Below, in pieces: positions 1-61,073 of a stretch of DNA of 61,073 nt (position 1 is its first letter; each line of letters opens with the position of its first letter). The DNA is taken from NCBI GenBank assembly GCA_017450485.1, contig JAFSTN010000046.1:1-61073 (forward strand), given 5' to 3'. This DNA comes from Lachnospiraceae bacterium. GTDB lineage: Bacteria > Bacillota > Clostridia > Lachnospirales > Lachnospiraceae. Position numbers and translations under genes: made by a program. Under the pieces are notes generated by a model. That model was not told the DNA's origin and ran no database searches. It was given only the letters and a program-made list of their open reading frames with translations.

Positions 1-207
1 TGCCATTTGGGAACGGAGTCCGTAAACTTCACGAACCTGATAGTAAGTATCTTCCTGCACACTATAACGGCTAAGATTATGAGTGTTATATATGTATCCA
101 GACACATAGTTACAGGCATTAGAATAAGCCTTCATAGTATCGCAGAGAATCTGCTTTTCAGAAGGATTTACCAAAATCTGAAGTTTTGCTGTAATAGTCT
201 GTTGCAT
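1..207 (-). CDS. tnpB: TnpB-like IS200/IS605 accessory protein, N-terminal part (cut by window edge)
   Basis: Reading the minus strand from an ATG at 207 gives 69 open codons that run off the left edge. They begin MQQTITAKLQILVNPSEKQI and continue with a Cys/Asn/Tyr-rich stretch (SNACNYVSGYIYN). This matches the N-terminal pattern of TnpB/OrfB proteins, the RNA-guided nucleases of IS200/IS605 elements. The RuvC and zinc-finger parts would lie outside the window, so activity cannot be judged. The hairpin at 308-329 upstream fits an element end. No TnpA transposase is visible. The family call rests on the first 69 residues only. Confidence 0.72.
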   Translation of the reverse strand, partial: MQQTITAKLQILVNPSEKQILCDTMKAYSNACNYVSGYIYNTHNLSRYSVQEDTYYQVREVYGLRSQMA

Positions 208-307
208 ATACAATACCTATTTTCTTCACCAAGATCATTATATCATGCATTTTGGCGAAGAACAATATTATTTAGAAAGGAAGTGCGTCGCTAAAACGGG
301 CATTCCT

Positions 308-329
308 CCCACCACTCAAGAGTAGTGGG
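308..329. repeat. IS200/IS605-type end hairpin beside the TnpB fragment
   Basis: CCCACCACT (308-316), loop CAAG and AGTAGTGGG (321-329) form a 9-bp stem with one C-A mismatch at the sixth pair. The same stem with the same mismatch flanks the IscB gene at 19922 and 21502. Imperfect subterminal hairpins are what Y1 TnpA transposases recognise. The rest of 208-442 shows no gene, only a weak hairpin ATTGCT...AGCAAT near 389-409. Confidence 0.6.
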
Positions 330-442
330 CTTCCTGCCCTGCGACGCTTGTGAAGGCACCCTCGCGTGTTGCCATTTAACCCACATATTGCTAGAATATT
401 AAGCAATAGGGTTGAAGAAATAAAAAGAATGGAGAAAAGTGT

Positions 443-1498
443 ATGAAAATGTTTTATGGGACAAGCTCTTCCGGCAGGATATCAGAAGCATTGAAAGGGC
501 TTACTTCTCCGAAACTTCTCATAATGACAAGCCCCGCAGATTGCTTTGAGGAAAATGTTGCCGAACTTGAGAAAGCCTTTCCGGGAGTGCCGAGTATCGG
601 ATGTATAGCAATGGGCTATGAGAACAGGGTAGAGGAGAAGGGTGCGACCGTTACGGCATTTACAGAGGGCGTCACATGTGCTGCCGGTGCATTGGAGGAT
701 GTGTCCAAAACTCCTGCGAAGTGTATTGGCAGACTGCAGGATGATCTGAACCGAATTAAGCCCGGCAATGATAATACGGCCATTATAGACTTCTGCGCGG
801 GAAATGACGCAGGTGTCATGAGTACTCTGGAGTTTCTCCTCAGGAAATATAAACTCCAGCTCATGGGAGCAACAGGGGATGCGGGAAAGGTTTCGGCCAA
901 CGGCAGGGTCTATGAGGATGGTATGGCCTACGCTGTGATCAGGAATGACACAGGCAGGGTCAAGGCTTATAAGGAGAATATCTATACCCCGGTTGAGGGC
1001 GTGAGGCTTCTTGCTTCCAAGACGGACAGGAGCAGATATTATATCGGCGAACTCAACGGACGTTCCTCCAAGCAGGTATATATGGAGCTGACCGGATGTA
1101 CCGAGAGCGCTATAGAGAATCAGACCTTTACCAATCCCCTGGGCAAGATGATCGGTGAGGATATATGCATAGTGTCCATTAAGGGCGTGGAAGGCAGCGG
1201 CATAACCTGTTACAGGCAGGTGAATGATTCAGATATCCTCACTCTTCTTGAAATGAACGATCCTATGGAGATCGCTCAGAATACGGTCGATGCCATCAAG
1301 AGAGATTTTAACAGAGTATCCGGGATCTTCTCCGTTAACTGTGCATTCAGGTATCTGCTGCTCCAGGAGAGGGGCGAACTCAATGACTATCTTGGCAGGA
1401 TAGCTTCTCTTGGAACCTCATGCGGCCTTGTGGGCTACGGTGAGCACTACAACGGCCAGTTCGTCAATCAGACGATGACATGCGTAGTATTTGAATAG
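443..1498 (+). CDS. FIST domain sensor protein
   Basis: This 351-residue soluble protein has no signal peptide or membrane segment. The N-terminal half has the FIST_N pattern ([12 protein letters not shown] near residue 50). The last 30 residues ([19 protein letters not shown]) are a typical FIST_C ending. FIST domains are proposed small-ligand sensors, often coupled to chemotaxis receptors, histidine kinases or GGDEF proteins. The next gene, 14 bp downstream, is a soluble methyl-accepting protein, so the two probably form a split cytoplasmic sensing unit. The ligand cannot be read from sequence. The start is an ATG preceded by GGAG. Confidence 0.85.
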
Positions 1499-1512
1499 GG
1501 GAGGGGATACAT

Positions 1513-2478
1513 ATGTTTGGAAAGAAAAAAGACAGGGACAATACTGCTGTGGAAACGGTTAATACCCCGGACAATTCGGCAAGAGGAGCAGAAGAGGCCC
1601 GGGCACTGAGTTATATCGCCGATTCCATCAAGGCATGCCAGAAAAGTCTGGTAGTCAATGAACTTGATTCCCTTACCGAGCTCAAGGATATAACTGACAC
1701 CTTCGGCGATGTCATGAAGGGCAATGAAGAACTCAAAAACGATATCTACGGATTCGGCGAAGTGTTTGATAAGGTCAGCGAGACCACATCCAGATTCAAC
1801 GAGGTAAGAGATGACATAGAAAACAGCGTCAAGGTGGCACAGGATAAGGTGGGAGAGCTCAAGGAAAGCTCGATCGATGTGAGGAATACCTTCAATGAGA
1901 TGGAGGAAGGCTTTGAAACCTTCAAGAGCTCCGTAGATGAGATAGCCGGCTATATGAAGCAGATCGTGGGTATCGCGTCACAGACAAACCTCCTGGCACT
2001 CAATGCATCCATAGAGGCAGCAAGAGCAGGCGAGGCGGGACGCGGCTTCGCGGTGGTCGCAGAGGAGGTACGTAAGCTCGCAGACGAGATCAAGGTTCTG
2101 ATCGATCAGGTCAATGCATCCATCAGTAACGTGGGTGAGGAGAGTGATAAGCTTACCGAGAGTATGAGAGCATCCGTCGAGAGCTTGGATGCAAGCCTTG
2201 AAAATGTGGACGAGACCTATGCCACATTTGATGAGATCATCGCAAGTGCGGACAGATCCGGAGAGGTTCAGGAAGAGATCGTCAATGCGTCACAGGAAGC
2301 GGGAGAAAAGATAGAAGCCCTGGAGAAGAGATTTGATCTCATCAACAGCGACTGTGACAAGCTTTTGGGGCAGATCGGCAGAGTTAATGATCTCGGCACC
2401 ACCAAGAGCGGCATCTTTGAAGACATAGATAACCTGGTATCGCAGATCACGCCCCTTGTTTCGGGGATAAAGGGATGA
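1513..2478 (+). CDS. Soluble methyl-accepting chemotaxis protein
   Basis: This 321-residue protein lacks membrane segments and an obvious ligand-binding domain. Residues 50-150 are long amphipathic helices. Residues 150-190 hold the MCP hairpin tip ([20 protein letters not shown] then [15 protein letters not shown]) that contacts CheA and CheW. The C-terminal helices complete the coiled-coil bundle. It is short for the family and probably takes its input from the FIST protein encoded 14 bp upstream. Its 3' end overlaps the convergent glycosidase gene by 32 bp. No che genes are in the window. Confidence 0.88.
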
Positions 2479-4237
2479 GGCTCTCCGGCAGATCCTCCTC
2501 CGGCGACATCTGAAAATACGGGGTATTGTCTTCGCGGAAGTGGACTCTTCTTATTCCGTCACATCTTAAGTGCTCTTTGATGTTTGTCTCGGCGTGATAG
2601 GCGATCATTGTCTCGCCTTCTTCGTTGGTATAGAAAGAATGGTGTCCGGGACCGTATTCACCGTCCACCGAGTAGTATGTGAGCACCGGGGTTATGCTTT
2701 TGTACCAGGATGCGATATCACACAGGTCGGCAGTTGAATCTGCGGTGAACAGACCGAGTGCATATGTATATGCGTTGGCGGAACCTCCGGAATAAGCCAG
2801 ATATACCTTGCCGTCCCTGACGAGCGCATAGGGCCCTTCGTTGTTTATGGTGCCTTCAAGATTTTCCCATCCGTATAAGGGCCGTGAGAGAAGTACCGGA
2901 TCGCCGGTGAGTTTCCACGGTTCTTCTTCGCTTACACGGGCGATATAGAGCATCGAGCCCGTGTCGGCTGGTGTACCGATATCTTTGCGGTATGACCAGA
3001 CCATATACGATCCGCTGAGTGCCTTGATGTATGTCATATCAAGCGTGATTCCGTCTGTTGTAAGAGGAGTTCCGTCTTTTTTCACTACCCGTATTGGATC
3101 CTCCCATGCATCTTCGTTTACGGGATTTTCGCCGTCCTTCAGTCTCATATAGTGGCACTGCGGTCCCCAGGTGTGTCCGCTTACGGCGAAAAGTATGCAG
3201 GTTTTACCTCCTATCACATGAAATTCCGGTGCCCAGAAGGTCTGCTCAAATCCTCTTTTCTCATCAAAAGGCAGGATCAGATGTTCTGTAATGCCTTCCG
3301 CAAACAGCCCTTCAACAGTGTCCGCTTCACGGATGTATATCCCGATATCGTTAAGATTGTCATTTGTTCCGAGGAAATACCATTTAACGCCCCATTTGAA
3401 GATGACAGGATCTCCGTAGCCCATTGCCAGAGGAAAAGAGAATGACTGGCGGCTGATCGTGCCGTGTAGACAAGCGTCGGAGGATTTACCGCGATCCCAT
3501 ATGATACGCTTGGATGCTTTGGAACCGTCACTGTAATTCACACGGACGTACATATGCTCGGGGTCTTCATCGTATGCGGCTCTGATATCTTCGGGCAGTT
3601 CCACACCCGTACAGGTTATCGGAGTCCAATAGCGGATGGCTTTATCCGAAATGCCTGTGGGGATCGCGATGGTGTCTGACAGATCATACCCGGACAGACC
3701 TGTTTTCGGCAGGATCCCGGCTTCTTCAAAGTGGATCAGGTCTGTGGTTTTCCATAATACACGGTGATCTTTATAAGCCGGTACGGGATCGCCGTTTTCA
3801 TATATGACCTCGGCACAGATACCGGTCACACCGTCGCCCATGTCGAATATCTGCGGGTTCTGTATGCCCATCGGTATTATGGTGTTTTCGGCGGAAATCT
3901 CACCTTTTGTAAACAGGATGCCGTAGTTTTTGTTGAGCGGTATTTCTTCACCGTTTTCATCTGTATAAGCAAAGTGCACGCTCCCTGCAAGCCCTGCGGG
4001 ATATGCCCCGGGATCGGCATTCCGTGTATACACTTTGAAGGTTGTCCTGTTTTTCATCATTCTCAAAGCCTCTTCTTCCGAGATCTCCGTGAGGTCTGAA
4101 TCAGGGAGTACGAAGCGCCGGTATAACTGCGGAGCGTCCTCCCAGATACCGCGTTTCCCTCTTTTTTCGATTTTATTTCCGGTTCTGCGGACTATAACAC
4201 TTCCTACAGAGAACCGGTAATACTTTGTCTCTTCCAT
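2447..4237 (-). CDS. Glycoside hydrolase family 43 protein
   Basis: This 596-residue protein has no signal peptide, so it probably acts in the cytoplasm on imported oligosaccharides. Residues 270-580 carry the five-bladed propeller motifs of GH43: D276 in YGDPVIFKW (candidate base), D400 in ITLDMTYI (pKa modulator), E467 in NNEGPYALV (acid) and the GPGHHSFY histidines (metal ligand). GH43 enzymes are mostly xylosidases or arabinofuranosidases; the substrate here is not readable. The first ~260 residues are an extra N-terminal module I do not recognise. The gene starts 6 bp after the stop of the LysM gene, so they are likely cotranscribed. Confidence 0.85.
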
Positions 4238-4243
4238 GGCGTG

Positions 4244-5161
4244 TCAGTGAAGGGCGTCCATCTTGAAGTCTCTTGCTCCGTCAGGGACAGGAACCAGCGC
4301 GAACAGTTCGTTCATCTTTTTTTCGGCTTCGGCTTTCTCGGCCTCCGATGCGGTTTCGCTTCGGATTATTTCATAGTATTTATGTGTCTTTGATTCTTTG
4401 GTATCAAAAGAGTCAGCTGTGTGGAACTGTACCTCAAATACGAGACCGTCAGAGGTTTCCAGATTGGTGTTGATCCCCTGATAAGAGCTGGTGTCATTGG
4501 CCCAGTAATTCTTGAATTTATACAGCTTATAACCTTTGTTTTCAAACTCTGTCAGTATTTTTTGCGTAACAGTCACATATTCGTCGTCATTTATTATATA
4601 TGTATATCTGAGTGAATCATGGATACCGTTTGCTGCTTCTGCAAAAGATATCTCCTTGTCGGTGGAATCCAGATGGATCTTACGTGCCGTGCTCTCCACT
4701 GATTTGAATCTGAAATCAAGTCCGGTGAGGTATGCCTTGTCTGATTCGAATGATTTGAGAATGGCGGTGATCGCAGGTTCAGCCGATACTGCTCTGTCAT
4801 GCAGCTCCTGTGCAAGCCTGTTGAGTTCGGGATCCTTGGTGTAATCAACCTCCGCGCTTTGCTCCGCCGCAGCCACAGCTGCATCATCGGGAAGCGTCAG
4901 GACCTGTCCGGGATAGATCAGCGAAGGATCGGTGACTGTGTCCGGGTTCAGTTCCTGAATTTCCTTCCAGCGTTCACCGCTTCCCAGAATATCAGCTGCG
5001 ATCCCGTACAGGCAGTCTCCCTCCCGAACCACATATGAATTCGCCGCATTCTCCTGAGCATACGCCGCCATAGATGCAGGCGCGCTTAATGAAAACCCCG
5101 AGATCAGGAGTATGGCGATAAGCATGTACATAAGGTGATTGAACAGTTTTCTTTTTTTCAT
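4244..5161 (-). CDS. Secreted LysM protein with RelA/SpoT-like nucleotidyltransferase fold
   Basis: This 305-residue protein starts with a signal peptide (Lys-rich start, hydrophobic 10-28, likely cut after AYA). A LysM peptidoglycan-binding domain spans 42-91 (YVVREGDCLYGIAADILG...GQVLTLP). The C-terminal part has the order of RelA/SpoT synthetase motifs: FKSVESTARKI (152-162), D182 in HDSLRYT, Y227 in YQGIN and E243 in VFEVQFHT, then SFDTKESKTHKYYE. The same arrangement occurs in phage head-associated and toxin-like RSH domains. Such a fold on an exported wall-binding protein is unexpected for a stringent-response enzyme. Catalytic activity is not shown. Confidence 0.72.
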   Translation of the reverse strand: MKKRKLFNHLMYMLIAILLISGFSLSAPASMAAYAQENAANSYVVREGDCLYGIAADILGSGERWKEIQELNPDTVTDPSLIYPGQVLTLPDDAAVAAAEQSAEVDYTKDPELNRLAQELHDRAVSAEPAITAILKSFESDKAYLTGLDFRFKSVESTARKIHLDSTDKEISFAEAANGIHDSLRYTYIINDDEYVTVTQKILTEFENKGYKLYKFKNYWANDTSSYQGINTNLETSDGLVFEVQFHTADSFDTKESKTHKYYEIIRSETASEAEKAEAEKKMNELFALVPVPDGARDFKMDALH

Positions 5162-5279
5162 CGGGTAATTCCTTTCGTGAGTCTGATTTACATGAAATCA
5201 TGGTAGCACAAGGTGGATTTTTAGGCTATATTTAAAAAGGATGACTATAAATAAAAAGAGGGATCCGGCATAGAAGACC

Positions 5280-7091
5280 ATGAAAAAAGACAACAAGATA
5301 ACCCCTGATTCTGACGGCAGACAAAAAAGTATTCCCACCACCCGATTCGGCATACGTGGGAAAATAGATATACTTGTGATCACACTGATAGTGTTCATAT
5401 TCGTGGTAACCATGGAGCTGGCATCCGGACTTCATATGTCACTTGAAGTAACGGCCAACATACAGGGCAATGATATGTTGGGACGGCTGGCAGAGGAGAT
5501 ACTCGATACGGATGATATGACTTATCTGCTCACAAGGGGACTGGAGATATATGAAAGCGTGCCCGAGGAGATAAGACAAAAACGTACATCCGAAGAGTAT
5601 CTTTCTTATTTCGATGAATTGGAAACCCCGGAGTACCTGGCGATACGCAATGAACTGGCACAGATAAGTGATGACAACGGCTACAGGTGGATAGACCTGC
5701 GTGTTATTGACCCGTACACGGATCGTTTCATATTTCTCATGGACACAAACCCGGAAACCGACAGCAGATTTGAGACCGGATATTGGGAAGCCCCTGAAGA
5801 AGGCATCATGACTTATATTGTCGAATTCGGAGACGGGGAAGAGACACCTGATGATCTCGGGCCTGACGCGGGAGGATCTTTAGGTTACCGCCTGAGATCA
5901 ACCATAGATAATATCGTAGCGCTTCGAAGTCTGCAGAATGAACCTTTTGCAACACTTGTACCGCTTTATCATCCCGTTACCGGTGAGGAGATAGGGTATA
6001 TCGGACTGGGGGAGGATATGGCGGATTATTATGAACACCGTCTTGAGTACAGGATCATCTTTATTTCCGTCATGTTCATAATACTCATAATCTGCCTGCT
6101 GATCACACAGCTCGTTGCCCATTATGCTCTTATCAAACCCATAACCCGCCTTTCGCATGCCGCCAGGAACTACGTGAGTGATAAGGATAAATACCAGACG
6201 GGACATTATTTTGAAAATGTCATGATTCCCACTCACGATGAAGTAAAGCTCCTAAGGGATTCCATGAGTATCATGGAGGAGGATATCAACAATTACGTGA
6301 CGGACATAACGGATATGACGGCTGAGAGGGAGCGGGTTGAGGCTGAATTGAATGTCGGATCGCAGATCCAGCTGAGTATGCTTCCCGATAAGCTGGCCGG
6401 ATACCGGGGTGGCGGTAATTTTGATATCAAGGCATCTATGCGTGCTGCCAAGGAAGTCGGAGGTGATCTGTATGACTTCTTCGTCCTCGATGATGATCAT
6501 ATAGCTATCGCCATAGCCGATGTTTCGGGCAAGGGAGTGCCGGCAGCCCTGTTTATGGTGATCATCAAGGTTCTTATAAACGTCGCGGGCCAGTCAGAAC
6601 AGTCTCCTGCAGCGATCCTGAACAGGATAAACAATCAGATATGTGCCAATAACCCGGAGACCATGTTCGTGACCGTATGGCTGTCCGTCTACAGCATCAG
6701 GGAAAGGACCCTCACGTACGTCAACGCAGGTCATGAGTATCCTGCACTTTACAGGGCATCCGATGATGAATTCAGGCTTATAGTGGAGGAGCATGATCCG
6801 GTTGTAGGCTTTATACCTGATATTAAATACAGGGAAAGGACGATCGCTTTTGAACCGGGAGACAAACTGTATCTGTATACGGACGGCATACCCGAGGCTA
6901 CGGCTGAGGACGAGACCATGTACGGCACCGAGCGTATGCTCGAATGTCTGAACGAACACAGAGCCGAGCATGGACATGAGCTTTTGGACGCAGTGATTGA
7001 AAGCGTTGATAAATACGTCGGAGATGCAAAACAGTTTGATGATATGACAAGTGTCATATTTGAAATTGTTGATGATCATGAACAAAACTGA
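5280..7091 (+). CDS. Membrane-bound SpoIIE/RsbU-type PP2C phosphatase (copy 1)
   Basis: This 603-residue protein has transmembrane segments near 29-49 and 258-280 flanking a ~200-residue outside sensor domain. A HAMP-like linker (YALIKPITRLSHAARNYV) and a short coiled coil lead to a PPM phosphatase domain from about 365. Metal-binding motifs are present: GGDLYDF (~394), IADVSGKGVPAALFM and FDDMTSVIFE (~586). Such enzymes dephosphorylate anti-anti-sigma-like partners on an external cue. No anti-sigma or STAS gene is nearby, so the target is unknown. No convincing ribosome site precedes the ATG. It overlaps its paralogue by 14 bp. Confidence 0.87.
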   Translation: MKKDNKITPDSDGRQKSIPTTRFGIRGKIDILVITLIVFIFVVTMELASGLHMSLEVTANIQGNDMLGRLAEEILDTDDMTYLLTRGLEIYESVPEEIRQKRTSEEYLSYFDELETPEYLAIRNELAQISDDNGYRWIDLRVIDPYTDRFIFLMDTNPETDSRFETGYWEAPEEGIMTYIVEFGDGEETPDDLGPDAGGSLGYRLRSTIDNIVALRSLQNEPFATLVPLYHPVTGEEIGYIGLGEDMADYYEHRLEYRIIFISVMFIILIICLLITQLVAHYALIKPITRLSHAARNYVSDKDKYQTGHYFENVMIPTHDEVKLLRDSMSIMEEDINNYVTDITDMTAERERVEAELNVGSQIQLSMLPDKLAGYRGGGNFDIKASMRAAKEVGGDLYDFFVLDDDHIAIAIADVSGKGVPAALFMVIIKVLINVAGQSEQSPAAILNRINNQICANNPETMFVTVWLSVYSIRERTLTYVNAGHEYPALYRASDDEFRLIVEEHDPVVGFIPDIKYRERTIAFEPGDKLYLYTDGIPEATAEDETMYGTERMLECLNEHRAEHGHELLDAVIESVDKYVGDAKQFDDMTSVIFEIVDDHEQN

Positions 7092-8862
7092 CTATAAAGA
7101 AAAAATAAAAAATATCATATTCGGTCTGCGTATAAAGGTTACCCTGATCGTAGCACTCTCGGTTTTTATTGCATTTTTGGGAAGCTATATCGTCTCTTTG
7201 ATCTCACATTCGTTTATGACCGTAAATAAAGCCATAGAGAGTAACAGAATGCTTGGCAGGACACTGGCCATAGCTATAAATCAGGAGGTTGCGGCAAGTA
7301 TCTATGATGAAGGCTCACGGATCTATTACGGGCTTTCGGAAGAGGCTAAAGCCGATCCGACATCCAGTAAATATCTGTCCCGGTACACGCAGCTGAAGAA
7401 TGAGGATTATCTTGCACTTCAGGAACGACTTACCAGAATTGCGCGGGAATCCGAGCTTGAATGGATAGATCTCCGTATCATCGATGAAGAAAATGACAGG
7501 TACGTATATCTCCTTGATACGGAACAGAAGCCGAATATGGCTTATGCCATGGGCGACTGGAATTATTTTGAAGACGAGGTCGTCACGTTTGTAATTGATG
7601 ACTCTGATGAAATCACGGCAGGAGAAATAAGCATCCTTACAGAAAAAAGGAATCAAGGTCGTCATCTTTCTTCCAAGGCTGAGGAAGGCTTTGTCTTTTG
7701 TACCCTGGCACCTTTTTATCGTCCGGAGACTCATGAACTCATAGGTTATATAGGTATCGGCCAGGAGGTCGCGGTTTCTTTGAAGGATTATAAGCAATTT
7801 ACTGATCTGTTTAAGAGCATGTCTATCGGAATGATGATAGTAGTTCTGGTTTTAACGGCTCTGCTGATAGGCAGGCAGGTGGTAAGACCCATAAGACGTC
7901 TTACAAAGGCTGCAAGAAAATATGCCGCAACACAGGATAAACTTAATTCCGAGCCTGTATTTAAAAACACGGGGATCAGTCGACATGATGAGATAGGACT
8001 GCTTGCGGATTCCATGTCCGATATGGAGACGGAGATGGTGTCCTACATGAAGAACCTGACCGAGCTGACGGCCAGACAGGAGCGTATGGATGCAGAGCTT
8101 GGCGTGGCTGAGAGGATACAGATGAGTATGCTTCCCGATAAGTTTGCGGGGAAGGAGGGACTTGGTGATATCACGATAAGCTCCTACATCAAACCTGCAA
8201 GACTGGTGGGTGGAGATTTCTATGATTATTTTATGATAGATGAAGATCACATCGGCCTGTCCATAGCGGACGTATCGGGCAAAGGGGTTCCCGCGGCTCT
8301 GTTTATGGCCATCTGTAAGACGCTCCTTAAGAGCACGGCCATGGAAGAGACATCACCTGCCAATATAGCCAGGAAGGTCAACGCACAGCTGTGTGAGAAC
8401 AATCCCGAAATGATGTTTCTGACCTTGTGGTTTGGCATATATACGATATCTACCCATACCATAACCTATATTAATGCCGGCCATGAATATCCCTGTGTCT
8501 ACAGGAGGGAAACAGACAGGTATGAGCTGCTTATTGATGATCATGATCCCGTCATGGGATTTATGCCCGAACTTGAGTTTGAAGAGCGTGAGATAACACT
8601 TGAAGACGGTGACAGATTTTTCGTATATACCGACGGGGTTCCCGAGGCAACGAATACGGATGAGAAGCTATACGGCACAGACAGAATGACACAGTGCCTC
8701 AACACTGATACGGACAAAACCGGTGATACTGCGATCAGGGCTTTGTGTGATGATATAGATATGTTTTTGAACGGAGCGGAGCAATTTGACGATATTACCA
8801 TAATGTTTATCGAACGAACGGAGAAAGCCGGATATCAGGCTGGAGCTCAGAAAAAAGAATGA
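7078..8862 (+). CDS. Membrane-bound SpoIIE/RsbU-type PP2C phosphatase (copy 2)
   Basis: This 594-residue paralogue of the preceding gene has the same layout: TM segments near 20-41 and 245-265, an extracytoplasmic sensor between them, HAMP-like linker (VRPIRRLTKAARKY), and a PPM domain with GGDFYDY, IADVSGKGVPAALFM and FDDITIMF. The ATG at 7078 was chosen because its N-terminus lines up with copy 1 and overlaps the upstream stop by 14 bp, implying coupled translation. The sensor halves differ more than the catalytic halves, which suggests duplication followed by a change of signal. Confidence 0.86.
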   Translation: MNKTDYKEKIKNIIFGLRIKVTLIVALSVFIAFLGSYIVSLISHSFMTVNKAIESNRMLGRTLAIAINQEVAASIYDEGSRIYYGLSEEAKADPTSSKYLSRYTQLKNEDYLALQERLTRIARESELEWIDLRIIDEENDRYVYLLDTEQKPNMAYAMGDWNYFEDEVVTFVIDDSDEITAGEISILTEKRNQGRHLSSKAEEGFVFCTLAPFYRPETHELIGYIGIGQEVAVSLKDYKQFTDLFKSMSIGMMIVVLVLTALLIGRQVVRPIRRLTKAARKYAATQDKLNSEPVFKNTGISRHDEIGLLADSMSDMETEMVSYMKNLTELTARQERMDAELGVAERIQMSMLPDKFAGKEGLGDITISSYIKPARLVGGDFYDYFMIDEDHIGLSIADVSGKGVPAALFMAICKTLLKSTAMEETSPANIARKVNAQLCENNPEMMFLTLWFGIYTISTHTITYINAGHEYPCVYRRETDRYELLIDDHDPVMGFMPELEFEEREITLEDGDRFFVYTDGVPEATNTDEKLYGTDRMTQCLNTDTDKTGDTAIRALCDDIDMFLNGAEQFDDITIMFIERTEKAGYQAGAQKKE

Positions 8863-8878
8863 AACTCCAATGGAGTTT
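8862..8878. repeat. Short inverted repeat after the phosphatase pair
   Basis: AAACTCC-AAT-GGAGTTT is a perfect 7-bp stem with a 3-nt loop starting in the stop codon. There is no T-run after it, so it is a weak terminator at best. Confidence 0.3.
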
Positions 8879-8956
8879 ATAGACAGAGTAACGGAGCCAT
8901 ATGTGTGATACTTCTGTGATAACCGAAAGGATATAGTGTATTTATGGGAGAGGAAT

Positions 8957-9784
8957 ATGAGACTGACACGAATCGAACAGGAAAACCGTGATTATTTTTC
9001 TTATCTGTGTCCGGATTCTTTATTGAATGATGACGGGCTGTTTAAGCTCGGTGTCATCGATGATGAGGACTACGCATGCAGTATGTGTGTGATCGGTATA
9101 GGGGATTCTCTTGCCCACATACGGTGGATCATGACGGATCCCGGATCGCGGGAAAAGGGCGCGGCCACTTTTTTGATTGATAATGTTTTGGAGCTCCTGA
9201 AGGACACGGGGGTCGACGGAATTGATGTCAGATTCATGTCGTCGGATGAAGACCTGGATGATTTCCTTGAAGAGAGAGGTTTTCTGGTGGATGAAGATAC
9301 CGGGATCTACTCCATCCCGATACCTGATCTGGTATACAGCCGGGAGATGGAGCAGATAGCGGGCAGCATAGGTGCAAGCAGGCATACCAAGCCTTTTCCG
9401 GATGATGATGCGGTACGGGGCAAGCTTATACGTAAACTGTCGGAATCGTTTCAGACGGATCCTTATGTTTTTGACGGTATTTCACCGAAATACAGCGCAA
9501 TATACTATGATACCGGCTCACATCCGTCCGGAGTGATATGTGTGAGTGAATCGGGAGATAAGGATCTGTATGTCAACTATCTTTTCAGTGACGGCGGCAT
9601 AAACTGCATAGGCGAGCTTGCCACGGCTCTGTATGATGCGATCTTACAATCGGGATCCTTACCGGAGAACCTTATATTTACAGACAGGGATGACAGATCG
9701 ATAACACTTATGGAAAGGCTGACCGGCATTGACCGGGATGAATACCGCATACCCGGACATTTGTATGCGCTTATGCTTTTTTAG
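8957..9784 (+). CDS. GNAT-like acetyltransferase
   Basis: About 275 residues from the ATG at 8957, which has GGGAG 6 nt upstream; a GTG at 8936 with AAAGG is the alternative start. The N-terminal ~120 residues have GNAT character: a central strand IRWIMTDPGSREKGAATFLID, which looks like the acetyl-CoA loop (R-x-x-G-x-A), and a C-terminal FLEERGF segment. The remaining ~150 residues may be a second, degenerate GNAT-like half. It lies 30 bp before the giant protein gene and is probably cotranscribed with it. Whether it modifies that protein is unknown. Confidence 0.6.
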   Translation: MRLTRIEQENRDYFSYLCPDSLLNDDGLFKLGVIDDEDYACSMCVIGIGDSLAHIRWIMTDPGSREKGAATFLIDNVLELLKDTGVDGIDVRFMSSDEDLDDFLEERGFLVDEDTGIYSIPIPDLVYSREMEQIAGSIGASRHTKPFPDDDAVRGKLIRKLSESFQTDPYVFDGISPKYSAIYYDTGSHPSGVICVSESGDKDLYVNYLFSDGGINCIGELATALYDAILQSGSLPENLIFTDRDDRSITLMERLTGIDRDEYRIPGHLYALMLF

Positions 9785-9814
9785 TTAACAGGATTGACAA
9801 TTCGGAGGTATGAA

Positions 9815-12800
9815 ATGGGTAAAGGATCAGGAGAACTCGGACAGATACAGAAAACAAAGACATCGGCGGAGATAGTGAAGCCGGTTGATGATCTTATAAT
9901 ACAAAGAACGCATACCGAACCCGATATGATGGCTCAGGGGGCGAATAAGACTTCCTCAAAGAAGCAGGATGCCACCAGGGTCCTTAAGGCGGGGGCGTCT
10001 AAAATACCTGTGGAGGTTCCGAAGAAAAAGAAAGAGGCATCTTCCAAAGCGGAGCAGAAGAATGAACTGGAAAAGACCAAGGAAGAGCTCCGCGCACTTC
10101 ATAAACAGCTGGGCAGCGCGGAGAGTGAGGCTTTTCCGATGGGACATTCGTACGGTAATATCAGCAGGACCCGGTATGAGCGTATGTCTGCTTCCGATAT
10201 AGAGAAACGGGCCAAGAATGCCATTAAACGTAAACATAACGCAAAGGTCATAGAAAAATACGAAAAAGACCATAAGGCGGGGAACCGGTATAAATTCACT
10301 CATATCGACAAGGAAACCCTTGCACGAAATATAGAGACATTTATGCATATGCCGGAAGAACCCTATGAGATGGATACGGATGAGAAATTCCTGGCTAATC
10401 TTGATAAGAATATTGACCTGTGTGACCAGACGGAGCTTATGAAGCACTGGATCGATGAGGCTGCGGAGAAAGGATTTCTTCCGGAGGGGATCGATATGCA
10501 GGCGCTGCAGGCCAAAATAACAGCCTTTGCGGAAGTCAGAAGATATATAGATATCCAGAAGAGTCTTATGAAGAATCCCTATTACCAGTATATGGCCAAG
10601 AAGGATATGTCATATACTGACAGGCAGCTTAAAAGAATCCATGAGACAGCGAAGAACGAAGCCTTAAAGAGCTATCTGTCGAATATTATGGAACTCAGAT
10701 CCCTGCATTTCGTGCGAAGCAAGGGTATGAAATCGGTGTCCGGATATGCCAAAGCAGAGGGACTGCGTCAGACTAAGATCATGAATGAACGCAGTGAGAA
10801 ACGGGCCGTCATCAACAGAATGGCGACATGTGCCATAAACTATGCGGGCAACAGCCGCTTCACCGATAAAAACTATGATGCGAAGTTCAGTCCGGCGGCC
10901 TTTAAGGAGTCATTAAAGAGCTTCAGGGCTATGAATATAAATAACCTGCACTATGGAAGCGTAGCGGATATTGCCACGCATTATGAAGAGAATCAGTATA
11001 TGTTTGACAGAATGCACGAGTTCGAGCATATGCTCTTTATGGCTGTTCAAAACGGACTTGCGCCCTCGGATGATGAGCTTATAGATTTACGAGCCCGCAT
11101 AGAAGCTTTCACCATGGCTGAAAAGATGATCACGTCGGCTCAGTCGAGGCTTCTGGATAAATCCGATGAAATCCTTAAGAATAAAACCTATAAGGAGTTC
11201 TCTCAGGATGTCTACAACCTGGTTTTGAACGATGAGACAAATGTTGAGGGGAAACTCCCTCCCGCCTTCGGATGTGATCTGACCAAATACATGAAGAATA
11301 TCTCCAAACGTATGAAGCGTGAACATCAAAACAGAGAGAAGAGCATACGCGTGATCTATGCCCTTACCCATCCCGTAGAAGCCAAAGAAGTTGTGGACGG
11401 GGTAGAGACAACCGTATTATCAGCCGGAGAGATAACCGGGGAAGAACTGGAACGCAGGATGAGGGAATACCAGAAGAATGCCTGCATTACCGGATATCTG
11501 CATCATACTGAGGATTATCTGAAAAATGTAAACGGTGCAAGACTTGCGTCGATAGCACGAGTACACGCCCGTAAGACGGGAAGAAATGTGTTTACGCAGT
11601 TTGGGTGTTCACTGCTCCCTTACCTCGAAGGCAAATCGGCTGCGGAGGTTACCAAAGTCATAGATATCATGCAGACCGGTACCGATGAGGAGAAGGAGAC
11701 ATTATGGAAATCCATCGCTCAGGAGGCTTTTGATACAGACATAAGCGCACTTGACAGCCGTGACCCTAAGGTTATGCTGAGCAATGCCGCCTACGGACTG
11801 CGTATAAACAAGATCGTCGCCAATCTCTACGGAAGCAGCAACGACTTCTCCAAGTATGTCCGGGACAAGAAACTCTTATCGGAATATGAGGCCAGGTACA
11901 ACAGCGGATGCGATAATTCTTATCTGTCCGCTTACGCTCAGGCATCCGGTGCTTCTGCCAGCGCAGCTTTGATGCATGAGGACTGGTTTGTCAAGGGCGA
12001 TGAAACCATACGTGATTTCCTCGAACTGACCGATAAAACAGGAGTATCGACCAAACATTTGTACATCGGAGACACGGAGTATACTTTTTCGGAAGCTGAA
12101 TTCAAGCGCCTTGAAAGAGTTCCCGAGCGTATTTCGTTTATGACTTCCGTGTCTAAATCCCGGCTTCATAAGGAGAGAGCAAAGAAGGGAATCAGGAATA
12201 CATCCTCAATAGCTTACTTCGAGGAGCTTAAGATGAGTAAGGTGCTTTCTTCGGTTTCGGATGCCGAGCGTAAGGAGATAGCCGGATTTCTGAAAAAGTA
12301 TTCCGGGGAATATGATGCATCAGTGAGGACCATGATCGCCGATATCGAAAAGGAGATAAAGAAGACCGATCCCGGGTTTGTTCCAAAGAACGGCAGCAGA
12401 TATAGGTTTATTGCCGATATGGCGATCCTTGATAAAAAAGGAGATAAGAAAAAAACAGAAAAGAGTACGAGGATATATAATGCCCTGATACGCGACAGGG
12501 ATAAAAATGATCAGGCATCCAGACAGGAGAAGGCGTATGTCCTGGAGGAGATATTTAAAACGATCATGTCATTTGACATAAACCGTTTTGATTATAAGTC
12601 CTATAAGGACATCATATCAAACACCAAGGATGACCCAAACAGATTTGAGGAATGCCGTGCCGTAACAAGACTCGCTATGGAAGCCGTAAACTATATCGGC
12701 ATTTATAAGGAACTGAGGCTTGCTGAGGACGTAAACTGCCGTCTGCTTGACGCGCATATGGCTGAAATAAAGGCCAGATGCGACCTGCTCATGGCTGCGG

Positions 12801-15800
12801 AGAACTACTTCGATGAGAAGTTTATAGATGTATTGGAATCGGATGAGGTTACCGAATCCAAAATGAGCATCGACGATATCCTGCACATGACTCAGACAGA
12901 GATCGATGAGAAGCTGGCTGCCGCAAGAACTTCAAATAATCCCCCAAAGATCAACTTCTGGCTCAACATCAAGGTGCTGACCACGAGTCTTGCCGGTTTT
13001 GATATCAGGATCCCTCTAAAGAACCTTGAGACAAGATTCAGGATGAAGCAGGGGCTTATCGGGGAATCCCGCGTGACTGAGATCGTAAACACCTTGAGCG
13101 GCACGGAAAGCGTTCTTAATGATCTTGAGATAGTTGAGGACACCTTTACCGCTATCAGTGAAAACGAAGTTTTAGCAATGTATGCACCGGGCTTTGCCGA
13201 AAAGGACCTCACTGTATCGGAGCGCGAGGCCAAGCTGTTCAACAAAAAATCCAGACTCTGTACCAAGCGCATTCTTGCGGACAGGATCACAGGGAAGTCC
13301 CGGGCTGTTAAGGACGATATGGCCCGATCCAGACGGGGGATTCTTCTTAAGAACCGGATCGCGGTTGGCGATGAAGCCCTCAGTCATTTGTGTGCATTTA
13401 TGGATCAGGATGAGCAGACGGATAATTATCTGGCCGAAGGCTATGCGGATAAAGAAAAACGTACCGAGGTGATGGATATCCTGACCATGGACATTATGTC
13501 TGTGGATTTAAGCTTCAAAGCATCCACCGATGAGGAATTCGCTGACAATTCGGAGAAGCTTGAGCAGATCAGCCAAAAGGCAATGGCATATGACAGCCTG
13601 TTAAAGGCCAATCCCGAATATACGAAACGACTTATGAACCGAATGCCCGGAAGCACAGAGTCGGATCTGTCCAGGGTAAGAGCACGCCTTGACCGGATGC
13701 TTGCGATATCGGATTATTACAGAGCGCGCAAGACACTTATGTCCGATACCTACTATATCCTTCACTACAACGATGAACTGAGCGCGGATCGAGACATCGC
13801 AACGAACGACGATCAAAGAAGGGTATCCGATCTGATCAGGCTGGTAGCGTTTACCGCACAGAGATTATCCGATGCCGGTCAAGTTCATAGAGAGGATGCG
13901 GGACTTGATCTGCTGCTTAGCCGCGCAGAGCGCATGGGCAGGCAGAATGCCCATCTTACAGGACGTCCGGATCTTAAATCTGTGGATATGGATACCGTAA
14001 ATAAGAACAATGAAGAAATCGCGAGATTCGTGGAGAAGAGCGAAGCGTATCAATGGAGCACAGATGAAATATGCCTCCGGGATGTAAATAACCCATGCCC
14101 CGAGGCACGTAAATACTACACAAAAGCCGTAAAGAACTATTTTGAAGCCGTAAACGCTTATTCGAAGGCAATCCGTGATAAGTACATGCCGGAGCTTCTC
14201 ACACCTGAAAAGCAGGAGTTGCTTGAAGAACTGACCGAACTGATCAAAGGCAAGGATGGGAAAGAAGTAGCAAAGCCCGAATTCAGGGATCCCGTGACGG
14301 GAGAAGTGTTTAAGCTGTCCACCGATATTACGAGAATGCCAATGGAGATCTGCCTAAACTATGCGGGTAACATGTCCAATGAGGAGATCCTGGATATATT
14401 TGAGGGACTTCTTCTGACATACCGTAACGATATAGATATGAATGATGATGCTCAGAGGCTGTATGCGAAGAACAGATTCCTTGATTCCATGGGAAAGCTC
14501 TTCCGTATGGAATATGAGAATATGAAACGGTTTGAGAATACATACGGGACTCTGGGGGATGAGATCCCATTCGGGATGTTCATTCAGTCCATGGGATCCT
14601 GTCAGAAGGACTTTATCTTAAGGAACCGGTTCTCCCAGGACATGGCCAATCTGTGTCACAAGGGAGCAGAGAGTGATTCCGTGTCAGAGGGTAAAACTCT
14701 TACCACTGCGGAACTGCTGGTTAAGTACGGCAGGATCACTCAGGCAGAGATGGAGGATGCGGTGAATTTAGGGCCCGGTTACTATCAGCCTCTTGCTATT
14801 TTCCAGAATACTTATCTGCAGTCCTGCAAACCGTATGCTCCCAACGAAAGCCTGAGAACCAAAGGCGTGGTTGCCAAAACCGACCTTGTGCTTATGCAGT
14901 ATACCAAGGATCACGCAAGCATAAAAGGTCCCAAAGTCTCCCCGTCAGAGGCGCGGAATATGTGGAAGGAGACTCTTAAATACCGGACCGACGAAAATAT
15001 GGACGGAGGGGAAGTATACGCCGGATCCCAGAAAAACAGACTGGATCTGTATACTCCGGCACAGAAGAAGGAACTTAAGGCTCAGAGGAAGAAGGATGTC
15101 AGTATCTTTGAGTTCTATAATTTCCATCTTGACGAACGTGAGAAGGATCTCATGGCGAGGACCAGAAATGCCGTAGGAGATATAGATGATAAGCTGTTAA
15201 AGACTCTTATAGCTTTTCATCCCGCTATGCTTAAGACTGACCATATCACAAAAGACAGCGGAGCGGATGTACCCGGCACCGATGAGTTCTATGAGCTGGT
15301 CAGAAAATATGCCGGCATAGGCGTGGGAAAAGAAAAAAAGGCGATGGCCAGGAAGGAAGCCGCAGAGGGATTGATCAAGCTGTGGGACAGCTTGTTTGTC
15401 GGAGCGAAAGCAGATCTTGACGATATCGATGACCTCATGAACGGCAGGCCCGGGGAGGACAGTGAAAGTCAGGCCAGGGAGAATGCCTCAGAGATCATGG
15501 AAGGGTCGTATCTGCTCATAGAAGAAGTACGACACCGGATGTATGAGAGCCTGAACGATATATCGGCTGATCCGGAGATCAGTAATATGCTTTCCGATAA
15601 ATTTAACAGCCGTGAATTCAAACATCATATAAAACATCAGCTTCGTAATGAGATATACCGTAAGTTGCTTACCAACAAATTCTATCTCGATTTAAAGGAT
15701 GTGGGCTCCAGGAGACGCTCATATCCCGAGAAGATGTATCAGGAGATAAATAAGATCACGGCTCAGCTTTCAGAGCCTGGGAATACTCCGTTTGATCTTG

Positions 15801-18800
15801 ACGGGGCTTTGCAGGAGGAAGAGTTCAGGAACTGTCTTGAATACTTCGGTATAAACATAGCCGGGATACCCGTTTACTCCCAAACCTTTATCGCTGTTCC
15901 CAAGCGGAAGGAGGAAGAGAAACCCGAATCCGCCGGTCGATTGAAAGCCGATGCAATGTTTGCAGAGCAGGAGAAGAAAAATCTCCACTATGAGCTTGAC
16001 CCGATCGAATATCAGGCTAACATCAAGGCTCAGGATAAGGGACCTCATGTTGCATACGAGAAGCAGACCGGCTTATATTGCTGGGCATGTGTGATGAACG
16101 GACTTATGAACTCGTATGCGGGCAAAAAGGTATCCGATCTTAACATGATAAAGAACTACAACCTCCGTATACCTAAATTCGAGGAGTCCGGAATCTCAAA
16201 TAAAGCGGAATATGATGAAGGCGTAGCTCTGACCGGCAATATGTCGACAGGATTGGAAACCGGTAATCCCACTATATTCGGGGATTATATCTTCGAGCAT
16301 CTGGAGAATAAGAAGACAGCCGTAAGGACAGCCGTTGTAGGCAGAGTGGAAGGCAGGCTTGATTATTGCAAGCGTCGTTTCATGGAGACGTTAAGCAAGA
16401 GTCTGGAGAAGGGACCGGTAGGTCTTCTTCTGGGCAATCATTTCGTACTTGTAAGGGAACTGCAGGGTGATGTTTTGAAAGTCAACGACTCATTATCGGA
16501 CAGGCCCGATTCCCTGAAGGACTATGATCAGACCGTATCTCAGCTGTTTGCAAACGTAGGTCAGCAGATAGAGCTTGTATGGCTTGAGGATATGACAGGG
16601 CGCGAGGACGAGATGGCTAAACAGTTTGATTTGAATTACAACGCGCAGGAAGGAGAATTTGCATATAAGAATCAGGGTGATGTGATCGCAGACGCACCCG
16701 GGAAATACAACTACACCCAGGGACATAACAGACAGACCATACTTCATAAAGACGGAATCGAGGCATGTGTCAATCTCTTCGATGATGTGGTATATAACTT
16801 CGTATATCTGCCGAAGAAAACACAGCTGCCTCAGGATGCAGAGAATCCCGTTAACGAAGAGGAGGCCGGTCAGATCCATAAGGAGATAAAAAAGGAGATA
16901 GAAGAGAAGGTAAAACAGGAAATAAAAGAGGAGATAGAAGAGCAGATAAAACAGGAAATAAATGATGAAAAATCCGCAGATCGCTGGGGATTTGACGACA
17001 AACAAAAGACAAAGGCGCTGCTCGACAAAATAAACGCTGTCACAGGTAAACTGGATGATTTTATTATTGAACGGGTGAAAAACAGGGATTTCGCATGGAG
17101 GAATAAACGAGAGCTTGGCGGAACCATTACAAACAGGAAGGCAAGGGCGACCGCATCCTGTCTTGCTTACCTTATGAATTATGATGACGAACAGGCATGG
17201 CAGGTTTACTCCGGGCTTACCCTTGATACGGCGGAAATGACAAAAGATGATAAGAAAAGAAGGATAAGGGCCATAGAGAAACTCTTTGAGTCCATTCTCA
17301 GATTTGACAGTAAAAAGATGAACTTTGATTCATTTAGCGAAGCCTTTTCCGAAAATAAGGTGGAGCTCTCCGCCATGAGTTTTCTCTGTCATGAGTTAGA
17401 CTCTAAATGGATGGACGAATACAAGGAGTACATGAAAGATAAGGAATCGGGCTGTTCCTTAAGCGAAGAACAGTTTAAAGAAGTGTACAACAGGTGGGAC
17501 TTCTTCCAGATCTGCGGAGATGTTTTGCATCGTTATCTGGAAATCTCTGTCATGAAAGGGGTCACCGAAAAGATGGTAACGGATGTCCTGAAGCTTTCAA
17601 GAGCCGAGCTCGAAAAGAAAGCGAACGAAGAAGGGCAAAAACCGGAAACAGCGGAATTATATATCATGGCCCTGAATTTAAAGGGGCGGTTTCAATTCGG
17701 CTTTGACATTGGGGCAGATGCCGGAGAAGTACTGGATAAAATGAGAAAAGACTCCGGGCTTACCAAGGATCATACTCAGGATGCGATAAAGGCTCTTGAG
17801 GAAAGCTTTAAAAATCCGGTTCCGATAGATGATGACGACCGACAGATGAGTGAAGAGGAAAAGAAGCAGGTAATAGAGAAGGAAGAAAGAGAGAAAAATG
17901 TAAAGCTGCTTCAAGCTGAACAGTGGTATGTCATGCCGGATTACGAGGCGCATGCTCTCAAGAAGCAGGTTAAAAGTGAAAGTAAGGTAAAAGAAACAAA
18001 AGTCAAGAATAAGACTGTCAGGATCAATAAGACAAAGAGAAAGGAACAGCTTAAAAACAGGGAGAATACCAAGGGAGACTTTAGAGAGACCAAACTTGAC
18101 GAAACCTATGAAAAAGAGCTTCGCAAGAATCTAAAGACCAAAAAGATCAACTGGGCGGAGGATATGAAGGATCCCGAAGAACTTCGTAAAAAAGCCCTGA
18201 CTGTCATGGATTCCGATCCTGAAGGGTATATTATACGACATGTGCTTGCGACACAGATGAGGGATATCATCGCGAAGTATCCTGATACCAATCCTGACGA
18301 GGTGGAGTCAACCGTAAACGAATACTTAAGACGTCTGGTAGAGAAATCCCAGTACCGCTTCAGGGTAGGCAGTGAGGCAGCCAAGCTTATCTTAAACGGC
18401 AGGTATTTCAGTTCCACCAAAAAAAATGTGGACAGTTATAACACTCTGGTAAAGAAGCAGTACAGCGAGAATACCAAACTGACCGCGCATCAGAGCATCT
18501 CCTTCGGATCTTTGGGAGGCGATACAGCCAAAGAACTGGGCGCTTACGGTGGTCCAAAGGACTTCCTGGCGGCCTACGGCAAAGTATCATTTAAGCTCAA
18601 CAAAGAAAAAATGAAGGGAAGAGTCACCTTCATGGCAGGAAACAGTATGGGTCATACCAAGAAGGACTATCGTCTTCTCGGGAACACGAGCTTCTATGAT
18701 CTAAAACACGGACGCGCTGCATATATAGATAACGAGAACGGCGAGGCACCTGATATCACCTGTTGCGGAGAAAACCTGATGGCGATCTATGAGAGGGCCA

Positions 18801-19186
18801 GACAACTTAAAGAAAACGATTGGAAGGATATGAATTCCGCAGAGCATGAGGCTCCGCACACCATCGTTGATAAACCGAACCAGATTTATTATGAAGCCCA
18901 TTTCCACGGACAGGTGGGAGCCGCTGAGATCGATGAAGCCACCATGGTGATGTCTACCAGAGAAAAAGGACCCAAATGGAATTTCGACAGAGGAGCCACA
19001 TGGAAAGCTACCGTTAAGGATATCAAGAACAATAAAGAAATAAGGGATATGTATGACTTTATCAATATAATCAATGAGAATCCGGAAATCTACGGTCGCC
19101 AGGGCATGGAGGAACTGAAACTGACATTATGGGATTTAAACGGCAATATGGTAAGCTACGATGAACTCAAAGAAATCTTCGGCTGA
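9815..19186 (+). CDS. Giant 3123-residue protein with papain-like site and DUF3626-like C-terminus
   Basis: The ATG at 9815 follows GGAGG by 6 nt. There is no signal peptide or membrane segment. The Lys-rich N-terminus (1-180) leads into long helical regions with a degenerate ~110-130-residue repeat near 185, 340, 908, 1218 and 2486. Residues 2076-2240 look like a papain-type protease: Q2084, C2089 in LYCWACVMNG, H2209 in GNHFVLV and N2224/D2225. A Glu/Lys-rich helix spans about 2350-2385. The last ~220 residues (YGKVSFKLNKEKMKGRVTF at 2921, YYEAHFHGQVG around E3027) recall DUF3626. I know no characterised homologue. Its size, protease site and small downstream genes suggest a large effector or toxin, but no secretion signal or apparatus is visible. 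Confidence 0.8.
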   Translation: MGKGSGELGQIQKTKTSAEIVKPVDDLIIQRTHTEPDMMAQGANKTSSKKQDATRVLKAGASKIPVEVPKKKKEASSKAEQKNELEKTKEELRALHKQLGSAESEAFPMGHSYGNISRTRYERMSASDIEKRAKNAIKRKHNAKVIEKYEKDHKAGNRYKFTHIDKETLARNIETFMHMPEEPYEMDTDEKFLANLDKNIDLCDQTELMKHWIDEAAEKGFLPEGIDMQALQAKITAFAEVRRYIDIQKSLMKNPYYQYMAKKDMSYTDRQLKRIHETAKNEALKSYLSNIMELRSLHFVRSKGMKSVSGYAKAEGLRQTKIMNERSEKRAVINRMATCAINYAGNSRFTDKNYDAKFSPAAFKESLKSFRAMNINNLHYGSVADIATHYEENQYMFDRMHEFEHMLFMAVQNGLAPSDDELIDLRARIEAFTMAEKMITSAQSRLLDKSDEILKNKTYKEFSQDVYNLVLNDETNVEGKLPPAFGCDLTKYMKNISKRMKREHQNREKSIRVIYALTHPVEAKEVVDGVETTVLSAGEITGEELERRMREYQKNACITGYLHHTEDYLKNVNGARLASIARVHARKTGRNVFTQFGCSLLPYLEGKSAAEVTKVIDIMQTGTDEEKETLWKSIAQEAFDTDISALDSRDPKVMLSNAAYGLRINKIVANLYGSSNDFSKYVRDKKLLSEYEARYNSGCDNSYLSAYAQASGASASAALMHEDWFVKGDETIRDFLELTDKTGVSTKHLYIGDTEYTFSEAEFKRLERVPERISFMTSVSKSRLHKERAKKGIRNTSSIAYFEELKMSKVLSSVSDAERKEIAGFLKKYSGEYDASVRTMIADIEKEIKKTDPGFVPKNGSRYRFIADMAILDKKGDKKKTEKSTRIYNALIRDRDKNDQASRQEKAYVLEEIFKTIMSFDINRFDYKSYKDIISNTKDDPNRFEECRAVTRLAMEAVNYIGIYKELRLAEDVNCRLLDAHMAEIKARCDLLMAAENYFDEKFIDVLESDEVTESKMSIDDILHMTQTEIDEKLAAARTSNNPPKINFWLNIKVLTTSLAGFDIRIPLKNLETRFRMKQGLIGESRVTEIVNTLSGTESVLNDLEIVEDTFTAISENEVLAMYAPGFAEKDLTVSEREAKLFNKKSRLCTKRILADRITGKSRAVKDDMARSRRGILLKNRIAVGDEALSHLCAFMDQDEQTDNYLAEGYADKEKRTEVMDILTMDIMSVDLSFKASTDEEFADNSEKLEQISQKAMAYDSLLKANPEYTKRLMNRMPGSTESDLSRVRARLDRMLAISDYYRARKTLMSDTYYILHYNDELSADRDIATNDDQRRVSDLIRLVAFTAQRLSDAGQVHREDAGLDLLLSRAERMGRQNAHLTGRPDLKSVDMDTVNKNNEEIARFVEKSEAYQWSTDEICLRDVNNPCPEARKYYTKAVKNYFEAVNAYSKAIRDKYMPELLTPEKQELLEELTELIKGKDGKEVAKPEFRDPVTGEVFKLSTDITRMPMEICLNYAGNMSNEEILDIFEGLLLTYRNDIDMNDDAQRLYAKNRFLDSMGKLFRMEYENMKRFENTYGTLGDEIPFGMFIQSMGSCQKDFILRNRFSQDMANLCHKGAESDSVSEGKTLTTAELLVKYGRITQAEMEDAVNLGPGYYQPLAIFQNTYLQSCKPYAPNESLRTKGVVAKTDLVLMQYTKDHASIKGPKVSPSEARNMWKETLKYRTDENMDGGEVYAGSQKNRLDLYTPAQKKELKAQRKKDVSIFEFYNFHLDEREKDLMARTRNAVGDIDDKLLKTLIAFHPAMLKTDHITKDSGADVPGTDEFYELVRKYAGIGVGKEKKAMARKEAAEGLIKLWDSLFVGAKADLDDIDDLMNGRPGEDSESQARENASEIMEGSYLLIEEVRHRMYESLNDISADPEISNMLSDKFNSREFKHHIKHQLRNEIYRKLLTNKFYLDLKDVGSRRRSYPEKMYQEINKITAQLSEPGNTPFDLDGALQEEEFRNCLEYFGINIAGIPVYSQTFIAVPKRKEEEKPESAGRLKADAMFAEQEKKNLHYELDPIEYQANIKAQDKGPHVAYEKQTGLYCWACVMNGLMNSYAGKKVSDLNMIKNYNLRIPKFEESGISNKAEYDEGVALTGNMSTGLETGNPTIFGDYIFEHLENKKTAVRTAVVGRVEGRLDYCKRRFMETLSKSLEKGPVGLLLGNHFVLVRELQGDVLKVNDSLSDRPDSLKDYDQTVSQLFANVGQQIELVWLEDMTGREDEMAKQFDLNYNAQEGEFAYKNQGDVIADAPGKYNYTQGHNRQTILHKDGIEACVNLFDDVVYNFVYLPKKTQLPQDAENPVNEEEAGQIHKEIKKEIEEKVKQEIKEEIEEQIKQEINDEKSADRWGFDDKQKTKALLDKINAVTGKLDDFIIERVKNRDFAWRNKRELGGTITNRKARATASCLAYLMNYDDEQAWQVYSGLTLDTAEMTKDDKKRRIRAIEKLFESILRFDSKKMNFDSFSEAFSENKVELSAMSFLCHELDSKWMDEYKEYMKDKESGCSLSEEQFKEVYNRWDFFQICGDVLHRYLEISVMKGVTEKMVTDVLKLSRAELEKKANEEGQKPETAELYIMALNLKGRFQFGFDIGADAGEVLDKMRKDSGLTKDHTQDAIKALEESFKNPVPIDDDDRQMSEEEKKQVIEKEEREKNVKLLQAEQWYVMPDYEAHALKKQVKSESKVKETKVKNKTVRINKTKRKEQLKNRENTKGDFRETKLDETYEKELRKNLKTKKINWAEDMKDPEELRKKALTVMDSDPEGYIIRHVLATQMRDIIAKYPDTNPDEVESTVNEYLRRLVEKSQYRFRVGSEAAKLILNGRYFSSTKKNVDSYNTLVKKQYSENTKLTAHQSISFGSLGGDTAKELGAYGGPKDFLAAYGKVSFKLNKEKMKGRVTFMAGNSMGHTKKDYRLLGNTSFYDLKHGRAAYIDNENGEAPDITCCGENLMAIYERARQLKENDWKDMNSAEHEAPHTIVDKPNQIYYEAHFHGQVGAAEIDEATMVMSTREKGPKWNFDRGATWKATVKDIKNNKEIRDMYDFINIINENPEIYGRQGMEELKLTLWDLNGNMVSYDELKEIFG
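16861..16970 (+). repeat. In-frame direct repeat encoding a Glu/Lys helix in the giant gene
   Basis: Two ~33-bp near-identical units (each containing GAGATAGAAGAG and TAAAACAGGAAATAAA) lie in tandem and encode alternating EI/KE/EE dipeptides. The product is a likely single alpha-helix or coiled coil just after the protease-like domain. It could expand or contract by slippage. Confidence 0.7.
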
Positions 19187-19205
19187 TGAGAGGTAACAGT
19201 GTAAT

Positions 19206-19415
19206 ATGAAAAAATACGAGATAATAAACAACGATTACGGCAGCGGTTATATTCTTAAGTTCGAGGATGATACCTATGCATTGGTCAATACCGAAACCGG
19301 AGATATGATCATCGACGACCCTGATTCCCTCATGACTATGGGATTCTGGGCTGATGACGCCATGGAACCGGTGTCTGATGAACAAAAGCTTATGATAGAT
19401 GAGATCATATCCTAA
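19206..19415 (+). CDS. Small acidic protein downstream of the giant gene
   Basis: This 69-residue protein begins 19 bp after the giant gene's stop. It is rich in Asp and Glu (for example FEDDTYALVNTETGDMIIDD) and has no membrane segment or cysteine. I do not recognise the family. Position and charge would suit a chaperone or immunity partner for the giant protein, but that is inference from context only. An AGAGGTAA ribosome site precedes the ATG at about 10 nt. Confidence 0.65.
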   Translation: MKKYEIINNDYGSGYILKFEDDTYALVNTETGDMIIDDPDSLMTMGFWADDAMEPVSDEQKLMIDEIIS

Positions 19416-19482
19416 TATGCTATAATATTGGAAAACCTTGAGATCGAGCAAACAAAATGACTAAAAATGGAGGATATTGCTT

Positions 19483-19902
19483 ATGAAAAGGATTACCGTA
19501 TGTATCTGTATCGTACTTACCATGGCCTTTCTGCTTACGGCCTGCGGTCAGAAGAACAATGATGATGTGGTCATAGACTATGGTTCATCCGAGATCTATA
19601 CCAAAGAGGACATGGATGAAGCCATAGAACTGATCAGGGAACAATTCAAAAGCTTTGAGGGCTGTGAGCTTCACAGCATCAGATACGGATCGGATGACTG
19701 TAACAGCGAAGAGAATATAAAGTGGATGAATGAACATGAGGAAGGTCAGAATTTCACCCAGTGCATTATGTTCTACAGTGATTTCCATTCTCCCGTTGAA
19801 GGCGGAGACGGATGGGAACCGGATTATGAATACAAGGACTGGAACTGGTACCTCGCAAGAACCGATGGAGGAGAGTGGCATTTGCTGGATTGGGGATATT
19901 AA
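19483..19902 (+). CDS. Hypothetical lipoprotein
   Basis: About 139 residues from the ATG at 19483, chosen because GGAGG at 19469-19473 is 9 nt away; an in-frame TTG at 19477 is too close to it. A signal peptide ends in a clear lipobox, LLTAC, followed by an Asn/Asp-rich linker, so the product should be anchored outside the membrane. The mature part is acidic with many aromatic residues near the end (DWNWYLARTDGGEWHLLDWGY). I do not recognise a domain. It may belong with the giant protein locus. The IscB element begins within about 20 bp of its stop codon. Confidence 0.7.
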   Translation: MKRITVCICIVLTMAFLLTACGQKNNDDVVIDYGSSEIYTKEDMDEAIELIREQFKSFEGCELHSIRYGSDDCNSEENIKWMNEHEEGQNFTQCIMFYSDFHSPVEGGDGWEPDYEYKDWNWYLARTDGGEWHLLDWGY

Positions 19903-19918
19903 TGTTCCATTGTCAATA

Positions 19919-20187
19919 GTACCCACCACCTAAAGGTAGTGGGCTTGTAAAAACAAGCCATATTGACTAGCCTAAGCCTTGAGACAGAGGCTACGTTACC
20001 GGAGAATGTATAGTTACCTGTGGATGTAATACCAAGTCTGCAGCTCTAAGATTAGTGATTAAACAGTCCTGTGGTATAGGGACAGTGTTGCTGATAAAAA
20101 CCTCCGGATAACATTGGCGAAGGTATATTACCACCCTTCGAGGTGAGAATTTAACTGTTAACAGTTTATTAGAAAGGAGAGGCGCAT
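19919..20187 (+). ncRNA. Candidate omega-RNA of IscB
   Basis: The ~270 nt directly before iscB contain no gene but many stems: the left-end hairpin, CTTGT/ACAAG, TAGCCT (19968-19973) with AGGCTA (19988-19993), ATACCA (20029-20034) with TGGTAT (20072-20077), CACC/GGTG at 20132-20145, and the perfect palindrome AACTGTTAACAGTT at 20153-20166. In known OMEGA systems the guide RNA is transcribed from this position, with the guide taken from the flank just upstream of the element end. Here that flank would be roughly 19903-19918. The limits are inferred by position. Confidence 0.65.
19922..19943 (+). repeat. Left-end hairpin of the IscB element
   Basis: CCCACCACC, loop TAAA, GGTAGTGGG, with a C-A mismatch at pair six. 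A second stem (CTTGT-AAAA-ACAAG, 19944-19957) follows. Both are enclosed by GTCAATA (19912-19918) pairing with TATTGAC (19961-19967). Confidence 0.65.
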
Positions 20188-21486
20188 ATGGTTTATGTGC
20201 TAAGTGAAAACGGACAACCACTTATGCCTACAGGGAACCATGCTAAAGTGCGTATGCTCCTAAAGTCCGGAAGGGCTGTAGTTGTAAAAAGATGTCCGTT
20301 TACGATTAAGTTACTGTATAAGAGTACGACTTATACACAGAAGATTACATTGGGTGTGGATGCCGGAAGTAAGCATGTCGGGTTATCCGCAACTACTGAG
20401 AATAAAGTGCTTTACGAAGCCGATGTGGAACTGAGGAACGATGTAGTGGATCTTTTGTCCGCAAGACGTGAACTCAGACGGTCACGGCGTAACCGCAAAA
20501 CACGTTACAGAGCAGCGAGATTTAACAATCGCAGACGTAAAGACGGATGGTTAGCACCATCGGTACAGAACAAGGTTGACAGTCATCTGACATTGGTACG
20601 AAAAGTACATGAGATACTTCCTATAACAAAAGTTGTCGTGGAAGTTGCAGCTTTCGACATACAGAAGATAAAGGCCGACATGGAAGATCTTAAACATTTG
20701 GAAGGTACTGATTATCAGCATGGTGTACAGATGGGCTTCTGGAATGTCAGGGAATATGTATTGTTCCGTGACGGTCACAAGTGTCAGTGCTGCAAGGGTA
20801 AGTCAAAGGATCCTGTACTTAATGTACATCACATCGAGAGTCGGAAGGTCGGTGGTAATGCCCCGAATAACCTGGTTACTCTGTGCGAAACATGTCATAA
20901 AGGTTATCATAGTGGAGCTGTTAAGCTCCCGAAGAGTATTAGACGAGGCATGAGCTTTAGGGATGTGACATTCATGGGAATCATGAGGTGGGCATTTTAC
21001 AATACTCTGAAGGAACAGTATCCGGATGTGAGTCTTACCTATGGCTACATCACGAAGAATGTTCGTATCGAGAACGGTTTGTCTGTTAAAGAGGCTGAAC
21101 ATGATTCCAGTAAGAAGACTTATCTTTTGAACCATGTGATTGATGCCAGGTGCATCAGCGGTAATCCGAAATCTGTATCTGACGGAACTGTGTATTATAT
21201 GCGAAAAGTCAGATGTCACAACAGACAGATTCACAAGTCTAAAGTCCTTAAAGGTGGCATCCGAAAGAGAAATCAGGCTGATTACTTTGTCAAAGGATTC
21301 AGACTCTTTGATACCGTGCAATATAAGGGCAACTTATACTTTATCATGGGTAGAAGATCAAGCGGATTCTTTGATATAAGGGTACTTGACGGCACTAAAG
21401 TTAACAAGGGTAGTATCAGCTATAGAAAGCTTTTGCTGGTATCTACACCTTCTAAATATCTTACAGAAAGAAAGGTAATGGCATAG
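20188..21486 (+). CDS. iscB: IscB RNA-guided endonuclease (RuvC-HNH, Cas9 ancestor family)
   Basis: This 432-residue protein is a normal IscB length. It has the PLMP domain (GQPLMPTGNHAKVR, residues 9-22), RuvC-I with D58 (LGVDAGSKHVGLS), an Arg-rich bridge helix (92-118), RuvC-II with E152 (VVVEVAAFD), and an HNH domain (CQCC at 199-202, H214/H215, N227/N228, CETCH at 233-237). RuvC-III has H316 and D319 (NHVIDARCIS), followed by a C-terminal TAM-interacting-like region. All expected catalytic residues are present, so the nuclease should be active. GAAAGGAG precedes the ATG. It belongs to the flanked element described separately. Confidence 0.95.
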   Translation: MVYVLSENGQPLMPTGNHAKVRMLLKSGRAVVVKRCPFTIKLLYKSTTYTQKITLGVDAGSKHVGLSATTENKVLYEADVELRNDVVDLLSARRELRRSRRNRKTRYRAARFNNRRRKDGWLAPSVQNKVDSHLTLVRKVHEILPITKVVVEVAAFDIQKIKADMEDLKHLEGTDYQHGVQMGFWNVREYVLFRDGHKCQCCKGKSKDPVLNVHHIESRKVGGNAPNNLVTLCETCHKGYHSGAVKLPKSIRRGMSFRDVTFMGIMRWAFYNTLKEQYPDVSLTYGYITKNVRIENGLSVKEAEHDSSKKTYLLNHVIDARCISGNPKSVSDGTVYYMRKVRCHNRQIHKSKVLKGGIRKRNQADYFVKGFRLFDTVQYKGNLYFIMGRRSSGFFDIRVLDGTKVNKGSISYRKLLLVSTPSKYLTERKVMA

Positions 21487-21501
21487 TTTTACAAGGCTCC
21501 T

Positions 21502-21523
21502 CCCACCACCTAAAGGTAGTAGG
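21502..21523 (+). repeat. Right-end hairpin of the IscB element
   Basis: CCCACCACC, loop TAAA, GGTAGTAGG: nearly identical to the left end. The following bases (TTTCCGCCCTT) resemble those after the TnpB-side hairpin (CTTCCTGCCCT at 330-340). Confidence 0.65.
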
Positions 21524-21558
21524 TTTCCGCCCTTGGCTTGCCAAATGTATTATTATGA

Positions 21559-21816
21559 ATGACGGGGATATCTAATGTCACGGAGGAATTCGGCCAACAG
21601 AAGAATATGATGGTCGAGACGACGTTCCTTCTTGCGAGCGCGATCATGTTCGCACAGAAACTGTCCAGAAGCCGTAACGGCAGGATATCGGCATGTACCG
21701 CAAACGTCATCAAGGGCGTTGAAGAATTCTTTGCACGTGCCGGGATGGATGATTTTCTGCCCAAACCCGTACAGTTCGATGCACTTTCCGCGCAGTTGTA
21801 CAGGCTCCTTAAATGA
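21559..21816 (+). pseudogene. Remnant of a response-regulator receiver domain
   Basis: The last ~45 codons read ACTANVIKGVEEFFARAGMD then DFLPKPVQFDALSAQLYRLL. This is the end of a receiver domain (beta4-alpha5 with the conserved Lys-Pro) as found at the C-terminus of hybrid histidine kinases. The upstream part shows no phosphoacceptor Asp or kinase sequence and does not look like normal receiver sequence. It is probably the 3' stump of a kinase gene like the intact one 38 bp downstream. The IscB element lies immediately upstream and may have been involved in the loss. Confidence 0.6.
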
Positions 21817-21854
21817 CCGAAACCGTATTAAGATGACAACCGGAGATTACCGTA

Positions 21855-24764
21855 ATGACTACACATGATATCCTGCTCACCATACAGTATATAAGCATCA
21901 GTGTGTTATTTACCGAGATACTGATCGTCTTTATGCGATGGAAGAATTCTATCCATTCGTATCTCTTTTTGACGTGTATCACTTCTTTCCTGAGCAATAT
22001 AGGCTATCTTATGGCCATGAAGTCTGCCACGGAGGAAGCGTATCTGACTGCGGTAAAACTTTCTTATGTCGGCAGAGTGTGGATCGTATTTGCCTTCTTC
22101 CTGTTCTCGGCAAAGATGTGCCGGGTGAAGCTGCCCCCTGCACTGATAACCTTTCTGGTATTAATGCATACAGGCATATATATAGCGATCCTGTACATAG
22201 GATCCAACAACCTGTATTACAAGTCTTACCGGTTTATATCTGATCCTGTATTTCCGCGGTTTGAACATACAAACGGTGTCATTCACGACCTGTTGATGGG
22301 CTCGAATGTGATCCTGTCCGCTTTTGCGATGTATTGGGTTTTACGCGCTTTTCACATAGAAAGGAACAGGACAGCCAAATACAGACTTCTGATGCTGATA
22401 ATGGCGTTCGGAGTGCAGATATCTTCGTTTCTGCTTCAGGTCACCCAGGCGTTTGAGATAACGAAATACTATGATTTGACGATGCTCGGAGCATTGCTTG
22501 GGACGATTTTCATGCTCATCGGCATATTCGAGTTTGATCTGCTGGGGACCAGAGAGATTGCCAGGGATTTCGTAATAGACAGGATATCCGAGGCCATTAT
22601 AGCCGTGGACAATGAGGGCAGGATACAGTATTTTAATGAGCCGGTATCCAGGCTCTATCCGGAGTTTGAGGTTTTCTTTTCACCCAAGATGGAACCTCTC
22701 AAACATTTATCCGACAGGCGCGGGACACCATATGACATCATCAGCCGTATCGACGAAGCGGTCACAAAAGGTGAGACAATAAATGTCGGCGGGCGGTTGT
22801 ATACCCCTGAGAAAAATGATCTCGTATTTAAGGATACGAGCTACGGTGTACTGTATGCCCTGGTAGATGATACCGAGCATTACAGATACATGGAGGAGCT
22901 CCGGAAGCAAAAGGAGATAGCGGACAGTGCCAATGAAGCGAAGAGCAGATTTCTGGCGAATATGTCTCATGAGATCCGTACTCCCATCAACGCCGTTCTC
23001 GGCATGGACGAGATGATACTGCGTGAGTCCCGTGAGAAACCCATTCGCAACTACGCGGCGGACATAATGTCTGCGGGACGTACACTTCTGTCACTGATAA
23101 ACGACATCCTCGATTTCTCCAAGGTCGAAGAAGGAAAGATGGAGATCATCCCTGTTCAATATGACCTCTCATCGCTGATCAACGACCTTGTCAACATGAC
23201 GCGTGACCGGGCTCAGAAAAAGGGACTTAAGTTCAATGTGGAGGTTGATGAGCATGTTCCGCATCTGCTGGTGGGTGATGAGATCCGGATCAGACAGTGC
23301 GTGATGAACATACTGACCAACGCCGTGAAGTACACCGAGTCCGGTGAAGTTTCGATGTCGATCTCTCATGAAAAGAAGAACCCGGATCACATATTTCTGC
23401 GCTTCTCGGTTGCCGATACCGGCATAGGCATGAAAGCCGAAGACATGGATTCACTTTTCTCACCGTATAAGCGTATCGAAGAGAAGAGAAACCGTTCCAT
23501 CGAAGGCACGGGACTGGGTATGAGCATCACGAGACAGCTGCTGGATCTGATGGGAAGCTCCCTGCATGTGGAAAGTGAGTACGGAAAAGGATCTACGTTC
23601 TCTTTTGAAGTAGATCAGGAAGTGGTCAGGTGGGATGAGATCGGCAATGTGGCGGACCGGATGAATGATATGTCCGAGCATCTGCAGGAATATCACGAAC
23701 TGTTCCATGCGCCTGGTGCGCGTATCCTCGTGGTTGACGATACTGAGATGAATCTTACCGTCATACAGAGTCTGCTCAAGAGGACACGCATACAGATAGA
23801 CACTGCCTCGTCGGGACGTGAAGCCGTGAATATGGCGGCCGATACAGCGTATGATGCCATATTCATAGATCACATGATGCCTGATATGGACGGTATCGAG
23901 ACACTGCAGCATATCCGTGAATCCGGCAGGAGCAAGGACTCGCCTGTGGTGGCACTTACGGCAAATGCCGTATCGGGTGCCAGAGAGATGTATCTGAAGG
24001 CGGGATTTGAGGATTATCTCTCCAAGCCTGTGGATGGTGAGAAACTTGAGAAAATGCTTCTGCTGGAGCTTCTTCCGGACGATAAGATCATGGATCCCAA
24101 CGAAACAACTGAAGATGGGACCGGACCGGACGCAGACAAAGATTGTGACAGCTGCAGAACAGAACAGGATGATAGCTCCACCGATCTGATGGCGAATCTC
24201 ACAGGCATGGATGACATAGATAAAGAGGCCGGTCTTAAGAACTGCGGTTCCGAGGAAGGCTATCTTTCCGTGCTGTCGGTTTTCCATCAGACCGCCCAGA
24301 GCAAAGCGGATGAGATAGAGGAACTGTACCGCAGCGGTGATACGGAGAACTATACCATCAAAGTGCATGCGCTCAAGAGCTCCGCGCGTATCATAGGGGC
24401 AAAGGAACTGTCAGAGGCTGCGAAGGCACTCGAGGATGCCGGTAAGAGCGGCGATACTGAGTATATACAGAGTAATACCGAACAACTGCTTGATATGTAC
24501 CGTGGATTGGACAGCCGCCTGTCGTGGCTGGACGGTGATGGTGAAGAGCTGCCCGAAATAGATGCCGCCGCCCTGAAAGAGGCTTATCAAACCATTGACG
24601 AGATAGCGGGCAGTATGGATTATGAGATGATGGATGGGCTGCTTAAAGAGCTGCGGGGATTCAGACTGCCCGAAGCAGATCGTGAAAGAGTAGCGCAGAT
24701 CGAGAGATTACTGACCGAACTGGACTGGGATGGAATAATTAATACGGTCAGCCGTGTTTCCTGA
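21855..24764 (+). CDS. Hybrid sensor histidine kinase with receiver and HPt domains
   Basis: This 969-residue protein has about seven hydrophobic segments in residues 1-230 (7TM-type sensor), a PAS-like region (240-340), HisKA with H372 (NMSHEIRTPINAVLG), and a HATPase with N1 (NILTNAVKY), G1 (DTGIG) and G2 (GTGLG) boxes. A receiver with D672 (IFIDHMMPDMDG) and an HPt with H838 (KVHALKSS) follow. It carries a complete internal phosphorelay and so needs an external response regulator for output; none is adjacent. Its 3' end overlaps the convergent DtxR gene by 17 bp. Confidence 0.92.
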   Translation: MTTHDILLTIQYISISVLFTEILIVFMRWKNSIHSYLFLTCITSFLSNIGYLMAMKSATEEAYLTAVKLSYVGRVWIVFAFFLFSAKMCRVKLPPALITFLVLMHTGIYIAILYIGSNNLYYKSYRFISDPVFPRFEHTNGVIHDLLMGSNVILSAFAMYWVLRAFHIERNRTAKYRLLMLIMAFGVQISSFLLQVTQAFEITKYYDLTMLGALLGTIFMLIGIFEFDLLGTREIARDFVIDRISEAIIAVDNEGRIQYFNEPVSRLYPEFEVFFSPKMEPLKHLSDRRGTPYDIISRIDEAVTKGETINVGGRLYTPEKNDLVFKDTSYGVLYALVDDTEHYRYMEELRKQKEIADSANEAKSRFLANMSHEIRTPINAVLGMDEMILRESREKPIRNYAADIMSAGRTLLSLINDILDFSKVEEGKMEIIPVQYDLSSLINDLVNMTRDRAQKKGLKFNVEVDEHVPHLLVGDEIRIRQCVMNILTNAVKYTESGEVSMSISHEKKNPDHIFLRFSVADTGIGMKAEDMDSLFSPYKRIEEKRNRSIEGTGLGMSITRQLLDLMGSSLHVESEYGKGSTFSFEVDQEVVRWDEIGNVADRMNDMSEHLQEYHELFHAPGARILVVDDTEMNLTVIQSLLKRTRIQIDTASSGREAVNMAADTAYDAIFIDHMMPDMDGIETLQHIRESGRSKDSPVVALTANAVSGAREMYLKAGFEDYLSKPVDGEKLEKMLLLELLPDDKIMDPNETTEDGTGPDADKDCDSCRTEQDDSSTDLMANLTGMDDIDKEAGLKNCGSEEGYLSVLSVFHQTAQSKADEIEELYRSGDTENYTIKVHALKSSARIIGAKELSEAAKALEDAGKSGDTEYIQSNTEQLLDMYRGLDSRLSWLDGDGEELPEIDAAALKEAYQTIDEIAGSMDYEMMDGLLKELRGFRLPEADRERVAQIERLLTELDWDGIINTVSRVS

Positions 24765-25116
24765 TATATGCCTTGATGGCTTCGAAGGTCGTATCGCTTA
24801 TGTAATGCTCTACGCGGCAGGCATCTTCGCTGGCGGTCTCCTCATCGACCCCCAGATCCAGCAGTACCTTGGTCAGCACGGTGTGGCGCTCATAGATACG
24901 CTTGGCCATTATCTCGCCGGCTTTGGTGAGCTTGATGAATCCGTCATCATCTCTTCTGACGAGTCCCTCATCCTTCAATACGCCGAGAGCTCTGCTGACA
25001 GAGGGCTTGGAGTATCCGAGATAGTCACCCACGTCTATTCCTCTGACCGCACTTGACTTAAGAGACAGTACATATATAGCCTCGAGATACATTTCACCAG
25101 ATTCTAACAAAGCCAT
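24748..25116 (-). CDS. DtxR/MntR-family metal-dependent repressor
   Basis: This 122-residue protein has an N-terminal winged helix (GIDVGDYLGYSKPSVSRALGV) followed by the DtxR dimerisation/metal helix region (ERHTVLTKVLLDLGVDEETA, EDACRVEHYIS with the E-H ligands). It lacks the third SH3-like domain, so it is MntR- or short IdeR-sized. It is divergent from feoA-feoA-feoB. The shared intergenic region holds GTTAG/CTAAC palindromes that are the likely operators. An AAGGAG ribosome site precedes its ATG. Fe(II) is the likely corepressor from context; Mn(II) cannot be excluded. Confidence 0.9.
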   Translation of the reverse strand: MALLESGEMYLEAIYVLSLKSSAVRGIDVGDYLGYSKPSVSRALGVLKDEGLVRRDDDGFIKLTKAGEIMAKRIYERHTVLTKVLLDLGVDEETASEDACRVEHYISDTTFEAIKAYIRKHG

Positions 25117-25187
25117 GGATATTCTCCTTATATCATTTATAATACGCCGGCATCTGAGTCATCGGTTAAGTTTCTTCGGCGAACATC

Positions 25188-25199
25188 GTTAGCACTAAC
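25188..25199. promoter_or_regulatory. Short palindrome GTTAGCACTAAC in the dtxR-feoA intergenic region
   Basis: The same GTTAG and CTAAC halves as the N6 sites, but with only 2 nt between them. It lies 72 bp upstream of the dtxR start and could serve autoregulation. Confidence 0.45.
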
Positions 25200-25250
25200 T
25201 TACCACAAAACCGTACAATGCACAAATATTAAAATAATATAAAGAATTTA

Positions 25251-25279
25251 TTGACAGGTTAGCACAGCCTAACTATAAT
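25251..25279 (+). promoter_or_regulatory. feo operon promoter
   Basis: TTGACA (25251-25256), a 17-bp spacer, TATAAT (25274-25279): both hexamers match the sigma-70/sigma-A consensus. The spacer is almost entirely occupied by the operator at 25258-25273, so a bound repressor would block polymerase directly. Confidence 0.85.
25258..25273. promoter_or_regulatory. DtxR-type operator 1 of feo
   Basis: GTTAG-CACAGC-CTAAC lies exactly between the -35 and -10 boxes. Assignment to the divergent DtxR protein is by proximity and by recurrence of the motif at other metal genes here. Confidence 0.75.
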
Positions 25280-25287
25280 ATATGTCG

Positions 25288-25303
25288 GTTAGTGAGTGCT
25301 AAC
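25288..25303. promoter_or_regulatory. DtxR-type operator 2 of feo
   Basis: GTTAG-TGAGTG-CTAAC, 8 bp after the -10 box and centred 30 bp (about three helical turns) from operator 1. Confidence 0.75.
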
Positions 25304-25321
25304 TATTCTTTTTGCCGGATG

Positions 25322-25337
25322 GTTAGCCGGAAGTAAC
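25322..25337. promoter_or_regulatory. Degenerate third feo operator
   Basis: GTTAG-CCGGAA-GTAAC has one changed base in the right half and is centred 34 bp after operator 2. Confidence 0.4.
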
Positions 25338-25374
25338 TGCATAATATAACAGGCAGGAAGGAAGGGAGAACATG

Positions 25375-25584
25375 ATGCCACTGGTATACGCGGAAAGAGA
25401 GCAGCCCCAGATAATCCGCAAGATCGGAGGGAGTCCCGAGGTTAAGAAGCATTTGGCCGATCTCGGATTCAACGTCGGCGGAGAAGTGAGCGTAGTGAGT
25501 TCGCTGGGTGAGAATCTCATTGTGAAAGTGAAGGAGAGCCGTGTGGCAGTCAGCGATGAGCTGGCAAAAAAGATAATGGTCTAG
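25375..25584 (+). CDS. feoA: FeoA domain protein (first copy)
   Basis: This 69-residue SH3-like FeoA protein reads IRKIGGSPEVKKHLADLGFN then VGGEVSVVSSLGENLIVKVKE. FeoA is a small cytoplasmic partner that supports FeoB ferrous iron transport. The second of two adjacent ATGs is preferred: it begins MPLVYAERE like other FeoA proteins and has a 6-nt spacing from GGGAG. It is the first gene after the DtxR-controlled promoter and sits 41 bp before a second feoA. Confidence 0.85.
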   Translation: MPLVYAEREQPQIIRKIGGSPEVKKHLADLGFNVGGEVSVVSSLGENLIVKVKESRVAVSDELAKKIMV

Positions 25585-25625
25585 AAGGACGGTTATCGCA
25601 CAAACAAGCCAAAAGGAGGATGGAC

Positions 25626-25847
25626 GTGAAAACACTGAGAGACGTAAATATCGGAGAGACTGTGACTGTAGTCAAACTCCACGGTGAAGGGGCAGTCAAG
25701 CGCCGGATCATGGATATGGGTATTACCAGGAATACCTCTGTCTATGTCCGCAAGGTTGCGCCGCTCGGAGACCCGATCGAAGTAACGGTCAGAAACTACG
25801 AGCTGTCTCTGCGCAAGGCTGATGCCGAGATGATCGAGGTTCAATAA
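25626..25847 (+). CDS. feoA: FeoA domain protein (second copy), GTG start
   Basis: About 73 residues with the FeoA pattern (LRDVNIGETVTVVKLHGEGA, KRRIMDMGIT, NYELSLRKADAEMIEV). An ATG lies at 25620, but it directly abuts AAGGAGG (25613-25619) with no spacing. The in-frame GTG at 25626 has a 6-nt spacing and is the better start. Two FeoA proteins before FeoB are common in clostridia; the first copy is more divergent. Cotranscribed with feoB 40 bp downstream. Confidence 0.87.
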   Translation: MKTLRDVNIGETVTVVKLHGEGAVKRRIMDMGITRNTSVYVRKVAPLGDPIEVTVRNYELSLRKADAEMIEVQ

Positions 25848-25887
25848 ACCTGATCCCAACACTGATGATTGAAAGGAAATTACTGAA

Positions 25888-28290
25888 ATGAGCATACGTA
25901 TAGCGCTTGCGGGAAACCCCAACAGCGGTAAAACAACACTGTTCAATGCCCTGACCGGATCCAATCAGTTCGTAGGTAACTGGCCGGGTGTAACCGTAGA
26001 AAAGAAGGAAGGAAAACTGAAGAGAAATGATGATGTTATCATCACGGACCTTCCCGGAATATATTCGCTTTCTCCTTATACTTTGGAAGAAGTGGTAGCG
26101 AGGAATTATCTGATAGGAGAGCGTCCCGACGCCATCCTGAACATCATAGACGGAACCAATCTGGAGAGAAATCTCTATCTGACCACACAGCTTACCGAGC
26201 TCGGAATACCGGTAGTGGTAGCCGTCAACATGATGGATATAGTTAAGAAAAACGGCGACCAGATCAAACTCGAGGAGCTGTCCAGACAGCTCGGATGCAA
26301 GGTCGTGGATATATCGGCACTGAAAGGTGACGGCGTGGATGAAGCAGCCGAGGAAGCCATCAAGGCCGCAAAGAACGGCAAGACCGTACCGCTTCATACT
26401 TTCTCCGGTCCGGTAGAGCATGCCATTGCCCATATAGAAGAGGCAGTCGTACACGATATGCCCGAGGAACAGCAGAGATGGTATGCGATCAAGATATTCG
26501 AGCGTGACGACAAGGTGATGGAGCAGCTGCATATATCTGCAGATAAGCTGGCTCACGTCGAGAATGACATAAAGGCTGCGGAAAAGGAACTCGACGATGA
26601 TGCAGAGAGCATCATAACCAATGAGCGTTATGTCTATATCGCCGAAGTCATCAAGTCTTGCTACAAGAAACAGAATGCAGGGTCGATGACCACATCCGAC
26701 AAGATAGACAGGATCGTGACCAACAGATGGCTCGGTCTGCCGATATTTGCTGCAGTCATGTTCCTGGTATACTGGATAGCCATGGTGGCCGTAGGTGCCC
26801 CCGCTACCGATTGGGCTAATGACGGACTGTTCGGAGACGGATACCATCTCTTCGGCATGGATGGAGGATACGGAGACATCTCCGAGAGCTATGCCGAGGC
26901 ATCTGCGATCGTTGACGGATACGATGCCATTGTGGAAGAAACCGGCTCAGAGCCCACAGGTGATTTCATCTACACCGTAGAAGATGAAGAAACTCTTGAG
27001 ATTGCCGAGGAAACAGCAACTCTCGATGACTATACCGAAGCTGTTAAGACTCTGGAAGAGATAGGAGATGAACCTGATCCGGCCGATTACGGTGTTTGGG
27101 TGCCCGGTATCCCCGCATTGGTCGAGAGCGCGCTGGATGCAGCCGGAGCAGCCGACTGGCTGAAAGGACTTATTCTCGACGGTATCGTAGCAGGTGTCGG
27201 TGCAGTGCTCGGATTTGTTCCTCAGATGCTGGTGCTTTTCCTGATGCTTGCATTTCTGGAGGCATGCGGATATATGGCTCGTATCGCTTTCGTACTGGAT
27301 CGTATCTTCCGCAGATTCGGCCTCTCGGGCAAATCATTTATACCCATGCTGATCGGTGTCGGCTGCGGTGTGCCCGGTGTTATGGCCAGCCGAACCATAG
27401 AGAACGAGCGTGACCGTCGTATGACGATCATGACCACCACATTCATTCCCTGCGGGGCGAAGGTTCCCTTTATCGCCATGATAGCCGGAGCGATCTTCGG
27501 CGGCTCTGCGTGGGTATCGACTTCCGCTTATTTCATCGGTATGGCTGCAATCGTCATATCCGGTATCATGCTTAAGAAAACCAGGATGTTCTCAGGCGAT
27601 CCCGCTCCCTTCGTTATGGAGCTCCCTGCCTATCACATGCCTACAATCGGAAATGTACTTAGATCCATGTGGGAGCGCGGATGGTCTTTCATCAAAAAAG
27701 CCGGAACCATAATCCTCCTTTCAACTATTGTTATATGGTTCACGAGCTATTTTGGATTCGCAGAGGACGGTTTCCGCATGCTGGCCGAGGATGAACTTGA
27801 ACTCTCCATCCTCGCCAGGATCGGAAGCATATTAGCGTGGATATTCATCCCGCTCGGATGGGGCAACTGGCAGGCAGCAGTCGCATCCATCACCGGCCTC
27901 GTAGCAAAGGAAAACATAGTAGGTACCATGGGTATACTGTACGGCAGCGGAGAGCTGACTGCATGGCAGGCACTGGCCGAAGCGTTCACCGGAGTGACCG
28001 GATTCTCATTCCTGGTATTCAACCTCCTGTGCGCACCCTGCTTCGCAGCTATCGGTGCGATCAAGCGCGAGATGAACAATCCGAAATGGACCTGGTTTGC
28101 GATCGCTTATCAGTGCGGATTCGCATATGTCATCGCATTCATGATCAATCAGTTCGGCGGGGCATTTACAGGACACGTGAATGTTATCGGATTGGTATTC
28201 GCGATCGCGGCATTGGCCGGGATCATCTACATGCTTTTCTTCAAGAAGTATACGGAAGCTGAAAAGCTTACAACGAAAGTTGCGGCATAA
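25888..28290 (+). CDS. feoB: Ferrous iron transporter FeoB
   Basis: This 800-residue membrane GTPase has an N-terminal G domain with G1 (GNPNSGKTT, 9-17), G2/G3 (DLPGIYSLSPYT from 54) and G4-like NMMD (114-117). A helical spacer domain runs to about 275. The membrane part has Gate motifs (GCGVPGVMASRTIENERDRR and TFIPCGAKVPF). It imports Fe(II). Between the first membrane helix and LILDGIVAGVGAVLGFVPQ there is an unusual acidic insertion (about residues 306-405), predicted outside the cell. It is the last gene of the DtxR-controlled feo operon. Confidence 0.95.
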   Translation: MSIRIALAGNPNSGKTTLFNALTGSNQFVGNWPGVTVEKKEGKLKRNDDVIITDLPGIYSLSPYTLEEVVARNYLIGERPDAILNIIDGTNLERNLYLTTQLTELGIPVVVAVNMMDIVKKNGDQIKLEELSRQLGCKVVDISALKGDGVDEAAEEAIKAAKNGKTVPLHTFSGPVEHAIAHIEEAVVHDMPEEQQRWYAIKIFERDDKVMEQLHISADKLAHVENDIKAAEKELDDDAESIITNERYVYIAEVIKSCYKKQNAGSMTTSDKIDRIVTNRWLGLPIFAAVMFLVYWIAMVAVGAPATDWANDGLFGDGYHLFGMDGGYGDISESYAEASAIVDGYDAIVEETGSEPTGDFIYTVEDEETLEIAEETATLDDYTEAVKTLEEIGDEPDPADYGVWVPGIPALVESALDAAGAADWLKGLILDGIVAGVGAVLGFVPQMLVLFLMLAFLEACGYMARIAFVLDRIFRRFGLSGKSFIPMLIGVGCGVPGVMASRTIENERDRRMTIMTTTFIPCGAKVPFIAMIAGAIFGGSAWVSTSAYFIGMAAIVISGIMLKKTRMFSGDPAPFVMELPAYHMPTIGNVLRSMWERGWSFIKKAGTIILLSTIVIWFTSYFGFAEDGFRMLAEDELELSILARIGSILAWIFIPLGWGNWQAAVASITGLVAKENIVGTMGILYGSGELTAWQALAEAFTGVTGFSFLVFNLLCAPCFAAIGAIKREMNNPKWTWFAIAYQCGFAYVIAFMINQFGGAFTGHVNVIGLVFAIAALAGIIYMLFFKKYTEAEKLTTKVAA

Positions 28291-28350
28291 GGCATGACGG
28301 ACCGCTTAAGCAGCGGCATGACCATTCATAAACCAAACCTCTTTATCAGA

Positions 28351-28380
28351 ACCGGCACAGGTGTAACAGCCTGTGCCGGT
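28351..28380 (+). terminator. Terminator-like hairpin after feoB
   Basis: ACCGGCACAGG and CCTGTGCCGGT form a perfect 11-bp stem with an 8-nt loop, 61 bp after the feoB stop. The T-tract is poor (CTGTTGTCG), so termination may be partial. Confidence 0.6.
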
Positions 28381-28432
28381 CTGTTGTCGCGTCGGATCAT
28401 TCGCTCGTGCCGGTCCGCATTTAAAATGATAA

Positions 28433-28448
28433 ATATTTTGCAAAATAT
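28433..28448. promoter_or_regulatory. Palindrome upstream of the peroxidase promoter
   Basis: ATATTTTGCAAAATAT is a perfect 16-bp palindrome ending 3 bp before the -35 box. It looks like an operator, perhaps for a MarR-family or redox regulator that is not encoded here. Confidence 0.5.
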
Positions 28449-28451
28449 ATC

Positions 28452-28480
28452 TTGACAGAATATATTGCACACAATATAAT
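28452..28480 (+). promoter_or_regulatory. Promoter of the thiol peroxidase gene
   Basis: TTGACA (28452-28457), 17-bp spacer, TATAAT (28475-28480). The palindrome ATATTG-CACA-CAATAT (28462-28477) overlaps the spacer and -10, so repression by a dimeric regulator is likely. Confidence 0.8.
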
Positions 28481-28527
28481 ATGGTCAAAGATAAACATTA
28501 ACGCTAACAATAAAGGAGGTCACTAAA

Positions 28528-29070
28528 ATGGGATTCTATGATCAGAGCGTAACAGCAGCTAACGGCGAAGAGATTTCAATGAAAGATTACGAAGGAAAGG
28601 TAGTCCTGGTGGTTAACACGGCGACCGGTTGCGGATTTACTCCTCACTACAAGGACATCGAAGATATGTATGAGAAGTATCATGACAGAGGCTTCGAAGT
28701 GATCGATGTTCCCTGCAACCAGTTCGCCGGCCAGGCGCCGGAGAGCGATGAAGAGATACATGAGTTCTGCCAGCTCAAGTACAACACTCAGTTCCCGCAG
28801 ATGAAGAAGTCGGATGTCAACGGCGAGACTGCCATCCCGCTGTTTAAGTATCTGAAAGAGCAGAAGGGCTTCGAAGGCTTCGGAAAGGGCCCCAAAGCAC
28901 TTGCCATGAGTACCATGCTTTCCAAGATCGATAAGGATTATAAGAACAATCCAGAGATCAAGTGGAACTTCACCAAGTTTATCGTGGACAGAAGCGGAAA
29001 CGTGGTAGCCAGATTTGAACCCACAGCTAAAATGAGCGATGTGGACAAATGTGTAGAAAGCCTGCTTTGA
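28528..29070 (+). CDS. Glutathione-peroxidase-family thiol peroxidase
   Basis: This 180-residue cytoplasmic protein has the catalytic set of the GPx family: Cys in place of Sec in NTATGCGFTPHY, Gln in PCNQFAGQAP, and Trp/Asn in IKWNFTKFIVDR. Bacterial Cys-GPx proteins usually reduce hydroperoxides with thioredoxin rather than glutathione. AAAGGAGGT precedes the ATG. A strong promoter overlapped by palindromes suggests peroxide- or redox-regulated expression. It lies within the iron/copper island, which fits protection against metal-driven oxidation. Confidence 0.92.
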   Translation: MGFYDQSVTAANGEEISMKDYEGKVVLVVNTATGCGFTPHYKDIEDMYEKYHDRGFEVIDVPCNQFAGQAPESDEEIHEFCQLKYNTQFPQMKKSDVNGETAIPLFKYLKEQKGFEGFGKGPKALAMSTMLSKIDKDYKNNPEIKWNFTKFIVDRSGNVVARFEPTAKMSDVDKCVESLL

Positions 29071-29080
29071 TGGCACATGA

Positions 29081-29109
29081 TTGACATCCAAATAAGATGA
29101 TGATAATAT
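29081..29109 (+). promoter_or_regulatory. copA promoter
   Basis: TTGACA (29081-29086), 17-bp spacer, TAATAT (29104-29109). It is followed after 7 bp by the GTTAG-N6-CTAAC operator. Confidence 0.7.
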
Positions 29110-29111
29110 GA

Positions 29112-29137
29112 CACGGGTTAGTGCGAGCTAACCCGTG
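29112..29137. promoter_or_regulatory. Operator (possibly also terminator) before copA
   Basis: CACGGGTTAG-TGCGAG-CTAACCCGTG has perfect 10-bp arms and contains the same GTTAG-N6-CTAAC core as the feo operators. A TTTTT run follows 3 bp later, so the RNA hairpin could also end transcription from the peroxidase gene. Confidence 0.7.
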
Positions 29138-29162
29138 ACGTTTTTCGGAGGACAGGATTATC

Positions 29163-31802
29163 ATGACTCAATACATCGTCATCGGTATGAGCTGTGCCGC
29201 CTGCCAGGCACGTGTGGAAAAGGCGGTAAGCCGGCTGCCGGGAGTAGATTCGGTAAGTGTCTCTCTGCTGACCAATTCCATGGGAGTGGAAGGAAGCGCG
29301 ACCAGTGAGGACGTGATCCGGGCCGTGGAAGGTGCGGGCTACGGAGCACGCCTTAAAGGCAGCTCTGCCAGTGACAACGCGGGCGCACATACAGGTGCAG
29401 GCACGCGTGCAGATTCGGCTTCATATGCGGACACAGTCCCGGGGCCGTCGTCGTTCGGGTTCGCCGCAGAAGAGGAAGCACTACGGGATCATGAGACACC
29501 GAAACTTGTCAGGCGTCTTGTCCGGTCACTGATATTTCTTCTGATACTCATGTACATCACTATGGGCCACAATATGCTGGGTCTTCCCATCCCTGCTTTT
29601 TTGGCTCATAATCATATTGGACTTGCCTGCATCCAGATGCTGCTGTCCATAGTTGTGATGTATATCAACCGGGATTTCTTCATTTCCGGATTCAGATCCT
29701 TATTCCACCGCAGTCCCAATATGGATACTCTTGTTGCACTGGGATCCTCCGTATCTTTCGGATGGTCGCTTTATGTGCTGTTCAGGATGACGGCCATGGT
29801 CACAAGCGGAGTTTCCAATGCCGACCTGATGGATATCTATCATGAACAGCTGTATTTCGAATCAGCGGCCATGATACCTGCGCTGATCACTGTGGGCAAG
29901 ACACTGGAATCCCTGTCAAAAGGCAGGACTACCGATGCACTTAAAGCCCTGATCGGAATGGCACCGAAGACGGCTACGGTGGAGCGTGACGGAGTACCGA
30001 CATTAGTAGGTATAGATGAAGTCCGCATAGGGGATGTATTCTCTGTTAAACCCGGAGAATCGATCCCCGTGGACGGCGTTATCATAGAGGGGACGACGGC
30101 AGTCGATGAGTCAGCACTCACGGGCGAGTCGATCCCGGTAGACAAGACTACAGGTGACAATGTCAGTGCCGCCACGATCAACAAGTCCGGCTTCTTCAGA
30201 GCGGAAGCAAGCCGGGTGGGAGAGGATACCACTTTCTCGCAGATAATCAGGATGGTCAGTGATGCGGCTGCTACCAAGGCTCCTATCGCGCGTATAGCGG
30301 ACCGTGTGTCCGGCATATTCGTACCGGCGGTCATGGCAGTTGCTTTCGCAGTCTTTGTGATCTGGCAGATCATAGGCGGGGATGTGGCCTTTTCACTGGA
30401 GAGAGCCATCAGCGTGCTGGTGATCAGCTGTCCCTGTGCACTGGGACTTGCTACTCCCGTGGCCATCATGGTGGGCAGCGGAGTGGGGGCGAAGAACGGA
30501 ATCTTGTTCAAGACTGCTGAGTCACTTGAGACGGTCGGCAAGACACGGATCATGGCACTTGATAAGACAGGCACCATCACAGCCGGTCATCCCGAAGTAA
30601 CGGATATCATACCTGTGGAAGGCATAAGTGAGGATGAGCTTTTCGGTACGGCATATCTGCTGGAGGCACGCAGTGAGCATCCTCTGGCACGGGCGATAGT
30701 TGAGGCGGTTAAGGAACCTGCGTGTCCGTCATATCCTGTCACGGACTGGCAGGCGTTGCCGGGCAACGGGATATCAGCCGTGCAGAACGGACAGGCATTA
30801 TATGCGGGCTCAGGCCACTTTATCAGGACTGTCTGTGAAGTGGATCCTGCGATGGAGAAGACGGAGAACGAGCTTTCGGGGAAAGGCAGGACGCCGCTGT
30901 TCTTTGCAAAAGACGGAAAGCTTCTTGGAATCATTGCCGTCGCTGATGTGATAAAAGAAGACTCGGCGCGGGCCATAGGTGAGCTTCGCAGGATGGGAAT
31001 AGAAGTGATCATGCTCACCGGTGACAATGGGAGGACCGCTCAGGCGATAGGTGCTCAGGCAGGGGTGGACCGCGTGATCGCAGGAGTGCTTCCCGACGGC
31101 AAAGAGGCTGTAATCAGAGAACTGCAGAAGCGCGGCAAAGTTGCCATGGTAGGTGACGGCATCAACGATGCGCCTGCGCTTACACGTGCGGATACAGGCA
31201 TAGCCATAGGCGCGGGAGCGGATGTGGCTGTGGATTCGGCCGATGTGGTGCTTATGAATTCCGGCCTTGCGGATGTATCTGCCGCAGTCAGGCTGAGTCG
31301 TGGTACACTTAGGAATATATATGAGAATCTGTTCTGGGCTTTTGCATATAATATAGTCCTGATCCCGATGGCGGCAGGGCTCTATCCGGGCATACATATG
31401 AACCCGATGTGGGGAGCGGCGGCCATGTCGCTGTCCAGCTTTACCGTATGTATGAACGCTCTGAGGCTCAATCTGATACGGGTACATGATTCGAAGCATG
31501 ACCGCAGGTACGCAAGACCGGCACTGCGTGATATCGCAGAAGACACTGTCGGCACCGATACTGCCTGCGGGATCAATAAGGAGGAGACGAAAATGACTAA
31601 GACACTTAAGGTAGACGGTATGATGTGCGAGCACTGTGAGGCCCGTGTAAAAAAAGCACTTGAAGCGATCGAGGGCGTGGAAAGCGCAACAGCGGATCAT
31701 AATGCCGGCACGGCGGTAGTGACGCTTGACTCGGATGTGGCTGACGATGTGCTGAGGGAAGCCGTTACGGCTCAGGATTATAAGGTGCTTGGCATTGAAT
31801 AA
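29163..31802 (+). CDS. copA: Cu(I)-translocating P1B-type ATPase with N- and C-terminal HMA domains
   Basis: This 879-residue ATPase has an N-terminal HMA with GMSCAAC (8-14), a Gly/Ala/Ser-rich linker, about eight membrane helices, the CPC metal site (ISCPCALGLATP, ~423), and DKTGT phosphorylation site (~467). YN (AFAYNIVLIP) and MxxSS (AAMSLSSF) complete the set diagnostic of Cu(I) exporters. Unusually, a second HMA (DGMMCEHCEARVKK) is joined at the C-terminus after residue 811, where a strong internal ribosome site could produce it separately. Expression appears to be controlled by a DtxR-type operator rather than CsoR or CopY. Confidence 0.94.
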   Translation: MTQYIVIGMSCAACQARVEKAVSRLPGVDSVSVSLLTNSMGVEGSATSEDVIRAVEGAGYGARLKGSSASDNAGAHTGAGTRADSASYADTVPGPSSFGFAAEEEALRDHETPKLVRRLVRSLIFLLILMYITMGHNMLGLPIPAFLAHNHIGLACIQMLLSIVVMYINRDFFISGFRSLFHRSPNMDTLVALGSSVSFGWSLYVLFRMTAMVTSGVSNADLMDIYHEQLYFESAAMIPALITVGKTLESLSKGRTTDALKALIGMAPKTATVERDGVPTLVGIDEVRIGDVFSVKPGESIPVDGVIIEGTTAVDESALTGESIPVDKTTGDNVSAATINKSGFFRAEASRVGEDTTFSQIIRMVSDAAATKAPIARIADRVSGIFVPAVMAVAFAVFVIWQIIGGDVAFSLERAISVLVISCPCALGLATPVAIMVGSGVGAKNGILFKTAESLETVGKTRIMALDKTGTITAGHPEVTDIIPVEGISEDELFGTAYLLEARSEHPLARAIVEAVKEPACPSYPVTDWQALPGNGISAVQNGQALYAGSGHFIRTVCEVDPAMEKTENELSGKGRTPLFFAKDGKLLGIIAVADVIKEDSARAIGELRRMGIEVIMLTGDNGRTAQAIGAQAGVDRVIAGVLPDGKEAVIRELQKRGKVAMVGDGINDAPALTRADTGIAIGAGADVAVDSADVVLMNSGLADVSAAVRLSRGTLRNIYENLFWAFAYNIVLIPMAAGLYPGIHMNPMWGAAAMSLSSFTVCMNALRLNLIRVHDSKHDRRYARPALRDIAEDTVGTDTACGINKEETKMTKTLKVDGMMCEHCEARVKKALEAIEGVESATADHNAGTAVVTLDSDVADDVLREAVTAQDYKVLGIE
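31593..31802 (+). CDS. copZ: CopZ-like copper chaperone, possible internal translation product of copA
   Basis: Within the copA frame, AAGGAGG at 31578-31584 lies 8 nt before an in-frame ATG at 31593. Starting there would give a 69-residue HMA protein, MTKTLKVDGMMCEHCEARVK onward, the size and layout of stand-alone CopZ (CxxC copper site near the N-terminus). Either copA and copZ fused by loss of a stop codon, or both the long ATPase and a separate chaperone are made from one frame. E. coli copA is known to make a CopZ-like product by frameshifting; here the mechanism would be internal initiation. Confidence 0.6.
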   Translation: MTKTLKVDGMMCEHCEARVKKALEAIEGVESATADHNAGTAVVTLDSDVADDVLREAVTAQDYKVLGIE

Positions 31803-31854
31803 ACCAAAGGCGTTATGATTTACGGAATGAGCACGATCGTGAAAGGATTGTGAA

Positions 31855-32634
31855 ATGAGTACGATAATTACCGGATTGTTGATACCGTTTATAGGCACGG
31901 CTGCAGGTGCCGGATGTGTGTTCTTTCTCAGAAATGAACTTAAGGCCGGCATTCAGAAGGCACTGACCGGGTTTGCAGCAGGAGTTATGGTCGCCGCATC
32001 TATATGGAGTCTGATAGTTCCGGCTATCGAGCAGTCATCGGACATGGGCAGTCTGGCTTTTCTGCCTGCATTCATTGGATTCTGGATCGGCATACTCTTT
32101 CTGCTGCTGCTGGATCATGTGATACCTCATCTGCATGTAAACGAGGATAAGGCAGAGGGACCGAAGAGTGATCTGACACGTACCGCCATGCTGGTTCTGG
32201 CCGTTACACTCCACAATATCCCGGAGGGTATGGCAGTCGGTGTGGTATATGCCGGCCTGATGAGCGGATCATCCACCATCACTGCAGGCGGTGCATTGGC
32301 GCTTGCTATCGGTATTGCGATACAGAACTTTCCCGAGGGAGCCATTATCTCCATGCCGTTGTATGCCGAGGGTCACAGTAAGCCGAAGTCCTTTATACTT
32401 GGTGTTTTATCGGGTGCAGTGGAGCCCGTATTCGGTGGACTGACAGTCATCCTTGCTGCACTGGTGGTGCCGGCGATGCCTTATCTTCTGTCGTTTGCGG
32501 CCGGCGCGATGATGTATGTTGTAGTAGAGGAACTGGTGCCGGAGATGTCCGAAGGCGAGCATTCTCATATGGGAGTCATCGCTTTTGCCATCGGATTCAG
32601 CCTGATGATGGCATTGGACGTGGCACTTGGGTGA
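31855..32634 (+). CDS. ZIP-family divalent metal transporter (GufA/ZupT-like)
   Basis: This 259-residue protein has about eight hydrophobic segments and the paired ZIP metal motifs TLHNIPEGMAVG (from ~119) and IQNFPEGAIIS, plus an EELVPE motif near the end. These form the binuclear metal site of ZIP importers (Zn, Fe, Mn, others). The location just after copA and amid iron genes suggests a role in metal balance; the metal is not readable. GAAAGGA precedes the ATG. It is 52 bp after copA with no terminator between, so it may share copA transcription. Confidence 0.9.
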   Translation: MSTIITGLLIPFIGTAAGAGCVFFLRNELKAGIQKALTGFAAGVMVAASIWSLIVPAIEQSSDMGSLAFLPAFIGFWIGILFLLLLDHVIPHLHVNEDKAEGPKSDLTRTAMLVLAVTLHNIPEGMAVGVVYAGLMSGSSTITAGGALALAIGIAIQNFPEGAIISMPLYAEGHSKPKSFILGVLSGAVEPVFGGLTVILAALVVPAMPYLLSFAAGAMMYVVVEELVPEMSEGEHSHMGVIAFAIGFSLMMALDVALG

Positions 32635-32704
32635 ACAACGGTCGTGATGGGGCCGGTTGATTAAAATGCCACAGTCTGATATTATTGCAGGGTAATTAAA
32701 CATA

Positions 32705-32950
32705 TGGATCATAGGTGCCTGTGGTGCCGAAACGTGAACCGGATCATTCTCGTCGGTTTACGGGCAGGCATACAACAGGGTAAAAGGGAAACAGGTCAGA
32801 TGCCTGTGCGATCCCGTCACTGTAGGAGAGGAGCACATGATCATCGCGGATAGCCGGAGTGCCGTCCGCAGTCACTGAAGCACACTTAATAGCTTTGGGA
32901 AGGCGGTCATGCGTGTAGATACTCAAGCCAGGAAACCTGCCTATCATCCG
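32705..32950 (+). promoter_or_regulatory. Cobalamin riboswitch
   Basis: The ~500 bp after the ZIP gene hold no gene but a clear B12 aptamer: AGGTGCC at 32713, AAAAGGGAA, then GATCCCGTCACTGTA, then GTCACTGAAG, TTTGGGAAGGCGG and finally the B12 box AGCCAGGAAACCTGCC ending about 32943. It precedes a DUF4430 protein and an ECF S component, so it should sense adenosyl- or methylcobalamin and shut off vitamin uptake. Confidence 0.92.
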
Positions 32951-33043
32951 GTACACATAGATCACGCGGATTTGATCGTGCCGTTTATTGAGGAAGCTGG
33001 AAGCCGGCCTGATCGGTTTTCGTGCAGCCTTTGATTTGTGTGT

Positions 33044-33072
33044 GCCTGTATCTGTTGATGCGGGCCTTTTTT
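33044..33072 (+). terminator. Riboswitch-controlled intrinsic terminator
   Basis: GCCTGTATC-TGTT-GATGCGGGC forms a 9-bp stem with two G-U pairs and is followed by CTTTTTT. It lies between the aptamer and the DUF4430 gene, so the riboswitch probably works by transcription attenuation. Confidence 0.8.
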
Positions 33073-33131
33073 GTGTGCATGGACATGACTCCTGCTGCCG
33101 ATGTGCCCGCCTGTTTCTGAGAGGAGTTGTT

Positions 33132-33548
33132 ATGAAAAAGCAAACAAAGATCATCATTTCCGTCGTTGCCGTACTTGCGGTGATCGCCATTCTTGCAGGT
33201 GTGTATTTCGCACTCGCACCCAAGGCACAGCAGGGATCAAAGAGCGTTACGGTAGAAGTGGTTGATGATAAGGGCACCACCAAGCCTTATACCATCAAGA
33301 CCGATGCCGAGTTCCTGAGTCAGGTCATGGATGAACTGACCGCTGCCGGTGATTTCTCGTATGAGGGTACCAACGGCGATTACGGTCTCTACATCACTGC
33401 CATCAACGGTGTGACCGCCGATTATGATGCCGACGGCGCATACTGGTCCATACTGGTGAACGACGAGTACGGTATGTTCGGTGCCGACTCACAGCCTGTA
33501 GCCGACGGAGACGATTTCAAGTTCGTGTATGAGGTTTATGCACAGTAA
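33132..33548 (+). CDS. DUF4430 (transcobalamin-like) membrane-anchored protein
   Basis: This 138-residue protein has one N-terminal hydrophobic segment (8-28) as signal anchor and then a DUF4430 domain (TVEVVDDKGTTKPYTI ... GLYITAINGVTADYDADGAY, WSILVNDEY). DUF4430 resembles the beta-domain of intrinsic factor/transcobalamin and in Firmicutes is linked to surface capture of corrinoids. The cobalamin riboswitch upstream and the overlapping ECF S gene support that role. The ATG at 33132 follows GAGGAG. Confidence 0.87.
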   Translation: MKKQTKIIISVVAVLAVIAILAGVYFALAPKAQQGSKSVTVEVVDDKGTTKPYTIKTDAEFLSQVMDELTAAGDFSYEGTNGDYGLYITAINGVTADYDADGAYWSILVNDEYGMFGADSQPVADGDDFKFVYEVYAQ

Positions 33549-34083
33549 TACCGTGTCAGACACAAAAGAGCATAAAAAAGTATTCAGCGTTATGGATATA
33601 GCCACGATAGGAGTGATGGCGGCGTTACTTGAGGTAGTCAAGGTCGCTCTCCAGGCTATACCCAATGTTGAGCTCGTTACGCTTCTTATCATCGTGTTTA
33701 CGTTATACCTGGGTCCCAAATCGCTCATTGCGGTTTGGGGCTTTGTGGGTATGGAATGTGCTGTCTACGGACTGGGATTGTGGACTATCATGTATGTCTA
33801 TGTGTGGCCCATACTTGTCCTGATCACATGTCTGCTCAGAAAGCACAGATCCTCACAGTGGCCGTTTGTGGTCCTGGCATCCATGTTCGGCCTTTTCTTC
33901 GGAGCCATGTGTTCCATCCCGTATTTCTTTATGGGCGGTTATGCCACAGCACTTGCATGGTGGGTAGCCGGTATCCCTTTTGACATCCTCCACGGAGTTA
34001 CGAATTTCATTGGTGCGGCGGTACTGTTTACACCTCTTATGAAGGCACTTGACCGTATACGGAGATTACAGCCGCAGTCCTGA
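33538..34083 (+). CDS. ECF transporter S component, probably for cobalamin
   Basis: About 181 residues with five to six hydrophobic helices and the Ala-rich first helix motif (VMDIATIGVMAALLEVVKVA) typical of ECF S components, which bind a vitamin and dock on a shared EcfA-EcfA'-EcfT module. It overlaps the DUF4430 gene (ATG at 33538 or 33529), so translation is coupled and both are under the B12 riboswitch. The motor subunits are not in the window. Cobalamin or a precursor is the inferred substrate. Confidence 0.82.
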   Translation: MHSNTVSDTKEHKKVFSVMDIATIGVMAALLEVVKVALQAIPNVELVTLLIIVFTLYLGPKSLIAVWGFVGMECAVYGLGLWTIMYVYVWPILVLITCLLRKHRSSQWPFVVLASMFGLFFGAMCSIPYFFMGGYATALAWWVAGIPFDILHGVTNFIGAAVLFTPLMKALDRIRRLQPQS

Positions 34084-34116
34084 AGCGGTGCACAGACGAT
34101 CGCAGCCGCAGTAAGC

Positions 34117-34145
34117 TTGACAAGTCAGAACGGCCTGTCTATAAT
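34117..34145 (+). promoter_or_regulatory. Promoter of the FeoB-associated peptide gene
   Basis: TTGACA (34117-34122), 17-bp spacer, TATAAT (34140-34145): a consensus promoter laid out like that of feo. Confidence 0.85.
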
Positions 34146-34153
34146 GAAATATG

Positions 34154-34169
34154 GTTAGCCAAGACTAAC
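34154..34169. promoter_or_regulatory. DtxR-type operator
   Basis: GTTAG-CCAAGA-CTAAC starts 8 bp after the -10 box, the same geometry as feo operator 2 and the copA operator. Confidence 0.78.
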
Positions 34170-34220
34170 CACACTCATGTTTTTGTGACGGCCGTATATA
34201 AGTGATGGGAGATGAGTAAT

Positions 34221-34397
34221 ATGACGGAATGGTTAATGGCTAATATCGCAAATATCATAATAACTGCGATACTGGTGATCGTAGTTGCCTGTATTATACG
34301 TAAGCTGATCCATGACAGGAAGCACGGTATCTCATCATGCGGCGGCAACTGCGCTCATTGCAGCTTATGCGGAACCTGTCATAACGGACAGAAATAG
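34221..34397 (+). CDS. FeoB-associated Cys-rich membrane protein
   Basis: This 58-residue protein has one N-terminal membrane helix (ANIANIIITAILVIVVACII) followed by a basic stretch and a Cys cluster (SSCGGNCAHCSLCGTCH). It matches the small FeoB-associated Cys-rich proteins usually found beside feoB. Here it stands 6 kb from feoB but has the same type of promoter and operator, so it is probably co-regulated. The ATG at 34221 is preferred over 34212 because the ribosome site GGGAG would touch the latter. Confidence 0.85.
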   Translation: MTEWLMANIANIIITAILVIVVACIIRKLIHDRKHGISSCGGNCAHCSLCGTCHNGQK

Positions 34398-34432
34398 ATG
34401 AAGAGTTCATAACCGAAGGAAAATCCCTCCTT

Positions 34433-34462
34433 AAACCCCGGATTATACATATCCGGGGTTTT
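34433..34462 (+). terminator. Intrinsic terminator after the Cys-rich peptide gene
   Basis: AAACCCCGGA and TCCGGGGTTT form a 10-bp stem with a 9-nt loop, followed by TTC. It is a strong candidate terminator 35 bp after the stop. Confidence 0.85.
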
Positions 34463-34513
34463 CTGATAGAATCTGTTGTTGGAAACATTGATTGCTTGCA
34501 CGGAGACTGATAT

Positions 34514-35362
34514 ATGAAAAAAGGACTTATTCTGGAAGGTGGAGCCATGCGCGGCATGTTTACATGCGGGGTCATGGATGTATTCATGGAGCACGGGATC
34601 GTATTTGACGGAGCAGTGGGCGTATCGGCCGGAGCGGCTTTCGGCATCAACTATAAATCCCACCAGATCGGCAGACCTGTCAGATACAATAAGAAATACT
34701 GCAATGACAAGCGTTATGCCAGCATGAAGTCGTTGCTCACCACCGGCGACCTGTACAATGTCGATTTCTGTTACCATACACTGCCGTTTGAACTCGATGT
34801 ATGGGATACGGAGACATTCTATGCGGATCCGATGGAATTCTACTGTGTGGTGACGGATGTCAGGACAGGCATGCCCGTATATCACCGCTGCGATCACAGC
34901 CCTGCGGAGGATATAGAATGGATCAGGGCATCGGCTTCGATACCCGTCGTATCCAGACCCGTGGAGATCAGAGGGAATAAGTATCTGGACGGAGGAATGT
35001 CCGATTCGATCCCGCTTAAGTTCATGGAGGAGCGCGGCTATGACCGTAACGTGGTCATAGAGACACAGCCTGCCGATTATGTTAAAAAGCCCCAGCGCAA
35101 TATGCATCTCGTGAAAGCCGCGCTGATCCGTTACCCGGGCATGGTACGCGCCATGCAGGACAGGTACATCATGTATAACGATGAGAAAGCGTATATCCGG
35201 GATCGCGAGAAGGAGAGCGAGGCACTGGTCATCAGACCGTCCGAGCCGCTCCGCATAGGCGCCGCAGAGCGTAATCCCGCCGAACTGGAGAGGGTTTATC
35301 TCCTGGGCAGGGTGGCCGCAGGCCGTAGGATAGATGAAGTGGAAGATTATCTGAAAAAGTGA
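34514..35362 (+). CDS. Patatin-like phospholipase family protein
   Basis: This 282-residue cytoplasmic protein has the patatin catalytic dyad and oxyanion hole: the glycine-rich LEGGAMRGMF near the N-terminus, GVSAG with Ser38, and DGG with Asp159 (YLDGGMSDSIP). Members hydrolyse acyl esters of phospholipids; substrates of bacterial short forms such as this (RssA/YjjU-type) are mostly unknown. It begins after a strong terminator and runs up to the citrate synthase gene, whose upstream in-frame codons overlap its end. Confidence 0.9.
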   Translation: MKKGLILEGGAMRGMFTCGVMDVFMEHGIVFDGAVGVSAGAAFGINYKSHQIGRPVRYNKKYCNDKRYASMKSLLTTGDLYNVDFCYHTLPFELDVWDTETFYADPMEFYCVVTDVRTGMPVYHRCDHSPAEDIEWIRASASIPVVSRPVEIRGNKYLDGGMSDSIPLKFMEERGYDRNVVIETQPADYVKKPQRNMHLVKAALIRYPGMVRAMQDRYIMYNDEKAYIRDREKESEALVIRPSEPLRIGAAERNPAELERVYLLGRVAAGRRIDEVEDYLKK

Positions 35363-35442
35363 TACAATGTATCTTCGGATGTCGGCTGATGCTCGAGGCG
35401 AAGGAACACAGCCGTTCCGCAGAAGACAGGGAGCATGATCAG

Positions 35443-36837
35443 ATGTTTGATGAAGAAAGTTTGGAGATAGAATTACCCGGCATAGAGGATATGGGGGAGG
35501 TCCGCAAGGACATAGAGTTCCTGGAGAAGGAACTCATGAAGACTGTCGGTATAGACCAGAACCTCTATCTGGAATATGACGTTAAGCGCGGACTGCGTGA
35601 CTCGGCGGGAAAAGGCGTACTGACCGGACTGACCGAGATCTCCGACGTGGTCGCATTCGACTTGCAGAACGGATACAAGATACCGGCGGACGGCTCTCTG
35701 TATTATCAGGGCGTGAACGTCAAGGATATCGTGAAAGGCATGGAAGGCCGCAAGTTCGGTTTCGAGGAGACCAGCTATCTGCTGATGTTCGGTCATCTGC
35801 CGAGCGAGAAGGATATGAAGCACTATCTGAAGGTCGCTGATGAACTGCAGGAGCTCAGTAACCGTTTCATCCGTGACGTGGTCATGAAGGCATCCAACGG
35901 CAATATCATGAACGCTCTTCAGAGGTGCGTACTGACTCTGTACACCTATGATGTGGCACCCGATGATATCACTCCCGCAAATGTACTCAGACAGAGCCTG
36001 GAGCTGATCAACAAGCTCCCTCTGATAGCCGTATATGCTTATAATTCATATTGTCATTTCCGCAGAAACGAGACACTGATGATCCGCAATCCCGAGCCCG
36101 GACGCTCGATGGCCGAGAACATCCTGTATATGCTCAGGCCCGACGGACACTTCACCGAGCTGGAGGCGAGAGTGCTGGATATCGCGCTCATCCTTCATGC
36201 AGAGCACGGCGGCGGTAATAACTCCACCTTTACCACTCATGTGGTCACATCCTCGGGCACGGATACATATTCATCCATCGCAGCATCCATAGGATCACTG
36301 AAGGGCCCCCGTCACGGCGGTGCCAACATCAAGGTCCAGAATATGTTCAAGGATATCAAGGAGCATGTGAAGGACTGGAACGATAAGGATGCGCTTTCGT
36401 CCTACTTGAGCGACATCCTGGATAAGAAGACTTTTGACAGGGCCGGTCTGATCTACGGCATGGGACATGCGGTATACTCACTGTCCGATCCCAGAGAGGT
36501 CATCCTCAAGGAATATGCCCGCAGCCTGGCAGAAGAGAAAGGCATGACCGATGAGTTCGCACTCTATGAGAACGTGGAAGCGATCGCAGGCGAGATGATC
36601 ATGGAGAGACGCAGACTCAACAAGAATGTCTGCCCGAATGTGGACTTCTATTCAGGCTTCGTATATTCGATGCTGGATATTCCAGAGGAGCTGTTCACAC
36701 CGATATTCGCGATAGCGCGTATGCCCGGCTGGTGTGCTCACAGACTCGAGGAACTCATGAACACATCCAAGATCATACGTCCGGCATATAAGTATGTAGG
36801 TCATCACATCGACTACATACCCGTGGATAAGAGATGA
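35443..36837 (+). CDS. gltA: Citrate synthase
   Basis: 464 residues from the ATG at 35443, which has GGGAG 9 nt upstream. In-frame starts further up (35359, 35389) lack ribosome sites. Catalytic residues are present: His252 and/or His255 in LHAEHGGGNNSTF, His342 in GMGHAVY and Asp401 in NVDFYSG. It condenses acetyl-CoA and oxaloacetate, here probably for glutamate synthesis in an anaerobe with an incomplete TCA cycle. The family includes 2-methylcitrate synthases; no prp genes are nearby. It ends 8 bp from the convergent queT gene. Confidence 0.92.
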   Translation: MFDEESLEIELPGIEDMGEVRKDIEFLEKELMKTVGIDQNLYLEYDVKRGLRDSAGKGVLTGLTEISDVVAFDLQNGYKIPADGSLYYQGVNVKDIVKGMEGRKFGFEETSYLLMFGHLPSEKDMKHYLKVADELQELSNRFIRDVVMKASNGNIMNALQRCVLTLYTYDVAPDDITPANVLRQSLELINKLPLIAVYAYNSYCHFRRNETLMIRNPEPGRSMAENILYMLRPDGHFTELEARVLDIALILHAEHGGGNNSTFTTHVVTSSGTDTYSSIAASIGSLKGPRHGGANIKVQNMFKDIKEHVKDWNDKDALSSYLSDILDKKTFDRAGLIYGMGHAVYSLSDPREVILKEYARSLAEEKGMTDEFALYENVEAIAGEMIMERRRLNKNVCPNVDFYSGFVYSMLDIPEELFTPIFAIARMPGWCAHRLEELMNTSKIIRPAYKYVGHHIDYIPVDKR

Positions 36838-36845
36838 TACCAGAC

Positions 36846-37346
36846 TCAGAACAGCTCGTTCTTGCGCTCGTGCAGGGCGTATAGAAGTACGAGTCCGAGG
36901 AATCCGCAGGAGATCAGTTCTCCGATCCCGACGGTTAACATAAAATAGGGAATCGAACCTTCAAATTTGTATACATAGGCCAGCACGAACGGAACTATCA
37001 GAGTGTTGGCTGCTATCGGCGGTACAGGCGCAAGCCATTGTGCCGCTTTATTATGTTTAAGCCTCCTGCTGATGAAGTAGGTTCCGAGTGCGCCGATCAG
37101 TGTCGCAAGCGATCCGAATACGGTATCGAGCGGCAGACAGCCTGTCAGAATGTTACTGAGTATGCATCCGACGAACAGGCCGGGTATGGCGACCGGTGTG
37201 AAAAAGGGCAGGACGGTGAGTGCTTCCGATAGCCTGACCTGAATAGCTGCATTAGCCAGACCGAAGGCATTGGCGACGAGCGTCAATACAACATAGATGG
37301 CCGCAATTGCGGCACCTTGAGTAATAAACTTGATCTTGTTATTCAT
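36846..37346 (-). CDS. queT: QueT-family transporter (queuosine precursor ECF S component)
   Basis: About 166 residues with five to six hydrophobic helices and the QueT signatures (VRLSEALTVLPFFTPVAIPG and FVGCILSNI). QueT proteins import preQ1 or preQ0-type precursors for the tRNA base queuosine using ECF motor subunits. The ATG at 37346 follows GAGGAG by a few nt; an upstream in-frame start at 37367 lacks a ribosome site. The gene has its own promoter and a ~90-nt structured leader, which fits preQ1 riboswitch control. Confidence 0.9.
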   Translation of the reverse strand: MNNKIKFITQGAAIAAIYVVLTLVANAFGLANAAIQVRLSEALTVLPFFTPVAIPGLFVGCILSNILTGCLPLDTVFGSLATLIGALGTYFISRRLKHNKAAQWLAPVPPIAANTLIVPFVLAYVYKFEGSIPYFMLTVGIGELISCGFLGLVLLYALHERKNELF

Positions 37347-37440
37347 TTTTCTCCTCTCTCGAGCCATACGACCCGATGCACCTGTAGTTTTGATTTGGCA
37401 GCACTGTATGCTGCGAGTCAGGAAGGTTTCGAACTGACTT
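37347..37440 (-). promoter_or_regulatory. Structured leader of queT, possible preQ1 riboswitch
   Basis: On the minus strand the leader contains GTCAG...CTGAC (arms at 37434-37438 and 37417-37421), then the hairpin GCAGCA-tacag-TGCTGC (37398-37414), then an A-rich segment (CAAATCAAAACTA) before the ribosome site. Leaders of queT genes often carry preQ1 riboswitches. I cannot assign a class by eye. Confidence 0.45.
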
Positions 37441-37445
37441 GACTA

Positions 37446-37473
37446 ATTATATAAGTTTAAGGAATTATGTCAA
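37446..37473 (-). promoter_or_regulatory. queT promoter
   Basis: On the minus strand TTGACA (37473-37468), a 16-bp spacer and TATAAT (37451-37446) give perfect hexamers about 100 bp before the queT start. Confidence 0.8.
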
Positions 37474-37642
37474 TCACTTTTTTGTAGAAAAACACAACAG
37501 ATTAGCATTCTGTTTATGTTTAAGAGTTTGGGCGTTTGTGGTATGATATATTTTGTGTGCGTATGTTTACGGCGCAGATCGATGACTTGTTACAGATGAT
37601 CATCCTCGGGGCATCACGAGGATATCAGAGGGATATTACGAC

Positions 37643-39661
37643 ATGGATTTTTTCAGCATATTAACACTGTTCGGCGGACTCGCCATGTTCCTGTACGGAA
37701 TGCGCCTGATGGGAGACGGACTCAAGGAGAGTTCATCCGGCGCACTCAAGGCGATCATGGAGAAGGTTACGAACAACTTCTTCAAAGCGTTTCTGCTCGG
37801 TGTAGGTGTGACGGCTCTGATCCAGTCTTCAACAGCTACGATAGTCATCACATCCGGTCTGGTTGCGGCAGGTATCATCACTCTCAGACAGTCACTGGGC
37901 ATCGTGATCGGAGCAAACGTCGGTACGACCGTTACCGGACAGATCATCCGTCTTATCGATATTGATTCTTCTTCTACAGGGTGGCTTCAGATCTTCAAGC
38001 CTTCAACTCTGGCTCCCATAGCATTGATAATCGGTATAGTGATCATCATGGGATTATCCTTCAAGAATTCCAGATCCGTCGGGAATATCGCGATCGGATT
38101 CGGTATTCTTTTCTCCGGTCTGATGAATATGACCGGCGCGGTAGGAGTTCTGGTGGAGTCGGGCAAGCTCGAGCATCTGTTCACCGGCCTTGGCGGCAAT
38201 CCCGTGCTCGGATATCTGGCAGGTGCTTCCGTGGCGTTCGTCCTGCAGAGTTCATCTGCTACCATCGGTATACTGCAGGCGTTCTCCGCATCGGGCGTGA
38301 TGAAGTTCAACGCTATCTACTCCATAGTTGCCGGTGTATATCTGGGCGACTGCGTCACGACCGCGATCGTGTGCTCCATCGGTGCAAAAGCTGATGCAAA
38401 GAGAGTCGGTATCGTTGACATCATGTTCAACCTGTCCAAGACCGTGCTGGTATTCATAATCATTCCGATACTTCGCTACAGCGGAGCACTCGATAATATC
38501 TGGAACATGACTGCCACATCGGGCGTTGTGGCCAACACGCACTCGGTGATCAACCTGTGCAGTGCGGTGCTTCTTTTCCCGCTGATCCCGGTCTATGAGA
38601 AACTGAGCAAAAAGATCATTCGTGACGATGTACAGGATACCACGAATAAGTACACCGAGCTCCTCGAGTCTCTTAACCCCGCATTCTATGCGACACCGGC
38701 TCTGGCACTTCAGGGCTGCTTCACGGTGCTCGATACGATGTTCAAGTCTTCCAGAGTAAATATTGAGAAGGCTATGGGGCTGCTTACGGAGTTTAACGAA
38801 GAGGCATGGAATGAGATCAGTGAGGAAGAGATCAATATCGATATGCTCGCCGACCGTGTGAGCAACTATCTGGTAGCGCTTTCTCCGCATGTATCACTGG
38901 ATGTGCATGTATCGACCATGGATCAGTATTATAAGCTGGTGACCGAGTTCGAGAGGCTGGGCGATCATGCCATGAATATAGCCGAATCAGCCCATAATAT
39001 GCACGATTCCGGCCTTGAGTTTTCACACAAGGCTCAGAGTGAACTGGGTGTGATGAATGAACTGATCGAAAACATCCTCACCAGGACGCAGAATGCATTT
39101 GAGAAGCAGGATGTGGATGCGGCCAAGCATATCGAACCCCTCGAAGAGGTTGTGGACGATATGGTCGAAGCTCTCAGAGACAGACATCTGGAGCGATTGA
39201 GAGGCGGTAAGTGCAGCATCGATGTGGGTGTTATTTTCATGAATCTGCTGGTAGATATCGAGAGGATATCCGATGTCTGCTCGAATGTCGGCGTAAGCGT
39301 TGTGGCCAGAGCCATTCCCGATCAGATGGGAGAGAGCCACGAGTACATCTTCCACCTGCATTCCGGAGACGACCAGAACTTCAACGACGAGTACAAGTCG
39401 GCGCATATCCTTTACTTCGATCAGTTGGCACAGCTTGATATCAAGCGCAAGAAGGAAGAAAAAGAAGAGAAGGTCGAGAAGGAAGCCAAACCGGTTAAGG
39501 CAGTCAAGGAAGAAAAGAGCGCCAAAGCAGACAAGGCGTCCGAAAAATCCGGGAAAACCGACAAGAGTGCCAAGACCGATAAAAAGAACAAGTCCGACAG
39601 CAAGAACAAATCGGCAAAATCCTCAAAAGACGACAAGAATCGCGGCAAATCTAAGAAATAG
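37643..39661 (+). CDS. Na/Pi cotransporter family protein with PhoU-like domain
   Basis: This 672-residue protein has a membrane part (1-320) with the duplicated NaPi-II motifs [10 protein letters not shown] (~59) and [10 protein letters not shown] (~200). A cytoplasmic PhoU-like helical domain (~350-590) contains [14 protein letters not shown] and [11 protein letters not shown]. The last ~75 residues are an extreme Lys/Glu/Ser-rich tail, mostly [15 protein letters not shown]-like, which is unusual for the family. It probably imports phosphate with sodium. It lies 11 bp before secA, close enough for a shared transcript. Confidence 0.9.
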
Positions 39662-39672
39662 AGGTTTCGTAC

Positions 39673-42258
39673 ATGAGTTTAGTTGAAAAGATTTTCGGTA
39701 CACATTCACAGAGAGAATTCAAAAGGATCGAGCCCGTACTCGATGAGATAGAGAGATACAGGACCATCATGCAGTCATTGACCGATGAGCAGCTGCGCGA
39801 CAAGACCGCTGAGTTCAAGGCCAGACTGGAGAAAGGCGAGACTCTCGAGGATCTCCTGCCCGAAGCCTTTGCCACCGTCAGAGAAGCGGCAAAGAGAGTA
39901 TTGAACATGGAACACTTCCGTGTGCAGCTTGCCGGCGGTATCATACTTCATCAGGGCCGTATTGCAGAGATGCGTACCGGTGAAGGTAAGACGCTCGTAT
40001 CCACCTGTCCGGCTTATCTGAACGCGCTTGAAGGCAAGGGAGTGCATGTAGTTACGGTCAACGACTATCTGGCCAAGCGTGACGCCGAGTGGATGGGACA
40101 GGTTCATCAGTTCCTGGGTCTGACAGTGGGTGTCGTGCTCAATTCCATGAACCAGGAAGAAAGAAGAGCCGCATATAATTGTGACATAACATACGTTACT
40201 AATAATGAGCTCGGCTTTGATTATCTGCGTGATAACATGGTGATCTACAAGGAACAGCTCGTACTCAGAGGGCTGCACTACGCCATCATCGATGAGGTCG
40301 ACTCGGTGCTCATAGATGAGGCCAGAACACCTCTGATCATATCCGGTCAGTCCGGCAAGTCCACGAAGCTCTATGAAGCCTGCGATATCCTGGCCCGCCA
40401 GATGAAGCGCGGTGAGGATATGGAGGAGATGACCAAGATGGATGCCATCATGGGCATAGTCAAGGAAGAGACCGGAGATTTCATAGTCAATGAGAAGGAC
40501 AAGGTCGTAAACCTGACACAGCAGGGTGTTGAGAAGGTTGAACGCTTCTTCCAGATAGACAACTTCGCCGATCCCGAGAATCTCGAGATCCAGCATAACA
40601 TCATCTTGGCTCTGCGTGCGCATAACCTGATGTTCAGAGATCAGGACTATGTGGTCAGAGACGATCAGGTGCTCATAGTCGATGAGTTTACCGGACGTAT
40701 CATGCCCGGCCGCCGTTATTCCGACGGTCTGCATCAGGCCATTGAGGCCAAAGAGCACGTTAAGGTAAAGAGAGAATCCAAGACGCTGGCTACGATCACG
40801 TTCCAGAACTTCTTCAATAAATTCGAAAAGAAGGCCGGCATGACCGGTACCGCGCTGACCGAGGAGAAGGAGTTCCGTGATATCTATTACATGGACGTAG
40901 TCGAGATCCCCACCAACCGTCCCGTGAAGCGTATCGATCATGAGGACCTCGTATATAAGACCCGCAAGGAGAAGCTGAATGCGGTGGTTGAGGCAGTGGT
41001 TCAGGCACATGCGAAGGATCAGCCTGTCCTGGTGGGTACCATCAATATCGATGCATCCGAGGAAATATCCGCTCTGCTTAAAAAGCGCGGCATAGAGCAT
41101 AAGGTCCTGAATGCGAAGTTCCACGAGCTCGAGGCTGAGATAGTAGCCGATGCCGGTGTACACGGAGCCGTGACGATCGCGACCAACATGGCCGGCCGTG
41201 GTACGGATATCAAGCTCGATGAGATATCCAGACGTGTGGGCGGTCTCAATATCATAGGTACAGAGCGCCATGAGTCCAGACGTATAGATAATCAGCTGCG
41301 AGGCCGTGCAGGCCGTCAGGGAGATCCCGGTGAATCGAGATTCTACCTCTCACTTGAAGATGATCTGATGAGGCTCTTCGGCTCCGAGAAGATGATAAGT
41401 ATGTTCAACGCACTCGGTATACCCGAGGGACAGGAAATACAGCACAGCTCACTGACCAAGGCCATAGAGGGCGCACAGCGTAAGATCGAGTCGAACAACT
41501 TCGGCATACGTAAGAACCTCCTCGAGTATGACCAGGTCAACAACGAGCAGCGTGAGATAGTATATGAAGAGCGCCGTAAGGTCTTGGACGGCGAGAGCAT
41601 GCGTGATGTCATCTACAAGTACATCACCGATATAGTAGAGAACAGCATAGATACGGCTATCAGCGATGACTCCGGTCCGGACGGATGGGAGCTCGGTGAG
41701 CTTAACCAGCTGCTGCTGCCTATCATCCCCCTCGAGCCTGTGACTCCCGAGCGTGTGCAGGGACTTAAATCCATGAACGAGCTCAAGCAGAAGCTCAAAG
41801 AGGAGGCTGTGAAGCTCTACGAGGCCAAGGAAGCTGAGTTCCCCGAGCCTGAAGCTATCAGGGAGATAGAGCGTGTGATCCTGCTCAAGGTCATCGACCG
41901 TAAGTGGATGGATCATATCGATGACATGGATCAGCTCCGTCAGGGCATAGGTCTGCAGGCATACGGCCAGAAGGATCCCCTGGTAGAGTATAAGATGAGT
42001 GCTTATGACATGTTCGATGAGATGACTCAGAATATCCGCGAGGATACCGTCAGACTGCTGATGAGAGTCAAGATCGAGCAGAAGGTTGAGCGTGAGCAGG
42101 TAGCCAAGGTCACCGGTACCAACAAGGACGACACGGTCGCAAAGGGGCCCGTCAGACGTGCGGAGCAGAAAATATATCCCAACGATCCCTGCCCCTGCGG
42201 ATCCGGTAAGAAGTTCAAGGCATGCCACGGCCGCCCGGGGATGAAATGGGAAGGTTAA
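39673..42258 (+). CDS. secA: Preprotein translocase ATPase SecA
   Basis: This 861-residue protein has all SecA landmarks: the N-terminal SecYEG-binding helix, Walker A ([13 protein letters not shown], ~103), [19 protein letters not shown], the [11 protein letters not shown] motif, RGRAGRQGD, and a C-terminal zinc motif ([17 protein letters not shown]). It powers protein export through SecYEG and is essential. It sits between a transporter gene and prfB with 11-bp gaps on both sides, suggesting one operon. A secA-prfB pairing is common in Firmicutes. Confidence 0.97.
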
Positions 42259-42269
42259 CATAATATATC

Positions 42270-43406
42270 ATGGTAGAATTAGATAATATGAAATCGGAGC
42301 TGCTCACATATGAGACTCCGCTTGCGGAAGTCAGGGCATCCCTGGATGTGGCTTCCAAAGAAAAAAGAATAGAAGAGCTGGACATGGAGATGCAGTCTCC
42401 GGGCTTCTGGGATAATCCCGAAGTATCCAACAAGAAGGTCAAGGAAGCCAAGAATCTGAAGGATACTGTGGATACCATCAACGGACTGGGCAGCCAGTAT
42501 AACGATATCCTCGAGCTCATAGAGATGGGATATGAGGACAACGATCCCGCGATAATACCCGATATCCAGGCAGAGCTCGACGACTTCAAGACGAAGCTCG
42601 AAAATATGCGTATCAGCACACTTCTGTCGGATGAGTATGACGGCTATAATGCGATCATCAAGATCAATGCCGGAGCCGGCGGAACCGAGAGCTGCGACTG
42701 GGCATCCATGCTCTACCGTATGTATACCAGGTGGGCCGAGCGCAAGGGTTTCTCCATCGAGGAACTGGACTTCCTGGATGGTGATGAAGCCGGCATCAAG
42801 TCTGTGACATTCCAGGTGAACGGCGAGAATGCCTACGGATACATGAAGAGCGAAAAGGGCGTACACCGTCTGGTTCGTATTTCTCCCTTCAATGCACAGG
42901 GCAAGCGTCAGACATCGTTCGTATCGGTGGATGTCATGCCGGATATAGAGGATGATATCGATATCGAAGTTAAAGACGAAGATATCCGTATAGATACATA
43001 CCGCTCCAGTGGTGCCGGCGGACAGCATATCAACAAGACATCGTCGGCTATACGTATTACCCATTTCCCGACGGGTATCGTGGTTACATGTCAGAATGAG
43101 AGAAGCCAGTTCCAGAACAAGGACAAGGCCATGCAGATGCTGAAGGCTAAGCTGTATATGCTGCAGAAGGAGGCCAATGCCGACAAGCTTTCGGATATCC
43201 GAGGAGAAGTCAAGGAGATCGGCTGGGGCAACCAGATCAGATCATACGTGCTTCAGCCCTATAAGATGGTCAAGGATCTGCGTACCGGCGAGGAAACCGG
43301 TAATGCCGAGGGCGTGCTTGACGGCGCACTCGATCCGTTTATCAACGCTTATCTGAAGTGGCTGAGCATGGGATGTCCCGAGCGCGGTGTATCGGGTGAT
43401 GATTGA
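42270..43406 (+). CDS. prfB: Peptide chain release factor 2, without programmed frameshift
   Basis: This 378-residue RF2 has the GGQ loop (GAGGQHINKT, 250-252) that triggers peptide release and the SPF anticodon-like motif (ISPFNAQ, 205-207) that reads UGA and UAA. The frame is continuous from MVELDNMKSE; the CTTTGAC slippery stop used for autoregulation in many bacteria is absent. No ribosome site is well placed before the ATG (the nearest GGGAAGG is 15 nt away), so translation may depend on coupling with secA 11 bp upstream. The motif GTTAACATAATA lies at the secA stop. Confidence 0.95.
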   Translation: MVELDNMKSELLTYETPLAEVRASLDVASKEKRIEELDMEMQSPGFWDNPEVSNKKVKEAKNLKDTVDTINGLGSQYNDILELIEMGYEDNDPAIIPDIQAELDDFKTKLENMRISTLLSDEYDGYNAIIKINAGAGGTESCDWASMLYRMYTRWAERKGFSIEELDFLDGDEAGIKSVTFQVNGENAYGYMKSEKGVHRLVRISPFNAQGKRQTSFVSVDVMPDIEDDIDIEVKDEDIRIDTYRSSGAGGQHINKTSSAIRITHFPTGIVVTCQNERSQFQNKDKAMQMLKAKLYMLQKEANADKLSDIRGEVKEIGWGNQIRSYVLQPYKMVKDLRTGEETGNAEGVLDGALDPFINAYLKWLSMGCPERGVSGDD

Positions 43407-43443
43407 GACTGTGTGATGACTTAGCCTGTGTGGTGAGGCTGTA

Positions 43444-44004
43444 ATGGATTTTAATAACGATAGTAATGAAAAGGACAAAGGTTCCTGGTATGTAGAGGAG
43501 CCGAAGCGCAGTAACGAACCGGGAAACAATGCTGCCCCGAACAACGGACAGCGCCCGGATGACGGACAATCCTCGGATAACAACCGTTTTCAAAACAGCG
43601 GTCAGGATATGCCCGGCGACGATGAGGTCATCCGGCGTGTATATATACACATCCGTCCGAACACGATGCTCTTCACCGGATCCATGATCCTGGGAATCCT
43701 TACGGTGGCAACCGCTCTTCTAGGTACGGTTTATCTGCCGTTTATGCTGGGCGGAGTGGCCATAGTCATGGGTATCCTGTCCAGAGATGAACAGGGCATG
43801 GTAGATTTCAAGGCGAAGATCGGCATCCTGCTGGGCGCACTGGGCATAGTGCTAAACATCGTGGTAGTCGCCACGTCCGTATATACGGTATTCAATAATC
43901 CTGAGCAATACGAGGCTTTTGATTCCGTATTCGAGAGAGTGTACGGAGAGGATTTCGCTTCATTCATGCAGGAGAACGGTGTGTCCGTGCCGATACCGGA
44001 GTAA
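43444..44004 (+). CDS. Small membrane protein with disordered N-terminus (DUF4190-like)
   Basis: 186 residues: the first ~65 are Asn/Asp/Gly/Gln-rich and probably disordered in the cytoplasm. Two hydrophobic segments follow (FTGSMILGILTVATALLGTV and the stretch after KIGILLGALGIV) with a short linker containing LSRDEQG, then an acidic tail. This resembles DUF4190-type proteins of unknown role. It lies 37 bp after prfB and ends before a strong terminator, so it is the likely end of the secA-prfB transcript. Confidence 0.75.
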   Translation: MDFNNDSNEKDKGSWYVEEPKRSNEPGNNAAPNNGQRPDDGQSSDNNRFQNSGQDMPGDDEVIRRVYIHIRPNTMLFTGSMILGILTVATALLGTVYLPFMLGGVAIVMGILSRDEQGMVDFKAKIGILLGALGIVLNIVVVATSVYTVFNNPEQYEAFDSVFERVYGEDFASFMQENGVSVPIPE

Positions 44005-44028
44005 AACAGTATAAAAGTGGATATTTTG

Positions 44029-44064
44029 AAAAGGTCCCGGGAGAACTGCTTCCGGGACCTTTTT
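44029..44064 (+). terminator. Intrinsic terminator at the end of the secA-prfB region
   Basis: AAAAGGTCCCGG and CCGGGACCTTTT make a 12-bp stem with an 11-nt loop, ending in TTTTT. It is 24 bp after the stop codon. Confidence 0.92.
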
Positions 44065-44161
44065 GTGCGTAATAATTGTGGTGTGACAGAATTGGTGATA
44101 TACTATATGTTACTAGAACTGTCGGTATAGATGAGTTTTGGATTATTACGGAGGATACCGG

Positions 44162-44710
44162 ATGAGCTTACGTATAGGCGCTATATCAGGATACGGCATG
44201 TACGGCATATATCCCGCATACGGAATGGGTGTGGGCACAGCAGGTATGGGCATGGGTGTCGGCGCGGCAGGCTCTGCCGGGGAAGCCGGCAAGTCTCATG
44301 TCATCAGGAACCCCGGCGAAGAGACCAGGGTTGCCCCCGGACGTAAATCATCACCCGCCGAGTGCGAGACATGCAAGAATCGCAAGTATCAGGACGGCTC
44401 CGATGAAATGGTATCCTTCAAGACCGCGCAGCATATGGATCCCGCTGAAGCCGCTACGCGAGTGAGAGCTCATGAGCAGGAGCACGTGGCGAATGCTTAT
44501 GACAAGGCAGCACAGAAGAACGGTAAAGTACTTCAGGCCAGTGTAGCCATACATACGGCGATATGTCCCGAGTGCGGTACCACTTATGTATCGGGAGGTA
44601 CCACCTCTACCAAGATCAAATACAGCAACGAGGATAACCCCTACCAGAAGGACAGGAAGTCCCAGCATGCCGAGGCTCTGAGGGGAGCAAACGTTGATCT
44701 GGCTGTTTGA
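44162..44710 (+). CDS. Putative SprA-related HExxH metalloprotein
   Basis: 182 residues from the ATG at 44162, which has GGAGG 7 nt upstream. The start is a Gly/Met/Tyr-rich low-complexity segment (YGMGVGTAGMGMGVGAAG). A Cys pair (CETCKNRKYQDGSDE) follows, then RVRAHEQEHVANAYDKA with the HExxH zinc motif, then a second Cys pair (CPECGTTYVSGGTTS). This order resembles SprA-related (PF12118) proteins, which I recall as putative metalloproteases of unknown substrate. There is no signal peptide. Confidence 0.72.
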   Translation: MSLRIGAISGYGMYGIYPAYGMGVGTAGMGMGVGAAGSAGEAGKSHVIRNPGEETRVAPGRKSSPAECETCKNRKYQDGSDEMVSFKTAQHMDPAEAATRVRAHEQEHVANAYDKAAQKNGKVLQASVAIHTAICPECGTTYVSGGTTSTKIKYSNEDNPYQKDRKSQHAEALRGANVDLAV

Positions 44711-44737
44711 TCGATATATCCGGTTGGATTTTTCGCA

Positions 44738-45445
44738 ATGAAAGAATATCGTACCCCGGCTGCGCTTAAGACCGCAGCCAGAGTCCATATGTTCGGCAGG
44801 TACGGAGTTACGGTACGCGCTTACATATGGATGAATGCCATATTGCTTATTATGACTTGGCTGTTTGCATCGATGAACACACAGGGTGCAGGCAGTTTAA
44901 TTTCGCTATACATCTTTTATGCCATCAGATTCATCATTCTGGGCATATTCATGTCGGGAACCGCCTTTTTATATCTGAATATCGCCAGTGAGCAGCCTGC
45001 TTACCCGGGCATGGTCTTTTACGGCTTCAGGAATAACACCGATAAGGCCGTGCTCATCAGTCTGGTCATCGATCTCATACAGATGGTGCTGTGCATTCCC
45101 ATGCTGGTATTTTTCATTCTTTTCAGATCCGACGGTGATGTGTCATATATCATCCCGATGGCGATCGGGGCAGGTGTGGCTCTGGCCGGTCTGCTCGTGA
45201 CGAAGGCACTTTTCCTGCCGGCATACTATCTGATACACGATTTCCCTGATTACGGATTTTCTCAGATCATCCGCCTGTGTCCCACGATCATGCGCGGACA
45301 TATGGGCAGGGCGTTATATATGTATATAAGCTTCGTACCGATGATGCTTCTCGAGGTATTGTCACTCGGTGCTGCAGCTCCCTGGGTGGAGTCTTACATC
45401 AACGCATCCGTGACGGAGATGTATCTGGATCTTATGAGAAAATAG
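44738..45445 (+). CDS. DUF975-like integral membrane protein
   Basis: 235 residues with five or more hydrophobic segments (for example AYIWMNAILLIMTWLF, VLISLVIDLIQMVLCIP, LYMYISFVPMMLLEVLSLG). The pattern, including YLIHDFPDYGFSQIIRLCPTIMRGH, is that of DUF975 proteins common in Lachnospiraceae, of unknown function. It starts 27 bp after the HExxH gene. Two copies of the recurring motif GTTTACATAA follow its stop codon at 45445 and 45480. Confidence 0.78.
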   Translation: MKEYRTPAALKTAARVHMFGRYGVTVRAYIWMNAILLIMTWLFASMNTQGAGSLISLYIFYAIRFIILGIFMSGTAFLYLNIASEQPAYPGMVFYGFRNNTDKAVLISLVIDLIQMVLCIPMLVFFILFRSDGDVSYIIPMAIGAGVALAGLLVTKALFLPAYYLIHDFPDYGFSQIIRLCPTIMRGHMGRALYMYISFVPMMLLEVLSLGAAAPWVESYINASVTEMYLDLMRK

Positions 45446-45511
45446 TTTACATAACACCACCAACCGAGACACGAATTCAGTTTACATAATACAGGAAGGA
45501 TAGACGAAAAC

Positions 45512-46114
45512 ATGGAAATAGTATGTTTGGACTTAGAAGGAGTCCTGGTACCCGAGATATGGATCGCTTTTGCCGAGGCAGTGGGGATACCCGAGTTAAA
45601 AAGAACTACACGCGATGAACCCGATTACGATAAGCTCATGAAATTCAGGCTGGGAATCCTGAAGGAGCATGGACTGGGACTCAAGCAGATACAGGATACG
45701 ATCGCCACGATCGATCCGCTCCCCGGCGCATGCGAGTTCCTGGATGCGCTCAGAGAGAGGACACAGGTGCTGATCCTGAGTGACACATTTACCCAGTTCG
45801 CCACACCGCTGATGAAGAAGCTCAAATGGCCCACCATACTCTGCAATACACTCGAAGTGGCACCGGACGGTACCATCACAGGATTTCGCATGAGATGCGA
45901 GCAGTCCAAGCTGACCACGGTCAAGGCGCTTCAGAGCATAGGCTATGATACTATCGCTGCGGGGGATTCCTTTAATGATCTGGGCATGATACTTAACAGT
46001 AGGAACGGCTTCCTGTTCAGGTCCACGGATGCCATCAAGGCAGAGCATCCGGAGATTCCTGCATTCGAGACCTATGATGAATTCCTGAACGCTATCCTGG
46101 GAGTTCTGGAATAA
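45512..46114 (+). CDS. thrH: ThrH-type phosphoserine phosphatase / homoserine phosphotransferase
   Basis: This 200-residue HAD-family enzyme has motif I DLEGVLVPE, motif II ILSDTFTQF, a Lys in QSKLTTVKAL, and motif IV AAGDSFNDLGM. The Glu-containing first motif and length fit ThrH, which can hydrolyse phosphoserine and transfer the phosphate to homoserine. AGGAAGGA precedes the ATG. Its stop overlaps the next start (TAATG). No other threonine or serine gene is nearby. Confidence 0.9.
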   Translation: MEIVCLDLEGVLVPEIWIAFAEAVGIPELKRTTRDEPDYDKLMKFRLGILKEHGLGLKQIQDTIATIDPLPGACEFLDALRERTQVLILSDTFTQFATPLMKKLKWPTILCNTLEVAPDGTITGFRMRCEQSKLTTVKALQSIGYDTIAAGDSFNDLGMILNSRNGFLFRSTDAIKAEHPEIPAFETYDEFLNAILGVLE

Positions 46115-46347
46115 TGAGAAGCATGGTGTTCAAAATGGAGCGCCCCGGTCTTCTGCATGAAGGAGACCGCGTCACGGTAACGGAGGGAGTGCTTCCGAGT
46201 AACTATTATTACACTATAGATCCGTCGCTGGCCATGTCAGGTAATATCCCCATCAGAGAGAGAATGATGGCGAGAGAGGGTACGGTGACAGCCATTGAAT
46301 CCAATGCGCGCGGATTCTATGTAACAGCCGAGTTTGAGGAGGACTGA
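46114..46347 (+). CDS. Small conserved hypothetical protein
   Basis: 77 residues, start overlapping the thrH stop by one base (TAATG), so translation is coupled. The predicted fold is beta-rich (LHEGDRVTVTEGVLPSNYYY, EGTVTAIESNARGFYVTAEF), like a small SH3-like or OB-type domain. I do not recognise a named family. It ends 2 bp before ridA, placing it within a tight thrH-ridA cluster. Confidence 0.75.
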   Translation: MRSMVFKMERPGLLHEGDRVTVTEGVLPSNYYYTIDPSLAMSGNIPIRERMMAREGTVTAIESNARGFYVTAEFEED

Positions 46348-46349
46348 TC

Positions 46350-46727
46350 ATGAAAACAATATCTACAGATAAAGCACCCGCAGCCATAGGACCTTATTCA
46401 CAGGCTAAAATAGCAGGTGGTATGTTATATGCTTCCGGCCAGATACCGATCATTCCGGAGACCGGAGAAATAGCTGACGGTGATATCACCGTACAGGCTC
46501 ATCAGGCTATCAAAAATGTCGGAGAGATCCTGAAGGCTGCCGGATGTGATTATACAAATGTAGTGAAGACTACCTGCTTCCTGGATGATATGGGTGATTT
46601 CGCAGCTTTCAATGCGGTATATGAGCAGTATTTCACCGATAAGCCCGCCAGAAGCTGTGTAGCAGTGAAGACTCTGCCGAAGAACGTATTGTGTGAGGTA
46701 GAGGTCGTAGCCAGCCTGAACGACTGA
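46350..46727 (+). CDS. ridA: RidA family enamine/imine deaminase
   Basis: This 125-residue protein has the Rid signature: GPYSQAKIAGGMLYASGQIP at the start, the conserved Arg in KPARSCVAVKTLPKNVLCEVEVVA, and a final Glu in that motif. RidA hydrolyses reactive 2-aminoacrylate and related enamines released by PLP enzymes such as threonine dehydratase, so neighbouring thrH is a sensible context. The ribosome site GGAGGA lies in the end of the preceding gene. Confidence 0.95.
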   Translation: MKTISTDKAPAAIGPYSQAKIAGGMLYASGQIPIIPETGEIADGDITVQAHQAIKNVGEILKAAGCDYTNVVKTTCFLDDMGDFAAFNAVYEQYFTDKPARSCVAVKTLPKNVLCEVEVVASLND

Positions 46728-46735
46728 TATCAGGC

Positions 46736-47029
46736 ATGAATGTGATCATTTGGCTGGTAATATACCTCGTGGTGGTGAATCTTCTGGGATTTGCCATGAT
46801 GGGTATAGATAAAGCGCGTGCCCGGAAAAGAGCATGGCGCATTCCCGAGGCACATCTTATGATAGTGGCTCTTATCGGCGGTTCTGTCGGGTCCATACTG
46901 GGGATGTGGATGTTCCGGCATAAGACCAAACACCGGTACTTTGTGTACGGACTGCCGGTTATTCTGATCCTGCAGATAGCGATAGTGGTTGCGGTTATCC
47001 TGTCACCTCTGCAGATCTCCTTATTCTGA
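46736..47029 (+). CDS. DUF1294 family membrane protein
   Basis: This 97-residue protein has three hydrophobic segments and the conserved DUF1294 core: MGIDKARARKRAWRIPEAHL, LIGGSVGSILGMWMFRHKTK and a final helix. Function is unknown across the family. It lies 8 bp after ridA and 18 bp before the LytTR regulator, so probably belongs to the same transcript. Confidence 0.88.
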   Translation: MNVIIWLVIYLVVVNLLGFAMMGIDKARARKRAWRIPEAHLMIVALIGGSVGSILGMWMFRHKTKHRYFVYGLPVILILQIAIVVAVILSPLQISLF

Positions 47030-47047
47030 CATCATTGGGGGTTACTG

Positions 47048-47752
47048 ATGCATATCGCGGTATGTATGGACGTGGCTGCGGATCGCAAGCAGCTGGAGAG
47101 GCTTCTCGGAAGAAGCGCCGACAGAAGACTGGCGGCCGATCCCGAGGTGCCGTATTATGTCCAGTCGTACGGAAACAAGGACGCGCTTCTGGCTCGTCCT
47201 TTTATGTATGATCTTTTTTTCATAGATATACAGCATGAGCAAATCACGAGCATAGAGCTTATACGCGAGCTCAGATCCCTGGGTGTCGTGGCGGCCATAG
47301 CTCTGTGCCCGGCTGCGGTCGATCTGTCCGGCGAGCTGACTCCCGAGGATGACGTGATGATCCTCAGACAGCCCATACAGGTCGATGAACTTGAGGCTGT
47401 GCTGGATACGGCGCTGAAAGTTGCGGAAGAAAAGGTACCGAAGCTGGACGTACGCGGGATGGGAGAGACCGTACTGGTGCACGAGGAAGAATTCCTCTAT
47501 GCTGAGCGGAACGGAGATATGATAGATGTGCATCTGACGGATGACAGAATGTTATCCTGCTCGGAGACGATAGAGAAGTTCGGTGCCAGATGTGCGAAGT
47601 TTCACGATATATATACCGTGTCCGGGGAACTGACGGTACATAAACAGGAAGTTATGTCAACCGGATTCGGGAGCGTGACATTAAAGGACGGTAAGAAATT
47701 CCGTATATCTCATAAATCGGTTAAGTTATTGGAGGGAGCGATCAGAGAGTGA
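47048..47752 (+). CDS. LytTR-type response regulator
   Basis: This 234-residue protein has an N-terminal receiver with candidate phosphoacceptor D60 (DLFFIDIQHEQ) and a C-terminal LytTR DNA-binding domain from about 137 (EEFLYAERNGDMIDVHL, FHDIYTVSGELTVH). The usual Lys-Pro near the end of the receiver is replaced (ILRQPIQVDEL), and the N-terminal acidic pair is reduced to a single Asp, so phosphorylation may be weak or absent. No histidine kinase is adjacent. It could be a stand-alone regulator. Confidence 0.85.
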   Translation: MHIAVCMDVAADRKQLERLLGRSADRRLAADPEVPYYVQSYGNKDALLARPFMYDLFFIDIQHEQITSIELIRELRSLGVVAAIALCPAAVDLSGELTPEDDVMILRQPIQVDELEAVLDTALKVAEEKVPKLDVRGMGETVLVHEEEFLYAERNGDMIDVHLTDDRMLSCSETIEKFGARCAKFHDIYTVSGELTVHKQEVMSTGFGSVTLKDGKKFRISHKSVKLLEGAIRE

Positions 47753-47777
47753 ATGTCGCGTTGACGTCATCAGCCGT

Positions 47778-48623
47778 TCAGATCGTGACTATGACACCGC
47801 CATCGTTGGCATATGTGGTACTTACACCTCTGGCGGGGAGTAACATGACGGGGGCTTCTGTAATATCCGAGAGCGCGTCAGCTACCTCTTTCGCACGTTC
47901 GGGACAGTTACAATAAGTGATGATTATCTGTCTCTTCTCGTTGTTCAGATGCCTTGTGTGGATGATATCAATCATCTGACGCAGGGCTTTTTTGATGCCG
48001 ATAGCCTGTCCCAGCTGCTCAATGACTCCGTCCACGCCTGTGAGGATGGGCTTGATGCTGAGTGTAGTGGCCACGGCAGCTTTGATGCCTTTGATACGGC
48101 CGTTCTTAATGAAAGTATCGAGATTATCTATGACGAAATAGGTCTTTACGGAGTCTCTGAAAGCATCTATCTTCGGACAGATCTCATCGAAAGACATCCC
48201 GCTTTCGGCATATTCCATCAGCTTGAGTGCGATCTGTGTCTCACCGCAGGCCGCAGTCTTTGAATCAATGATGTGGAAGTTCTTCGGACCGAATTCGTCC
48301 TCGAGCTCCTCTTCGTACAACTGAGCCGCAAGCGTAGCGGCATTGAAACAACCGCTAAGCTTGCTTCCCAGGGTTACTACATATATGTCGTCGGCGTCAC
48401 AGCTGTAGGCATCCATATAAGCCTCCGGAGCCGGGCATGATGTTCTGGCACAGGCCTCCGAGGAGGCTACTCTATTGATGAAGTCGGCCTGATCGAAACT
48501 ATCATCATCCTTGATGCGATAGTCGCCTATCTCCAGCTCGAGAGGGACCCTTACGAAACGGGGATCACTATAAAGTTCATCCGGCAGCTCACAACAGCTG
48601 TCCGCTACTATACGATACGACAT
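47778..48623 (-). CDS. DegV family fatty-acid-binding protein
   Basis: This 281-residue protein has the DegV N-terminal phosphate/lipid motif (YRIVADSCCELPDE), TSCPAPEAYMDAY, VTLGSKLSGCFNAATLAAQL, and IKGIKAAVATTLSIKPIL. DegV/FakB proteins bind fatty acids and present them to the kinase FakA for incorporation into phospholipids. No fakA is in the window. The gene lies 20 bp downstream of argG on the same strand and may be transcribed with it. Confidence 0.92.
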   Translation of the reverse strand: MSYRIVADSCCELPDELYSDPRFVRVPLELEIGDYRIKDDDSFDQADFINRVASSEACARTSCPAPEAYMDAYSCDADDIYVVTLGSKLSGCFNAATLAAQLYEEELEDEFGPKNFHIIDSKTAACGETQIALKLMEYAESGMSFDEICPKIDAFRDSVKTYFVIDNLDTFIKNGRIKGIKAAVATTLSIKPILTGVDGVIEQLGQAIGIKKALRQMIDIIHTRHLNNEKRQIIITYCNCPERAKEVADALSDITEAPVMLLPARGVSTTYANDGGVIVTI

Positions 48624-48643
48624 CGGTTTATTACTGTACGTGA

Positions 48644-49870
48644 TCAGATTATGTTCCTGCCGGTCACTTCCTGGATCTTCAGGGCTCTTACTTTTGATGA
48701 GAGACCGAAGAGATTTATGAAGCCCTCGGCGTCATGGTGATCATACATATCACCGGTGGTAAATGAAGCTATGCTCTCGTTATAAAGTGAGTAAGGAGCG
48801 GTTGTTCCGGCTTTTATGACGTTGCCTTTATATAATTTAAATTTAACTTCTCCGGTCACATAACGCTGTGTGGACTCGATGAAGGCCTGTACTGCTTCAC
48901 GCAGAGGAGTGAACCATTTTCCTTCGTATACGATCTGAGCGAAGAGGTTGCCCATTTCCTGCTTGGTGCGATAGGTATCTCTGTCGAGGATCAGCTCCTC
49001 GAGCTGCTGATGTGCTTCGTAGAGGATGGTTCCGCCGGGAGTCTCATATACGCCGCGGCTCTTCATTCCTACCACGCGGTTCTCAACTATATCGATGATG
49101 CCGATGCCGTGCTTTCCGCCGAGCTCGTTGAGGGTTCTGATGATGTCGGATACCTTCATCTTCTTGCCGTTGACAGAAGTAGGAACACCTTTTTCGAAAG
49201 TCATGGTCACATATTCACCCTCGTCGGGAGCTTTCTCGGGTGTAACACCGAGTACGAGGAGGTGATCGTAGTTGGGCTCGCATGCGGGATCCTCGAGCTC
49301 GAGACCTTCATGGCTGATGTGCCACAGGTTGCGGTCACGGCTGTATGAGCTGGAAGCATCGAAAGGCAGGTGAATGCCGTGCTGCTTGCAGTATTCGATC
49401 TCTTCCTCACGGGAGTTCATGGTCCACTTGTCGCTGCGCCATGCTGCGATGATCTTTAAGTCGGGCGCGAGGGCCTTGATACCGAGCTCAAATCTGATCT
49501 GGTCGTTGCCCTTGCCGGTTGCTCCGTGACAGATGGCGGTTGCTCCCTCTTTGCGCGCTATCTCGACGAGACGCTTTGCGATAGCGGGACGTGCCATACT
49601 TGTTCCGAGCAGGTATTTGTTCTCGTATACTGCGTGAGCCTGTACACAGGGAACGATGTACTCATCCGCGAATACATCGGTTATATCCTCGATGTAGAGC
49701 TTCTCCGCGCCGGAGGCTTTTGCTCTTTCCTCCAGACCGTCGAGCTCAGCACCCTGTCCGCAATCCGCACATACGCAGATCACGTCGTAATCATAGTTTT
49801 CCTTAAGCCAGGGGATGATGGCAGTGGTGTCCAATCCGCCTGAGTAAGCCAATACAACCTTTTCTCTCAT
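48644..49870 (-). CDS. argG: Argininosuccinate synthase
   Basis: This 408-residue enzyme has the N-type ATP pyrophosphatase P-loop (VLAYSGGLDTTAIIPWL) and the family motifs ATGKGNDQIRFE, NLWHISHEGLELEDP and ETPGGTILYEAHQ. It joins citrulline and aspartate in arginine biosynthesis. AGGAGG precedes the ATG. Its promoter (49943-49972) is overlapped by an ARG-box-like site, implying ArgR repression by arginine. argB and argD lie on the opposite strand 0.7 kb away; argH, argC and argJ are not here. Confidence 0.97.
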   Translation of the reverse strand: MREKVVLAYSGGLDTTAIIPWLKENYDYDVICVCADCGQGAELDGLEERAKASGAEKLYIEDITDVFADEYIVPCVQAHAVYENKYLLGTSMARPAIAKRLVEIARKEGATAICHGATGKGNDQIRFELGIKALAPDLKIIAAWRSDKWTMNSREEEIEYCKQHGIHLPFDASSSYSRDRNLWHISHEGLELEDPACEPNYDHLLVLGVTPEKAPDEGEYVTMTFEKGVPTSVNGKKMKVSDIIRTLNELGGKHGIGIIDIVENRVVGMKSRGVYETPGGTILYEAHQQLEELILDRDTYRTKQEMGNLFAQIVYEGKWFTPLREAVQAFIESTQRYVTGEVKFKLYKGNVIKAGTTAPYSLYNESIASFTTGDMYDHHDAEGFINLFGLSSKVRALKIQEVTGRNII

Positions 49871-49936
49871 CTTAGTGTCCTCCTGATATAATCGAATATC
49901 ATGTATATGATAGCTTATGGTTCCAAAATCACGCTA

Positions 49937-49950
49937 TGGATAAATATACA
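49937..49950. promoter_or_regulatory. ARG-box-like operator
   Basis: TGGATAAATATACA matches 12 of 14 positions of the ArgR half-consensus TGAATWWWWATTCA and covers the -10 box of argG. Confidence 0.6.
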
Positions 49951-49972
49951 ACAATACCCCCTTTGTACGCAA
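49943..49972 (-). promoter_or_regulatory. argG promoter
   Basis: On the minus strand TTGCGT (49972-49967), an 18-bp spacer and TATATT (49948-49943). The ARG-box-like site overlaps the -10. Confidence 0.55.
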
Positions 49973-50089
49973 GAATCTTATGTACTTTTAAGTGCCCGAA
50001 AACGCTATAAATACTTGTTGTTTGGACATAAATACGATATATTAAACTTTAGGCTTTTTAATAGGATATAAAGGATTTGGGAGAAAAAC

Positions 50090-50536
50090 GTGCAGATACG
50101 TAAGATGGAGATTACCGATTATTCACAGGTCAAGGAACTGTGGATGAGCATACACGGGTTCGCGATACGCAGTATCGATGACTCGCACGACGGCGTTGAG
50201 AGGTTCCTTAAGCGAAATCCGGACACTTCGGTGGTTGCGATCGAGGACGGACGGATAGTAGGTGCCATTCTCTGCGGCCATGACGGACGACGGGGCTGCC
50301 TGTATCACGTATGTGTGCATGAGGCATACCGACGACGTGGGATAGGTAAATCCATGGTCGTTTTCTGTATGGAAGCGCTGAAGAAGGAAAATATAAACAA
50401 AGTGTCTTTGATCGCTTTCACGCGTAACGATATCGGAAATGCCTTTTGGAAAGAGATCGGATGGGTCCGGCGAGAGGATCTGAACTACTATGATTTCACA
50501 CTGAATGAAGCAAATATCACGGCATTTAATGCCTGA
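50090..50536 (+). CDS. GNAT family N-acetyltransferase
   Basis: This 148-residue protein from a GTG start (GGGAG about 8 nt upstream) has the acetyl-CoA-binding motif A, HVCVHEAYRRRGIGKSMVVF, and the late GNAT segment NDIGNAFWKEIGW. It is a single-domain GNAT. Its position 70 bp before argB is suggestive of amino-acid or arginine metabolism, but it does not resemble an N-acetylglutamate synthase clearly enough to name it so. Confidence 0.88.
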   Translation: MQIRKMEITDYSQVKELWMSIHGFAIRSIDDSHDGVERFLKRNPDTSVVAIEDGRIVGAILCGHDGRRGCLYHVCVHEAYRRRGIGKSMVVFCMEALKKENINKVSLIAFTRNDIGNAFWKEIGWVRREDLNYYDFTLNEANITAFNA

Positions 50537-50605
50537 TCCGGATATAAACGACGTTAATGCCCGGCTCGGACGTGTTCGATCCCGGGGCGGAATGAGGAAA
50601 ATGAG

Positions 50606-51487
50606 ATGAATGACAAAGAAATGGACATAATAACCGCGAAAGCGGAGACATTGATAGAAGCTTTGCCCTATATACAGGAGTTCAACCGCAAGATCATCGT
50701 GGTCAAGTACGGCGGATCGGCCATGAGCAACGAGGATCTGCAGCATAACGTGATCAAGGACGTCACATTGCTTAAACTGGTCGGCTTCAAGCCCATCATC
50801 GTGCATGGCGGCGGCAAGGAGATCAGCCGGTGGGTCGGCAAGGTCGGCAAGGAGAGCGAGTTCGTGAACGGACTGCGTGTGACGGATGCCGAAACGATGG
50901 AGATAGCCGAGATGGTACTGGGCAAGGTAAATAAGAACCTGGTACGTATGGTTGAAGAGCTCGGAGTCAGAGCCGTGGGTATCAGCGGCAAGGACGGAGG
51001 CTTGCTCAAGGTTACCAAGAAGTATTCCGACGGACAGGACATAGGATATGTCGGTGAGGTGACTGATGTTGATCCGAAGATCCTGTATGATCTCCTTGAG
51101 AAAGATTTCCTGCCTATAGTTGCACCGATAGGCATAGACGATAATTTCGATACCTACAATATCAATGCCGATGATGCGGCATGTGCGATCGCAAAGGCGG
51201 TCGGCGCCAATAAGCTCGCATTCCTGACAGATGTTGAGGGATTGTATAAGGATATCAACGACAAATCCACTTTTATCTCAAGAATAACAGCCGATCAGGT
51301 AGATAAGCTGATCGAAGAGGGATGGATAGGCGGAGGCATGCTGCCGAAGCTGAACAACTGTACCGACGCGATCAGGGCCGGTGTGAACAATGTCCATATA
51401 CTGGACGGAAGGCTGGCTCATTGTCTGTTGCTTGAGATATTTACCGATGAAGGTATCGGAACAGCAATAATCCGGGATGAAGAATAG
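50606..51487 (+). CDS. argB: Acetylglutamate kinase
   Basis: This 293-residue amino-acid kinase has the ATP-binding KYGGSAM, the substrate loop [16 protein letters not shown] and the late [22 protein letters not shown] motif. It phosphorylates N-acetylglutamate, the second step of arginine synthesis, and is often arginine-inhibited when an N-terminal helix is present; such a helix ([17 protein letters not shown]) is seen here. It is 25 bp before argD. Confidence 0.97.
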
Positions 51488-51512
51488 GTTGACATAACAA
51501 GGAGAGTTAGCC

Positions 51513-52706
51513 ATGAATATGCAGGAATATATTTCGCAGGCAGAACAGGATCTGCTGCATACATATAACAGGTTTCAGATCGTTCTGGACAGAGGGGAGG
51601 GAGTTCACCTCTACGATATCGAGGGCCGAGAGTATCTCGATTTCGTATCCGGCATAGCCGTGTTTGCACTTGGCTATCACTATCCCGGATATGATGAAGC
51701 CCTTAAAGACCAGATCGATAAGCTGATACACACATCGAACTATTATTACAACGTACCCGCCATAGAGGCAGCCCGTAAGATCAAGGCTGCATCGGGTATG
51801 GACAGAGTGTTCTTTACGAATTCCGGCGCGGAAGCCGTGGAGGGTGCGCTCAAGGCAGCCCGTAAATATGCTTACACGAGGGACGGACACACCGATCATG
51901 AGATCATAGCCATGGAGCATTCTTTTCACGGCCGTACTTTCGGAGCACTGTCGGTTACCGGTAATGCTCATTATCGTGAGGCATTCGAGCCGATGATCGG
52001 AAATATCCGTTTCGCACAGCTGAATGACTACGATTCCGTGCTCAGCCGGGTGACGGACAGGACCTGTGCCATCATACTCGAGACGGTACAGGGCGAGGGC
52101 GGACTGATCCCTGCGGAAGCCGAGTTCCTGCGCAAGATCCGTAAGCTCTGCGATGAGAAGGATATATTGCTGATCCTTGATGAGATACAGTGCGGCATGG
52201 GGCGTACGGGTCATATGTATGCATGGCAGAAATACGGGGTGAAGCCGGACATCATGACCACAGCCAAAGCGTTGGGCTGCGGTGTGCCTGTCGGAGCATT
52301 CCTGATGACCGAGCGCGTGGGTCAGAACTCACTGGTAGCCGGAGACCATGGCACTACATACGGCGGCAACCCTCTTGCGTGCGCTGCAGTCAGCCGTGTA
52401 CTTGATATATACGAGTCAGACGGCATAGTCGGTCATGTGAAGGAAGTTGCGCCTTATCTGGAGAGTAAGCTTGATGAACTCGTCAGCAGATTTGATTTCA
52501 TCATCGAGCGCCGGGGTACCGGTTTGATGCAGGGACTTAAGTGTGACCGTCCGGTTGGAGACATCATCAACCGCGCGGTTTCGAGCGGACTGATACTGAT
52601 CAATGCCGGGGCGGATATCATCAGGTTCGTTCCTCCGCTCATTATTGAGAAAGAACATGTAGACCGGATGATCGATATACTGACCAAGGCTTTGGAGGAA
52701 GTATAA
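51513..52706 (+). CDS. argD: Acetylornithine aminotransferase
   Basis: This 397-residue class III PLP aminotransferase has FFTNSGAEAVEGALKAARKY, the Asp of LILDEIQCGMGRTG, and the PLP Lys in TTAKALGCGVPVGAF. It makes N-acetylornithine in arginine biosynthesis and forms an operon with argB upstream. AAGGAGAG precedes the ATG. The motif GTTGACATAACA lies just after the argB stop. The downstream solute-binding protein starts directly after its stop codon. Confidence 0.96.
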   Translation: MNMQEYISQAEQDLLHTYNRFQIVLDRGEGVHLYDIEGREYLDFVSGIAVFALGYHYPGYDEALKDQIDKLIHTSNYYYNVPAIEAARKIKAASGMDRVFFTNSGAEAVEGALKAARKYAYTRDGHTDHEIIAMEHSFHGRTFGALSVTGNAHYREAFEPMIGNIRFAQLNDYDSVLSRVTDRTCAIILETVQGEGGLIPAEAEFLRKIRKLCDEKDILLILDEIQCGMGRTGHMYAWQKYGVKPDIMTTAKALGCGVPVGAFLMTERVGQNSLVAGDHGTTYGGNPLACAAVSRVLDIYESDGIVGHVKEVAPYLESKLDELVSRFDFIIERRGTGLMQGLKCDRPVGDIINRAVSSGLILINAGADIIRFVPPLIIEKEHVDRMIDILTKALEEV

Positions 52707-54356
52707 TTGCACAGTTTCAGAAGCCGTGTCATAGCCATATTGATCACACTGCTGATCGTCGGAGGATGCATTGCGGTGGCAGCCGCAGGGTATGAGATCA
52801 GATACCCCGAGCCGGAGGAAGAGGGAGAACCTGCCTCTGCTTATGCCATCGGCAAGGATACTATATATTTATGGTATACCGATGAGAGCCTGTCAGACTA
52901 TCTGAACACCGAAGCGGTGAACTACAGCTCGGTCAACGATGAGATACGAGTGGTACCTGTGCTGGTGTCGGGGCGTGATTATCTCGAGAGCATATCGGAT
53001 GCATCCATGACTGATGAGGAGCTACCCGATCTGTTTATAGCCACCGGAGATACTCTGGAAAAGGCTAACCTGGCCGGACTTGCCGAGCCTGTAACGCCTC
53101 CGGACAATGCAAATATAACAGATGTTTTCTCACAGACCGCACTTAATGCGGTTACATATAACGGCAATCTGGTAGCCTATCCGATGTTCATGGAATGCTC
53201 GGCTATGTGCTACAACTACACCTATCTTGAACAATGGGCCAGAAATACACTTGAGGCTGAGATCCGGGCTCAACTGGCCGAGGAAGAGAAGCTGGCCGAA
53301 GAATCAAAGAGTTCCGATCAGGCATCGGATCCCGGCACAGGAACATCGAATGCATCTGCCTCGGGCAAGACCGGAAATGCGGCCAAAACCGAGGAAGAGA
53401 AGAAGGCCGAGGAGGAGGAAAAGGCCAGACAGGAGGCTGAGCTTCAGGAGAAGATCACTTCGATGGTTTCCGATGAAGATGTAGACGCCTACGTGGAGGA
53501 GCATATCCCGACCACTATCGATGAGCTGCTCGTTCTTTCCGATGATTTCGATGCTCCCGAGGGAGTCGATACCATTTTCAAGTGGGCCGTGACCGATATC
53601 TTCTATAATTATTTCTTTATCGGTGATTCCATAGATGTAGGCGGGCCTTACGGTGATGATCCCACCCGTATCGATATATATAACGAAAATGCAATCAAGG
53701 GCCTGACCACTTATCAGAAGCTCAATCAGTTCTTTTCCATCAGCACGGATGACGTAAGCTACGGCGGTGTAATAGAGGATTTCGAATTCGGCCGTATAGT
53801 CATGACCATAGTTACATCGGATGCAGTCAGGTCTCTGGCTCAGGCAAAGGCCGACGGCGATATGGAGTATGAATACAGGTTTACAGCTTTGCCGGATATA
53901 AGCGATACATCTGCGGGCAGATCCATGTCCGTGACAGATGCCATCGTAGTGAACGGTTACTCATCTCACAAGGCTGCCGCCAACGATTTCGCATATTACT
54001 TAAGCACAAGTGCTCCCGATACTCTGTATGAGTGGACCGGCAAGGTTTCGGTGCTCAAGGATGCAGACTACGGCGAGCATAATGACGAGTTAAAGGTCTT
54101 TGCACATGAATATGAGGAATCGGTTCCTTTGCCCAAGATGCTTGAGACCAGCAACTATTGGGTAAATCTCGAGATGCTGTTCGCTTCGGTATGGGACGGA
54201 GCTGATGCGAATGAGGGTCTGAAGAAACTGTCCGAGCAGATGAAACTGCAGGTGACCGGTGAACCCGTGACCGAGGAGACGATCATCATCCCCGAAGAAG
54301 TCGAAGAAGAGGATGAGATCATAGAAGAGGGTTCAGAAGAGGATGCCGAGGAGTAA
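52707..54356 (+). CDS. Orphan extracellular solute-binding lipoprotein with charged insertion
   Basis: 549 residues from a TTG that directly follows the argD stop; the ribosome site GGAGGA lies within argD 8 nt away. A signal peptide ends in a probable lipobox (LLIVGGC, Cys21). The rest resembles family 1 solute-binding proteins (YLWYTDESLSDYLNTEAVNY, GNLVAYPMFMECSAMCYNY). A ~90-residue Lys/Glu/Ser-rich insertion (about 176-266, EEEKKAEEEEKARQEAE) splits the fold, and the tail is strongly acidic. No permease or ATPase gene is nearby, so import is doubtful; it may bind a ligand for sensing. Confidence 0.78.
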   Translation: MHSFRSRVIAILITLLIVGGCIAVAAAGYEIRYPEPEEEGEPASAYAIGKDTIYLWYTDESLSDYLNTEAVNYSSVNDEIRVVPVLVSGRDYLESISDASMTDEELPDLFIATGDTLEKANLAGLAEPVTPPDNANITDVFSQTALNAVTYNGNLVAYPMFMECSAMCYNYTYLEQWARNTLEAEIRAQLAEEEKLAEESKSSDQASDPGTGTSNASASGKTGNAAKTEEEKKAEEEEKARQEAELQEKITSMVSDEDVDAYVEEHIPTTIDELLVLSDDFDAPEGVDTIFKWAVTDIFYNYFFIGDSIDVGGPYGDDPTRIDIYNENAIKGLTTYQKLNQFFSISTDDVSYGGVIEDFEFGRIVMTIVTSDAVRSLAQAKADGDMEYEYRFTALPDISDTSAGRSMSVTDAIVVNGYSSHKAAANDFAYYLSTSAPDTLYEWTGKVSVLKDADYGEHNDELKVFAHEYEESVPLPKMLETSNYWVNLEMLFASVWDGADANEGLKKLSEQMKLQVTGEPVTEETIIIPEEVEEEDEIIEEGSEEDAEE

Positions 54357-54442
54357 ACGTAATCAGCGGATATGCGGGTGCCGCGATCAGAGCGTCGCCG
54401 GTGGATATCCTGATGAATGTTGATAATGCGTAGGGGGCTTCC

Positions 54443-54469
54443 CTCATATATGTTTACACATTATATGAG
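54443..54469 (+). repeat. Inverted repeat in the leader of the ComEA-like gene
   Basis: CTCATATA and TATATGAG (8-bp arms, 11-nt loop) lie 11 bp before the start codon and next to the GAGAGG ribosome site. Folding in RNA could affect translation. Confidence 0.4.
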
Positions 54470-54480
54470 AGGACTACGCT

Positions 54481-55260
54481 ATGAAAAATATCTATTTATA
54501 CATATGTTCGACAGTGATATCCGTGTGCATATGCATTTCGATGAGCGGATGTGCTGCCAAAGACTCCGGACTGTACCGGGTCAGTGTGGAAGCGAGCAAC
54601 GAAGAGATTGCCGGGGGCAGTACCGGGGACGTCATTGAGGACAGTACCTGGGCTGAGAGCGAGGGCTCCGGTGAGGATGATGCCGCACAGGCTTCAGCCG
54701 AGGAAACGACGGTGATTCTCGAAGAAGAGGATGCCGCACCTGCAGTGATCTATGTGCATGTCTGTGGGGCGGTCAACGATCCAGGTGTGTACGAGATGAA
54801 ACAGGGCGATCGTATTTTTAATGCAGTTGACGCCGCAAAAGGATTCACGGATGATGCTGCCACAGATTATGTAAACCTAGCACAAGTGATCGCCGACGGG
54901 ATGAAGATAACGATCCCTACGGTCACCGAAGCGGAGAAAGCGGCCGACGATGCATCCGCAGCCATAGAATATGCGGATACCGGCATTGATTCGAGTACAG
55001 CGCAACCGACCGGTCATGGCGAAGGGGCTGCACCGGCATCACAGGCAGCCGGCTCAAACACTGACGGCCTGATCGATATCAACACCGCCGATGAGGCGGC
55101 GCTTACTTCGATCACGGGTATCGGACCGACCAGAGCGAAGGCTATCATCGCATACAGGGAGGAGCACGGGGGTTTCGATACGATTGAGGATATCAGGAAT
55201 GTATCCGGGATAGGAGATTCCACTTTTAATAAGATGAAGGATGAAATAAGGGTAAAATGA
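54481..55260 (+). CDS. comEA: ComEA-like lipoprotein with SLBB and helix-hairpin-helix domains
   Basis: This 259-residue protein has a signal peptide with lipobox MSGC (Cys24), an acidic Ser/Glu linker, and an SLBB domain (~90-147, VHVCGAVNDPGVYEMKQGDR). A second linker leads to a C-terminal pair of HhH motifs (INTADEAALTSITGIGPTRA, GFDTIEDIRNVSGIG). This is the layout of ComEA, the surface DNA receptor for natural transformation, but with a lipid anchor rather than a membrane helix. comEC is not in the window. It overlaps the next gene by 4 bp (ATGA). Confidence 0.87.
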   Translation: MKNIYLYICSTVISVCICISMSGCAAKDSGLYRVSVEASNEEIAGGSTGDVIEDSTWAESEGSGEDDAAQASAEETTVILEEEDAAPAVIYVHVCGAVNDPGVYEMKQGDRIFNAVDAAKGFTDDAATDYVNLAQVIADGMKITIPTVTEAEKAADDASAAIEYADTGIDSSTAQPTGHGEGAAPASQAAGSNTDGLIDINTADEAALTSITGIGPTRAKAIIAYREEHGGFDTIEDIRNVSGIGDSTFNKMKDEIRVK

Positions 55261-55961
55261 GCAGAGTTCTGGTAGTGGATGATGAAAAGCTTATAGTCAA
55301 GGGCCTGAAGTTTTCGCTGGAGCAGGATGGTCTGACCGTGGACAGCGCTTATGATGGTGAAGAGGCCCTGGCTCTGATACGTGAGAATAAGTACGATATC
55401 GTTCTGCTGGATCTGATGCTGCCCAAAATGAACGGATATGAGGTCTGTCAGGAAGTCAGGTCTTTTTCGGATGTCCCCATAGTTATGTTAACCGCAAAAA
55501 GCGAAGACATGGATAAGATCCTCGGTCTGGAATACGGAGCAGATGATTATATAACCAAGCCATTTAATATCCTGGAGGTCAAAGCGCGCATCAAGGCGAT
55601 CATGCGTCGTGTGGATCACAGAAGTCCCGTGACGGCGGGCATACAGGAAGTGATCGAGAATGTTTCTTCCATGGAACACGGTGATCTGAAGATAGATACG
55701 GCAGGACGCAGGGCCTATGTCCGCGGCACGGAAGTGAATCTGACAGCCAGAGAGTTCGACCTGCTCGAGCTGTTTATGCGTAATCCCAATAAGGTCTTTA
55801 CCCGAGAGAAGCTGCTCGGAATGGTATGGGGTAGTGAATATCCGGGCGACGGCCGTACCGTGGATGTGCATATCAGACGTCTGCGGGAGAAGATCGAGGA
55901 GCATCCCGGCGATCCGGTTTATGTATGTACTAAATGGGGCGTAGGTTATTATCTGGCATAG
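55257..55961 (+). CDS. OmpR/PhoB-family response regulator
   Basis: This 234-residue protein has a receiver with D8/D9 (VVDDE), phosphoacceptor D52 (IVLLDLMLP), T/S and Lys100-region (YITKPFN), then a winged-helix output (REKLLGMVWGSEYPGDGRTV, HIRRLREKIEE, WGVGYYLA). It resembles WalR/YycF-like regulators of cell-envelope genes. It overlaps the ComEA-like gene by 4 bp and precedes its likely kinase, so all three are translationally linked. Confidence 0.95.
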   Translation: MSRVLVVDDEKLIVKGLKFSLEQDGLTVDSAYDGEEALALIRENKYDIVLLDLMLPKMNGYEVCQEVRSFSDVPIVMLTAKSEDMDKILGLEYGADDYITKPFNILEVKARIKAIMRRVDHRSPVTAGIQEVIENVSSMEHGDLKIDTAGRRAYVRGTEVNLTAREFDLLELFMRNPNKVFTREKLLGMVWGSEYPGDGRTVDVHIRRLREKIEEHPGDPVYVCTKWGVGYYLA

Positions 55962-55989
55962 TACATCGGCCGGCGTGGGTTTATCGGGT

Positions 55990-57456
55990 ATGAATAGGAT
56001 CCGTATCTGGATAAAAGACAGGATAAAGTTTCTGAGAAGCATGAAACTGTGGCTTTTTGTGATCATTTTTGCCATAGGCCTGATCCCATGCATGATACTG
56101 AGCAATATCCTGCTGCACAGTTATACCCGTAAAGCGGTGGACATCCGTACTGTGGATGTGACCAATCAGCTTCACATCATATCCGATCATCTGATCACTC
56201 ATAAATATCTGCAGGTCAATGCTTCAGAGAGTATTGATGCCGAATTATCCCAGTTATCCAACTTATATAACGGTCGTATTCTTATAATCGATCAGGATCT
56301 GAAGGTCATCAAAGACACATACGGTATCTCGCAGAACAAGATAGTCGTATCTCCCGAGGTGATCCGGGCTTTTCGCGGTGAGACCATCTCGAACTATGAT
56401 GACAGGGATGGATATATAGAAATATCCATGCCCATAGTCGAGAATACGGTAAATGATGACGGCAGCAACGGGTCCGCAATTCGCGGTGTTATGTTAACCT
56501 CTGTTTCCTTGGACACTATTATCAACACTGCAGAAGGTCTGAAGGATCTGTCGCGGCTGGTCAATTATCTGGTTGCGGTGGTGGTTCTGGTCATCGCTTT
56601 TTCCGCAAGTCTGATACTGACCCTTCCCATGAAAAGACTCGGTGTAGCCATATCGGATGTAAAAGAAGGTTATACCAGTAACCCTGTCATGGTCAGGGAC
56701 TATATCGAGACGGAGCGTATATCGGAGGCGTTCAACACCGTATTTTCGAGAATGAAGCTTCTGGATGATTCGCGTCAGGAATTCGTGGCAAATGTGTCGC
56801 ATGAGCTCAAGACGCCTATGACGAGCATGAAGGTACTGGCAGATTCGCTGCTTGTTCAGGAAGATGCTCCGGCCGAGCTGTATCGGGAGTTTATGGGTGA
56901 CATAACACGTGAAATCGATCGTGAGAATCAGATAATCTCCGATCTGCTGAGTCTGGTGAAGATGGATAAGACGACATCCGAACTGTCCATATCACAGGTG
57001 GATATCAATGCTCTGATCGAACTGGTGCTCAAGCGTCTGCGCCCGATAGCCCGTAAGAAAAACGTAGAGCTGGAGTTCGTATCCATGAGACAGGTCAGCG
57101 CCATGGTGGACGAGGTGAAGCTCAGCCAGATCATTACAAACCTGGTGGAAAATGCGATCAAGTACAATAACGACAACGGATCGGTGAGCGTTACACTTGA
57201 TGCCGATCATCAGTTTTTCTCACTGGAGGTACAGGATACCGGTATAGGCATACCTGAGGAGAGTATCGGACATATATTCGAGAGATTCTACAGAGTGGAT
57301 AAATCCCACTCGAGAGAGATAGGCGGCACCGGTTTGGGCCTGGCGATCACCAGAAGCGCGGTGCTTATGCACAGGGGCTCGATCATGGTAGATTCCGTGG
57401 AGGGGCAGGGGACTAAGTTCACCGTCAGGATACCGCTGGTTTATATTGCAGGTTAG
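55990..57456 (+). CDS. Sensor histidine kinase (WalK-like)
   Basis: About 488 residues from the ATG at 55990 (a GTG at 55975 is possible). Two membrane helices (~18-40 and ~193-212) flank a ~150-residue outside sensor. HisKA has H271 (NVSHELKTPMTSMK), followed by HATPase boxes N (NLVENAIKYNND), G1 (DTGIGIPEE), F and G2 (GGTGLGLAI). It is the partner of the response regulator just upstream. The pair, together with a GerMN lipoprotein downstream, suggests envelope sensing. Confidence 0.93.
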   Translation: MNRIRIWIKDRIKFLRSMKLWLFVIIFAIGLIPCMILSNILLHSYTRKAVDIRTVDVTNQLHIISDHLITHKYLQVNASESIDAELSQLSNLYNGRILIIDQDLKVIKDTYGISQNKIVVSPEVIRAFRGETISNYDDRDGYIEISMPIVENTVNDDGSNGSAIRGVMLTSVSLDTIINTAEGLKDLSRLVNYLVAVVVLVIAFSASLILTLPMKRLGVAISDVKEGYTSNPVMVRDYIETERISEAFNTVFSRMKLLDDSRQEFVANVSHELKTPMTSMKVLADSLLVQEDAPAELYREFMGDITREIDRENQIISDLLSLVKMDKTTSELSISQVDINALIELVLKRLRPIARKKNVELEFVSMRQVSAMVDEVKLSQIITNLVENAIKYNNDNGSVSVTLDADHQFFSLEVQDTGIGIPEESIGHIFERFYRVDKSHSREIGGTGLGLAITRSAVLMHRGSIMVDSVEGQGTKFTVRIPLVYIAG

Positions 57457-57493
57457 TTCACATAACAATGGAATCTGAATACCCTTATAGTGG

Positions 57494-57522
57494 TTAACAT
57501 AACATATACCGATTGATATAAT
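57494..57522 (+). promoter_or_regulatory. Candidate promoter of the GerMN lipoprotein gene
   Basis: TTAACA (57494-57499), 17-bp spacer, TATAAT (57517-57522). It ends 4 bp before the ATG, so the mRNA would be leaderless or nearly so. Its -35 lies inside one copy of the GTTNACATAA motif. Confidence 0.5.
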
Positions 57523-57526
57523 TCAT

Positions 57527-58495
57527 ATGAGAACAGCACGATTTGGTTTACATAACTGTATAAAACGCAGATTGAGCCTGATGCTAAGTCTGCTCCTTGC
57601 CGGTATCATGTTCACCGGATGCGGGGCAGGCGGATCGGATTCGGATAAACCGGGGCCGGGGCTCCAGGTTTATTACATAACGTCAGATATTGACGGCCTG
57701 GTGCCTGTTTCATCCGGGATCGAAGCCGGTTCGTTTGACTCAGAGGAGGATCTGCTCAATGCTGTGACGGATGCACTGGCTGCTTCACCGGAAACCAGGC
57801 TGCGGGCACCGCTTTCCGCAGAGTACGGTTTTGAATCCGCTCGAATAGTCGATAATCAGGTGGTTCTCGATTTTAATGAGAATCTGGCTGCTCTGGATGT
57901 GATATCCAGAACTTTGATCATGGGTGCAGCTACCAGAACCATTACCCAGATCGACGGAATCGATTCGGTGAGCGGTACCATAAACGGGTCCCCTATGCTG
58001 GATTCGGCCGGGATGGTGATAGGAGCCATGACTGCGGATGCATATGTGGATAATGCCGGCCTGCAGATCAATGCTGAGGAACGGTCACAGCTGACGCTGT
58101 ATTTTGCCAATGAGACAGGCGACGGACTCGTGAAAGTGAACAGGACAGTGGTATACTCCGGCAATATTCCCATGGATAAGCTCGTGATGCAGCAACTCAT
58201 CATCGGACCTCAGGATGGGGAGAATGCCTATCCGGTGATCAATCCGTCGTGCAAGCTGATCAATGCGACGACTCAGGATGGTACGTGTTATGTCAACCTG
58301 GATTCGGCTTTTCTTTCTCCGGTTGATAATATTTCCAATGATGTAGCTATCTATTCGATAGTAGATTCACTGGCGGAGCTCGGAACCGTGAATAAGGTCC
58401 AGTTCCTGATAGATTCGGATTCGGATGTAATGTTCAGAGAGGCGGTCAGCCTGAATACCCAGTTCGACCGCAATCTGGATATAGTTGAAGAGTAG
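57527..58495 (+). CDS. GerMN-domain lipoprotein
   Basis: This 322-residue protein has a basic start (CIKRR), hydrophobic segment and lipobox MFTGC (Cys32). Two GerMN repeats follow: the first around 45-170 (GLQVYYITSDIDGLVPV, VVLDFNENLAAL), the second around 185-310 (LTLYFANETGDGLVKVNRTV, CYVNLDSAFLSPVDNIS). GerMN proteins occur in spore germination (GerM) and in envelope lipoproteins such as LpqB. No ribosome site precedes the ATG; a TATAAT box 4 bp upstream hints at leaderless translation. Confidence 0.87.
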   Translation: MRTARFGLHNCIKRRLSLMLSLLLAGIMFTGCGAGGSDSDKPGPGLQVYYITSDIDGLVPVSSGIEAGSFDSEEDLLNAVTDALAASPETRLRAPLSAEYGFESARIVDNQVVLDFNENLAALDVISRTLIMGAATRTITQIDGIDSVSGTINGSPMLDSAGMVIGAMTADAYVDNAGLQINAEERSQLTLYFANETGDGLVKVNRTVVYSGNIPMDKLVMQQLIIGPQDGENAYPVINPSCKLINATTQDGTCYVNLDSAFLSPVDNISNDVAIYSIVDSLAELGTVNKVQFLIDSDSDVMFREAVSLNTQFDRNLDIVEE

Positions 58496-58512
58496 ACATA
58501 CAGGAGGGCGTT

Positions 58513-59043
58513 ATGAGTAAGAAACTTTTGATCGTTGTGGATATGCAGAATGATTTCACTACCGGAGCGCTTCGTAACGAGGACGCGATAGCGATCATAC
58601 CGAATGTGGTTGCGAAGGTCAAAGCGGCTCTGGCAGCCGGAACGGATGTGATCTTTACCCGTGATACCCACCATGACGACTATATGGGCAGTGAGGAGGG
58701 CAGAAATCTGCCGGTTCCTCATTGTATAGAGGGGACATCGGGATGGGAGTTGATCGAGGAGCTGAAGCCCTTGGCCGAACCCCCGGCCCGGATCATAGAC
58801 AAGCTGACATTCGGAAGCTCGGAGCTTGGCCGGATACTCGGTAGCGAGTATGCAGACTGTAAGGATGTAGAGCTGATCGGTATCTGTACGGATATCTGCG
58901 TGATCAGCAATGCTTTGCTCACCAAGGCCTTTCTTCCGAATGCGCATGTGACCGTGGATGCTTCCTGCTGTGCGGGCGTGACTCCGGAGAGCCATAACAC
59001 GGCGCTGGAGGCGATGAAGGCGTGTCATGTGGAGGTCCTTTAA
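58513..59043 (+). CDS. pncA: Nicotinamidase / isochorismatase-family cysteine hydrolase
   Basis: This 176-residue protein has the catalytic triad layout of nicotinamidases: Asp in IVVDMQNDFTTGAL, Lys in IDKLTFGSSE, and Cys in IGICTDICVISNAL, with metal ligands in DTHHDDYMG and PVPHC. It would convert nicotinamide to nicotinate. The next gene, 3 bp downstream, is nicotinate phosphoribosyltransferase, which makes the assignment convincing. Ribosome site AGGAGGG precedes the ATG. Confidence 0.9.
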   Translation: MSKKLLIVVDMQNDFTTGALRNEDAIAIIPNVVAKVKAALAAGTDVIFTRDTHHDDYMGSEEGRNLPVPHCIEGTSGWELIEELKPLAEPPARIIDKLTFGSSELGRILGSEYADCKDVELIGICTDICVISNALLTKAFLPNAHVTVDASCCAGVTPESHNTALEAMKACHVEVL

Positions 59044-59046
59044 AAA

Positions 59047-60243
59047 ATGAATCAGATCATCAACAGTTTACTTGAGACGGATACATACAAGTTTTCCATG
59101 GGGCAGGCGATATATCACCAGTTCCCGAGCTACACAACTACATGGAGCTTCAAATGCAGGAATACAGATGTGCATTTCACGCACGAGATGGTAGAGGAGA
59201 TCAGATCCCAGATCAAAGCCTACTGCGACCTTAGGTTTGAAGAGGAGGAACTGCAGTACCTGAAGGGCATAACGTGGTTTAAGTCCTCATACATTGATTT
59301 CCTGAGATTATGGCATCCGAGGTATGAGGATTTCACCATCACGGAGGAAGGGGACAGCGGTTTGACGATAGAGACGCGCGGTACATGGCTCAATACTTCG
59401 ATGTATGAGATCCCGACGCTGGCCATCGTGAATGAAGTGTATTTCAGGATGCAGTACAACTATGACGAGCTGATGGACAGCTTCCGTAAGCGCCTGCAGA
59501 CGAAGTGTGACAGGATAGTGAGCGGTGAACTGAATCTTGGGGCTTTCAGTGAGTTCGGTTTACGACGCAGACTTTCCGCCGAAGCACAGGAGCTCGCCGT
59601 ACGGATTCTGGCTGAGAATAAGTATCCCGATTCCGTTTTCGTCGGCACTTCCAATGTCTATCTGGCAAAAAAATACAATGTGACACCGGTCGGAACCATG
59701 GCACATGAGTGGATCATGTGTATCGGACAGGGTAATCATAAGCATAATCCCGCATATTCCAACTGGTATGCCCTGGATCACTGGGTGAAGGAATACGGCA
59801 TCTTAAACGGTACTGCACTGACGGACGCGATCACGACAGACTGCTTTTTGCGTGATTTCCAGCTGACATATGCGACACTTTTCTCGGGAGTACGCCACGA
59901 CAGCGGAGATCCATACGAGTGGGGGGATAAGATGATCGCCCACTATGAGAGCCTCGGCATAGATCCGAAGACCAAGACACTGCTGTTTTCTGACAGTCTC
60001 GATTTCGACAGGGCGGACAAGCTCCGGACTTACTTCAAGGACAGAGCAAAAGTTGCATTCGGTATAGGCACATATATAGCCAACGATACCGATGTACCCG
60101 CTCTGAACATAGTCATGAAGACTACGGAGTGTAACGGGCAGGATGTCGCGAAGCTATCCGATGTCGAAGGCAAGGGCATGTGCAAGAATCCCGAGTATAT
60201 CAAGTACGTACAGCGTTGTATTGATTGGAGGATGTCGCATTAA
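59047..60243 (+). CDS. pncB: Nicotinate phosphoribosyltransferase
   Basis: This 398-residue enzyme begins LLETDTYKFSMGQAIYHQFP and contains the conserved SEFGLRRRLS, GTMAHEWIM, and GVRHDSGDPYEWGDKM motifs of PncB. It couples nicotinate to PRPP to give nicotinate mononucleotide, feeding NAD synthesis. It is the second gene of a two-gene salvage operon with the nicotinamidase 3 bp upstream. Confidence 0.96.
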   Translation: MNQIINSLLETDTYKFSMGQAIYHQFPSYTTTWSFKCRNTDVHFTHEMVEEIRSQIKAYCDLRFEEEELQYLKGITWFKSSYIDFLRLWHPRYEDFTITEEGDSGLTIETRGTWLNTSMYEIPTLAIVNEVYFRMQYNYDELMDSFRKRLQTKCDRIVSGELNLGAFSEFGLRRRLSAEAQELAVRILAENKYPDSVFVGTSNVYLAKKYNVTPVGTMAHEWIMCIGQGNHKHNPAYSNWYALDHWVKEYGILNGTALTDAITTDCFLRDFQLTYATLFSGVRHDSGDPYEWGDKMIAHYESLGIDPKTKTLLFSDSLDFDRADKLRTYFKDRAKVAFGIGTYIANDTDVPALNIVMKTTECNGQDVAKLSDVEGKGMCKNPEYIKYVQRCIDWRMSH

Positions 60244-60273
60244 TTCTTTTTTAATAAAGTTAATAAATTGTTA

Positions 60274-60300
60274 TTAGCACTCACCCTTGACGAGTGCTAA
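60274..60300. promoter_or_regulatory. CIRCE operator (HrcA binding site)
   Basis: TTAGCACTC-N9-GAGTGCTAA matches the CIRCE consensus at every position. It overlaps the -35 region of the hsp20 promoter. hrcA is not in the window. Confidence 0.95.
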
Positions 60301-60315
60301 TAATGGTGCTATAAC
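60287..60315 (+). promoter_or_regulatory. hsp20 promoter
   Basis: TTGACG (60287-60292), 17-bp spacer, TATAAC (60310-60315). The -35 lies inside CIRCE. Confidence 0.75.
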
Positions 60316-60435
60316 ATAATCGAACAGAGGAAATGAGGCAGCGATCCGGAAGATCAGGGCGCCGAAGATCCGAGTTCGTAACCGTAAACCTATCACAACT
60401 ATAAGGAGTTCAGATATATGAAGGAGGTAAGCATT

Positions 60436-60885
60436 ATGTTAGCACCCAGCATTTTTGGAGACGGATTATTTGATGATTGGTTCAAGTTCCCTGAATTCAA
60501 CGATTTAGATCGCACAGAGAAGAAGCTTTACGGCAGACATGCCGACAGACTGATGAAGACCGATGTACATGAGAATGAAGACGGCTTCGAAGTAGATATC
60601 GACCTGCCCGGCTTTGCAAAAGAAGAGATCCAGCTCGAACTCAATGACGGCTACCTGACCGTGAGCGCATCCAAAGGCCTCGACAAGGATGAAAAGGATA
60701 AGAAGGGCAAACTGATCAGACAGGAGCGTTACTGCGGATCGATGCAGAGAAGCTTCTATGTAGGTGAGAATCTTACTGAGGAAGATATCAAGGCTTCGTT
60801 CAAGCATGGCGTACTGAACCTGATGATCCCGAAGAAGGAAGCACCGAAGGCTCCCGAGAAGAAGTACATCGCTATCGCCGGATAA
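60436..60885 (+). CDS. hsp20: Hsp20 small heat-shock protein
   Basis: This 149-residue alpha-crystallin protein runs from N-terminal MLAPSIFGDGLFDDWF, through the core TDVHENEDGFEVDIDLPGFA, to GVLNLMIPKKE, the conserved late strand. It holds unfolded proteins in an ATP-independent way. The ATG at 60436 has AAGGAGG 8 nt upstream. A second in-frame ATG at 60418 also has a good site (AAGGAG, 9 nt), so a form with six extra residues may be made. CIRCE upstream implies HrcA-controlled heat induction. Confidence 0.94.
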   Translation: MLAPSIFGDGLFDDWFKFPEFNDLDRTEKKLYGRHADRLMKTDVHENEDGFEVDIDLPGFAKEEIQLELNDGYLTVSASKGLDKDEKDKKGKLIRQERYCGSMQRSFYVGENLTEEDIKASFKHGVLNLMIPKKEAPKAPEKKYIAIAG

Positions 60886-60940
60886 ACGATCCGGACTCTA
60901 TAACACATGATATCAAAAAGGGCTGTCGCAATTGATATGC

Positions 60941-60984
60941 TACCCTCAAGTAGGACACTGAAATATAAAACCTACTTGGGGGTA
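60941..60984 (+). repeat. Leader hairpin before the transposase start
   Basis: TACCCTCAAGTAGG (60941-60954) and CCTACTTGGGGGTA (60971-60984) pair over 14 bp with one mismatch. The 3' arm contains the G-rich ribosome site, so transcripts entering from outside would hide it. Confidence 0.6.
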
Positions 60985-60989
60985 TTTCT

Positions 60990-61073
60990 ATGTCCAGAAA
61001 GAGTAAGATTGATCCAGTCCTTAAGGTCCAGTTAGTTGAACAGTATCTGAGGGGCGAAATTGGAATCAGAGAA
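60990..61073 (+). CDS. IS3-family transposase OrfA, N-terminal part
   Basis: Twenty-eight codons run to the window end, starting MSRKSKIDPVLKVQLVEQY. This is the first helix of a helix-turn-helix DNA-binding OrfA as in IS150/IS3 elements. The ribosome site is the GGGGG stretch at 60978-60982, within the leader hairpin. Completeness and family beyond this cannot be judged. Confidence 0.65.
   Translation, partial: MSRKSKIDPVLKVQLVEQYLRGEIGIRE

What the first reader, a model, noticed from the sequence alone, without database searches (positions are those of the whole stretch)
9815..19186. A 3123-residue uncharacterised protein with a papain-like site and a DUF3626-like end
One 9.4-kb gene encodes a cytoplasm-type protein of exceptional size. 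It has a Q/C/H/N arrangement (Q2084, C2089, H2209, N2224) typical of papain-fold proteases and a C-terminal region (Y2921, E3027) recalling DUF3626. Long helical repeats surround them. This is the best candidate here for an undescribed system, perhaps a giant effector processed by its own protease.
Basis: partly seen in the sequence, partly recalled or inferred. Interest (0 to 1): 0.82.

Follow-up and report, generated by a model that had tools for sequence, protein, structure and literature searches.

The report
Giant candidate contractile-injection cargo protein
A Lachnospiraceae bacterium's 3,123-residue protein belongs to a family of giant, mix-and-match proteins that carry a protease-like domain, often sit beside an acetyltransferase-like partner gene, and are probably cargo of the cell's own phage-tail-like injection machine.

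Summary
The gene is real: ATG at 9815 after a good ribosome site, 3123 residues, no significant relative in Pfam, NCBIfam or PDB as a whole. The papain claim holds with one correction: Cys2089 and His2209 are invariant in 13 of 13 aligned modules, but the third residue is Asp2225, not Asn2224; the model has a papain fold. No sequence test supports DUF3626, and the C-terminal model failed.

It is one of a modular family: shared core, shuffled modules, last ~420 residues private to its orthologues. It follows a double-GNAT gene; such genes often neighbour giants, in either order. GNAT genes co-occur and co-localise with a contractile injection system (CIS), which this genome also encodes; they abut its AAA+ gene in three other genera, and a papain giant abuts CIS13 in G202. 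I read it as CIS cargo with a dedicated GNAT partner; delivery, toxicity and self-cleavage are inferred. One relative (G079) lacks both.

The parts
5280..7091 (+). SpoIIE-type phosphatase gene 1 (possible regulation, same-strand run with the next genes)
   Evidence: SpoIIE PF07228 E 2.9e-51; SpoIIE genes also near GNAT/giant genes in L071, L068, L133
7051..8862 (+). HAMP-SpoIIE phosphatase gene 2
   Evidence: PF07228 E 6.9e-47, HAMP 8.9e-6
8936..9784 (+). double-GNAT partner gene (282 aa)
   Evidence: Acetyltransf_1 PF00583 E 3.4e-5; 18-row family alignment A2; 53 non-identical full-length members in the loci
9804..9808 (+). ribosome-binding site GGAGG, 6 nt before the ATG
   Evidence: sequence
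9815..19186 (+). giant protein, 3123 aa, 359 kDa; no hydrophobic leader by inspection (no predictor run)
9815..10114 (+). hydrophilic N-terminal leader (residues 1-100) with two I-Q-[K/R]-T-x-T motifs
   Evidence: sequence; N-termini of 40 candidate cargo proteins more polar than internal windows (0.70 vs 0.61); motif in 8 of 40 vs 13 of 775 internal windows
10115..15904 (+). shared core, residues 101-2030
   Evidence: jackhmmer segments n1, n2, h1, c1, c2
12452..13204 (+). repeat module copy 1, residues 880-1130
   Evidence: homologous to residues ~2460-2690
15950..16849 (+). papain-fold module, residues 2046-2345
   Evidence: A1/A5, model m37566001e134, VIA-align
16079..16081 (+). catalytic Cys2089 codon
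   Evidence: invariant, 13 of 13
16439..16441 (+). catalytic His2209 codon
   Evidence: invariant, 13 of 13
16487..16489 (+). probable third catalytic residue Asp2225 codon
   Evidence: at least 90% conserved in A5; Asn in L030
17012..17914 (+). repeat module copy 2, residues 2400-2700
   Evidence: follows the papain module also in L031 and L036
17915..19183 (+). orthologue-private C-terminal region, residues 2701-3123 (candidate payload, fold unknown)
   Evidence: found only in the window and two orthologues (L003, the same contig as L037, and L004) among the loci searched; nothing beyond chance-level pieces in 392 order and 398 phylum genomes (overlapping draws), plasmids, phages, viral contigs

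Best explanation
P0001 is a giant cargo effector of the contractile injection system (CIS, eCIS-like) that its own bacterium encodes. Proposed working: (1) SpoIIE/STAS-type partner switching turns the system on (inferred from gene neighbours); (2) the hydrophilic N-terminus is the loading tag and the double-GNAT protein encoded just upstream is a dedicated partner that recognises the giant and hands it to the CIS AAA+ ATPase, by binding and perhaps by acetylating it (inferred); (3) the protein is loaded and injected (inferred); (4) in the target cell the papain-fold enzyme (residues 2046-2345) and the private C-terminal region act, the papain site either as payload enzyme or by cutting the chain (inferred). 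Shown here: the modular family, the conserved Cys-His-Asp site with a papain fold, the frequent GNAT pairing, the presence of a CIS in the genome, and the statistical and physical link of GNAT genes (and in G202 of a papain giant) to CIS genes.
For: Modularity: a core shared by a large family, the papain module also in proteins without that core (L133, L071, L030:329), C-terminus private. GNAT pairing: of 53 non-identical double-GNAT genes, 40 had a complete same-strand non-GNAT next gene; 18 of 40 of these are >=900 aa against 38 of 457 background pairs from the same loci, p 1e-8; pairing occurs in either gene order (L025, L033 versus the window); GNAT and partner identities correlate, r 0.63, Mantel p 0.024, 8 gene pairs. 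CIS: CIS13 matches in 7 of 7 genomes of the genus (best 92.6 bits, below the curated cut-off of 370); own contig C21 holds sheath (PF04984 1.5e-17), inner tube (TIGR02241 5.9e-30), VgrG-type spike, two baseplate proteins, STAS and an AAA+ ATPase. Co-occurrence in 200 family genomes: CIS13 in 6 of 7 double-GNAT genomes against 16 of 193 others, p 5.9e-6. Co-localisation: 17 of 39 listed GNAT matches in five genomes lie on the CIS13 contig, 4.8 expected, p 2.9e-7, own genome 0 of 4 included. A GNAT gene abuts the CIS AAA+ gene in G129, G180 and G006, 3 of the 5 AAA+ genes seen. In G202 a GNAT, a second GNAT-like gene and a 1926-aa papain-module giant run straight into the CIS13 gene, 135 bases on (L071). 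N-termini are hydrophilic, as published for eCIS loading tags (PMC11297309 passages).
Against: Loading was not shown. In the window's own genome none of 4 GNAT matches is on the CIS contig C21; CIS13 lies about 300 bases from that contig's end, so what follows it is unseen. G079 (99% complete) has a papain+repeat giant (L036) with no double-GNAT match; its one CIS13 match looks like a flagellar gene and the giant's upstream neighbour is a SpoU methylase. Relatives with no GNAT directly beside them: L026:4662-12650 (a GNAT is three genes on), L028, L036, L034:6604-9930 (beside another giant), and L030:329-2677 on the side in view. Sixteen CIS13 genomes of the 200 have no double-GNAT, so the pair belongs to only some of these CIS. 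G023 has a GNAT next to a giant but no CIS13 (60% complete). Two of the seven GNAT genomes are of one genus; counted once the association has p 7.5e-5 (with the two false CIS13 still in). Neighbour loci were chosen around giants, GNATs or CIS, so the background is not random genome.
Confidence: 0.6

Rival explanations
1. The GNAT-giant pairs are a polymorphic conflict system of their own, unrelated in mechanism to the CIS, which merely accumulates in the same genomic islands.
For: G079 has a giant and G023 a GNAT with a giant without CIS13; 16 CIS13 genomes lack the double-GNAT; own CIS is on another contig than the 4 own GNAT matches.
Against: GNAT genes next to the CIS AAA+ ATPase in three genera; a papain giant next to CIS13 in G202; co-occurrence p 5.9e-6.
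Confidence: 0.2
2. The giants are internal (cytoplasmic) proteins, for example scaffolds or regulators of CIS assembly or release, with the papain-fold enzyme acting on the producer's own proteins.
For: No hydrophobic leader by inspection, helix-rich architecture; SpoIIE and two-component genes near them.
Against: Many copies with private C-termini and module shuffling fit cargo better than a scaffold; other large GNAT-linked proteins carry different enzyme-like domains (ABC1 kinase in L134, APH-like in L076, calpain C2 in L032).
Confidence: 0.12
3. Type VII (EssC, LXG-type) secretion cargo.
For: Host family of Firmicutes, where such cargo is common (recalled).
Against: EssC above the curated cut-off in only 1 of 7 genus genomes (G202), while giants match in 7 of 7.
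Confidence: 0.03
4. A giant self-cleaving protease whose products act separately, independent of how it is delivered.
For: Internal papain-fold module with complete Cys-His-Asp and ~780 residues behind it.
Against: The same module is the last domain in L025 and L030:329, where little would be released; weak, non-significant hints point to other thiol enzymes too (Peptidase_C70 in 2 of 13, best E 0.002; ORF169b chains, E 0.09).
Confidence: 0.25

Closest known systems
Extracellular contractile injection systems (PVC/Afp) with AAA+-loaded cargo (PMC11495950 abstract and outline; PMC11297309 passages)
   Same: Contractile tail genes, an AAA+ ATPase, cargo with hydrophilic N-termini; very large cargo is known (Afp18 size recalled)
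   Different: Cargo is often paired with a double-GNAT gene, lies in many copies around the chromosome, and shares a ~2000-residue core; loading not shown. eCIS toxins of other Firmicutes, including a Ruminiclostridium, are in print (PMC8213781 passages)
Papain-like cysteine peptidases (C39-like, C70, staphopain, Mac-1/IdeS folds)
   Different: No Pfam peptidase family is reached by the window's module; activity unknown
Polymorphic toxin systems (PMC3482391, passages)
   Same: Shared N-terminal part, private C-terminal ends, papain-like modules inside and at the ends of the chain
   Different: No immunity gene recognised downstream; C-terminal domain unidentified
DUF3626 (PF12294) proteins, including the effector SopF (PMC6682159, passages)
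   Same: Only a short look-alike stretch around E3027-HG by eye
   Different: No profile, profile-profile or shuffled-alignment support

Membership tests
Papain-like cysteine peptidase fold | Conserved catalytic Cys, His and Asp/Asn in order | tested here: met
   Cys and His 13 of 13, Asp at least 90%; D2225, not N2224
Papain-like cysteine peptidase fold | Papain-type fold | tested here: met
Papain-like cysteine peptidase fold | Membership of a named peptidase family (Pfam) | tested here: not met
   Window module: 0 families at E<=1; C70 in 2 of 13 members at best E 0.002
Papain-like cysteine peptidase fold | Proteolytic activity, self-cleavage | not testable with these tools
   Needs biochemistry
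DUF3626 (PF12294) | Profile match | tested here: not met
   No match of the window's gene in G000 at E<=10; the only G000 match, E 0.28, is on contig C27; slice scan
DUF3626 (PF12294) | Profile-profile or pairwise similarity to bona fide members | tested here: not met
   hhalign probability 0.1% over 48 columns; 138, 237 and 29 of 500 shuffles score as well as the real region against three members, and the region is not among the 11 profile hits shown, all shuffles
DUF3626 (PF12294) | Shared fold | tested here: inconclusive
   C-terminal model failed, mean pLDDT 36.7; no fold search was run on it
CIS/eCIS cargo effector | CIS encoded in the same genome | tested here: met
   G000 contig C21
CIS/eCIS cargo effector | Gene family physically linked to CIS genes | tested here: met
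   GNAT partner abuts the AAA+ gene in G129, G180, G006 (3 of 5 seen); papain giant abuts CIS13 in G202; 17 of 39 GNAT matches on CIS13 contigs. Not seen in the window or its genome (0 of 4)
CIS/eCIS cargo effector | Hydrophilic N-terminal loading signal | tested here: inconclusive
   Composition fits; the published classifier was not run
CIS/eCIS cargo effector | Loaded into particles and injected | not testable with these tools
   Needs purified particles
Type VII LXG-type cargo | EssC in the genome | tested here: not met
   Only a partial match in a 926-aa frame in G000 (E 5e-34, below cut-off); above cut-off in 1 of 7
Polymorphic toxin | Shared N-terminal part with exchangeable C-terminal part | tested here: met
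Polymorphic toxin | Cognate immunity gene | tested here: inconclusive
   Next genes are short ORFs and IscB; none recognised

The most novel reading that the evidence does not exclude
Lachnospiraceae use a contractile injection system whose giant cargo is licensed by dedicated double-GNAT partners: each GNAT recognises, and may acetylate, the lysine-rich N-terminal tag of its own giant before AAA+-driven loading, a cargo-selection step not described for other CIS in what I read.
Probability: 0.25. Interest if true: 0.85.

Novelty: new variant of a known kind. Interest (0 to 1): 0.7.

Why it matters
If right, some Lachnospiraceae carry an injection machine with a large, exchangeable arsenal of giant proteins, and a partner enzyme that could control loading. 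It would give a handle on whom these bacteria target (protozoa, fungi, host cells or other bacteria; not known) and a simple marker, the double-GNAT gene, for finding such cargo, much of which has no recognisable domain.

Tried and rejected
DUF3626: tested by PF12294 in 61 relatives and 398 phylum genomes (3 of 398 have bona fide members, used for comparison), by hhalign and by shuffled alignments: no support. More relatives of the C-terminal region were sought in plasmids, phages, viral contigs, 392 order and 398 phylum genomes: chance-level pieces only; the one followed (G206, E 1.3e-4) looks like a flagellar cap protein (recognised by eye); 13 others at E 0.0025-0.1 were not followed. Foldseek gave no match at E<=0.001 for the long model. 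Type VII secretion tested and set aside. The CIS13 matches of G079 and G128 were dropped after reading the genes around them (flagellar or unrelated by eye; own sheath and AAA+ queries find nothing there); the other 22 were not read one by one beyond the loci named. A co-localisation variant with hand-counted 'long' matches is not used, because its counts were wrong; one search gave 17 of 35 without the own genome. Papers: searches (lists capped at 10-20 rows) showed no paper on CIS cargo with a GNAT partner, and on CIS with Lachnospiraceae only PMC10266427 (listing only); the library is incomplete. Read as passages: PMC12419801, PMC3482391, PMC6682159, PMC8213781, PMC11297309; PMC12210884 had none of the terms (85); PMC11495950 abstract and outline.

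Full report
The gene. Window 9815-19186 (+) is one uninterrupted frame of 3123 codons, with GGAGG six bases before the ATG. The whole protein has no Pfam match at E<=1, one chance-level NCBIfam match (E 0.076) and one chance-level PDB match. The window is contig C31 of a 2.6-Mb, 91% complete genome; two near-identical relatives (96-97% over the last third) are in uncultured Lachnospiraceae MAGs, one of them labelled red deer.

A family, not a singleton. With the first 2000 residues as query, 7 of 7 genomes of the genus have relatives, and one (G200, 7% contamination) gives 18 matches on 9 contigs, two of which look like the same locus twice. In the family at large the last 1123 residues match in 4 of 200 genomes: the window's own, G079 (165 bits) and two weak ones, G180 and G130. 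Iterative local searches divide the protein into: a core (101-2030) with internal repeats (residues ~880-1130 resemble ~2460-2690; ~100-280 resemble ~1190-1340), the papain-fold module (2046-2345), the second repeat copy, and residues 2701-3123, which among the loci searched occur only in the window's orthologues. The papain module also occurs in proteins in which no other shared segment was found (L133 in the window's own genome, L071, L030:329), so modules are exchanged.

The C-terminal region. DUF3626 is not supported: see membership test. The model of residues 2787-3123 failed (mean pLDDT 36.7, three near-identical rows), so its fold is open.

The partner. Directly upstream (30 bases before the ATG) is a 282-aa GNAT gene (PF00583 E 3.4e-5). 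Its family (A2, 18 rows) consists of proteins of about 280 aa, roughly two GNAT lengths; 53 non-identical full-length members were found in the loci held (L040, L074 and L123 dropped as duplicate or tiny; near-identical orthologues such as L042 count). Where the next gene downstream is complete, on the same strand and not itself a GNAT (40 cases), its median length is 796.5 aa against 311 aa in 457 background pairs from the same loci; 18 of 40 against 38 of 457 reach 900 aa (p 1e-8). In several loci the large gene lies upstream of the GNAT instead (L025, L033, L068, L070, L071). Five loci fetched later (L146-L150, not in these counts) also show large genes beside GNATs. GNAT and giant N-terminal identities correlate over eight gene pairs (r 0.63, Mantel p 0.024). 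Relatives without a GNAT directly beside them: L026:4662-12650, L028, L036, L034:6604-9930, and L030:329-2677 on the side in view.

The injection system. A gene near GNATs in G041 matches CIS13 (E 2.5e-25). In G202 the corresponding gene (L071:16108-17961; CIS13 at G202:C4:136128) lies 135 bases after a 1926-aa giant with the papain module, itself preceded by two GNAT-type genes. CIS13 matches are found in 7 of 7 genus genomes, all below the curated cut-off. On the window genome's contig C21 the locus contains a tail sheath, inner tube, VgrG-type spike, two baseplate proteins, a STAS protein, an FtsE-like ATPase and an 809-aa AAA+ ATPase. Homologues of that ATPase were sought in 16 loci and found in own, G202, G129, G180 and G006; in the last three the gene is directly next to a GNAT gene (gaps of 20 and 20 bases, and an overlap of about 50). 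Over the 200 family genomes, CIS13 was listed in 24; two were dropped on inspection (G079, G128), leaving 22. Seven genomes have a GNAT match spanning at least 200 of 282 model positions among the rows listed (G000, G041, G180, G080, G129, G006, G023, list cut at the weak end); 6 of 7 have CIS13, against 16 of 193 others (p 5.9e-6; counting the window's genus once, p 7.5e-5 with the 24). G006 (small contigs: CIS13 on C22, GNAT with baseplate and AAA+ genes on C23) adds 0 of 2 by this definition and leaves p at 5e-7 if its share is set to 0.05. EssC of type VII secretion exceeds its cut-off in 1 of 7.

N-termini. Forty candidate cargo proteins, chosen by me and read from the first possible start codon, have more polar first 60 residues than their interiors (0.70 versus 0.61, sd 0.06) and a motif of the type I-K-K-T-x-T in 8 of 40 first-80 windows against 13 of 775 internal windows and 12 of 667 other proteins; the motif was picked by eye from these same N-termini, and related proteins count repeatedly. 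Published eCIS loading tags are described as very hydrophilic and disordered (PMC11297309 passages), and the AAA ATPase Pvc15 loads cargo by such tags (PMC11495950 abstract).

Judgement. The finding is real and better than stated in one way (a partner-linked family with a candidate delivery machine) and worse in another (no DUF3626 support, one wrong catalytic residue). The delivery reading rests on genome context; the counter-example G079, where the neighbour of the giant is a SpoU methylase and no CIS was found by the CIS13 search, keeps the confidence at 0.6.

Noticed in passing
window 19912-21486: IscB RNA-guided nuclease gene (NF040563 E 2.5e-104) preceded by a HEARO RNA (RF02033, 134.9 bits, 19912-20131), just downstream of the giant gene.
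   Followed up: partly
window 4244-5161 (-): LysM domain with a RelA_SpoT match below its cut-off in one 305-aa protein.
   Followed up: no
window 32745-32958: Cobalamin riboswitch.
   Followed up: no
L134:11347-18750 (own genome), L076:3739-10599, L079:8982-13223: Other GNAT-linked giants with kinase-like matches: ABC1 (E 1.7e-14), APH (1e-4, just below cut-off), HipA_C (0.009, weak).
   Followed up: partly
L032:3-3227: Calpain (Peptidase_C2, E 1e-20) protein, cut by the stretch, next to a GNAT and a 3483-aa giant.
   Followed up: no
L036:5885-11830 (G079): Papain plus repeat giant in a 99% complete genome without a true CIS13 or double-GNAT match; upstream gene is a SpoU methylase.
   Followed up: partly
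L029:2740-4503, L031:15070-16832, L068:9831-11566: Pairs of proteins of ~229 and ~350 aa (probably membrane proteins by eye) next to a GNAT in several loci; the four scanned reach no Pfam family; possible further part of the system.
   Followed up: no
L067:12972-15377: 801-aa protein with a TIR-like start (Thoeris ThcB4 E 2e-6, below cut-off) near two GNAT genes.
   Followed up: no
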